64,000 bases of DNA from Apostichopus japonicus (lineage: Eukaryota > Echinodermata > Holothuroidea > Aspidochirotida > Stichopodidae). Shown here in pieces: positions 1 to 64,000 of this stretch (positions are counted from its first letter, which is position 1; every line of letters starts with the position of its first letter). The stretch lies in assembly GCF_037975245.1 (NCBI RefSeq), contig NC_092577.1, positions 33,676,898-33,740,897 on the forward strand, in the 5' to 3' direction. The notes beneath the pieces were generated by a model. It was not told the DNA's origin. It worked only from the letters and a program-made list of their open reading frames with translations, and searched no databases. Position numbers and translations under genes: made by a program.

Positions 1-130
1 ACATATACATATGCATATACATATACATTTACATATACTTAAACATGTGCATGTACAAATACATATACACGTACATGTACATTTACAGACACACATATAC
101 ATACATACACACATACATATTCTGCAATCT
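1..130. repeat. Low-complexity ACATAT/ACATAC tract
   Basis: Imperfect alternation of acatat, acatac and acacac steps just before the SEA-like exon. A similar tract recurs at about 430-570 after the exon, so the exon sits inside a purine-pyrimidine alternating, potentially Z-forming, low-complexity intron. Confidence 0.7.
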
Positions 131-186
131 ATATCTTTACATATAGGGTTTAATAATAGTAATGTAACTTTCTTTGTTTTCTGCAG

Positions 187-323
187 GTCAGGCAGTATCG
201 TCGTTCATTTCTCTCTGTTCTTTAACCAAGACGATGACGTCATGAGACGAGTTGTAACTGAGTTAGCGCAAGAACTCACTGACAACCTACCAGACAATAT
301 CTCAGATGTGAAACTGGGGGAAG
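187..323 (+). CDS. Internal exon encoding a SEA-domain-like segment
   Basis: The exon is bounded by an acceptor (pyrimidine-rich tract ending ttttctgcag) and a donor (gaag|gtatgg). It reads about 45 residues beginning SGSIVVHFSLFFNQDDDV and ending ISDVKLGE, entered in phase 2 and left in phase 1. The G-S-I-V-V-x-F-x-L-x-F strand followed by a helix resembles the first half of a SEA domain, an extracellular autoproteolysis/association module of mucins, agrin-like proteins and membrane serine proteases. No other exon of this gene was identified with confidence; upstream exons lie outside the window. Whether the downstream Ser/Thr-rich minisatellite belongs to the same gene is an open inference. 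The family assignment rests on pattern recognition of one short exon. Confidence 0.5.
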
Positions 324-580
324 GTATGGCATAGTAATGTTATAATTATTGTTACGTCACTCTATGAAACAGGAAACAGAAGCAACTTCAAGAACCATTG
401 TCTGAAACCAAAACCAATCCTGATAAACCAATTCACAACTATATACATATACATGTGCATAAACGTACACAGATGCATGTACACACATAAACATATACAC
501 ACACGCATACATGTTCATACACACACACACAAATACATACATTAGCATATACACATACGTATGGATGATATTTAGTAAGC

Positions 581-743
<163 letters not shown>

Positions 744-910
744 CCTTTAATAAAGTCAAATGGTTTCTATAATCTTGAAAACATGCTTTTCCTCTTTCTG
801 TAATTTGTTCCACAGTTCGGTTAATTTCCATAGAAGAGGCCAAACAACCAATACAACAGGTCAATTTTCCTGCGGTTACCGAATCTCCAACACGGACTAC
901 CATTGATCAG

Positions 911-2035
911 AACTCCAATAGTCCATCAATGTTCACCAGTCCATCAATGTCCAACAGTACATCAATGTCCAACAGTCCATCAATGTCCAACAGTTCACCA
1001 ATGTTCACCAGTCCATCAATGGCCAACAGTACATCAATGGCCAACAGTTCATCAATGTTCACCAGTCCATCAATGGCCAACAGTACATCAATGTCCAACA
1101 GTACGTCAATTGCCAACAGTACATCAATGTCCAACAGTTCATCAATGTTCACCAGTCCATCAATGTCCAACAGTACATCAATGGCCAACAGTCCATCAAT
1201 GTCCAACAGTTCATCAATGTTCACCAGTCCATCAATGTCCAATAGTTCATCAGTTTTCACCAGTCCATCAATGTCCAACAGTACATCAATGGCCAACAGT
1301 CCATCAATGTCCAACAGTTCATCAATGTTCACCAGTCCATCAATGTCCAATAGTTCATCAGTTTTCACCAGTCCATCAATGTCCAACAGTTCACCAATGT
1401 TCACCAGTCCATCAATGGCCAACAGTACATCAATGGCCAACAGTTCATCAATGTTCACCAGTCCATCAATGGCCAACAGTACATCAATGTCCAACAGTAC
1501 GTCAATTGCCAACAGTACATCAATGTCCAACAGTTCATCAATGTTCACCAGTCCATCAATGTCCAACAGTACATCAATGGCCAACAGTCCATCAATGTCC
1601 AACAGTTCATCAATGTTCACCAGTCCATCAATGTCCAATAGTTCATCAGTTTTCACCAGTCCATCAATGTCCAACAGTACATCAATGGCCAACAGTCCAT
1701 CAATGTCCAACAGTTCATCAATGTTCACCAGTCCATCAATGTCCAACAGTACATCAATGGCCAACAGTCCATCAATGTCCAACAGTTCATCAATGTTCAC
1801 CAGTCCATCAATGTCCAATAGTTCATCAGTTTTCACCAGTCCATCAATGTCCAATAGTACATCAATGGCCAACAGTCCATCAATGTCCAACAGTTCATCA
1901 ATGTTCACCAGTCCATCAATGTCCAATAGTTCATCAGTTTTCACCAGTCCATCAATGTCCAACAGTACATCAATGGCCAACAGTACATCAATGGCCAACA
2001 GTACATCTATGTCCAACAATCCATCAATGTAAAAC
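911..2035. repeat. 18-bp minisatellite, about 62 units, with higher-order structure
   Basis: The unit is close to CATCAATGTCCAACAGTN with regular variants (TTCACC, GGCCAA, TCAGTTTT). A block of 22 units (396 bp) is repeated: the variant string around 991 recurs at 1387, so the array grew by duplicating multi-unit blocks. Because 18 is a multiple of 3, frames stay open throughout: one + frame reads (V-H-Q-C-P-T)n, another reads Ser/Thr-rich (M-S-N-S-T-S)n from 911 to a stop at 2030-2032, and a - frame reads (L-L-D-I-D-G)n. The Ser-rich + frame is mucin-like and lies downstream of a SEA-like exon on the same strand. The cag at 908-910 is only a weak acceptor, so coding status is unproven and a plain minisatellite is the default reading. 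Confidence 0.9.
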
Positions 2036-3351
2036 AGTCCATCAAAGTCATCGTCTGAGTCTCCGGATGCTACCTACACAGTAATGATCACTTCATTTGC
2101 TCCCGAAACTATATCCTAGAGCTTAGCTATACTTACAATGAGTCAACCACTCATTGTAATCACCACCATCGTCAGTTCAGTCTTTCCAAAGACATCTTCC
2201 TGAAACATCTCGCTCCCCCTCCCGAAAACACCCACCATCCCCCTACTCCCTAAGTATGGTAGCTATAGAACTCATGTTCCATCTTTCACAAGCATGTTAC
2301 CACCGCTTCGAAGGTTGCCCTTCCTATGCCCCCCCCCCCACCCACCCCAACACCTTGTTAACTAATTTAACACTGTTGTTTATGTTTAACACTAGACGCT
2401 TTGCAATATAAACTGACTTTACTAGCAACAATTTATGCTTTCTATAAAATCATTCAGGTAATAGTAAAGTTCTATATCTTTTCCGGTTCTCAAGACAGGC
2501 CGAAAGAATTACTCCCTTTGTTACTCCCTCAAAATCTCCCTCAAAATTTCATAAACTCACCCAAAATATGTTACATTTTACTTTAAATAAAAAAACAGAC
2601 CCCCCTGTTGTTAACTTGTTATTAGGGGAGGGGTAAAGTGAGGGGCATAACAGTCTTAACATTTACCAATGAGTATTGTCTTACTCTATATTGCGGAACT
2701 GATCTAATAGTCTGGGTACTAGACTACATAGTCCAGCCGCTTTATTTTATGGACCGCATATCTAGGATCATTTCATTTGGTATTGGAATACAAACTCGAA
2801 AGATAGTAGAAGTGCCGTTTAAAGTCATGCTTAAAATTACGACGTTCGAACAATGTTCCGTTAGCGTCCTCCCATTATTTTAAAAATGCCAGCAGAAAAT
2901 CAGTAATTTTACATGAACAGGAATTTACATAAAGACGCAAGAACGAAAAATTCACATGATAATGACAGGCTCGCCCACGATTGGTTAAAGCATATCATCT
3001 AGTTGTTTGTAATCTCTCACATAGCAGTTAATAAACACATTGCGTGATAATGAAATGCACATTGTGGAGATACATAATAATGAAAACTTTGATAAATATC
3101 AGGAGGGTGAAAAAACATTTAAGCAAGTAGTGAGAACAAAAATGTTTTTTTTTCCCGATTCACAAGTTTTAATATCTTTTTCTTTTCATCTTGTTTATTA
3201 TTATTTTCCTTTTTTTTTAAACAGAGATTTCAATAATTATATTCATCTAATCTGCTAGATATATGATCACATTTACTATTGATGAAATATCGATCCACCT
3301 ATATATGTAAATAAGCTTAATAAATATTCATAAGTTAACGGACGTGACCAC
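2036..3351. other. No gene recognised
   Basis: Unremarkable AT-rich sequence with C-rich patches near 2210-2350 and short T and A runs. Small open frames here match nothing recognisable and lack splice context. Confidence 0.6.
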
Positions 3352-3530
3352 CAAGTTGGGACATTTTTTCTTCTATACTGTGCTATAATATTCCGCATCA
3401 GAGCACTCGTAAATGTCAGAATGAATATTATGTTTTCATCGAGATACATGATAGGAACTGTTTGTACTGTCAGTAAGAGTGCTTTGAAGCATGATATGGA
3501 AGAACAGTTTAGAGAGGTATTAGCATTAGG
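3352..3530 (+). pseudogene. Decayed duplicate of tetraspan exon 3 and its upstream intron
   Basis: This stretch matches 52676-52850 closely, including sequence upstream of the exon (agttgggaca..., tgaatatnatgttttc) and the exon body encoding IGTVCTV-x-x-SALKHD. It is therefore a DNA-level segmental copy and not a processed retrocopy. The acceptor present at 52761-52769 is altered here, and VNASALKHDIGGQ has become VSKSALKHDMEEQ. The reading frame stays open to about 3744 into unrelated sequence. No other tetraspan exon was found beside it. It is in the same orientation as the parent gene 49 kb away. Confidence 0.8.
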
Positions 3531-4387
3531 CAACAATTGTCCCAACTGGCCGCACATGACAGACAAAGAACATGTACAATGGACTGATACGGACAAGTTA
3601 CATTTTTCCCAAAACAACAGTCGTTTTGAAGAGAAACAAATCACGCGCAAAGTTGATTTTAAGCAGAAATGTTGTTCAAATCTATTTCCAGATCTTTTTA
3701 TTGGATTGCTTGCATGGAACGCCAACTGTGAAATAATTGGATGAAACTTGTCCGTCTGACGGACGTTTGGGCGTTTATTCGATCAATTTAACTATTCATG
3801 CGTTCTATTAGATTGGAAACTAAGCTCTTCTAAAACGCAAATCTGACAGAATGAAAAAAAAAACAAAACGGATGATCGCTAAAAAGGTTTGCAAATGTTG
3901 AATTATTGCCCAATCGGCCGTCGATAAGGTCATTATTTGCTTCTATTCTTAAACAGTGGTACGATGCGGTTGGAGGGAAAAAAATAAAATCATCGTCATT
4001 TTAACTTTTTTTATTATTTTAAAAATATAACAATAAAAAAAAGAATGATGGTAAAGCATAAAAAATATTTCTTGGATGGGAGCGGACTGCGAACATATTA
4101 TGTTATAGGCAATATAAACTGTGCAACTGTGAAAATTGATCAAATTTAAATTCAATAACCATATTCTTTTCCCTCTCCATGTTCATTCCAAAATATGTTG
4201 TACAATGTTATTTACTTCATGTCTAAGACAGTTGTCTTTTTCGCCCATAAAAGGCACAAATAACCAAACAAAATTACCCATTTGTGTAAAGTACAATTTT
4301 CATTGGATGGAGAGTAAGCCACACCAACCTACTGCCAATAAAGGCCAAGCTGCCTTATACTTCTATTCAGGTGTATTTGGTATATGC

Positions 4388-4655
4388 CAGGGGTCCTCAA
4401 TAGGGCTACCCATCGGCCAAATCCGACCAGCGAAAGATTGTAAACCGAGGAAAAAAAGAAAGCGGTGCTCACCCTTGCAGTAATTGGGTTAGCGGGACCG
4501 TTAGTATACTGTAATGTTTAGCTGCCTTCTGGCCTCCCGCCCTCTCCTGTTCATTACCATGCAATATAGGTGTAAGTCATATTTTGGGTTCTGTCTGACT
4601 AAAACCAACTTTGTTTTTCTGGCCCTCGAAGAAAATTTGGCTTTCGAATGATTGG
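4388..4655. mobile_element. Probable hAT-family non-autonomous remnant
   Basis: It begins CAGGGGTCCTCAATAGGGC and continues CATCGGCCAAATCCGACC, which resembles the common hAT terminus CAGGGGTCCTCAA...GGGCCAAATCCGGCCC. The interior tggccctcgaag...ttcgaatgattgg also resembles the subterminal part of such elements. The opposite terminus and an 8-bp target duplication were not found, so the right limit is approximate. Confidence 0.4.
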
Positions 4656-5892
<1,237 letters not shown>

Positions 5893-6582
5893 ACATGTCA
5901 CGGAACAATCAAGACAAGACAATAAGGTCCCGTCTTTCGCCCACCCACACCTTACCCTTGAAATGTGGAAATAATATATTATATCAGTTTCGAGTATGGT
6001 TGGTGTTATTTTTAGGTATAACGCCCACAAACATTGACTCTAAACACCTTTAAAGTACCTTTCAACGGAGCCTTTGATGTGTCATTGAGATATGTATTGG
6101 TAATGATCAATTATATTAAAACGTTAGAAGAGCCATAACTAGGTATATTCATCCATATGTCTCTTTCTCTGATATACCATCTATAGCCACGTGACGTGAT
6201 TACGCATTTCATTCCCGTCTTCATTTAATGGATTGCAATTAAGCGTTACCTTAATTTATGGGTACATGCCTTTGCCGCAAGTGCATTAATGAGTCAAAAA
6301 GGCATAAAGACGACACAAAAGACCAGAAGATCAAATTAATTACATTTCCAGCATATTTTGTTTTCTTTCCAAGCTGCTGTGGACGGAAATTGTGTAATGA
6401 CTATAACCTCAGCGATTCTGTTATATCGATCGCCGAGGAAATATCTTGCACGGGCTGATTTTTTCTCTCTCTAATTGTCACGGTCTCGAAACGTGATTAC
6501 TTCGATGAAGTTGTTAATGAAATTGCTATAGAAGATCCCATTAGTAAACAAATTAAAGATCAAAAGTCTCGATTGCGTAACT

Positions 6583-6631
6583 ATATATTTATATATATAT
6601 ATATATATATGCCTATACATATATATATATA

Positions 6632-6675
<44 letters not shown>

Positions 6676-6778
6676 CCTATACAAATAAATATATATATAC
6701 ATATATATATATATTTATTTATTTATTTGTATAGGCCTATATATATATAGGCCTATACATATATAAGCCTATACATAT
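6583..6778. repeat. TA-rich array interspersed with AGGCCTAT boxes
   Basis: TA repeats punctuated by ataggcctat or gcctatac boxes around 6611, 6672, 6731, 6748 and 6769, with palindromic symmetry around several of them. The same box recurs in the array at 36979-37270. Confidence 0.85.
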
Positions 6779-8883
6779 GAATATAGTAATAACAACTCTG
6801 TGTTCTTATTTGCTGGTAGGTCTGCTACCATTTAGGAAGATTATCCATTGTCCATTATACTATAGTACTTAACATGGGTTGATGTATTGATATACAGCAT
6901 GAACACAAGTCTACGCAATATGACGCGTTGCACATATCGGTGCTAAGTACGTCAATGCTACGACACGTTGAGATGAAATTTATTGTAGCAGCTCAGTGGA
7001 TGGAAGTTTCATACCAATGTGTTTCTCAATGATTCAGTTTAGACTTTGGGGTTAAGTTCAGTATTCATTACAATATGTCCATAGTGTAGAACAGAGGTAG
7101 AGAAAGGGAAATTTGACCTCACCCCCCCCCCCTCACTCTCTCTCACTCACCTCCATTTGCTGATTCGTTTTGTGTATGGGTGCGCTTGCTTGGTGGGTGG
7201 CGGTTGGTTAGTTGTTGCTTGGTGAGTGGGTGGGTGGTGGGGATGGGTGAGTGTGTGGGGTGAGCGAGACTGCCTGCTTTGAGAATTTGATGTCAACTTT
7301 AGATAACATATAGCTGTTCCCGCTTTTGAACTCTGGAAGCTCTTCGTGTAAATGGAACTCCACGTGGATATATTCTATCCATAATTGATTACCTTCCTAA
7401 ATTATGTCGAGCATATCCTGTACCATGCATGATAGCCTCTATAAAATCATAAATACCATCAAAGCCATAGATAACCGATATGTACTTTATCTGCAGACTT
7501 GGTTTATCCCATATGTCTGGGTAATACTGCCACATTTTAAAATCACATGTCAAGCTCATTGCACTCTACATAACATGTTGCACTTTCCAAAATAGTGTGG
7601 AAAGGAAACATTATGTCTTATCATGATTTTCAACGAAAAAATCTCAAGGCGTCGCTAAAATAGGGTACATTTAAATCAACATTCACCTTTCTATATTTAC
7701 GTCCAATTGGACAGTTGATATTTTTGTCCCATTTCCCGCCTCCCTCCCTCCCCCTTCCAACTCCGTTTGACGTCATAATTGCGTCACAATTTGAAGAGCT
7801 CAGTGACGGGGGCAAGGTTGCATACTTAACGTTACTTTGTAAAGTACTCCTCAACATAGTTTTTGCGAAAAAGCAGGTTAAATAGACCATGATATGAATT
7901 TTTAAAGTGCGTGAATTAAGACCGGAATCAGAAAGGGTATAGGAAGATGGACATCTACACGAAGAAACTTGAAGAGGGCAGGGAAAGACATAGAAACGAG
8001 GATTTAGAACAAGACAGATAGATAGAAAATGTAACAACTTACGGAGCGTAAAAGTTGCAAGGATATTAGATGATGACGATGATGTAAATATATCGAGCTA
8101 AGAAGAGTTCCTATATTTTTCTTAATTGTAAATACAGGGTGCTTGTATTTTTAATATGGAGCAGGTCATCCAAAATCATGAGCCTAATTGCTCACCAGTC
8201 TATGACCGTATCCGCGGGGAAGGGGTGGGGGGGGGTGGGGTTGAGGGAACGTCCCCTACCCCATAAATGTATATTAGCCTCTTTTCCAAATGTCTTGAGG
8301 AGCTTGAGGGGAGAATCGCCCTACCCTCCCCAGCCCCCCCGACCCCACCCTCCAAAAAGAGTATATAGCCTCAATTCCAAATGGCATACATTTAATAACA
8401 TGCATGGAAACTTGTACTATGCACAATTGAGGGAAATTATGGCACCGAAATTTCTCATAAGGAAAAGAGACGCCCTTCCATACTTCGACCTTCCCCCTCG
8501 GAAGGATAACAACCAGTAACTGCCCCCACCCCTTTCCCCTCCACACTCTTCAAGCAGATTTCATCCCGAAATTTAAACATTACCCCTCCGATAAACTGCA
8601 TTTTCGGAATTTAGGCTCTGTATCTTTGAGATGATAATAAAACATTGCAACATTTTATCACACGGTTCACATCTAGTTACTCTCCCTACCCAATGTATGG
8701 ATCTGAACATTGAAGCCCCCCCCCCCCCAAGAGAAACAAGGTGAGGGCCTGGGGCTGTAGCGAATATCAGCCTATTTGATTAATCCGGCCCTCACCGCAC
8801 CCTCACCAACCCACTTCATCCGATTTCTGATGTCATACTTTGCCTATGAAAAAGGTATATATGCAAACATATATAGGCCTTAT
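6779..8883. other. No gene recognised; homopurine/homopyrimidine patches
   Basis: Contains a GT/GGT-rich patch at about 7170-7270. Around 8215-8350 a G-rich block and a C-rich block face each other about 90 bp apart and could pair, each followed by a related agcctc...ttccaaatg phrase. No domain or splice structure was seen in the small open frames. Confidence 0.5.
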
Positions 8884-9093
8884 TGCAAAGGTTGAGGGGG
8901 TTTACGTGGTTGGGAGGGTTGAGAGAGTTGAGGGGGTTGAGGCGGTCCAGGTGGTCGAGGTGATCGAGGGGACCGAGGGGGTCGAGGGTGTAGAGGGTGT
9001 AGAGGGTATCGAGGGGGTCGAGGGGGTCGAGGGGGTCGAGGGGGTCGAGAGGGGCCGAGGGGTCGAGGGGGTCGAGGGGGTTGGGGAGAGGTG
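8884..9093. repeat. GGGGGTCGA-type 9-bp purine-rich minisatellite
   Basis: Imperfect 9-bp repeats (gagggggtc, gagggtgta), most regular at 8950-9080. The + strand is G-rich with many runs of four or five G, so quadruplex formation is possible. The (L-D-P)n reading on the - strand is a repeat artefact. Confidence 0.85.
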
Positions 9094-11893
9094 AGGAGTA
9101 GAGCGTCGTGATAATCACATCAACCTTTATCAACTCCATCTGAAAGATTCCAAACGGTTTCAATCGCCCCAAGAGATCATCGAGAAAGAAAATTATGCAC
9201 ACACACTTTTGTTCGTTCTTAAGAATCTCTACCGACCTGCCATTTCCCTCATTGATTTGTTTGTTTCTATTTCACATTCGGAAAAGGTTACCAGTTCCCA
9301 CTGGATCCTGTTAGTTGTAGATTTAAAGACATCATCTAACTATCAGGAGAACTGGCCAAGAGTTCTTCAACCCTTCTTGAAATCCTTTACCGCAACGCCC
9401 ACGAGAAGGTAGGTGTTTTTGTTTGAAATTTTCAGAAATCAGTCTAATGCAATTAGTGGAAGAAGGAATCAGACCTAGACGGAATCTGCGGATTCTTATT
9501 TTTTTTTATGAAAATCTCATAATTCCCTTGGTTCTTAGGTACAAAAAAAGGTAGAGTTTACTTCATGAATAAAGAGTACTTGACATTTAACAGTTTTGTT
9601 TTTGTGGGATTTTCTTTTCCTATCTGAAGGTTTTAAGATTAAATCCTTTAATTCTTCTTCGGTACAGCGAAATCTATTATTTACATTTTCAATCAAAAGT
9701 ATAATCCAGACGTTGATTCTTTCATAGAAATCGGAATTAGGTCAATGTTGAAACATCATGTCTGTACAATTGGAGAGGGGCCTCTATCCTAGCTTTAAGA
9801 GAAAAAAAGCTTAAACATCCACGGTTTGCGAATAAACTTAAACATCTAACACAATGCAGGGGCCTCGGAGCCGGGGAGCAGTGGCCTCACACCCATCCAC
9901 CTTCGTTTGGTGAACATCAATAAGAGGGGTTATAAAAGGTATATAAACATTGCTCAATCCATACCTTTACTGAGATTTTTGTGCTCCCAGGGCCTTTCAT
10001 AGAAACCAAAGTATCTCTCTGCAGGCCCTAGAAAAAAAATAATTGAAGGCCCCTTGGTGCAGAACTTCAGTTCATCCCTTACTGGTACATTGCCAACAAT
10101 TCGTCTCATACATCACCAGTGGGGTGCAAAAGGAGTGAACCTGCAGAGGGAGGGGGGGAGGGAAAATCTTTGACGAGCAATGGGAAATGTGATTTTTATT
10201 AGAGACATCAAACCACAAAAGTACCTTCTAGACTCTTAAGAAATGATTCCTCTAATGCATTCCATTCCATCTGTTTCATTTGCAGTTAACCCTTCCTCCA
10301 CCTCTATAACAATGGTTCTGTCTTTTGACAATGGTTCATTTTGGCTCATTTCCCTTTTTATTAAACCGATTTTTAGTACCATGTTGTGCAATAATCAACA
10401 TTACAACATTGAGCGCTGTACTACATCTTATCTAATATAGTAGATTAGGGAATGATAAACATTCGTTTAAAACGATGGCTGAAACTTCTCCCAGTTACTT
10501 TATAGTACATCCTAAGGGAATTCGCGAATTAATTTGACCTCAGTAAACCAATAACATTGAAACATAGACCTACAGCCTATATACTCAAATCAAACATCAA
10601 TATTTACGACCCAAGCTCGGCTCCATGTATAATTAAAAATGGCGAAGGTTGACATTAACGCTTACAGATAATCCTATCTCGCGACGTAAGGTGTAAATCT
10701 TGTTCAGAGTCTCGCAATATCTATACGCAAATTACTCAGATTAAATTTGGTCATTAACGTAAACAGCCACAGGGCTTTTTTGTGTGTGTGTATATGGGCT
10801 TGATGGTAGCTATGGAGATAAAAGGAATGTCAAATATATTCCTCCCCAGTACACGTGTATGATGTTTAAATTAAAAGGACTAAGGTCTATACATTCCTAC
10901 AGCATTTGTAGAGAGCGATCATCTATTACTTGAGTGTTACACATATTGACATTAACCGTTATAAATATATATGCTAACCAGTTTTTTCTTATACTGATAA
11001 ACAGTTTGCCTACCATTCAAGGTCAATAGACTTTCTTGAAGCCTACTCTTATGTTTTCATCTTATATTTTTAGTACTGAAAAACTTGCAATTCTCTTCAA
11101 TTCAGCTGCGGATTAAAATCGTGAGTTCCTTTGTTTCCCATAACACCCCTGTCTCATCAATATGTTAGCAAAAGCAAAAAAATAAATAAATAAAAAAAAT
11201 TGAAGAAATGAATTGAAAGCATTAGGACACTGCTGAATGACTGTAGCAAATCTACACAATTATTTCATATTTTACTGTTGACCAAAAATACATTTAAAAC
11301 GTACTGGAGATCTGCTACTTGAAACAAGTATCTTGGCCCCTGGGCTTCACTCAGCACGGATAGGCTTACACAAAATATATCACATGGTCACGTGACTCAC
11401 GTATATCATATCGGGGAAACTTGTGAAATGTAAACGCTAAGAGGACGACAAGTAAACGAAGAAGCGATAACTATGCCACTTATATAAATATATATATATC
11501 TAGAAGAGGCGAAAACCTTCGTTCACTTTTTCACACCTTTCTGTATACCTTGGCGTGACGTGAATTGGGTTCATTCTAGGTCACAACCGATAGATACAGA
11601 GCACTGAACTGTCTTAACGTGTGCGGGTAAGATTCGGAGTGAATGCCTGTAGGTGATATATCGTTCAATCCAATGGGGCACTGTGATAACAAAGATATGT
11701 TCATGATATTTGTTTGTCTGGTAACCAGCGGCTACTGAAGCTGTAAAGGTAAAAGGGCCATCTATCCTCTATCTTACGGTAATTGAAAAATGTTCTCCAT
11801 AATAATTCCAGAGTGCCTTGTAGAGGTACCTGTCGTAGTTAAAAAGGTTGTCCACAATGAGCTCATCTAAATTCATGATCCGTTGGATTGTTT

Positions 11894-11899
<6 letters not shown>
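9094..11899. other. No gene recognised
   Basis: A frame at 9209-9412 runs into a donor-like aag|gtaggt at 9408-9413, but its protein is not recognised. C/G-rich fragments near 9855-9900 and 9985-10070 look like old transposon pieces without definable ends. Confidence 0.4.
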
Positions 11900-11944
<45 letters not shown>

Positions 11945-11970
11945 CATACATATATATATATATATATATA
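11900..11970. repeat. (TA)n microsatellite
   Basis: TA repeats with ataata and tacata interruptions. Confidence 0.9.
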
Positions 11971-14900
11971 CATGTACAATATTAACAACCAACATTACTG
12001 AAACATAATTTATGGTGTTCCTAATGGCTTATGCTCTCCAATGTTTACAAACACCCACTGTCTAAATGCCTCGTAAAACAAGTAAGGCATCTGTGACTTG
12101 GGTACGGTGTGTCATGACCAATGATAAATTATGTATGTATGTATGTATGTCTGTTTGTCTATGTTATATATATATATAGGCCAATGTATGTGAGTGTCTG
12201 GATTTAATGAGAACACTATTAGAAGTTTTGTGACGTAAGTTCATTACATCTATCTTATCAGTGTAGAATGTGACAGATATACGACACAATGTGGATATAT
12301 TATCCATGTTTTTAGGATAATGTGATGTGATTTAGATTACGTACAAATATTATAGCAATATTATTACTACATGTGTCACTATCTTCAGCAAGTATGAACT
12401 TTAAAGAAACCACAACTGGGCAAACATAGAGAGCATAACATTTCGTTTTTTTTCTTCAAATATTCATTAATTTGATTGTCAAACATATCCAGTACCGTGC
12501 ACCTCGTTAAGTTCCGGTTCTGACCAAGTTGATGCGTGATATCTGTGAACACCCCCCCCCCCTTCTCCCTTAAAAAAATACCTGGCCTTTCTGTGGCCCG
12601 GTCGGAGTAAGCCTGTGCTTGATACAGAGATGAGCTAAATCTCAATATTCTGTCTCTCTGGAAAGCAGAGCCGTATATGGGACCGAGGACCTCCTCACTT
12701 ATTTACAGGCTGATATACCGAAGCTGCAACGTGGTGCAATGATCATTATTTGCCCGTGGCCCAAAGCTATATTAGTCCGGTCCTGGCGTTATTGTGTTTG
12801 AATACTATGATAAAAGACCATAAACTAAGCTACATAGCCTATTGTACGAAAAGATGGATTGTTAAAGGGGATTTACATATCTTTAATAATCGTTAGTTAC
12901 ATGTGGTAGTTACACAGTATGCGAGATGCCAGAATGCTTCAATTATGTTAAACCTGTTAGTTCTTGTGTTCAAAATCTAAATGGTAGCATGTTTGGAAAT
13001 GGCTAAGTGTTATGATAGACCAAACAATCTGTTGCTTATGGTGGGTATAGGACATATGGTGCACGGGTATAGGATATAGGACATTCGAAAACGTCTGTCA
13101 CTGCCTATAGCTGAATCACTTCAAAATAAATGACGAATTTCGTGGGTAATTAGTGAATAGAGCAATTAACTATGTTACGTGCGAAAACCTTTTATGTGGA
13201 TATATTTTATAGTGACTATGTTTGGAACACAACCAACTACTTTAAGTTGGAAGTAGGAGCGTTTAGGCTGATGAGATCGGTGCATGAAGAAAGAAAGATT
13301 TTATAGATCTGTTGGAAAAAAAGTAAGGAAAAAGACACACACATTGCGTATGAATAACGGCGTCTGTCTTATATATGGTCTATTAGGCTAATGAGTGTCG
13401 AGGGAAACATATCGTTTAAACAAACAGTGTCTCTCGGTTCGTAATTTTGACGCAGATATGCTTCGTAGAACTTGACAAAATACAGTTGTATTGACAGCAT
13501 GGGGCATAATTAATAACTGTGGCAATGTTTATAACGGGTTGAACTATAATGAAGAGACGGAGAGACAGACATACAGACAGACAGAGAGAGAGAGAGGGGG
13601 AGAAAAAGGCACATTACTTTATGAAATGAAAAGAAAATAATGACAAATAATTGTTTATAAACTTACAATAAATCAAATGAGTTTTTTTTGCGCCTGAAAA
13701 TGTTCAAAGGAATATTCCTGTAACAGACAATGTGTGTAATAGTTGTGTGTATGTAGCATTATGGAAACAAATTTTTTATTCCACACTACAATAGTAGAAG
13801 CTGTAGTTGATAGTATACGTTGTTTGTTAGAACCACACGTCATTCTGACGTAGCCTAAACCATATAATTATAATATTTCACACATTTTTAAGGGTTTAAA
13901 GGATGACTGTATATATGTGGTACATAATTAATATTGATATGTCGTATACTGAGCATAAACAAAAATACTACCACAAGTCCAAACTTTATTTCTAAGTGTA
14001 TTATATACATAGTGCATATATACTTTAGTGTATCAACACTTTTTATTTATCTATTTTTGTTGAGAAATGACCCTTGAAACAGCCGCGCGTCCTGCATTAA
14101 GGTGACTGTACTGTTTGGAATTATCACACTGTTCCTCAGATGCAACACAAACCCCAATAGACTTCTATGACATTTATTGACATGTTTACAAAAAAAGTAC
14201 AAATTTGCCACGTACAGAAATTCACTCAAGGGTCCTCCATTGTTTATGTGAAGTCCAAAGACATGTTTAGATTTCAGTTATTAGAATTTATCAAAGATTG
14301 GATTAACATTAACTTTAACATTTAAGCCTGCACAGAGGAGCTGACATTATCATCAGTCTAAGCCTTAAAGGAGCAATCCAGAGATTTAACATAATTTAAA
14401 GGTGAATACATTGAAGACCTCTTCGATTTAAAAACAATGTTTGTATTCCTTATTTTCTTTCCTCTTGGACAATATGACATCTAATGATAAACAATCTGCC
14501 TAAAGCCATCGTTTAAGTAAGAAACATGTGTGGATAAAACGATGCAGTTGCTCCGAATAAGGGATGTATTACAAAACTTGGAGAGGGTGCTTTATTAAAC
14601 ACATCAGTCGAAAAATTTAACCAAAAATAAATAAATAAATAAAAAAATTCTTCGGAAGGGGTCACGTGTCTATGAAGAAACATATTTTACGACAAATCTC
14701 GATTCGAAGAAAAGAAGAAGTAATTTTCATTGGTAAATGAATATGATGAAATTGTGATTTTATAGACAAAAAATGTCATTTGAGACGGTATTATCAAGTA
14801 TCAAATTATTATTATTCTTTTCATATGCTAAATCAACCACTCAAATTTCAGGAAATATTTCACACAATTTTAAAACTTTGTACCCCTTTTTTTGTAATTC

Positions 14901-15407
14901 TGACGTGAGAGGAATTTTAAATTTATATACAAAATGTATATTGTTCTGATCTTAATTTATCAACAGACCAACTCCGTTTCGATGATGTTAATTTCCTTTG
15001 TAATCATGAATTTGCGATTGAAATGAACAACAAAGCCATTAAAAATAAACATCATTATAAACCCATTCACACAGAATACAGAAAAACCAATTAGTAAAAA
15101 TCATCTACTAAAGCATTGACGAAAAAGCGAACACAGAACTCGAGACAACCAAAAAACACAAAAAAAGGCGTGTTTTTGCTTTTTATTAAGAAAATGAAAA
15201 AGACAGTTAGCAGACGAACGATTCTTTGAAAGGACAATTCACCTTCAAGCGTTGTTAATAAACCCATTTGAATTCTCTCGGCGTACAGCACAGAATTAGA
15301 CGCCTGCACATCCACAAGTGTGTACATATGCCACGACCGGAGAACGCCGGAATAAAACATCTTTTAGTAGAGCTAGTCTACGAAAAAAGGGGTGGTTTTT
15401 ATATATC
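11971..15407. other. No gene recognised
   Basis: AT-rich sequence with short tracts: (TATG)n near 12130, a C run near 12550, GA-rich 13550-13605 and (AAAT)n near 14620. A possible decayed hAT end (tagtccggtcctg) is at about 12772-12784. Nothing supports a gene. Confidence 0.5.
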
Positions 15408-15431
15408 TGACGTCAGTGTTGCTATAGCAAC
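15408..15431. promoter_or_regulatory. CRE plus palindromic X-box (RFX-type) composite
   Basis: A perfect CRE palindrome TGACGTCA (15408-15415) is followed after 2 bp by GTTGCTATAGCAAC (15418-15431), a full palindromic X-box matching RFX binding-site architecture (GTTGCN-spacer-NGCAAC). Read on the - strand the order is X-box then CRE with 2 bp between, similar to the X1-X2 arrangement of MHC class II-type promoters. No recognised gene starts nearby, so the function is inference. Confidence 0.45.
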
Positions 15432-16110
15432 AGAGTGTCTGTGCAGAGAGATAGAGCGAGCGAGAGACAAATCCAATGTTGTATTCCTGCTAGTTACTCG
15501 TGATTATAATACAATGTGTCGTGCTTCAATAACGCAAGTCCACAAACGAAGATAACATAGTAATTTTGCACAAACAACAGAAAAAAACCAAAAGCAAAGA
15601 AAGAAAGAAAAAAAAAACCGTTATTTTTTAGGTAACAAAAATCACGTATCGTTTAATAAGGCTTGCAGTACGTGCTGTTGAACGGTTTCATCCAGTGTTA
15701 TGCTACTTAACGATGGTGCATAAACAAATATTTAACGAAATAGACCTTACAAAATGAGTGTTTAGAAAATCCATTTCTCCTTTTTCTCGTTGACGAAATC
15801 TGATGTGTTTAAGCAGTTAGAAAAACGAGTTAAATTCCCGATCAGATGATCGTTCATATCAAGAAGACAATACAACGGTAATAAGGCTGATGTACGCTAC
15901 AGTGCATTTATATCTTGTTGTATAGTATACTTTATTTTCAGTTCTCTGAAAATCTGTATCATGCATGAACAAAATTTGTTTTTCTTGTTATTGTTGGACT
16001 TGTATATTTAAACACAAAATAGATAAATATTGCACCTTTTTATGGTTACGCATCGTAGATTCTTCATATTTTCGTTACTTTCATGGTTATCTTTCAACCA
16101 GATTTCTTAA
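15432..16110. other. No gene recognised
   Basis: AT-rich sequence with A-rich 15580-15620; small open frames without recognisable protein. Confidence 0.5.
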
Positions 16111-16242
16111 GTGGGTCGTATACGGTCCAGCTGTTTCAATCGTTGCTTATAGATTAAACAAAATATACCAATGTAACTTATAAATATTGAAAGAATTAAA
16201 ATTGGGCATACGTCCACATGTTTCCAAAGAAATGAAATCTAT
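16111..16242. repeat. Left direct repeat flanking the twin palindromes
   Basis: About 130 bp (acggtccagctgtttca ... aaagaaatgaaatct) that recurs in the same orientation at 16917-17046 with scattered substitutions. The two copies bracket a roughly 675-bp insert containing both palindromes. Confidence 0.85.
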
Positions 16243-16335
16243 ATATATATATATATATATTATATATTATTAGAGAAAACCAGAGAAATAAGATATGACT
16301 CATAATTGACAAATAAGGAGTAAGTTTTACAAAAT

Positions 16336-16378
16336 ATATTGGAATTTTCGGTCCCCCTGGGACCTTCGTCAGCAATAC
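16336..16378 (-). ncRNA. Mirror copy of the hammerhead-like core in the left arm
   Basis: It is identical by palindromic symmetry about 16406 to the + strand copy at 16434-16476, so either transcription direction yields the same candidate ribozyme. Confidence 0.5.
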
Positions 16379-16433
16379 TTGGCAGTCGAATGAGAAGTAC
16401 AAAATGATTTTGTACTTCTCATTCGACTGCCAA

Positions 16434-16476
16434 GTATTGCTGACGAAGGTCCCAGGGGGACCGAAAATTCCAATAT
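16434..16476 (+). ncRNA. Hammerhead-ribozyme-like core, zero-loop stem III (dimer type)
   Basis: The order of parts fits a type I hammerhead. Stem I 5' strand GUAUUG (16434-16439); core CUGACGA (16440-16446); one extra A (16447); stem II GGUCCC/GGGACC with loop AGG (16448-16462); GAA plus A15.1 (16463-16466); AAUU as a two-pair stem III with no loop (16466-16469); C17 at 16470; stem I 3' strand CAAUAU (16471-16476), which pairs with GUAUUG including one G-U. Predicted cleavage is between 16470 and 16471 (UUC|C). Stem III cannot close in one molecule but the self-complementary AAUU could pair between two molecules, as known for hammerheads with very short stem III. The extra A at position 10.1 departs from the canonical core, so activity is uncertain. 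The mirror copy is on the - strand at 16336-16378. Confidence 0.5.
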
Positions 16477-16689
16477 ATTTTGTAAAACTTACTCCTTATT
16501 TGTCAATTATGAGTCATATCTTATTTCTCTGGTTTTCTCTAATAATATTTTCTTTTGGAGTAAACGTGGATTTTCGTTATATTATATATTATATATATAT
16601 ATATACACATATATATATACACACATATATATATATCTATATATATATATATATATGTTGATACTAGATGAGACTAGTGGAACACTAGT

Positions 16690-16735
16690 AGTTGTTACTC
16701 GGAGTTTCACGCGTTATAGCGATCTTCAGACAACT
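16690..16735 (-). ncRNA. Mirror copy of the type I hammerhead candidate
   Basis: Exact reverse-complement copy of 16740-16785 in the left palindrome arm. The two ribozymes are head to head, their 5' ends separated by 4 nt. Confidence 0.65.
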
Positions 16736-16739
16736 TCAG

Positions 16740-16785
16740 AGTTGTCTGAAGATCGCTATAACGCGTGAAACTCCGAGTAACAACT
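16740..16785 (+). ncRNA. Type I hammerhead ribozyme candidate with minimal stem III
   Basis: All conserved positions are present. Stem I AGUUGU (16740-16745) pairs perfectly with ACAACU (16780-16785). Core CUGAAGA is 16746-16752. Stem II is C-G, G-C, C-G (16754-16756 with 16763-16765), capped by UAUAAC and preceded by a U-U opposition at 10.1/11.1. GAA plus A15.1 are 16767-16770. Stem III is A-U, C-G, U-A with loop CCG (16770-16778). H17 is A at 16779, so predicted cleavage is GUA|ACAAC between 16779 and 16780. Type I hammerheads with a 1-3 bp stem III are known from Penelope-like retroelements and retrozymes. The weak point is the U-U step at the base of stem II. A mirror copy lies in the left arm. 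Confidence 0.65.
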
Positions 16786-16916
16786 ACTAGTGTTCCACTA
16801 GTCTCATCTATTATCAACATATATTACGCTCTGTCCAATGGACATAGAGCACTCTGCGCCAAGATAGACGCCAACCTACTCTCTCTATATATATATATAT
16901 ATATAATAACACATTT

Positions 16917-17046
16917 CAGTGGTCGTAAACGGTCCAGCTGTTTCAGTTGTTGTTACAGATTAAACAAAATAAACTAATATAACTTATACATATTCAAGGA
17001 CTTAAAATTGGGTTCGTTCATGGGTTGCTAAAGAAATGAAATCTCA
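16917..17046. repeat. Right direct repeat flanking the twin palindromes
   Basis: Partner of 16111-16242 (acggtccagctgtttca ... aaagaaatgaaatct), diverged by roughly one base in six or seven by eye. Confidence 0.85.
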
Positions 17047-17272
17047 AGAAAGGGGGAGAAAGCACCTCTATATATGGTGTTGTACTTTTCAACTGTACCC
17101 AAGATTGATATGATGGTTGAGAGGTAAGCTGGTTTTCATCGTTACCGCACTAAATATACGCCGATAAGAATGTAGGCCTACCATAGATGGTTAAAAGGTA
17201 AAGATTCAAATAATATCTTTTGAATGTGGAAAGAGATGTGAAAACTTGGTGATTTCTGACAGTACAACAAAA

Positions 17273-17512
17273 TTTACGCTACATATGAAAACAATACTGC
17301 ATATAAAAACTAACAATACATATAAAAACTAACACTACAAATAAAAACTTACACACTACATATAAAACTAACACTACATATATCAACACGTACGCTACAT
17401 TTTAAAAACTAACACTGCATATACAAACTAACGTTACACATTAAAACTTGCACTACATGTAAAAACTAACACTATATATTAAAACTAACACTACACATAT
17501 AAGATCTTACAG
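17273..17512. repeat. About 20-bp minisatellite (ACTAACACTACATATAAAAA type)
   Basis: Roughly a dozen degenerate copies with unit close to aaactaacactacatataa. Divergence between units indicates an old array. Confidence 0.85.
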
Positions 17513-18040
17513 TATAGGAAGTTACAGTGTTATGCAGTGTATTTATGTATAGTGCAAGTGCTTATCAGTAGTGTTAGTTCCCCCCCCCCCCCGAAAAAAA
17601 ATCCGCTTAATGTATAGTGAATTTTCTCTTATACCAAAAATATATAATTTTGGGATTGTTTAAGTTTGTAGCATCTTTCACAATTTGTACATCTGTCTAC
17701 AGTAAATGTTATCAAAACAGTTATTGAAAGCAACAGAAGGGGAGAAATGTTTCGCAATATTTAAACTACTATAACATATCGCTAGATTTCCATATGCAAA
17801 GTGGTTTCACTGTTACCGTATTATTCCACAACGTATATGCATACCAATAATCTACGCATTCATGTGCGAGAATAAATTTGGTATACCGTGTAGCAGCCGT
17901 AATGTTGTTTCTTAATTGAAAAAAAAATAGTACACACGTAACCAATTGCTTTTTAAACAATTACGTTAACGGCCTTCCATGTCAATTTAATATAGGTGTG
18001 GTTGATGTAAAAAACGGATGCCGTTATTGAGTGACTCGGT

Positions 18041-18175
18041 CTTTATAAATGACTCAGTGACGGTGAGTTCACGCTCTCCTGACTAACTCTCTGACCAGCA
18101 GTGGTGATATTGACGTCACTGTGACGTAACGCTGACGGAAGGCACGCTCTCGAAGCAATAATTTTGTTTTACCAG
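18041..18175 (+). promoter_or_regulatory. Possible promoter and non-coding first exon
   Basis: Within 135 bp there is a TATA-like TTTATAAA (18042-18049), an AP-1 site TGACTCA (18050-18056), a perfect CRE TGACGTCA (18111-18118), a half-variant TGACGTAA (18122-18129) and a donor-like accag|gtaggt at 18175. The density is suggestive, but no + strand gene immediately downstream was recognised. Confidence 0.2.
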
Positions 18176-19639
18176 GTAGGTTATATCATGTTTAAAACCT
18201 TTGTCATCCACATATCCTTATTCTGTGATGACCATGAATGTTGTGTCCTGACACACGTGTGTTATATTTATAAGTTGTAAACTCGCATCTCGGAAATGTT
18301 TGCAAAAACCATTTGGTGTGAACCGTGTGATTGTCAATACGACATTGATAGCGATAAAGGAATAGACCCAACATAAATAAATAATGGAGCTTAGAAAAGA
18401 AACGTTTAGTCTACTGCAATATGAGACGACTTTTGCAGTCGTGCATTAGCGGTGAGGTTGATTTCTTTATATTTATGTACTAACACAAATAATGCGATGA
18501 CCGTGCAGTGCAATTCACTATATAGGGTTGGACAAATTTGATGAAAAAACCGTGAAAAGTCCTTAATAAATGTACCTTAAATTTAAGACCAGGATTATTT
18601 TTCAGAGCATGAATAAGAGATAGAGAGAGACTGATGTATATTATGAAAGAAATAAATAAATAAACGCTTTTATACGAAAATATAAATATGTGTTAAGGTA
18701 ACGTTTTATAAGTTATTAATAATAACAAAAATGTATATATATTTAAAGTATTGATTTATTAAAGGCTTAAATCTCATATTTTTAAAAAGAACATTTTATT
18801 CCACACATTCCTGAAAAAATTATTTCGCAGTTTCGTCTATTTATAACTTCCCCCATTTTTTTTCCACAGTGGAAGTTTCCCTCCCGTCTTATAGTATTGA
18901 AAAGACTAACGTCATTATCCATGTATAGGCTATACATGAAGTTAATGGAACAGAAAAACGCGCCTTTCTTACGACGCAAGCAAGTCAAATCTATGTTCAG
19001 GAAGTGTAACTCCCTCGGGGAATTCATGTTTTTCTTTTAACGTGCTGTCGACTGTATGATAGAGAAGGACCTTTTTTTCTTTGAATGTGTGTTAACGACA
19101 TTGGCCTCCGTTGTACACAGACACGCGAACGGTAGTTCTTGATACGGAGGCGTAGAGATTGCCTAACAATTTCATTTTATTTGATTTCTCCATATATTAT
19201 CTTTTCGAAATATATCGAGGAGGCGAGGAATATATTGATTTTATGATAGATCAGTATCTATTACAAACTGTCTGTTGATAATAAAAAAAATGGGAATAAA
19301 AAAGAAGAGAATATATACTATACATCACAGCTTGCTTCTGAAGTATAGAACTGTTTTCACGTATAGTAAAAGTACTGTAAAATGTGCTTAGGCTATGTCA
19401 ATACTGTGTCATATTGAGTGAAAGGTTTGTTCACATCTTCACAGACATCAGCAAACACACATCAGTGTAAGCCTATCTGTTGTTATAGCCTATCGTTATT
19501 TCATTCATACACTGTTATGTAACAAGGATTAAGTAAATGAATTATTTGTATAGCTAGATACCATTGCTAATGAGTGTTGTCTACACGAGACAGTTATCTT
19601 TTCTAACGTACAGTGGTTTAGTGATTTAAAACTGATTTT

Positions 19640-19905
19640 CGTTCGCATCGTGCTAAAATTCTTCGTTCGCATGGTGGTAAAATTTATTCGTTCGCATGGT
19701 GTTAACATAATTCATTCGCAAGGTGGTAACATATTTTTCATTCGCATGGTGTTAACATAATTCATTTGCATGGTGGTAACACATTTTTCATTCGCATGGT
19801 GTTAACATAGTGGTAACATATTTTTCATTTGCATTGTGGTATCATATTTTGTGATTCGCATGGGTGTTAACATACTCTAGTTTAGTCGTATGGTGCTAAC
19901 AAAAG
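19640..19905. repeat. About 29-bp minisatellite (TTCATTCGCATGGTGNTAACATA)
   Basis: Around eight imperfect copies alternating gtggtaacatattttt and gtgttaacataa, centred on tcgcatggtg. Confidence 0.85.
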
Positions 19906-22150
19906 TGATTTCGATTGTCATTGTTGTTGCTATATTGAACCTATTTGTGATGTTGTTACTGTGTTTTGTTGTTGATGTTGATTCTGTTTTTGTTGATGGC
20001 TTTGACGTCACCGCCGTTGTTATTTCTGACTTGCTCTTGCTAACAAAATAGTTATATGCCACGGTCCCCCATAGAGGAACAGTAACCAAAACAACAACAA
20101 CAACAACTAATACCAAAAAGGAATAATAAAAAAAAAACAATATTGCGTAATACAAATTCTGTATTCAATCATTCCACACGTACGAAAAAGGATAACAGTA
20201 AATAACAATTAATAAAGGGCACAATATAAAAATTCTCCCATATACAAGATAATGGCGACTAATATGTGAGGTTATCAAAACGAAATGCAATCTAATGTTA
20301 ATCGTTCTATAAATATGAAAATCTTCAAAATGTGAAATCAAAACTACATATATTTTCCTGCTATATAGATTCAACAAAATAGTTTACTTTTGATGTTATT
20401 GCGTACACTGTTTCGCAATACCTTTGAACTAGGCCACAAATAATAGATGAAGTCTTTACAGGCAAGTGTTCATATCATATCAAACGACACCATTCTATGC
20501 AATGCCTTAGTGCAATTGGAAGCTGTAAAGCAGTACGTACTATTTAAATTTAATATGAAATGCATTTTTTTGGGGCCTTTTATTTCGTAAAATCGTAATT
20601 CATGAGAAATTTTACCCAACCTTCTTCGAAACGGATTGGCAAATAAACTTGCCTAAACCAACTATATTGAATGATCTGCATTCACATGTCGTGTAAAAAA
20701 AAAATGGATTCAAAATTTCAACCGAAATTCAGGCAGGAAAGCTGCTTTAACTCTGTGGCTCGCCAAATGATTGTGCGACGCATTGACTCAGAATTAAAAA
20801 TATTATCAATAAATATTATCATTTTCATTTAAAACTCAATATGTTGCTTTCAAGAAAATTGTATCCATTGTAGACAAAAAAATCAAGTAGAAGTAGGTCT
20901 TGAGGTCTTGAGATCTTGAGATCTAAGGACGTAAAATTAACTTCAAGCGCATAAATCCATAGCATCGTTGGCTTGTATGACAGAGATCTTTGTCAAGAAA
21001 AACTCCACCAAAAACATCCCAGAATTATTTTTTTTCGGTTTAAGATATATATAGCTTTAATTGTCATATAATGTGAGCTGTCACTTTGAATTTCTGATGT
21101 TCCACTAGTATTTTAAACCGTTTGCTTTTTCTTTGTTTTCTCTTGACACATTTTCAAAGTAGAATATTTTCAATGATGTCATTGAAACCAATGCCATTAT
21201 AAGGTCATGTTCAAAGAAGTTCCAACATTTTAGATTCAGCATTTAAAAAGTCCGCAAAATCCGTCTTTTTTACGGAAAATATCCATCCATGATTGTTATC
21301 TATCTAGGTAAAGGAAACATAACACATTGAAGCACTTGTGGCTCGATGATGTATTATTTGCCTGGTGTGTATCATGAAACGTTAAAAATCTGAAACATCT
21401 CCTAAACGGAATTAGATCTTTGCTTGACTGTTTGGGGAAAATGTTTATGACGGCAATCTCTATCACATAGAGCAATATTTGATGGTTAAATTTGGTAAGG
21501 ATCTAATTAAATGATTACGTTCATACTTTTTACCGTTTATAATGTTTTCGTTTGTTGATAATATTTGAAACTACTTTAATCTGTTTTTAAGGCAAGTCAG
21601 GCTATCGCCCTTATAAATACTCTGAAAACAACTCATCCATAAACACACTCCAAAATAAAAAATAAATAAAAAACAATTGAAAAATTAATAACAATAGTTT
21701 AATGATAATTCCCATACACCTACAAAAATGATAATTTTTTTTTAATCAAACATTTTGTTTTTTTTATAAAAAATGACATAAAGAAATCTTCACCGACTGT
21801 TAAGACCCAATCAGTAAGGATTATTTATCAAATAAGATTGTACTTAAGAACAAGAGCAACTTTATAATTACCATATTTAGTTAATATTTTAATAAAGGAA
21901 AATTAAGGGGAAAAATGATTCATAACTAATTAATTCTAGAAAATGCTTGTCACAACATATACTCAAAACTTTAAAAAAAAAAGTTATAGCCTAGAGGAGG
22001 ATTAAATCGTTTTTCAATCATCTCAAATTTAATATAAATCATTTTGAAAGAAATGGGGGGAAACATATGAGCTACAGATCGTTCGGGTTTAAAAAAAAAA
22101 AACGTTTTTTTTAAATTTAACTTTTTTTAAATTAATTATTAAAATATTAT
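19906..22150. other. Downstream of the TASK gene; no other gene recognised
   Basis: AT-rich region with (AAC)n at 20086-20106 and A/T runs. It lies 3' of the - strand potassium-channel gene and should include its 3' UTR; a polyadenylation site could not be assigned. Confidence 0.5.
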
Positions 22151-32020
<9,870 letters not shown>

Positions 32021-32072
32021 AAAACTTTATTGCTCCAAATAAGGAAATTAGTGTTTGGAGCAATAAAGTTTT
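32021..32072. repeat. 19-bp perfect inverted repeat with 14-nt loop
   Basis: AAAACTTTATTGCTCCAAA (32021-32039) is the reverse complement of 32054-32072. A (GTAA)n tail precedes it, as at some retroelement 3' ends. The element itself was not identified. Confidence 0.8.
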
Positions 32073-32983
32073 AATAAATTAAACAAAAAGCAATAAAAAA
32101 TATTTACAAATATTAAAGATAAAACAAAACCGTCATCATATATGTCATAAAGAGTTGGAAGCAGTTGCAGCTGCTGTTGTTCTTATTGTTGTGCTTATTG
32201 TTGTTGTTTATTATTGAAAGGAAGATAATTCGTACAGTGGAAATTTAAGGTAAAATTTTCAAACATTTTGGCAACAACATGCAGTTAATTGTCGATAAAA
32301 ATTCCAAAAAGGAAAATACAAAATAAGTAAATAAAATGAAAACGAATAATAGACAAAGTAACGAATAAGAAGGAGTAACACTAAATTATTAAATTTCTTA
32401 ATTGTCATTGTTTAACTTGCTCAAGTCGTTTCGTAAGATATCGAGGAACACCACAACAACTATACGTATCACCTATGTCTAAAAAAACCCGGTTTAACCC
32501 TAAGAATTTATAATAGGCCTGTATATAAAAGATGATAGGGTTGTTCTGTTTGAAATTGATTGGTTTCCGCCGATTTGGCACAGGGTCGTGGGTGGGCCTG
32601 TGGAGGCGGAGCAGTAGGAGGGGTTGTTCATCAAACGATATATAGCATGTTTTTTTTAAATCTTTTTTATGATTCTTTGGTTTGCTCTTCCGTATAAATA
32701 TGCTTATATATGTTATGATGGGAACTATGCATTCCTCGGACCGAAACGAAATAATATGACAAGGTTACTTAAAACATTCGATCTCAAAGCAAATTGATTT
32801 GAAGTACCGGTATCAACAATTTTGATTGTTCAATATAGACGATATATTTACCGTTTTATCTAACACATAACCATATCCATTTATTGATAAAGGGTTTGGT
32901 CTATGTGCTTGAATTAAGTAGATGTTTTGAGTGGTAATGGGGGAGGGGAGTGTGGGGGGGGGGGGGAGGGGGGATTATATGAT

Positions 32984-33041
32984 GATAGAGCGCCAGGGCT
33001 TGTAATCCTCAGATTACTGGTTCGAATTCCGTTCTAGCCAC
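32984..33041 (+). repeat. tRNA-like fragment (SINE head or tRNA pseudogene, Thr-UGU type)
   Basis: Reads tagagcgccagggcttgtaa, then a variable stretch, then GGTTCGAATTCC (B-box) and gttctagccac. The loop cttgtaa would give anticodon UGU. Acceptor and T stems do not pair properly, so it is not a functional tRNA gene. Confidence 0.45.
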
Positions 33042-34778
33042 AGACAAAAAAGGTTCTTTGATCTTTTCCATAAAACATCAACGAGTGAGAAATTATCTCT
33101 TTGCTGAGTGGATGGATATAGGATGGTTAATCACTGTTTATGTGAGTAAAAAGTCACTCCTATTAAAGAGTGGTTTGAAAGCTAGTGAAGTGAGATGTTT
33201 TCAATCTTTAAGAGCTCAATTTATGGTAATTCACCGTTAGGAGGAGGTTGGACTTTTTTTCTCTCGAAAGAGTGATTATTGTGGGCACTCTTTAAATTGA
33301 CGGATTGATTATGAAGCAGGTCGTACGTATAGTTTGGTTGGGATTGGAACTCTCTTTCCCTGTTACCGATTTAGCCTTCAATTTAACAAGGGTGACCTTT
33401 GCCTTATAACAACCATTTTGAATCAGGGGCATAGGTAGACTTCTTTCTTGGGGGAGCCAAATACTTTTCTAGTAGGGGGGGGGGAGAGGCGGAGTGGGGA
33501 GGGGAGGGGGCAGAACATATTTTAAACAAATAAATCCGGAATATTTGTTCGTGGGAAATACCCCGGGGCTACCCCACATATTTGGATTGGAATGCTCCTA
33601 CATTAGAGAGTTTTGTTTTATTTATATTTAATCAATTCAAATGGAAAAGCATTTCAAGGTTGGTGAAATCAAATTTGGAAGTGTTAATAAATCTTCATAA
33701 ATGTAAACAACAGGGATAACGATTTCGTATCCCTTGTAAACCGCTTAAAATAATAGCATAAAACAAAACAGGTTATAAAAGAACATATTGAAATATCTAG
33801 CATGTGTTACAAACGTCATTCTGGTATCTGATTACACACACATGTGATTTACAATTTGACCTCGACGATACTACAATGTTTCTGTATTTGTGATGTGTGC
33901 TTGTGTGTGTTAACTATAGGCCTACTCAATCATTATGTAAGGCACATATACGCATACACACTTTAGTATATAAATATTAGAATACTATCTCTTTTTTGCA
34001 ATACATTTATGGTTAAATATACTTCTTTGGGGAACATGTAGTACTAATGTATACCAATCAAGCCACAGTCAATAACTAACCACCGCGCTGGGAACGCCCT
34101 TAATTCTCTCTCTACATATCCCGGACCCCACCCACCTCTCTCTCTCCACCCACCTCTCTCTCTCTCTGCACCTATTTGCTTTCTTTTCTTTCTTCTATAT
34201 ATTTCCATTAAAATTAATAATCAACGTTTTTTAATAGAACAGACTTGTGTACACAGTCAAATAATAAAATCATGGAAAGTCACGGTAGATACACTATATG
34301 CGTTAATTTAAGCATGTCACGTTCATGTGAAGTCGTGCTTAAGGCCTGGTGTATATATAAACAGCTGTGTATTTATGTCGGTATTACGCGACACACTGTT
34401 TATGTATACTCACGATAATATCGTCTCTTAAAGAGAATAATAAAAAGTGCAGACAATATCGATCCATTATTGATCCATTATCGATCGTCTAGAATTGATT
34501 AACGCTCTGTCGGGTTCAGAGGATTATCTTCATAAATATCATTTATTTTGGTCTATCGATCGATAAACTGACAAGAAGAAAATACAATAGATACATAAAT
34601 GAAGGAAAATATACAAATTATCATATCCGAGGGACATCTATTGTCTAATGCGTTGCGTTGGTATCGGTTCTCTTGTGTACAATAGTAACTAGTTAAACAA
34701 TGCCACGGAAGTATACGTATTATGCAATACTGGGGATAAAAAGGTGTTGTTTCCCAATGGGAATCACATAATGGTGTG
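33042..34778. other. No gene recognised
   Basis: AT-rich sequence with a possible decayed hAT end (caggggcataggtag at 33424-33438), a G-run region to 33510 and a CT-rich 34130-34168. Confidence 0.5.
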
Positions 34779-34830
34779 ATATATATATATAATTATATAT
34801 ATATATATAAATTTATAGATTTATATATAT

Positions 34831-34889
<59 letters not shown>

Positions 34890-34936
34890 TATAAATTTAT
34901 ATATATATATATATATTATATATATATATATATATT
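34779..34936. repeat. TA-rich array
   Basis: TA repeats with ataaat and atttat steps. Confidence 0.9.
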
Positions 34937-35825
34937 CTTGCCTTGTGTTATGCATATCCTATATATTTCTTAACCAGAGGATATAGAACAGAAATAGGCA
35001 GGCAAATTAACGCTGTCCATTTTATTCCCTCTTCATTGAAGTGTAATTACTTTAACCTTATACTCAATGGCCCAGTTCTCTATCCTAAAGGCACGTCTTG
35101 TCATGTTACCATTTTGATCAAATGCACCCAAAACCACAGAGAAAGTCGAATCAGTACTAGAATTTTAAATGAACATCGAGCCACATGCATTGTTGAGAAA
35201 TAAAATTAGTTAATTTTTTTTAAGCCTTAGGGGGGAAAGTATTCGCCAGTGGAATTTGTTAACAATTCACTGTAAGAATATGTGGGATGCTAGTCAGGCT
35301 ACTAGATGGGATGTGATAAAAAGCGACATGGTCAGCGAAGAGCCATGACCGCGTCCTATCAGAACCAGTTTATTTCAAATTATCGCCTTCTGATAAGGCG
35401 TAAATCAAACACTATTGGCTATATAAACATCGGATTAATATGACCCGATGTTAGCTAATATGTACAAGACAAAGAAGCGGTCGTTAACGTTATGTGTTCA
35501 ATGCTGCATATTATAATACAGAAGTGTATATACGATTTATGGTTATAATTACAGGTTTTTATTTTGGTTGAATTGATTTAAACCAGGTGGCGTGTATACT
35601 TTATAAACATACTCGACAGTATGTACGACGAGCATATCACGTCTATTGCTATAGCAGTGGTATTAATTCATTCTTTCAAAACACACGTTACTCAGAACCA
35701 ACATTTTTGGACACACAGTTTAAGTTTTCTATACCTTTAAAGACCTATACCTAAAGGCTTCACAATAATCTCATTTCAAGATATATAGTCTAAGTACATA
35801 CATGGTGTACTGATTTTATAACATA
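34937..35825. other. No gene recognised
   Basis: An 86-codon open frame at 34943-35203 has no recognisable features. Otherwise AT-rich. Confidence 0.5.
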
Positions 35826-36135
35826 GGCCTATATATACATATATATATTTATGTATATGTATGTTATATATATATATCATATACATATATATGTATCATA
35901 TATATATATATGATACATATATATAACATACATATACATAAATATATATATATATTTATGTATATGTATGTTATATATATATATCATATACATATATATG
36001 TATCATATATATATATATATGATACATATATATATATAACATAGCCTACATATACATAAATATATATATATATTTATGTATATGTATGTTATATATATCA
36101 TATACATATATATATGATACATATATATAACATAC

Positions 36136-36197
<62 letters not shown>

Positions 36198-36200
36198 GTA
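35826..36200. repeat. Tandem AT-rich palindromic units
   Basis: Repeated blocks of tatttatgtatatgtatgtta...tcatataca...tgatacata...taacatacatatacataaata. Each block is close to its own reverse complement, and about two and a half to three blocks are joined end to end. This differs from plain TA repeats because the same non-TA interruptions recur in mirrored order. Confidence 0.85.
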
Positions 36201-36972
36201 TAATCATAGAATGATTTCATTTTATGTTACCGATTGTGTTTTTCTTTAATTTAATTTCTGGAAACAGTGGTCTTTAAAATGTTTAATTTATACTTTAATT
36301 TATAATCCAAACATTTTAATGTGTGATGCATGTGTTCTGAATGAAATCCAAGACTCTCTTAAAAGGAACAGTTTTGATAAGATTTACTCATTGATTAAAT
36401 CGTTTTTAAAACACAAAATATCAAGATGTGGTTTTTTACACATTGACCTTGCAAGATGTACAACATATATTGCAAACAGTTATGTTTTTGTTACAGGAAT
36501 ATCGATTTAAAAGTCTCTCTAACGTTAAGCCTAGTTAAACTAATCCTTCTCCCGTCCTACTACAGATATGCCCGCGTACGCCTTTCTACGTCTCATGATA
36601 ATTTATTCTTTATACAAACGAATAATTGGAAATTACAATGGTACTTTCCCCACCTTCGAGGCATGCTAAAGAAAAGAGGAGGAAAAAATAGTTGGAATTC
36701 TTGAAAATGTGCTATTGCTAAGGGTAATGAGGTGAAGGGTTGTTGCGTGCGTCACCGGTACCATGACAACGCAATATATCACTCAGACGCGATGCCTTCG
36801 GTGTTGAACTTTGGCGCGCCAACTAATGAATGGATTTAGTAATTGAGTTTGCTGTAACTAAAGGCGTTCCCCCAATGTGAGTTGATTAGAGGTCACCGAA
36901 GGGTCATAACGTTATAGTGACGACTTGTGTTCTAAATCACAGCCCTTTCTTTCATCAGCCATGATCAATAAT

Positions 36973-37270
<298 letters not shown>

Positions 37271-37631
37271 TAATAATGATAATTATTAGAGGCCGAGAGA
37301 AAGACAGTAATTACATTTTTTGTTGTTATAGAAAAATAAATTACGTCAAGACTAGATTAAAGTAAATTAGGGGTAGGGGCTATACCTACAAGTGCTCATT
37401 AGAGCGAACAATCTTTGTGAGTATACAAGGTCATATCAGATTGCGACACAATGACGTGACATTTATGAAGAGTGATTTTAATCAAAGTCTGGAGCGAAAA
37501 TAAACACCAATGTAATGAATATACGTGTCGGCTTGTTTATAATATTAATAATGATATTTGATTTTTATACGCGCTATATACAGTTTGATATCGAAACTGT
37601 AACTTCGATTGAAGCAGAGTTTTTTTTTCCT

Positions 37632-37905
37632 GATTACCCTTTCGTTTCTGTTACTGTTTACAAATATGTGTGTCTGTTTATGTGTTTGTGTATGTTCCTG
37701 TTTCTGTTACTGTCTTTCGTTCTGTGTCCGTTTCTGTTACTTCCCCTGTCTGTTACTTTTTGCTGTCTGTTTCAGTATTTGTGTCTGTTTATGTATCTGT
37801 TAATATTATAAGGTCTGTTTCTGATATAGTCTGTTTCTTTTTTTCGGTGTCAGTTTCTGTTACTATATATGTTTCTATTAAAGTTATGTGTCTGTTTCTA
37901 TCTGT
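37632..37905. repeat. CTGTTT/CTGTTA low-complexity repeat
   Basis: Imperfect 6-bp-register repeats (tctgttactg, tgtttctgtt). The hydrophobic/Cys-Val-rich open frames here derive from the repeat. Confidence 0.75.
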
Positions 37906-38887
37906 TTATGAGGGGGGGGGGGCTTCTTACTTTTTCAATAACAAAATCAATTCTAAAATGCCCGCTGGTATATTATTCTACGTCAGGAGTATGGACGCTG
38001 ATGTAATGACGCAAGCCTATAATGTGTTTCGTGGGTATTGCTTGTCACAAGTCTATATCTAAGTTTCAACAAATTATCCGCGTGTGTTTATGTCAGTGTC
38101 TGTAGAGCTTACACCCCCCCCCCCACCCCTTTTGTCATTCGGAAGGAAAACGTTAAGTTTGGGGATTTCTGAGACATTATGTCAAGGGAGAATCAGGACA
38201 GCGTTTTAAACATTTCCAAGATTGTATACACCTTTGCAAAAGGTCCACTTGAAATTTGAAAATTGTCAGGTGCGTGCTAGTCCTATTGTTTGAAGGTTAT
38301 GTCCTACGACGGTACCATATGCGTTTTCCCTTCGGGCGCAATTCACACCAATACCCCTCCCCTCCCCAGTTACATAAATGCACGACTACACCCCATATCT
38401 GATCTTAAAAGAGGGACAAACCTGAATCATTTGGTTCCGGTATACGGGGTAATATGTTGTTATAAATGAACGTATTAGTTTGCAGGCTAATCGATCATAC
38501 TACGCACAGGTAAATACTTATAATACAGTTCAAAAGTCCTGAATGAGATGGCGCTATGCCAGAAATTCCAGCGTCACTACAATACGGGCCCTTCAAACGC
38601 AGCTGACATATTCAGACCTGTCTTGCCAGCAGGGGTGCAATCGCCAACCTTTACTAGGCTCGCAGGGGGTGGGAGAGGGGTGGGGGGTGGTGGGAGATGA
38701 TAAGCCGTCCAGGAAAGGGTTCTTAGGTGAGGTGTGGGCCCTCCTCCTCCTTTCATAAAATGAAGCGTGCTTTAATGCAGAATATTTTGCAACTTTTGAG
38801 ACAATGTTGACGAATCTTCGACTGTCTTTGGTGTCCGCTATTTTTTTTTAAATTGTTTGCCAGAGGGAAAGTAATCACCCTAAGTTT
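37906..38887. other. No gene recognised
   Basis: G and C runs at 37911-37922 and 38113-38126; otherwise ordinary sequence up to the hAT insertion. Confidence 0.5.
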
Positions 38888-38895
38888 ATCCTGAG

Positions 38896-40267
38896 CAGGG
38901 CCGGATTTACCAATGGGCAACGTGGGCAGCTGCCCACGGGCCTCCACAACAAGGGGCCTCCACATACTTTATGAAAATATATATATATAAGGGAAATTTG
39001 AAGAAAAAAAATTAAATGTAGGCTGACAAATATCATCAATCAAAATCACATTGCGCGCGGGTTACGCCATGCATACGCTTGAAGTCATATTCAATTTTAA
39101 TTGTATCTCTTTGTGAATGGTAGAAACAGCTAAGTGGTTGTTTTACCGTTATTGCAAATCACACGTCGGCAGACAAACACGATTGGCCTAATATCCGAAG
39201 TCATCAATCTCAACGTCTATTTTCTTTAGAACTAGGTTAATGGTTTTGATTGAAACATTTCAGTACACCCTGACAGTGCGCCTGTCATCACCTCCCTCTA
39301 GATTTCAGACAGGTATTGCTAATTGATTCTTTTCATGTGCAATGATGAAACAACTGTCTTCTCGCCCCCTCTACACACACATACACAGGCCCGTGCGCGT
39401 CTGGGCAGTTGGCATTAACATGTTCGTCAAGAATCATGTTAGTCCAGTCCAGCTAAAAGCAAGTTTAGTTTCGGTTTCTTGCGTTAACTGGAAACACTGG
39501 ACTGTAATGAAATCGAAGCAGCTGCAGCAAAATTAGTTTCTGAGTACAAGGATGATCTAGATCAATCACTTGGTGTTGAACTTGTGCAGTTTGCAGCCTT
39601 CTTTACTCATTTTCCTGAAGATGATAAGATGGGGAGAGAACAGTTCCTTTATAAACTGTTGATGGACAAACACGTTGCGGATACATTTCCAAATGTCGAG
39701 ATAATGCTACGGATGTACTTGGTGCTCATGGTCACAAACTGTTCTGGAGAACGTTCGTTCAGTAAACTGAAGTTCATTAAGAACAGACTCCGTACTGCAA
39801 TGGGTCATGATAGGCTCAGTCATCTGACCTTGATGAGTATTGAATATGACATTCTCAGAGATCTGACTTCGACAAATTGATCCAAGATTTTGCAAGGGTC
39901 AAGTCTCGAAAACTGCCTGGTCTGTAAATATACGTACTGTAAGTATTATATCCATGTTTATATGATTGATCATGATTGCTCGTTCGTACTGAGAGTGAGA
40001 GAGGTTGTAGCAACCTTTTTACTTGTACTGAAAATTTTGCAGGCAAACAGGCCTACATATACCGTAATGAAAATTCTTCAGAAATCACAAAATTTACTTC
40101 AGAAATCACAAAATACTGCACCATTTCGCATCCAAGAACCCTTAATTATTGGAAAAAATCCAATACCCCTCCCCTTACACACCTCCCCCAGGACGGCGAT
40201 CACTGGAGGGGGGGCCTCCACCACTGAAGGTTGCCCACGGGCCTCCACATGTCTAAATCCGGCCCTG
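38896..40267. mobile_element. hAT transposon, internally deleted, with intact ends
   Basis: Termini CAGGGCCGGATTTACC at the left and tctaaatccggccctg at the right form a 14-bp terminal inverted repeat (CAGGGCCGGATTTA). A perfect 8-bp target duplication atcctgag lies at 38888-38895 and 40268-40275. The element is 1372 bp, well short of an autonomous hAT, and keeps only the end of its transposase. Both subterminal regions carry gcccacgggcctccaca in the same orientation. Confidence 0.96.
39500..39880 (+). pseudogene. hAT transposase, C-terminal dimerisation region only
   Basis: The open frame runs through EAAAAKLVSEYKDD, VQFAAFFTHFPEDD, MYLVLMVTNCSGERSFSKLK and IKNRLRTAMGHDRLSHL, ending at tga (39878-39880). 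The NCSGERSFSKLK...KNRLR...RL motif is the hallmark of the hAT C-terminal dimerisation domain, closest in style to ZMYM-like hAT transposases. The zinc-finger and most of the catalytic region are missing. There is no start codon of its own (39584 is GTG). It is a fragment inside the deleted element. Confidence 0.9.
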
Positions 40268-40275
40268 ATCCTGAG

Positions 40276-42256
40276 GCTAAAATCACCCCCCCCCCCTCCC
40301 CCAGAAGTATACGTGCATGTTTTCCCCCGTCTCGCTGGTGGGCAATCCTGAGGGCCATAAGGGCACCCATACTATCAGATTGGGGGGGGGGGGGGATTTC
40401 AATCTCACATGTCGGCCGCCTATTTAGAACCCTTGATATAGATCAAGAAAAATACATACAGCAAAGAACAAAGAAAGAAAATACGGTTTTGTATGAATAC
40501 ATTCCTTAATGATTGTTTCTGAAGGATAATTTTCGTCTATTTCAATCAACAGGAAATACGAAAAGACAAGAAAACACATGCTCAAAGTAATTGTTCTATA
40601 AAATATATCATGTTATTATTTATAGATTACGTTTATAAGACACCTACACATTTCAGATTACATGTACATACAATACAGCCTTTGCCAAACTTTACTTAAA
40701 TTACTTGGATACAACTTGGAAAAGAATCCTCAGGAAACTGAAAACTATTGCAAATACCGACACACAGCATGTGTGGGGCGCAACCACCATTCGTTTATTA
40801 TGGGGGAGGGGGAGATGGCTAAGGGGTCTTGGAGAATTTTTAGTAGAATGGAAGATGCTAAGATGCAGAATGGATGCTATATTTTGACACTTTTGAAACA
40901 ATGTTGAAAAATATGAAACAGTGGAGGATTGTGTAAGTACTGCATATATATGCCAGGATATTTTGACAATGTGCACAGTAGACTGTCTGATCTTCTTAGT
41001 TCCCACTTGTTGCAAATTTTTTTGTTTCCATCACAGGGAAGCTTGATACTTCCTATAAGTGCTGCGATTCATGGATTGGATACAAACTTTCAATGTGACT
41101 CACAAGATAAGGTATAATTAAATAAATCAATCAATCAATCAATAAATAACTCCTGTGTGGAGGTGGGAAGTAGACAAAGTCAGAGAAAAATAATAGAAGA
41201 GATATATCAGCCGACTCGCAACAATTTTATTTAACTTTCCAGCTTTCAGCCTTTCACTTTTTCATTAATTATATTGAAACATAGATTCATAAGATAAATT
41301 TACTCTACAAAACAGGAAAAAATTACAGTATTGCAATAGTAACGATACAACTCAATATATCAAAAGAAGGTCAATAACCAAGTAATTTATCAATAATCAT
41401 ACTTACAAGCCAACGCATCAGCTACACACATGCACACACATACCAACAGGCACCCACACACATATTATCAGCATTACTGTACATAGATTCCTTTCCTTCA
41501 GCAAGGATTAAAAGAATTACGGATGAAATATGAGTGACTTAAACTTCATTTCATTCATAATTTAATAGACTTTGCTAATGATTTATTAAAAACATATAAT
41601 TAATAGAGACAAAGTTGTACCTGAAAGTTCAGCTCACTGGCCTTGAAAATATTTCCGGGTGGCGGAAAAGAAGTTACTGTAAACTATATATCGTACCTAA
41701 GTAAATCTGGAAGGCCACTCTGACAGCTTACCACCAGACTCACAAAATGAATCCAACATACAGCTTTCATTAAGAAGTTCAAATCCCCAAAAACCACAGC
41801 TAGAAAGACCTTAAAGGCATTGAAGACTTGCCCCAAACCGCATGCGGCAATCTGAAAAAGGTAACTTTCTGTTGCTTGCAACTGACGCTTTGTTTGTGTA
41901 GCTACAAAATGAAGACAGTAATGAAACGTGATACCTTGTTATCTTTAGCTGGACCTGAGATGTCCATCGCTGTATTGTTTGTACACTGTGCTGTGGGTAT
42001 ATTGACCGCAGCTGTATTTACTGACTGTACACTACTGTCTAATTACCGAAGGTAGCAAGCTGTGTGTGTATTTTCTGGGATCGATGGTGGTGTCTAACAC
42101 TTCTGTTACATTCGGAACTAGGTCCGATTACCGGCATTAGACGTTTCTTTTTGCGCGAGTCTTCACACCCTCCAACTGGACATCAGATATTTCCAAACTG
42201 ATAGGAATCCAAAGTGATAGAAAGCCTTCCCTTGTCCTACTGCATTGAGTAATGTA
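40276..42256. other. 3' side of the F-box gene; no other gene established
   Basis: Should include the 3' UTR of the - strand F-box gene. A - strand AATAAA at 41587-41582 is one candidate polyadenylation signal. Two splice-bounded stretches (+ 41035-41110 and - about 41720-41850) could be exons, but their proteins are not recognised. (AATC)n occurs at 41126-41142. Confidence 0.4.
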
Positions 42257-45200
42257 CTAGTCCTCACCAAAGGACACTTTGACATAAGAGCCTGCCATCT
42301 TGGCACCATAGTGGCCTGCCCAGAACAGAGTGTCTTTGCTTTTGTGGGTAAAACTGATGAATCTCAAGCCAGGGCCATAGTCTTTAAATACATGAGAAAT
42401 CTGCCACAAAGATAGAAAGAAACAAATTCAGATGAAGTTAAGTAAAGGTTTTCTTGATTAATTCCTGATATCATCTGTTTCCCAGTGGTATGAAGGGGAT
42501 TTAGAAGGTAGTGGAGGGTGTACGTGTCTCAATATCCCCAACATATTTAGGTAGGGTGTATGTAACTTGGACCCCTGCAAGAGCCAGAGGGGGGTCCATG
42601 ATATATAAAGCAGGGGAAGGGGGGGGCATATAGCACCGTATTCATTGATGCCAACTCCCATGTAGGAGGGCATGGGATTCCTCCCCCTAAAAATATTAAA
42701 CATTTTGATATCAAATGGTGAATTTTGATGCATACACAGATTATTCATCCTGAAGGCGTTCTGGACCTGGACGAGGGTCTTGTGCTTCCTAGACTGAGTG
42801 CAAAAATGAACGTTTGACCCACAGATGACGATGGAGTTTGGATGACAAGGGCCCACCCCCACCCTCTCCCTTTGTTCACCCTACTTCCATGCTGCATCCC
42901 AACTCCACATTGGCCAAGACAAGGGAGGGGAAGATTCCCCTCTCCTTTAATAGATTCAATGTACAAGCAGCAACTAGAAGAAAGATTCAATTTTATACTA
43001 CCCCCCTTCCCCTCCCCTCTCCCATCACCTTCTCCTCCCCATAAATGTTGAACAATGTCTACAGTCAACCAGCTATTTCCCTCAACTTTTACCACTACAC
43101 ATTCCACCCTCTAGTTTCAGTCAATAGAAGCCCATGTTGAACCTGTTCTTCATACCGAGCCATTCCCTCTACATCGGCCCATCTAACACCCCTCTCCCCC
43201 CACATCTCCTCTCCCGAATGTAGCATGTTACACCCTCATACCTCTTTCCAGTCATTGGGCGCCCACTGTGGAGTCTGTTCTTCATATTCAAAAGAGTCGA
43301 TAACATCTTTTTCTCCTCCTTTCTTGGTTTTGTGCAACACCACTTCCAAATTGTACAAATTGCCACAGTCAAATCTGGCTGCATACCTAATGGAGGGAGG
43401 CAAGAAGGCTTGAACGATACTTTTTGCAAGATATCACACAGTGTGTTAGCTCAACAAAGAAACCTTAAAGACTTTCAGACAGTTCCTTTTTGCGATAGCC
43501 TATAATAACAGTTGGGCTACACTCTCCTGTGAGGGGGGGGGGGTGCGCTCATTTTTTCTCCTCCATACTGAGAACAGTTAATTGTGGTCAAGTGGTTAAG
43601 GTGAACTGACGTTCAATCTAAGGATAGCAGGTTTTTAGTCCTGGTAACATCATTAAGCTGTGTCCTTGGGACAAGGCACTTAACCTCCATTGTCTTTCTC
43701 AACCCAGGAATATTTAAATAGGATCTGGGCAGATTAATTAAACTACACTCTCCTGAGGGGGGGGGCGGGGGAGGTTGGATCAAGACGTCAGACCCACCAA
43801 CTTTTACATAATTTCCTTTAACGTATTTGCTCTTTTTAAAATAAATTTCTCCTTACCAGTCTCCAACTTTTAACGGCGGCTGTAAGCGGTCCAACATTTC
43901 TTCCTCAAACCCTTCCTGTACCAAGTCAACCACTTGACATTTACAGCACCAGCCGTAAGAAGTAGCAAAGTTGCAAGGTTTGCCATCGGCTATGGCCAGT
44001 AATTCTGGTGGTTTTTCCCCACTGCCTGCCCCTTTGTCCTTCTCGACTAACCACTTATCTCCACCATCTTGCAATTTCTTCCAGTGCTTGAAATTATCTG
44101 CAAATAGAAACATGCAGACAGTCAACCTCGTACAGGACGAGTCCACAAAAAAAAAAAAAAAAGAGAGAAATAAAGGAAAACAAAGAGAATTAATGATCTT
44201 TTTTCACAATTTTCTTCAACAAAATAAAACCAGAAAGCCAGTGGGCTTATTGTGATTCCTTGCCAATTGAGATTATAATCCCAACCTTTAATATCACATT
44301 GAACATACATTATCATGTACCTGCTCTATATCAACACCTTCACACAAAGTATGATTCAATTCTGAAAATGTTTACATTTGACCCTGTGACCTCATTATTA
44401 TTCATGAGATGAGCATCAAAATCAATAGGGTTCATCTACTCACTATGGCGCATCTATGTACCAAGTATGACTTTAACTTGTCGCTAGTTACTTCAGTTAC
44501 CGTGTTTACAAGCTATTTTAGTAAAAATCACCTTAAGCCCCACCCTCTAATAAATATGCATAATATCAACTTGAACATATTTCACCATGTAACCGCTATC
44601 TACCAACATATTAATACCAAGTATAAATAAATTCTGACTTTTGGTTGCAGAGTTATTAGCATTTGAAGATTTTTACATTTGACCCCGTATAACCAATGAA
44701 ACAGACTGTTTTACCTATCACATTTGAAAATGGTAGAATCATTCTGACCTCTTCCTTTGCCCTCATCACCTGAATATATCAGACCTCTTTTAAATCAAGC
44801 AGTTTTGGCCAGAAGTTATGATTGTGGATCTCTTGTAAATAAAAAAATATCAAGAGATTAACTAAGAAGCTTTTCTTACATTTCTACACTCAAAAACAGC
44901 AATGTCAGTTTTTGTATAGATCTGTAAAATTTCATTCCTTAAAATTCATTGCCTCTGCCATTTACCCACAACACCCTCCAGTAACATATTACACCATTGA
45001 TCAAATGTTCAGGTTCAACCTACCATTTCCACTTGGATTTTTGATGAGGTTTCTACTGAATGGTTCTTTCAAGTAAAATTTCCTCCAATCAGACGGATAG
45101 CAAGGCGCCATAATTTTCTTGACATATTTCCCCTCTCTTTCGCATTTCAGTTTCCAAAGACTTGAACTGTTTACAAGCGTCCCAAACAATGGTGAAACTC

Positions 45201-45399
45201 TGGCACATTTCTCCAAATCTTTAACCGGTAGGAATGACAAAATGACGATTACAATCTCCTCTGGAATGTTAACAAATCTACCGTTGATCTCCACCTTCAT
45301 CTGGCCTTTGGCTTGAAGACATTCATCGTCACCAAAATCTTCCAAATTGTCTTTCCTCACTGCATTGCGTTCTTTTCTTGATGCATTGATACCCATCAT
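42257..45399 (-). CDS. FBXO2/FBXO6-like: F-box protein with FBA glycoprotein-binding domain (four coding exons, complete)
   Basis: Coding exons on the - strand are 45399-45024, 44097-43857, 43386-43242 and 42400-42257. All introns are GT-AG and all phases agree, giving 301 residues, close to FBXO2/6/17/27/44 (about 280-300). The F-box lies at about 41-87 (GRFVNIPEEIVIVILSFLPV, then SLWKLKCEREG). The FBA domain follows, with the family signatures DWRKFYLKEPFSRNLIKNP, VDLVQEGF, LDRLQPP, DYGPGLRFISF, DTLFWAGHYGAKMAGS and a final strand VKVSF. Family members are SCF ubiquitin-ligase receptors; FBXO2/6/27 bind high-mannose glycans of misfolded glycoproteins. The aromatic pair used for glycan contact is F-W here (FWAG), so sugar binding is plausible but unproven. 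The start is the first of two ATGs, just after an acceptor (tttcacag, exon from 45405), implying an upstream non-coding exon. Confidence 0.94.
43583..43735 (+). mobile_element. tRNA-derived SINE fragment
   Basis: The head gtggtcaagtggttaagg (A-box-like) and a degenerate B-box (ggtttttagtcc) are followed by gtgtccttgggacaaggcac, a body motif of widespread marine-animal SINEs, and aacccaggaata. It lies in the intron between the second and third coding exons of the F-box gene, opposite to it in strand. Confidence 0.7.
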
Positions 45400-45405
45400 G
45401 ATGTT

Positions 45406-46800
45406 CTGTGAAAATGAATACAAGTCACAATAAATCACAGAAAAAGTTGAAATCTTTGAATCATATTTCTCATCCAGCATCGGGCGATGATAACAGACTT
45501 TTAAGTGTACATCTTTCATGAATGTTGATAATATTATGTTACAGTAAGCCTTTACCTAAGGAGTAAGGTATTAACATACATAACCAATACCAGACAGTAC
45601 TGTCAATTATGATTTGAAACCTTAGGCAACAGTCAACTTACACAGAACGGAGGCCAAACATTTAGCCCAAGTACTAGCAGAGCCAGGCTATAGTAGGCCA
45701 AACAAGTCAATTCAAGGTAGGCTAAGGCCTAAATAACAGTTTTAGGTACATTCTACGGTATCTCATGACTGGGCCTAGCTTATGTTAACGTTAGGTCAAC
45801 TTTTGTGATGCAGGAGAGGACAAGTACCATAGGACTGACTATGACTAACTAGCCTTTCCAAGACCTACCTTTATCAAATGCGATCGACGTATTTGGATGA
45901 TAAGACATTAAACAAGTTCAAGACCTCTACATTTTCCAACTTATAAAAATCAATTTTCTGTTTCGCTTTGTAAGACTAGTGTAAGCTGACTACATGATTC
46001 TGAAATAGTTGTAATCTAGTATGAATCATGACCATATGTGACTGAGTACGAGTAGGGCTAGGCCTAGGACTAGTTTCATTTTCTAAATATACTAAGATTA
46101 CGTAATGGGTCTAGCTCATGCGGTAGCATACGCCCATTAAAAGCCCCATTGATTTGTATACTAAATCACAAAAGTAATGTGGTCTCTAAGTCTAGATAGA
46201 AGTTTTCACCAGCTAAACGCTACCCATCACCGGATAGCTGACAAGTTGGCCTTTCATGGCACCATCAATTTTTCGTATCATGACCATGTAGATTTTTTGC
46301 TATCTGAGCCGGAAGTTTTCGTCACTTGTAAACAAACCTCTTCATTAAGTGGTAAACAAATTTCCTACGCTGCTCCTGGGAGGCCTAAAAGGGTCTAAAA
46401 TTGCCTCAATTGACCCAATTTTCTCAGCACATGTACTTTCATTCATGCTCTTCAACATGCAAGCCACAAAAAACTAGATTATGATTGATAACAGGTCACA
46501 AAAAATGTTCTCCTGCTGCTTTTTGGCACTTTTCCTGATTGATATAGACCCTAATATGAGTATGCCACCTTCAAAACAGCTGTAACCAAGGAACGCCAAA
46601 TTGATTTTGTTTTACTGGGTTTAGTGTTACCGTCTTTACATTTCGTTTTAATAAACAAAAGTTTGACCCTTGTCTGATTTTTGAAATTGAATTCATAATG
46701 GAAGTAAATAAAACTTCGAGAAAATGGAAAAACCACAAAAGAAGCGACTCATATCCGTCTTATCCTATAAAGTAATGAATGATGAAAATAGCGTAAAACT
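45406..46800. other. Region 5' of the F-box gene
   Basis: A - strand donor-like aaag|gtaggt at about 45867 could end a non-coding first exon, but this is weak. No other gene recognised. Confidence 0.35.
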
Positions 46801-47004
46801 CGCTGTGTGTGATCTATCACTTGCAGCCCTCTGTGTTGCCCCTGTTACTGTTCTGGTTGTGCCTATTTAGTTTTATTCTCGTAGTTGCTCACTTATAGTT
46901 TACTTATTGTATGTTTATGTTTGTATTCACTATTGTTTTATGTTTACTGTCGACGGGAAATAATTTCCGTTTTCTGTTTTTCTGAAATGGACAATAAATT
47001 TTCT
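46801..47004 (+). mobile_element. Possible LINE-type 3' end seeding the adjacent microsatellite
   Basis: A T-rich stretch with a short hairpin (ggaaataatttccg) ends in tgaaatggacaataaatttt and runs directly into ATCC repeats. Many CR1/L2/RTE-type LINEs end this way, with an AATAAA-like motif followed by a short tandem tail. No reverse-transcriptase coding was found, so this is inference. Confidence 0.35.
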
Positions 47005-47720
47005 ATCCATCCATCCATCCATCCATCCATCCATCCATCCATCCATCCATCCATCCATCCATCCATCCATCCATCCATCCATCCATCCATCCATCCATCC
47101 ATCCATCCATCCATCCATCCATCCATCCATCCATCCATCCATCCATCCATCCATCCATCCATCCATCCATCCATCCATCCATCCATCCATCCATCCATCC
47201 ATCCATCCATCCATCCATCCATCCATCCATCCATCCATCCATCCGTCCGTCCGTCCGTCCGTCCGTCCGTCCGTCCGTCCGTCCGTCCGTCCGTCCGTCC
47301 GTCCGTCCGTCCGTCCGTCCGTCCGTCCGTCCGTCCGTCCGTCCGTCCGTCCGTCCGTCCGTCCGTCCGTCCGTCCGTCCGTCCGTCCGTCCGTCCGTCC
47401 GTCCGTCCGTCCGTCCGTCCGTCCGTCCGTCCGTCCGTCCGTCCGTCCGTCCGTCCGTCCGTCCGTCCGTCCGTCCGTCCGTCCGTCCGTCCGTCCGTCC
47501 GTCCGTCCGTCCGTCCGTCCGTCCGTCCGTCCGTCCGTCCGTCCGTCCGTCCGTCCGTCCGTCCGTCCGTCCGTCCGTCCGTCCGTCCGTCCGTCCGTCC
47601 GTCCGTCCGTCCGTCCGTCCGTCCGTCCGTCCGTCCGTCCGTCCGTCCGTCCGTCCGTCCGTCCGTCCGTCCGTCCGTCCGTCCGTCCATCCATCTATCT
47701 ATCTATCTATCTATCTATCT
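47005..47720. repeat. Compound (ATCC)60-(GTCC)111-(ATCT)n tetranucleotide array
   Basis: ATCC occupies about 47005-47244. It switches at a single sharp boundary to GTCC (47245-47688, 444 bp, one CpG every 4 bp), then two ATCC units and a short ATCT tail. There is essentially no mixing across the boundary. Long open frames on both strands ([16 protein letters not shown]) are artefacts. Confidence 0.98.
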
Positions 47721-49340
47721 TAACCATGCACATGCTTTTGCTGGTTACTATACTGAAGCAACATATGCTTGAAGACCGCTTTTTGATGGTTTCCTACTCA
47801 AAAATGTGGACATACATGAAATTCTATTTTGGTTAAAACTTTATTGAGAGAAAAAAAATCGAACTTGCCAGATAAGATGCTATAGCCGTAAATATAGCTA
47901 TTGAACAGTTTCATATTCGTGGAGTGTAGGCTATACAGGGAGGGGCATTACTTCGTTAAAAGTTTCCCGTCTCAACGATACCAGTAAACGAATACATTTT
48001 TTAGCTTATAGTTTTCTGATTTTACTGGGTAAGTCTAGAAAGTAAATGAATCTACTTCTTCTTTTTTTTGTCAATTATCAATATGATATAATTTCACGTA
48101 AGAATTTCAGCTAGATTTCCCAGGTAAAGTCACGGCTCGTAAATTATACTATACACCAGTTAATGCGTTTGTCCTTGGCTGGATAGACGTTCCTTTTCAA
48201 TGTAGTAATCTTTTAAAATTCTTCAAGATAAACGTTACCAATAGCTCTTGATGATGCGTGCTCTGTGAATCATTGCAACCCAATCGGGCGAGACCGGTTA
48301 AATACGGTTTATTCTGTCAAAAGTATAATAGACATCCTTGTTAACGAAATAGTCTTTAGAATTGATTGGAGAATCTTTTCATTCCAGGACCTCCAATCGA
48401 GTCCGGAGAGGCATATATCAATTGAACAACAAGATTCAAGATTTAACTGAGGTATATGAAGCTGTATTTGTTATTTAGTGTAAACAGGAACTCGTCACCT
48501 GCAGCTAAAGAGAAATTTGTAAAAGGCTGTTGTGTCAAAAGTTAAGGTAAGTCAGACTTAATGGTGATCAGTAGGCTACCTTAAAGCATCCAGAAAAATA
48601 TTAAAGGTTATTTAATAATCGCAAAAGTATACAATGAGATCTCCTGCATACATCAATACGAGTATATTGTATAGAACCACGGATCTGTTATTTATAATAT
48701 AGCAGCTCCTTTGTAGAATTACCCAGGCGAGTACGCTGAGTAGACATATTTCCTGAATTAGCCTATGCAAAGTACGAGCCTGCCGTTGTTCTAAGCGCAA
48801 GTACGAGTAGCCTTTACTTAATTTTGTACTAGAAATTTTACATGACTTTCCGAATGCTCCGATCGAGTACCAGCACCAGCAAGTATATGGTGGGACAGGG
48901 GTGGAGCCGAACATGCCAACAGGATGACTTTTGCCTAGAAGAGCATTAATTAAAAATAAGCAAATAAAGGTATAGGATATACAGTTAATGAGAGTACTAT
49001 CATCTCTAACACAAAAAGCTGACATGGATAACAAGAGCTTAAATCAATTAAGCAGGAAAGGTTGACTTCATAACTGAAAGCTTCCGAAGAAGCTTTGCAT
49101 TCTGTTATCATAGGCTATCATATATGTAGTTGCGTTTGACTTTCATGTTTACGCAAGATATATAATATTCCAAGTAAAACCTGCGAATCTATTTTGGGTC
49201 CTTCTGTATGACATTGGGACATCGTTGGTTGCAGTAAATGTAGCGATCACAAATAAAGAAAAAAGATAAAGCATCTTTTAAATGAATCGAATTCATCAGA
49301 AAATGTCGTCAAAATAATCTAATCCCGCTCAGTTATATGC
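47721..49340. other. No gene recognised
   Basis: A 140-codon - strand frame at 48612-49034 has hydrophobic stretches but no recognisable family, coding support or splice context. Confidence 0.45.
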
Positions 49341-49601
49341 TGACGTCATTATGCCTATATCAGTGACGTCAGTACAAGTGACTATACCCAACTTGTCCGT
49401 ATCAATCCGTGTTGATTCAAAACTATATCAATTTATTAAATTACGCCACGTGTTCAAAGCTGTTGTGTTTTGTAAAGAATGAGACGTTCCTCTTTACTTT
49501 TTCACACTTCTGGTGAAGAAATCAAAGAAATTGAGTTTCGTTATCAGTGAAATCTTTAACATGCATGATGTACAGTCACGTGACTTCATTCTGTGACGTC
49601 A
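49341..49601. promoter_or_regulatory. Cluster of three perfect CRE sites
   Basis: TGACGTCA occurs at 49341-49348, 49364-49371 and 49594-49601, with an E-box cacgtg at 49578-49583. The cluster lies 1.5 kb upstream of the tetraspan start codon. CREB/ATF binding is the obvious reading of the motif; the link to the gene is inference. Confidence 0.35.
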
Positions 49602-50544
49602 ACACACTCCGAACGGATTAAGCCAAAAGATGAAGTGAGCAGGTAGTAATTATGAGGTAATCCTTAGGCTATTGAATCCCTCATAACAATTACTATCCGT
49701 CATGCTGACTAATTCAACACTATTAACGGATAGCTTGACCAAAAACTAGCTGGTCAAGCTCTGGTCGAACCAACCATGCGACCTTCATATATAGCGTATA
49801 TATACATATAAGCTGTACTATATATACCTGACTCGTATTAGACGGCGAACGCATTTGTATTCTAGCAATGTAGAGGGACTACAGGGGATCATATTGGATC
49901 AAGTTGTTTGGTTTTCTCGTACCTACAGGTTCTATCTTGCGTGACTTGTAGTTTGCTGATACTCGTACACTCACCCCCATGAATTTGGACCCTGCTGTAT
50001 ACTATAGCATATACGGGGCATCTTGGAAATCTAATACTGATTTTCATGCAGTACTTAGCCTAGAGCCTGTGTGTATTAAGGCGCACGGTAAACGTACTCA
50101 CGGATGATTTGTACGTGAGCCCTTACGTTACAGATACGTCTCTAATTGTTGTAATCGAACTATAAGTTCTCTAGGCCCTATCCACTGTATAGGCCCTTTA
50201 CACGTATATCCACATTGTTGACTCTATACCATCGGTAAATTCGGGATCTTTCAAACGCAATGACAATGTTCCATTGAAGGAATATTAAGCGATCTTAGTC
50301 AGTCATTCATGCGTAATGTATAATTGCCGCACCTCATGCTGTCAACACCTCGTATACGATTTAGCATTACACTCACCATAAGAAATGGTTGGGTATTGAA
50401 GTTCCCTATATAACCATGCAGTGCCAGGTTGGCACCCACTGGAGCCTTTAGGAAACATATACTGAACGCAGCACCCACACCCCTTGCCAACACCACCCCC
50501 TCCCCTCCCTCCGAAATTGTTCAGACACAACCCGAATGTTGTTA

Positions 50545-50858
50545 AGGCCCGGTCACACTTTACCGATTTTTTATCGGAATATACTATCCGATTTTCCCGG
50601 AGGAATCGAAACAGCCTGTTTTTCGTTCGCGTCTTCTAGCCACATTGATAAAGGACCCGATTTGCTATCTGTTGAGCCATTCCGATGTGAAATAGCCCTC
50701 TCCTATCTTTTGAAATTAACTCCGTTTCCTTTTATCGGATAGCTATCCGATTTCTCTTCCGATTTTTATCGTTTTTCGATGTGACGTCACTTCAAAATTT
50801 AGTCCGTTCCAGAACCCCTCAGATTTGGAGTAGGTATCGCTGTAGTGTGACCGGGCCT
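50545..50858. mobile_element. PIF/Harbinger-type MITE
   Basis: The 314-bp element has inverted termini AGGCCCGGTCACACT at both ends and a 3-bp TTA target duplication (50542-50544 and 50859-50861), the TWA pattern of Harbinger elements. The interior is rich in repeated ccgat/atcgg words in both orientations (tatccgatttt, tatcggatagctatccga). It sits about 240 bp upstream of the tetraspan start codon and could contribute 5' UTR or promoter sequence. Confidence 0.85.
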
Positions 50859-51094
50859 TTAGTCTTGTATAAAGACGTGTTTACGGAGGGCTCCTTGACA
50901 CTCTGAGGTTTCCATCGAGCGTGTGCGCGCCAAAGTATTCGGTAAGGTACCGGTACAGAAGGACGGTACCGTATTGCAAACGTGATCTTAAAGGACATAA
51001 GACAGTGTTGAGCTACTATGTATTTTTTTTTTTTATCTTTGCAACAGGTCATTTTGTTTATACAAGATCAAACCCTCTCAGTAGGTATAGCACA

Positions 51095-54000
51095 ATGAAT
51101 GATAGAGAGCAACATCACCCGACGTTGAGAAGTCTATTAGTTACTGGAATATTGCAGATAATTGGCGGCGCTGTACTCGCATTTAGTGCTATTGTCTTGG
51201 TTATAGTACTGTACGGTGTACCCGAAAGGAATCACCTGGATTACCCTGTCAGTGGACTGTGGTCGGGAGCTGTAAGTATCTCCACAGGGAGCTTCTTGTT
51301 AGAACGGTTGTCTTTTATAGTTTTGATACAAGTTTTCGGGTGATTTTCTTGGTTTTGATAAGTTGCCAGTGTGTTAATGTATGATGTGACTTCTGTTTAA
51401 AAAGATAATGTTCTTACATGCAGGTAATCTGTTCTTGGCTTCTTGACATAACACATCATGTTATGTGCAATTGTATATGTAGAATGTGCGCGCGCGTGAG
51501 TGTGTATGTGAGTGCGCGTTTGTTGTATTCTGACTCAGGACTTGAACGAAAGCATTCCAGGTCCTCTGGATGTTATTTCCAAAGAATTACCACGTCCTCG
51601 CAAGAATTCTGTTGTTAAGGGGTATTATTAAGGGGAAAGTACGTGGATTGGAACAATGTAAAAAAAAAACAATGGGGTCCTTGGTCTGAATGTAAAACAC
51701 AGCTGCATGGTTGTGTGTTAGGGTGTTTGCAAAGGCAAGGTTAAAAACAGAAAAACTAAAATTCTGCAATTAACTAGAAAACGAATTATTTTATATCCAT
51801 TTTTTTTCAACAGTGGACGATAATAGTTGGTTTTGTTGGGGTTCTCGCATCTTCCCGTCCAGGAGTGATGGTAAGTTTAACTAATAACCTAGAACTATCA
51901 TAAGATTGAATTGAGGGGGTAGCGATCGGGGAGGGGTACGACCGGGAGGGGTATGATCGGGGAGGGGGTACGTTCGGGGAGGGGATGATGCGGGTACGGA
52001 GGTTATCTCTTTGACCATTATGTTACTATTCTTGATGTCTAAAATTCAGTTCTGACATGGGCATAAACTAATACTGGCAATTGCAAATTCTAGCCTGCAT
52101 CTTTGATATTATAATGAAGGAAATATATGGACAAATTATAATGAACAAAACAAAAAATCACACCCCAAGTAAGTACATAAATATTTATTCCGTCAATGTC
52201 TTTAACTTGATGGATTATTTATCGATAATATATGATAAGTTAAGAAATATATTTCATGTTGCGTTTAAATAAGCTGAACTTGATCATATCCCACTGATGA
52301 CACCAAAAATAAAAGCATGTAAAAGCCTGTAACGAAATGTATGAAACATTGAACAGAAAAATGGACATTTGAAGAACAATAACAAGACACAAAAGTGGAT
52401 ATTTTACAATGATATTATCAAATTAGAATCATAAATGGGTTGTTGAGTTTGTCCGAGGTGCCCTGATGTTTCGTTGTATACCTTAACAAAATAAATAAAT
52501 AAATAAGTAAATACCATGGTAAGAATTTTCGATATTATCCTTGATCAAATTGGGTTCGGTCCTCCTGTACATCAGGCATCCCAGTCTCTGGTTCCGCCAT
52601 AGGAGTCGTTTGTCTAATTTATGTTAAACTTTTCATAAATGAATATTCATATCTATCTTGTTTTCCTTCACCCAGTTGGGACAATTATTTCTATATTGTA
52701 TAGTGTCATTTCTCTCTTCCAGAGCAGTATTGTCAGTACGAGTAGTATGAATATCATGTTTTCTATCAGGTCAAGGTTATAGGAACTGTTTGTACTGTCA
52801 ATGCCAGTGCTTTGAAGCATGATATTGGAGGACAGTTTAGAGAGGTATTGCAGCATGCGGGCTATATTACCATAAATGAATATTCATTTTTTATACTTTA
52901 TATGACTTTCAGAGAGGAGCATATATGGTACTTTCGCTGATGACTGTACCACATGTGACCGTTGCCGTCGCACTAGGTGCGGTTGCTGCGGCTTACAATG
53001 GGCATTACTACCTGCAGCATCCGGGCTATATTAACATAAATGAATATTCATTTTTAATCTTGTTTTACTTTGTTTGACTTTCAGAGAGGAGCATATATGG
53101 TACTTTCGCTGATGACAATACCACCTGTCACCGTTGCCGTCGCACTAGGTGCGGCTGCTGCGGCCAACAATGTGCATTACTACCTGCTGCATCCGGGCTA
53201 TAAGGACTATGATGTCTCAGTCGATGACGGCTATGACCGTTATAATCAACAGGTATGCTTAATCAGCTTATAAATGAATAAACATGATATGAATGTTTTA
53301 AATTAGCATATGAGTTGATTGGTAAATGTTTCGAAATTATTTTAATGAGATGACACCGTAGGTTCTAAAAACCTTTTTTGTTTGTTTGTTTTCTTCATAT
53401 TTTTAAAGTGAATTTATAAACAGTTTTGACCAAACAAATATAATGTCCGTGTTAAGAACCTCGACACGTTTATCGCTACAATGTTCAGGTATAGTTGTGT
53501 TGAAGCTTCAAGAGACACTATGAGTCATAATATGGTGTGCCAATTTCGAAAAAAATAAGATGCATCCAATAAATATATGATGAAAACGTCATAAATTAAT
53601 GATATCATGTTTTTCTTTCTTAAGTTCTATCTATTTTTGCCTCTTTTTTTTTAGCTGGGAATATCATTGACAAAAATGATCTTCCATCTATTGGTATGCT
53701 TGGTTGGTTGTTCCGAAATAACGATTGCGCTTTTGGCTTCGGCTTTCTGTTGTAATGGACTATGTCCCGGTAACACAATCAAAGAGACGAGCAACAACAA
53801 TGTAAGTACATGATTATTATTATATATGCAGCGAACTTTGACATCGTTTGTACATATTCATATTGTGACGATACTACAATGAATTGTGCCATTTACTTAT
53901 AGACTTAGACAGTCACGATCGTTAGAGGATAGATCGACGTTTTCCCAGCGACATGTGGTAAACTGACCATGCATGATAGCTACTGGCTTGGACTATATCC

Positions 54001-54570
54001 AGGCGATGACTGTGAAAGATTTTGAGCAAGGAGAGGTTCATAGTACTTCCCAGCAATGCCACCAACTCTCGCTACGAAATTTTTCTTTTCTCAAACGAAG
54101 TTTGAAAACGCCTGAAACCACCTTCAATCTTCCTGACTTTTAGTCCATCAGTAGTTTATTTCATCCTCTTTAACATACAAAAATCCAATGTAATTGTGTA
54201 AATCGGAGAACAAGCTCCCTACCCCCCCTCCCCCACTAAAACAATCACTTCAGGAGGTCTAATTTTAAAGAATTTTCCCGACAATTACTGACCTTTCGGG
54301 TGGATATGTATACACTCTATCTAGTTGTGGTATACCTGTTGACGCTATTCAACAGTTACATTACAAATAACGTTAATTTTTAACAAAACAATTAGACTAC
54401 TATCATACCTTAATTAAAGTATGCTATTGAAAACGTAAGATATCATTTTATACTATACACAGACCAGCTACCAGCCGCCCGATGACCACAGTTACGTGTA
54501 CCCACCACCAACCATTAACATGGAACAATTACCAGAACCTCCCACCGACGAAGCTGTCGATAAGGTTTAA
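51095..54570 (+). CDS. CD20/MS4A-like four-transmembrane protein (six exons)
   Basis: Exons 51095-51271, 51814-51870, 52770-52844, 53085-53252, 53655-53801 and 54463-54570 all join in phase 0 at GT-AG boundaries and give 243 residues. The start ATG context is cacaATGaatg. Transmembrane stretches lie at about 14-40 (LQIIGGAVLAFSAIVLVIVL), 54-73, 107-131 and 168-190. The Y-P-x-x-G-L-W-S-G...G-x-L-A-S-S-R-P block after TM1, the short loops and the cytoplasmic tail rich in Pro and Tyr (SYQPPDDHSYVYPPP) resemble the MS4A/CD20 and TMEM176 families, whose members are plasma- or endomembrane tetraspans that modulate signalling or ion flux. The assignment is by layout and short motifs, so a related tetraspan family is possible. 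The frame is open upstream of the chosen ATG to 50921, but an acceptor (ttgcaacag) at 51048 suggests that stretch is intron and UTR. AATAAA at 54814-54819 is a good polyadenylation signal. Confidence 0.82.
52913..53077 (+). CDS. Tandem duplicate of tetraspan exon 4 (alternative or dead exon)
   Basis: This copy of the exon at 53085 starts after its own acceptor (tatgactttcag) and reads RGAYMVLSLMTVPHVTVAVA with nearly the same following residues as the downstream exon. It lacks the donor and the second half of the exon. If included it would read through intron-like sequence (INEYSFLILFYFV) to a stop at 53075-53077, yielding a truncated three-TM product. The repeat period is 172 bp, and a third partial unit (gcagcatgcgggctat) lies at 52850-52865. 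It has no internal stop in the shared part. Confidence 0.6.
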   Translation, partial: RGAYMVLSLMTVPHVTVAVALGAVAAAYNGHYYLQHPGYININEYSFLILFYFV

Positions 54571-54813
54571 CACCATCTCGCCGATAAGTATGGTCTGTAC
54601 TGGCATCCGTCAGTCTGATCATCATTGTCTACGGTATTCTTTGTGATGCACGGTTTTGTTTTATAACCCACACCAGATACCACAAACCATCCCATAACAC
54701 TTTCCTAGTTTTTGCGTATATCTAATCAAATTTCATTCTCTTCTGGTATATATGTTTAACTATTTTTATTATATTTTTAAAGGTAATTATTATTAATCTT
54801 CACTTTTTTGGTT

Positions 54814-54819
54814 AATAAA
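54814..54819 (+). terminator. Polyadenylation signal AATAAA for the tetraspan gene
   Basis: First canonical hexamer after the stop codon, about 245 bp downstream, in AT-rich sequence. Confidence 0.55.
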
Positions 54820-54923
54820 TCAATATTTGGAGGTCAAACTAAAGATTAAGAGTTTACACTAGTATAAGGTAACGTAACATACTTAATGATATAGTTTGAC
54901 TGAATTTTAGTCAGTTGTATGGT

Positions 54924-55293
54924 CAGTGGCGTAGGAAGGTACTTTTGAGTGGGGGGGGGGCTGAAGACTGATGGCCGGCCTGGGGGAGGGGTCTAAGGGG
55001 AGGGGGTTCCCCCTCCCCTTTGGATTTTTTTGCATTTCCAGGTGGCCTCAGATGCAATATGGTGCAATATAGCACACTTCAACACCCACTCCATTTTGTA
55101 AACTTAATTTTGTATTTTCACCTGGCCTTAGATGCAATTTGGTGCTCCAAATGAGATTTTTTTTCTCATTTGGAAATGAAAAAGGGGTTTTCTGACTTGC
55201 GAACCGGGGGGGGGGGGCGGAATGATACTTCCGCCCCTCCACATTTTTCACTGGGGGCTGGCGCCCCCAGCCCCCCCGGTTCCTACGCCCTTG
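54924..55293. mobile_element. Non-autonomous hAT-like element (MITE), copy 2
   Basis: The 370-bp element is nearly identical to 27916-28293 in the same orientation, with termini CAGTGGCGTAGGAAGG and ttcctacgcccttg. It has a perfect but different 8-bp target duplication tgtatggt (54916-54923 and 55294-55301), which shows independent insertion of two members of one family. Differences between copies are mostly homopolymer lengths and a few substitutions. Confidence 0.94.
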
Positions 55294-55301
55294 TGTATGG
55301 T

Positions 55302-56151
55302 GAAATTTTAGTTCTCTATGCATTGAAATACAGAACATGTCATGAACGTAGTGTTTGCATGTACTTAGTTGAGCTGAGTTGAGCTGAGATCTGAAGCTCG
55401 AGTGTTGCATTAAAGGGGTGGGGGGGGGGGCACAACATCAGCTGTCATCTTTATCTTAGATATATATGTGTGACACCAATTCCGCCAAACAGCTAATCAT
55501 TACAACGTGCTCCATTTAGGAGAAATATTCCTAATTTAAACCCAGACAAAGCGATATGTATGTTGTTCGGTGATAACAGGTACATGGTGATATGTATTCA
55601 AGTTGATGTATATCTTCTATATTATAGGCTGTTTAAATGTGGCTTTCTGACGCAAACGGCAGCTATAAAAAAAAAATCAATTGATCAATACGAACAAAGG
55701 AACCGCACTTCTGTTTGTTAGATGATACAATGCAACATACAACTTTTTAACCTAAATAGCCAACAGCAATTAATGAAGAGGGCATATTTTAAGTATGAAT
55801 TTTCATCCTTAAATCATGATTTACATTTTGCATTGTAGTTATGATATACTTATAGGCAGAGGTAATAAATTAGGGTTTGATTGACGGTGTAAAAGACCCT
55901 TTTTTCCTCTTATGGAATTCGAATTGCAAAATAAATCATGCAAATTGTACTTTATTTTGAAGAATAAATAACTTGTTCGTATTTGCTATTCAGGTTAATA
56001 CATTTTCCGGCAAAAGTTTGTGAATCCTTGTGGATCCTTTATCAACTACTGAAATGTTAATTTCCTAATTACAGTGGAATTTAGCTAAACTTAATATATA
56101 TATATTTTTTTCTGCGGAGTACAATTAATTAACACACATAAAACACTCTCT
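55302..56151. other. Convergent intergenic region
   Basis: Lies between the 3' ends of the tetraspan (+) and TMEM26 (-) genes. A - strand AATAAA at 55956-55951 is a candidate polyadenylation signal for TMEM26. A G-run is at 55419-55431. Confidence 0.5.
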
Positions 56152-58578
56152 TTATGGTATGTTATAGACCAACCCCGTGTAAGGATCACGTGACGCCTCT
56201 CGAGGCATGGCGTATCTGTTCCCTTCTATTCCCTTCGCCCATAGTTCTTGGGCGGCGGTATCACCCTCGGGCTTTACTTTAGACTTCTTTTCGACCTGCA
56301 GTACTATCAATCGATAAGTTTGTAAGCACAAAACTAACGAATTTTTGCAGACAAAAAAAATATTGAACTGGCTGACAACTCTAAAATGAAAAATCAGTAT
56401 CAATCTAAGAATGAGGAATGGGCCGTCCTGTAGAAGCATCGTTGTCACTATGGCCCAGACTTCCGACTCTAAACAGACGCATTTTGGTTTGATTTCTTCC
56501 TCTTCATTCACCTCATCCTCAGGCCTAATGGGTATTATAACACTTGGATGGGTTTGTAGACATCTGAGGCTCTCATTGGTCAAACGTTTATTTGAAATTG
56601 CCATACCTACGATACCATGGAAACGTTTAAAAATGGCGCGATTAAACACTCTTTCTTTCCTTTCAGCCTGTTTTAGTAGATGTATTCTCTCTTCTCTTGT
56701 CAGCCGTCTCTTTTTAGCAGTCATTACAATGGTAAATTGTAACAAACTCCAACTCCACAGAGAAAGAATTACCAGAACGAGACTATCGTTAGTTTGTACC
56801 TCTTTTAGTTCTAACACATCGAGCGTCTCTATGATATCTGCCGCCATTCCGATGTAGACTAGAAGAAGTTGGGAAAGTTCGTCTCTTGATATTTGACCTT
56901 TTGGTAGAATCCAGCGACCTACGATCAGAACCAGGACCAAGACTTGCTCGATAATTTCCAGCCGGTCCCCGTCGTTTTCGATGCTAAGGGTTTGATCCTA
57001 TGGAAAGCAATTTACCTTGAATTGTTCAAATTACTGAAATTATAAGGATATGAACACCGGAAAAACTACATATTGGGAAATTATTAACAGAATGGAAAAT
57101 AAAGTAAATAGGTCATATAAAAGCACTGAAGGTTACACGTAGGCTAGTGTATAGGCTTAATAGGGAAAACACCACACTTCCCAGTCTTTGCAAGTTGCAT
57201 GTAAGCATTTTCAATTTGAAATTACTAGCGATATAATAAAAACGTACAAAAAAAATATGCTCAAAAGGGGAGGGGGCGGTCGCCCCCTTCACCCCCTTGG
57301 CTACGCGCCTGCTCCCTCCCTCCCCTAACCCTACATAATTAGGGTTACATCTCTTACCGGTGAACACACGGATTGATCTGTCTTCTTTATAATCTCGAGC
57401 TCAAGAAGCCAGATCCCTGGCACAGAGCCAACCAGAAAGATGAACACACTAGGACTAAACCTATATGCAGAAGAAATAATAAAAATCACAACATTTAATG
57501 AAACCCATATCTATAGTACTGACATTATAGGGTTGGAGGAGGAGCACGGAGGGGTGGGGGCGGAGGAAGGGCGGGTGTCAGACCAATGTCCATATAGTGG
57601 TCTTGAATGCGCCGGTACCACTTCATTGTATACTTTTCTGCCGTGTGGGGTTCATGTGCCTATTTAAGGGCTATATGGTGAGTCCACAGAGGCGAACACA
57701 GTTATAGGGGTTCTTTGGAATCACTGTTTCCGTAATAATAGGAATTTAGGACATGTGAAATATTTTCTGGCCCTTTGACTCCACCTATATGCCTGAAGAG
57801 AGTGGACCGTCGGCAGTGTTTTCTATCTCCTGTTTATTTTATTAATTAGTGGATCACATAAAATATGGGATGAAGATTAATTTATTCTCATTTCCATTAT
57901 ATATGCTTAATGGGGAAAGGAAAAATGGAAAGCCTGTGACAATTGTCATCGGCCATGACCATGGTTCTCGACACACCTGCCTCCGCTAAGACCCAAATGC
58001 GAAAGAATTTTTTTGGATCTCATGTCGTTAATGTTAAGGGCTGAATATCATTGCTCTGCAAACAAATTACTGGGTGTCATCGCTCAACTCCTTAAATATG
58101 ATATTTCTTTACACTGTCTCAAATAGTCCTATATCTATTTATAATTTGCACTTTTAAATATATATTGCCACTATAGTTGTATATAATTTGCATATTCATA
58201 ACTTATGAAGCCTATGCCAATATCCCCCTCGTCCCGGCCTTTCGCTCTGTTTAGTACTATTTGGAGTGAATCATTTCCATTCCATTCACCAATACCCCAT
58301 GCACATTACCGTGTACCTTACAGCACTCCACCTCACCCTATAGTATACTCCAACCTCACATAAAGTAAAAATACTTACCACTTCCATTCCTGTCCTTTGT
58401 TCTTCACCATTGTAAAGATGGCTTCCAAAAGGAGAATTACCAATGTGAATCCGAGGAAAAGAAATTTTTGGTTGTCTTTAATGTCAGCTACTTGAATAAT
58501 GGTAACGATGTTATGAGCAGCGAATAAACATCTAGTTATGATAGCCTTGGAAGGCGTCAGCAACACACCCAACTTCAT
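56152..58578 (-). CDS. TMEM26: Transmembrane protein 26 (three exons, complete)
   Basis: Exons on the - strand are 58578-58379, 57460-57358 and 56997-56152. The junctions GTG|gtaagt...atag|GTTTAG (phase 2) and CCG|gtaaga...catag|GATCAA (phase 0) restore one 382-residue frame; human TMEM26 has 368. The segments ITRCLFAAHNIV, EWKWFSPSVF, GIWLLELE, VLVLIVGRWILPKG, SRDELSQLLLVYIGMAADI, LLQDGPFLILRLILIFHF and CLQTYRLIVL follow the vertebrate protein in order. About eight hydrophobic segments are visible. The loop before QDGPFL is longer than in vertebrates: a Lys/Arg-rich stretch (TAKKRRLTREERIHLLKQAE) and an acidic stretch (EDEVNEEEEIK) are present. TMEM26 is a poorly understood membrane protein, marker of beige fat in mammals. 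The last 846-bp exon is intronless, in contrast to a more divided vertebrate gene. Confidence 0.95.
57262..57311. mobile_element. Possible hAT-type end inside the TMEM26 second intron
   Basis: ggtcgcccccttcacccccttggctacgcgcctg reads on the other strand as CAGGCGCGTAGCCAAGGGGG, a common hAT MITE terminus. The partner end and duplication were not found. Confidence 0.3.
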
Positions 58579-59574
58579 TTTTACTCTTCTATTCTTCCTA
58601 AATATTTATAATTATAATGGTTTCTTTTTCTTGTTTCTCGTCGCTCACAAAAACAAAACAAAAATGCTATAATTCGTTCAGGTCCGTATAAGAGTTCAAA
58701 AACAAAATGTTTTGCGTTAACTTTGGTTCTCCTTAACCTGCTTGAGTTTTGAAGAATAAAAAACTGACCACTTTTTTAATTTAATGATAAAGGTTATATA
58801 ATTAGTCCTGGTCACTCATCACCACATTTTGTCCATTGGTATATTAGTCAATAGTTCGTCTTATCTTTCTTATTTAATACTCCATGCAAGAAATTCCTCA
58901 GTTATAAAAAAAAGTCAGATTTTGGCTTCATTTATTTATAAGGCGAGTTATTAATTACTATAAGTTCAGTATGAAACAAACATTTCCAAGCAAAAACGGT
59001 CACAACAGTGGCAAGAAACCTTTCACTCAAAATATTCAAAAGAAAATTTACATCTGGGGAGGATACCGCGATATGATATAAATCCTCTGCATGCATGGGA
59101 CTGATTTTCATGTTATCGATGAAGACTACATATTTATTTTCTAGATCTCGGGAAAAATAATTTCTTAACTACAAATGAACTTATATATCTTCTTTTGATT
59201 GGTTCTAACATAATTGCGTCATTTCTTCTACTTGAAAAGATCATAACTAGACCACTTCCTTAAATAAACCCTAGGCCCATTTTATTTTTAAATTTTCAAT
59301 TCAATACCGAACAAAATTGCGTAATTGTAAAGAAGTCAATCAAGAGAGGTTGTTATAGAGTATTTGGAATGTGCATTTCAGAAATGGTTTGTTTTCCCCT
59401 AGCAACCGCTTTTCAGTTTAATTAAGATTTGTAATTACCGACTCCGTTGACCAAAGGAAAACCAGGTCGTTGGATGCAACTCTTGTTGAACTTTGTGTAA
59501 CCAGACGTTGAGTAGCAACAAAGTTATTACAAAAGGTTTGTTTTGTTACTTTCGAGTAAATGCTTGCAAATTTA

Positions 59575-59578
<4 letters not shown>
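58579..59578. other. Region 5' of TMEM26; no other gene recognised
   Basis: Should hold the promoter and 5' UTR of the - strand TMEM26 gene. AT-rich; no core promoter element could be assigned with confidence. Confidence 0.4.
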
Positions 59579-59619
<41 letters not shown>

Positions 59620-59620
59620 T

Positions 59621-59659
<39 letters not shown>

Positions 59660-59681
59660 TATATATATATATATATATAGC
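59579..59681. repeat. (TA)n/(CA)n compound microsatellite
   Basis: TA repeats with three acacacata interruptions. Confidence 0.95.
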
Positions 59682-60087
59682 ATAAATTTTATGATTATGC
59701 GGAAAGCGAAAAATTGGCACGTTACAAATTGCTAAATATAACAAGATTTCTTGGCAGATGCATAAGGAGATCAAAGCATAACTGTGCATACTCAAAAGAA
59801 TCAGAGAGAAACTTAAATGCATACACTGTATAATAGGTTCGGCTTTAGGTATAGTGGTCATATTTTGACTTTCTAGCATATTCACGAGCTGAATGCTGTT
59901 AGCTTTGTCATCCATGAAGAAAATTAGAAAATTCAAAGCTATAGTGAACACATATCTGCCATGAGTGAATTGTTTTAACCAGCCTTTTCAAACCGAACAA
60001 AATTCAGTCCAATATGATTGCTAGCAAAGTTGTCTAAATTGGGTTTAACCAAGGAGATGTCTAAATAACACAAAAAAAAAAAAAAAT

Positions 60088-61365
60088 TTGTATAATTTTA
60101 TTTGGAACAATAAACCTTATAAGATTAAACGGAGCACCCTTATTAATAAGAAAGTTAATGGTGGCTTTGATATGATAGATATTGAATCTTTTATTAAAAG
60201 TCTAAACTGTAGCTGGGTAAAGCGGTATTTAGCCCCTCAGAGAGGAAACTGGAAAATATTTTTTGATTTATACCTAAAACAGTTCGGTGGTGCTTTTCTT
60301 TTTAAATGTAATTTCAATAAGGAGGCAGTTTCTTGTATTTCTAATATTTTTTGCAGAGAAGTGTGTGAGGCTTGGGCTGAGTTTAATTTTTATCATCCAG
60401 GCAGTAATTATGGTAATGAAATCATTTTAAACAACAGTCATATATTGGTTAACAATAAAGTAATTTTCCATTATAATCTTTTAAATCACAGAACAATTTA
60501 TGTGAAAGATTTCATTAAAAATGATGGCTCGGTAATTCCATATAACACGTTTCAAGCGAAAAAATATATTAGAAATTTTCCTTTTACTTCGTACTTTGGG
60601 ATTATTCACGCCATTCCTAGTTATTGGAGGGGGTACCATGATTCTGTTTTGCTCCCAATGAGTGAAAATAACTTTAATATGTGCATGCGCACACATAAAA
60701 TAACCAAAAATGTTTATAATAAGCTAATTACCGGTCTCTGCACGCCCCCGTCGTCTATTATGAAGTGGCAAGTTATGAATTTTCCAGTGAAAATAGTTTG
60801 GAATAAGATTTTTAGGCTGCCTTATACGGCTGTGAATGACCCCTAAGTATCATATTTACAATTGCGTTTTCTACATCGTATTTTAGGCATAAATAGCTTG
60901 CTTTATAAAATGAAAATGGTTAATTCTCCACTTTGTTCATTTTGCAAGAATGCCGATGAAACGCTTATACATTTGTTTTATAATTGTAGTCACGTTGAGC
61001 GGTTCTGGGAGGCAGTGAATTCAAATTGCATTAAAACTAATTATCCTTTTAATTTGACCAACATTTGTTTTGGTGATTTTGGTGATATAGATAATCCTGT
61101 GAACTTTTTAATTTTGCATGCTAAAAAGTACATTTATACTTGTAGGTTGGATAACAAAATCCCACATGTGCACGAATTTTATTTTAAGTTTCGCTTTCAA
61201 CTTGACCTGCACTGTTTCATTTCTAAGCAAAACAACAATTTGTGTAACCTTAACGACTTCTATGATTTCTTTATGTAAGCTTCTTATGTAAGTCTTTTTG
61301 CTGATTCTTTTGTATTATGTGTTACGATATTGTAAATAAATACAGTGGTAAAAAAAAACCAAAAA
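60088..61365 (+). mobile_element. 5'-truncated LINE (L1/Tx1-like), 3' part of ORF2
   Basis: One frame from 60088 to 61278 reads the end of an L1/Tx1-type ORF2 protein: FIWNNKPYKIKRSTLINKK, GGFDMIDIESFIKSLNCSWV, QLRFLHRILGINSLLYKMK and the Cys/His cluster LCSFCKNADETLIHLFYNCS then ERFW. The reading is broken only by a TAA at 60853-60855 region's upstream neighbour (60844-60846), with no frameshift. An A-rich tail (aaaaaaaaaccaaaaaaaaaaa) ends the copy near 61370, and an A run precedes it at 60070-60086. The endonuclease and reverse-transcriptase domains are missing. Target-site duplications were not identified. Confidence 0.88.
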
Positions 61366-61369
61366 AAAA

Positions 61370-61880
61370 AACCACTTCCCTGCAGTCTGAGATAAAAACA
61401 CAACAACCGTACTTTATGCCATAAATGCAGAGCCGGAGAAAAGAATCAGATTTGGTTAAAACACCAGCGTCATATATAGTTGCATTGTTTAGCCTTAGAT
61501 CAATATTGAAATACATTTGGTATTGTATAATAATCTATAAAGTCATACACGGACTACAACAATAACTGTTTCCTTACAGTTTGCAATTATTGTATTCTGG
61601 ATTCGGAAGTACCGGTAGTACGTCAGTGTATCGGGACACCGGTACGGTATCTATTTTATAATGGTTACTATAAATAAAAAGTATACCTATTCAATTAAAA
61701 CAGTGATTCATATGTCAAAGGGCTCTAAATTGCACCAATTAAAGGTATGCTGTATTGGTCCCAAATATGCTAGATATTCAAATATGGTCTGTTTCTATTA
61801 CAACCTTTGAGGAATTTGTCCTCACTGGGACATTCAGTCATCTTGTCTGTTCCTTTAAAATGTCTGAGAACAATCGTGTA
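61370..61880. other. No gene recognised
   Basis: Short AT-rich spacer between two LINE fragments. Confidence 0.5.
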
Positions 61881-61889
61881 AGTGAACAA

Positions 61890-62651
61890 ATCCAGGAAAA
61901 CTTCTAACAATTCGGCGTAGTATATATCTTTTTCAAATGCGTGCTGTCACTGAGAAATATTTGTAATGTTCATTTCATTGAACATCATTCTCCCTTATTT
62001 AGGGAATTAAATGTGCTCCCTATATCTCATCTCTTTAAATTTCAACCAGGCGTGTCAGTTTATAAACATTGCAATGAGCTTCTTCCGAATATTTGAATTC
62101 ATTCTTTAGTAGAAATTCTAGTCTGCATAATCATAATAGGCCTAGGCCTACTCGTAGTAGCAGGCCTAGTAAATTACTTCATATCACGTCATCTTGTACT
62201 AAATTAAGGCAATCCCAAGTACATTATTCAGGTGCAGTCTTCTGGAACAGTCTCCCACATTCTATTCGGTCAAAAATTCTTTGTACTCCTTTTCGGTGGA
62301 CTCAAATATTATCTTTTAAGCTCTCAACCTGGCAACTAATTATTTCATTATTATATCATAAACGTTTGTTATATCGAACTGTTTGTTTAATTTTTGTTTT
62401 CTGTTAAGTTAATTGTCTTCTTTGTTTAGTATTTGCATATACATGATTAAACATGTCATTAATATTTATTGTATACGGGAGCCAAACCAGAATAGCTATG
62501 CTGATGTTTGGTTCCCTCTACCATACAGATACTGTATTGCTTTATTTCGATTTCTTTATGTTGTTAACTTTCACATTATTTGTAATTGTATCGTCTTGTA
62601 TGTATATTTTTGTTTTTGAATTGGTAGAAATAAATCAAATCAAATCAAATC
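61890..62651 (+). mobile_element. 3' end of a CR1/Jockey-like LINE
   Basis: Residues such as SSCTKLRQSQVHYSGAVFWN followed by SLPHSIRS match the typical C-terminal tail of CR1/Jockey-group reverse-transcriptase proteins (x-G-x-x-x-W-N-x-L-P). Upstream sequence in other frames (NIHSPLFRELNVLPISHLF style) fits the preceding part, so there are frameshifts. The copy ends in aataaatcaaatcaaatcaaat, a short tandem tail typical of these LINEs. Confidence 0.7.
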
Positions 62652-63772
62652 TATAGCGTGCTATAATTTGGTGCCTATACTGACTTCCTTTAAAGTCAGT
62701 TTGATGTGTGTTGTTCTTTTGGATCACTCACAAGAAATCCATGATACATTATGAGATAAATTACTCTCATCCAAGGATCACAATCATTATATCTGTATAT
62801 AGTGGCTACCGGGCTGACTGAATCTGCAAAAGCTCAAGCGACATCAGTTGGTGAATCTAGTGATGAATCTGGGGATGAGTGTAACGATATGATGAAGTGA
62901 TAGTTTCAGGTTGGTCAAAAAAACAGCTGATTGCTCAACCCACTTTCATAGACTTGGCTACTGTATGATATCCGGCAATGCCCCTTGGTCAAACTTAGCT
63001 GGACGTCACCCATATTATATAACGATAACTAACAGCACTTACAGAAATAAGAAACCAACTGCGATCACTGACTTTGTAAGTATTTGGAGGATGTTTCATT
63101 TCCTTATCGCCCTATTGAATATTACAGGCAGTCTCTGTTTCCTAGGCCTAGACGCAAACATATCGCTGTTGAACTTCACAAGGCAAAGTCCCTTTGCTAG
63201 AGATAAGGTGTGAATGTTAGCCTACTATAGTAGTAGTACTAATAGTGTTCGTACTATTAATCAAACGAAGACATACGCATGGTCCAAGGTAATTATACTA
63301 TTTAGGTCTAGGCTTGGCATACTTATTTCAGGGATCTAGGTTTGAAGACTGAGGCACTGAAGGTAAAAAAGGAAGAAATATGGGACATGCTTTTCTGTTG
63401 GCCAAAAAAACACCAAAATAGTCAGGGTCATTGCCAAACACATAGCTATGTCAATTTGAAATTCACCTGCAGCATGCTTCCTTAGTTAGCCTACTGTACT
63501 TAAGTGGCCATTACAGGTGTGGTCTCTAAAGTTAAGCATGTGTGCCTCAGTTCCTGGTTGTGTGTGTACACCAAAGATTTAATCCTCACACAGAATGATT
63601 TAAGTATAGACTTCTCTGTTTAACATGCCTGTACAGAATCTAACATTTTTATTTAACACAAGGAATCAAACTGCAGTATCAACCACTTTGTTGTCTTTAA
63701 AACACTTTAACCAATGTTTTTAAGTTTGATGATTTACTATACCTGACAAATTGTTTGACTGAATTCATACAG
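62652..63772. other. No gene established
   Basis: A short open stretch (62811-62900) reads SVGESSDESGDECNDMMK to a stop and a frame at 62911-63213 is unrecognised. Neither has convincing exon boundaries. Confidence 0.35.
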
Positions 63773-63779
63773 CATTGCC

Positions 63780-63878
63780 ATGGTGACTATTGATGTCTTA
63801 CAACGATGGGGATCCACTCTAGCCCTGTTTCCTGCAGGCTCAGCCTATGTAGCGTACTACCTGAAGAGAGTTGTGAAG
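63780..63878 (+). CDS. Possible first coding exon of a small membrane protein (gene leaves the window)
   Basis: An acceptor (cattcatacag-like, ending 63772) is followed by cattgccATGG, a strong start context. The frame reads 33 residues, MVTIDVLQRWGSTLALFPAG then SAYVAYYLKRVVK, to a clean donor aag|gtgagc in phase 0. The stretch is hydrophobic with a basic end, suggesting a membrane anchor. No family was recognised, and the remaining exons lie beyond the window. Confidence 0.45.
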
Positions 63879-64000
63879 GTGAGCGGACTTTGCATTTGAT
63901 CAACAATTGTTACCCAAATCTATACCTGTAATGCTTGAAATGAGATTGACACTTCAATGATTTTTTGCACCATAAAAGTTATAAATGATCTCATTTATTG

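What the first reader, a model, noticed from the sequence alone, without database searches (positions are those of the whole stretch)
16651..16824. Palindrome built from two head-to-head type I hammerhead ribozyme candidates
Each arm holds a 46-nt sequence fitting the hammerhead consensus: perfect 6-bp stem I, CUGAAGA, short stem II, GAAA, 3-bp stem III with CCG loop, and GUA before the predicted cleavage site (16779/16780 on +, mirrored on -). The arms are related by near-perfect inversion with only 4 nt between the ribozymes, so transcription from either strand gives a self-cleaving candidate, but a full transcript would also form an 85-bp hairpin competing with folding. Minimal-stem-III hammerheads are known from Penelope-like elements; an inverted twin arrangement is unusual and could represent inverted terminal repeats of a non-autonomous element.
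Basis: partly seen in the sequence, partly recalled or inferred. Interest (0 to 1): 0.88.

Follow-up and report, generated by a model that had tools for sequence, protein, structure and literature searches.

The report
Two adjacent palindromes with hammerhead-ribozyme motifs
In a sea-cucumber genome two neighbouring, nearly perfect DNA palindromes each carry a pair of back-to-back hammerhead-ribozyme look-alikes; they may be debris of ribozyme-bearing retroelements, and the full-length RNA would be expected to zip into a long hairpin that hides the ribozymes.

Summary
In detail: 16651-16824 is a palindrome of two 85-nt arms (1 mismatch) around a 4-nt loop, each arm holding the 46-nt hammerhead-like sequence described. 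(1) Stem II opens with a U-U mismatch; Rfam finds no hammerhead here even at E 10 and the isolated RNA rarely takes the fold. (2) A second palindrome 102 nt away, 16264-16548 (identical 142-nt arms, 1-nt loop), carries a better mirrored candidate: Rfam Hammerhead_1 is its best match, though weak (15.7 bits, cut-off 34), and stems I and II are its minimum-energy fold.

Chance gives about 5e-5 such motifs in 227 nt of arm; two are seen, but I shaped the descriptor after seeing both. Host: sea cucumber, probably Apostichopus.

Best reading: ends of hammerhead-bearing retroelements (Penelope- or retrozyme-like) joined head to head, as self-priming is thought to do in Penelope elements. No reverse transcriptase turned up in ORFs tested nearby, and the host genome could not be searched for copies. 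In full transcripts the hairpin (-150 kcal/mol) should block cleavage. A functional twin ribozyme is possible but unproven.

The parts
16651..16735 (.). P2 palindrome, left arm (85 nt)
   Evidence: 84 of 85 positions pair with the right arm
16736..16739 (.). P2 loop TCAG
16740..16824 (.). P2 palindrome, right arm (85 nt)
16740..16785 (+). P2 hammerhead-like motif (stem I 6 bp, CUGAAGA, U-U mismatch, CGC/GCG, GAAA, 3-bp stem III, GUA); predicted cleavage 16779/16780
   Evidence: no Rfam hit
16690..16735 (-). mirrored P2 hammerhead-like motif; predicted cleavage between 16696 and 16695
16264..16405 (.). P1 palindrome, left arm (142 nt)
   Evidence: 100% complementary
16406..16406 (.). P1 loop, single G
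16407..16548 (.). P1 palindrome, right arm (142 nt)
16434..16476 (+). P1 hammerhead-like motif (stem I 6 pairs with one G-U, CUGACGA, one extra A, GGUCCC/GGGACC stem II, GAAA, A-AU-U in place of stem III, C); predicted cleavage 16470/16471
   Evidence: Rfam RF00163 Hammerhead_1, model 1-45 of 45, 15.7 bits, E 0.11 in 55 bases, best of 4 matches by score and E-value; MFE fold is stems I and II of the hammerhead
16336..16378 (-). mirrored P1 hammerhead-like motif; predicted cleavage between 16342 and 16341
   Evidence: RF00163 15.7 bits, best of 5 matches
16241..16263 (.). AT-rich stretch left of P1
16578..16656 (.). (TA)n tract running into the left end of P2
16114..16240 (+). direct repeat copy A flanking the P1-P2 block
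   Evidence: 106 of 127 aligned columns identical to copy B
16921..17044 (+). direct repeat copy B

Best explanation
The locus holds two palindromes that are unrelated in sequence but alike in plan (P1 16264-16548, P2 16651-16824). Each is made of two segments with a hammerhead-like motif, joined 5' end to 5' end, next to AT-rich tracts. They are most likely remnants of ends of hammerhead-carrying non-LTR retroelements (Penelope-like pseudo-LTRs or retrozyme-like units) that became inverted head-to-head junctions by self-priming or fold-back during reverse transcription or repair. P1 has a plausible type I motif of the reduced kind without a real stem III. P2 has a weaker one with a stem III and a U-U mismatch. 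An RNA starting inside one arm could fold and cleave after C16470 (P1) or A16779 (P2). An RNA read through a whole palindrome should zip into a hairpin and not cleave, but could feed small-RNA pathways. Shown: sequence, palindromes, motif fit, computed fold energies, probable host. Inferred: retroelement origin, self-priming, cleavage, silencing.
For: Both palindromes carry the motif in the same orientation, pointing outward from the centre. In the census they are the two highest-scoring palindromes of the window; the other two listed that are not low-complexity have arms of only 25 and 20 nt. Expected hits of a descriptor admitting both: 61 in 334 Mb = 0.012 per 64 kb, and 5e-5 per 227 nt of arm with the arms' own composition (69 in 310 Mb); its only window hits are P1 and P2, each seen twice because of the mirror. 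RF00163 is the best match for P1 on both strands over the full model. Two bacterial look-alikes with TGACGAAGGTCC...GGACCGAAA got no RF00163 match; these are weak controls: one has the full core, the other has T in place of C3, and their stem II pattern is 5 pairs, not 6. P1's MFE is stems I and II of the hammerhead, ensemble probability 0.64. Penelope elements: head-to-head inverted pLTRs with palindromes at the junction, read as self-priming, and preference for AT-rich targets (PMC3846280 passages and Discussion; PMC11167929 passages and part of the main text); their hammerheads are usually minimal and lack helix III (PMC6155905 passages). A U10.1-U11.1 mismatch occurs in natural hammerheads and supports activity better than other mispairs (PMC3088659 section 8), and an axolotl class has one (PMC7229834 passage).
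Against: No RT or GIY-YIG domain in 14 of the 15 ORFs of at least 70 aa listed at 12000-22000, nor a Penelope-type one in 12 further ORFs elsewhere, one of which is the zf-RVT end of a LINE; shorter or broken frames were not covered (searches failed). P1 and P2 arms share nothing longer than 6-nt words. RF00163 scores P1 at 15.7 bits against a cut-off of 34, and P1's match was not listed in the wider 311-base scan at E up to 10. P1 has an extra A between A9 and stem II and no true stem III. P2 has no Rfam match, and its stem III is unlike the Penelope type. The descriptor was widened after P1 was seen; the looser core-plus-stem-II scan gives 3 distinct places in the window against 0.9 expected, which is not remarkable by itself. 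No other copies found: the P2 frame found no candidate and the P1 frame nothing significant among proteins; five viral-collection patterns gave 0, and of two prokaryote-collection patterns one gave 0 and one two hits in bacterial DNA. These collections are not made to hold animal DNA. The host genome was not searched.
Confidence: 0.5

Rival explanations
1. Fold-back DNA elements (palindromic MITE-like insertions in TA tracts); the hammerhead likeness of P2, and perhaps P1, is chance.
For: Two near-perfect palindromes beside TA tracts; P2 has no Rfam hit and no better fold than shuffles; a motif as good as P2 is expected 4-5 times per 800 Mb by chance. Chance conformity is expected in large databases (PMC3088659 Discussion passage).
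Against: Two independent motifs in the two palindromes exceed the expected 5e-5 per 227 nt by far (post hoc descriptor); P1 is best matched by RF00163. No TSD can be fixed in the TA-rich flanks; no further copy in the window.
Confidence: 0.28
2. Replication template switching made the palindromes: single-copy sequence (with or without a hammerhead) was copied back at a stalled fork near the TA tracts, so the second arm is a by-product and the twin has no role.
For: Arms almost identical (0 of 142 and 1 of 85 differences) while a direct repeat in the same spot has drifted to 83%; loops of 1 and 4 nt. Template switching can make novel hairpin stems in one event (PMC8794818 passages). No relatives found in the collections searched.
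Against: The longest case in the passages read is 59 bp, shorter than both arms; does not explain why both palindromes hold the motif.
Confidence: 0.2
3. A functional bidirectional self-cleaving element: each strand's transcript is cut once, giving defined RNA ends.
For: Motifs on both strands in mirrored positions; U-U mismatch and short stems occur in natural hammerheads.
Against: Full P2 + transcript: hairpin -149.8 kcal/mol against -74.0 with the hammerhead forced; the predicted fold of the growing transcript is already the hairpin when the motif is completed. P1 full hairpin -247.5. Conservation untestable here.
Confidence: 0.05

Closest known systems
Penelope-like elements with minimal type I hammerheads (Penelope, Poseidon; pLTRs)
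   Same: Reduced hammerhead lacking helix III (P1), AT-rich surroundings, head-to-head inverted units with a palindromic junction.
   Different: No RT or endonuclease found in the ORFs tested; arms of 142 and 85 nt are shorter than the roughly 180-220-bp pLTRs described; P2 has a stem III; the palindromes given there at pLTR 5' ends are 18 and 38 bp.
Metazoan non-LTR retrozymes with canonical type I hammerheads
   Same: Short, AT-rich, non-coding units with type I motifs; one axolotl class has a U-U mismatch at the base of helix II.
   Different: Retrozymes are direct tandem repeats of about 150-450 bp; here the units are inverted and no tandem array was seen.
Miniature inverted-repeat (fold-back) transposons
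   Same: Nearly complete hairpin, AT-rich target.
   Different: No TSD demonstrable, no copies found, hammerhead-like core present. (Comparison from general knowledge.)
Template-switch hairpins (PMC8794818)
   Same: Near-perfect stem, tiny loop.
   Different: Longer arms than the 59 bp mentioned; shared motif in two adjacent cases unexplained.

Membership tests
Type I hammerhead ribozyme (P2) | Invariant core C3 U4 G5 A6 N7 G8 A9, G12 A13 A14, A15.1-U16.1, H17 | tested here: met
   core list from PMC3088659 section 13
Type I hammerhead ribozyme (P2) | Pairs next to the core in all stems (10.1-11.1 included) | tested here: not met
   U-U at 10.1-11.1; such a mispair led to rejection in PMC3088659, with re-admission if activity was measured; natural U-U cases exist
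Type I hammerhead ribozyme (P2) | Match to Rfam RF00163 | tested here: not met
Type I hammerhead ribozyme (P1) | Invariant core | tested here: met
   but one extra A between A9 and stem II
Type I hammerhead ribozyme (P1) | Stem III | tested here: not met
   only A-AU-U; unpaired in the MFE; minimal Penelope hammerheads are described as lacking helix III
Type I hammerhead ribozyme (P1) | Match to Rfam RF00163 at gathering score | tested here: not met
   15.7 bits against 34, though best match by score and E-value; not listed in the 311-base scan
Type I hammerhead ribozyme (P1 and P2) | Self-cleavage at the predicted site | not testable with these tools
   needs in vitro transcription
Type I hammerhead ribozyme (P1 and P2) | Covariation of stems among copies | not testable with these tools
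   no animal genome collection; own-genome search unanswered
Penelope-like element | RT with GIY-YIG endonuclease ORF | tested here: inconclusive
   none in 14 of 15 ORFs of at least 70 aa at 12000-22000 and 12 others; frames not fully covered
Penelope-like element | Minimal hammerhead in the pLTR | tested here: inconclusive
   P1 fits the description; pLTR identity not shown
Penelope-like element | Direct or inverted pLTRs, head to head, palindromic junction | tested here: inconclusive
   architecture agrees; sequence homology to a pLTR untested
[quoted passage not shown]
   no tandem copies of P1 or P2 seen
MITE | Terminal inverted repeats with TSD and many copies | tested here: inconclusive
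   inverted arms present; TSD ambiguous in TA-rich flanks; genome copies untestable, none in the window

The most novel reading that the evidence does not exclude
Sea cucumbers carry a class of mobile palindromes built from two head-to-head hammerhead ribozymes, in which the inverted junction itself is the product of ribozyme-ended RNA being reverse-transcribed with fold-back priming. The same DNA then yields either self-cleaving RNA (from promoters inside an arm) or a silencing hairpin (read-through): a switch between mobility and silencing.
Probability: 0.12. Interest if true: 0.8.

Novelty: new variant of a known kind. Interest (0 to 1): 0.45.

Why it matters
How Penelope-like elements and animal retrozymes use their hammerheads, and why Penelope ends so often sit head to head, is open; in the one Penelope-like protein tested in vitro in PMC11167929, hammerhead cleavage was not needed for insertion (passage). 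Palindromes with a ribozyme at a fixed distance from a 1- or 4-nt turn would be frozen products of the joining step and would make the self-priming idea testable by sequence alone. If instead both are chance or template-switch products, they are a caution for motif-only ribozyme claims.

Tried and rejected
Chance alone for P2 was first favoured (U-U mismatch, no Rfam hit) but weakened when reading showed that U-U is tolerated and when P1 was found to hold a second motif. Many microRNA-precursor families scored in the Rfam E-value scans (e.g. MIR6217 84 bits, cut-off 110; MIR8562 81.3 bits, cut-off 211); rejected as a general response to long perfect hairpins, since all are below their cut-offs (0 matches at gathering). 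tRNA genes: 0 found. Searches for relatives: five viral contigs patterns gave 0; genome contigs gave 0 and then 2, both in bacterial records of 67% and 54% GC, taken as chance and used as weak controls (the second lacks C3). Protein-level search of the frame over P2 found no candidate sharing three words; of the frame over P1, one insignificant hit (E 0.68). These are weak tests: they depend on chance ORFs over copies, and no repeat of known copy number was run as a positive control. Literature, judged from titles and starts of abstracts in capped lists: none of the papers listed seemed to be about inverted twin hammerheads (15 of 18 listed, 15 of 624, 15 of 158, 12 of 39); no held paper has both 'hammerhead ribozymes' and 'Apostichopus'; one search asked for any 2 of 5 terms and listed 12 of 5,798, none with the hammerhead term. 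Text searches for the sequence motifs: 0 papers; 74 papers with 15 listed, none about repeats or ribozymes by title. Cervera and De la Pena 2014 is not held and was not read.

Full report
Host and setting. The window is animal DNA. Its potassium-channel exon (22151-22972, - strand) is 99% identical over 75% of its length to an Apostichopus japonicus protein and 83% over 96% to one of Holothuria leucospilota, so the host is a sea cucumber, probably Apostichopus (published A. japonicus assembly about 805 Mb: PMC5638244, start of abstract in the listing). Other content: Tmem26, F-box and hAT domains and the zf-RVT end of a LINE. The finding lies about 5 kb beyond the 3' end of that exon's reading frame, in AT-rich DNA.

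The observation. 16651-16824 is two 85-nt arms around TCAG, with one mismatch (16664/16811), outside the 46-nt motif. The motif is at 16740-16785 (+) and 16735-16690 (-). A descriptor scan finds it alone in the window. The strict form (stem I at least 6, stem II at least 3 with one mismatch allowed at its base, stem III at least 3) occurs 3 times in 538 Mb of simulated sequence, i.e. 3.6e-4 per window. Across 800 Mb that is 4-5 chance cases (from 3 events, so rough), and a scan of many windows would meet one.

Quality of the P2 motif. Rfam gives no hammerhead at the gathering score, none among 29 matches at E up to 10 in 341 bases, and nothing of any family in 53 bases. The isolated 46-mer prefers another fold (-6.3 against -4.0 kcal/mol), with stem III pairing below 0.01; the energy model does not know the hammerhead's tertiary contacts. 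On the other side, U10.1-U11.1 occurs in natural hammerheads and is the best tolerated mispair (PMC3088659 section 8), and an axolotl hammerhead class has a U-U mismatch there (PMC7229834 passage). The same PLoS paper rejected hits with a mispair at 10.1-11.1, taking them back if activity could be measured (section 13).

The second palindrome. 16264-16548 is a palindrome of two identical 142-nt arms around one G. In a census (loops up to 60 nt) it and P2 are the two highest-scoring palindromes of the window; the other two listed that are not low-complexity have arms of 25 and 20 nt. A relaxed core-plus-stem-II scan finds three places in the window, 13268, P1 and P2, the last two on both strands, against 0.9 expected, so that scan alone is not remarkable; for stems of 6 pairs, as in P1, 0.05 are expected. 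P1's motif, 16434-16476 (+) and 16378-16336 (-), has stem I of 6 pairs, CUGACGA, one extra A, a 6-pair stem II, GAAA, A-AU-U in place of stem III, and C. Rfam Hammerhead_1 (RF00163) is its best match on both strands, over the whole model, 15.7 bits, E 0.11 for 55 bases and all families. This is below the cut-off of 34, and the match was not listed in the wider scan of 311 bases, presumably because of filters. Scaled by me to one family and the whole window, E is about 0.03. Two bacterial look-alikes found by pattern gave no RF00163 match, but they are weak controls: both have 5-pair stem II patterns, and one has T in place of C3. P1's minimum-energy fold is stems I and II of the hammerhead, -13.4 kcal/mol, ensemble probability 0.64, z -2.0, with 7 of 200 shuffles as good.

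Chance for both. A descriptor admitting both forms gives 61 hits in 334 Mb, 0.012 per window; with the arms' own composition, 5e-5 per 227 nt of arm (69 in 310 Mb). Both palindromes carry it, in the same orientation. P1 and P2 arms otherwise share only 6-nt words.

What could make such things. Penelope elements have pseudo-LTRs in direct or head-to-head inverted order, with palindromes at the inverted junction that are read as products of self-priming, and they favour AT-rich targets (PMC3846280, passages and Discussion; PMC11167929, passages and part of the main text). Their hammerheads are usually minimal and lack helix III (PMC6155905 passages), as in P1 but not in P2. P1 and P2 match that plan: hammerhead-like units with 5' ends at the centre, next to TA-rich tracts. 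No reverse transcriptase or GIY-YIG domain was found in 14 of the 15 ORFs of at least 70 aa listed at 12000-22000, and no Penelope-type one in 12 ORFs elsewhere; shorter or broken frames were not covered, and homology to a pLTR could not be tested. A block containing both palindromes is flanked by a direct repeat (127 and 124 bp), 83% identical. If that repeat arose there, its age contrasts with the near-identity of the arms: the palindromes are younger, or are kept alike by arm-to-arm correction (inference).

Would it work? In a full transcript of either strand the complementary arm is made first. For P2 the hairpin is -149.8 kcal/mol, against -74.0 with the hammerhead forced, and when the growing + RNA reaches 16780 or 16786 its best fold is already the hairpin over the motif. 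P1's full hairpin is -247.5 kcal/mol. Cleavage is therefore expected only from RNAs that start inside an arm. Read-through RNA would be a long hairpin, a possible source of small RNAs (inference).

Limits. No animal genome collection was at hand; the own-genome search did not complete (nine calls); no covariation could be tested; an assembly artefact cannot be excluded for perfect palindromes; no activity is known.

Noticed in passing
16114-16240 and 16921-17044: Direct repeat (127 and 124 bp), 83% identical, flanking the block with both palindromes; no match was found beyond it.
   Followed up: partly
16786-16802: Just downstream of the P2 motif lies a 7-bp hairpin (ACTAGTG-TTC-CACTAGT) that folds beside the motif.
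   Followed up: no
16317-16661: A reading frame stays open from inside P1's left arm through the rest of P1 (114 codons, + strand); no Pfam match, no significant protein relative.
   Followed up: partly
914-2045: About 31 copies of a 36-bp minisatellite with long open frames on both strands.
   Followed up: no
29241-29771 and 47006-47692: Long tetranucleotide arrays (ATGG)n and (TCCG)n, 99% matches.
   Followed up: no
52849-53202: About two 172-bp tandem units, 88% matches.
   Followed up: no
39488-39880 and 60847-61278: hAT transposase dimerisation domain and zf-RVT end of a LINE.
   Followed up: no
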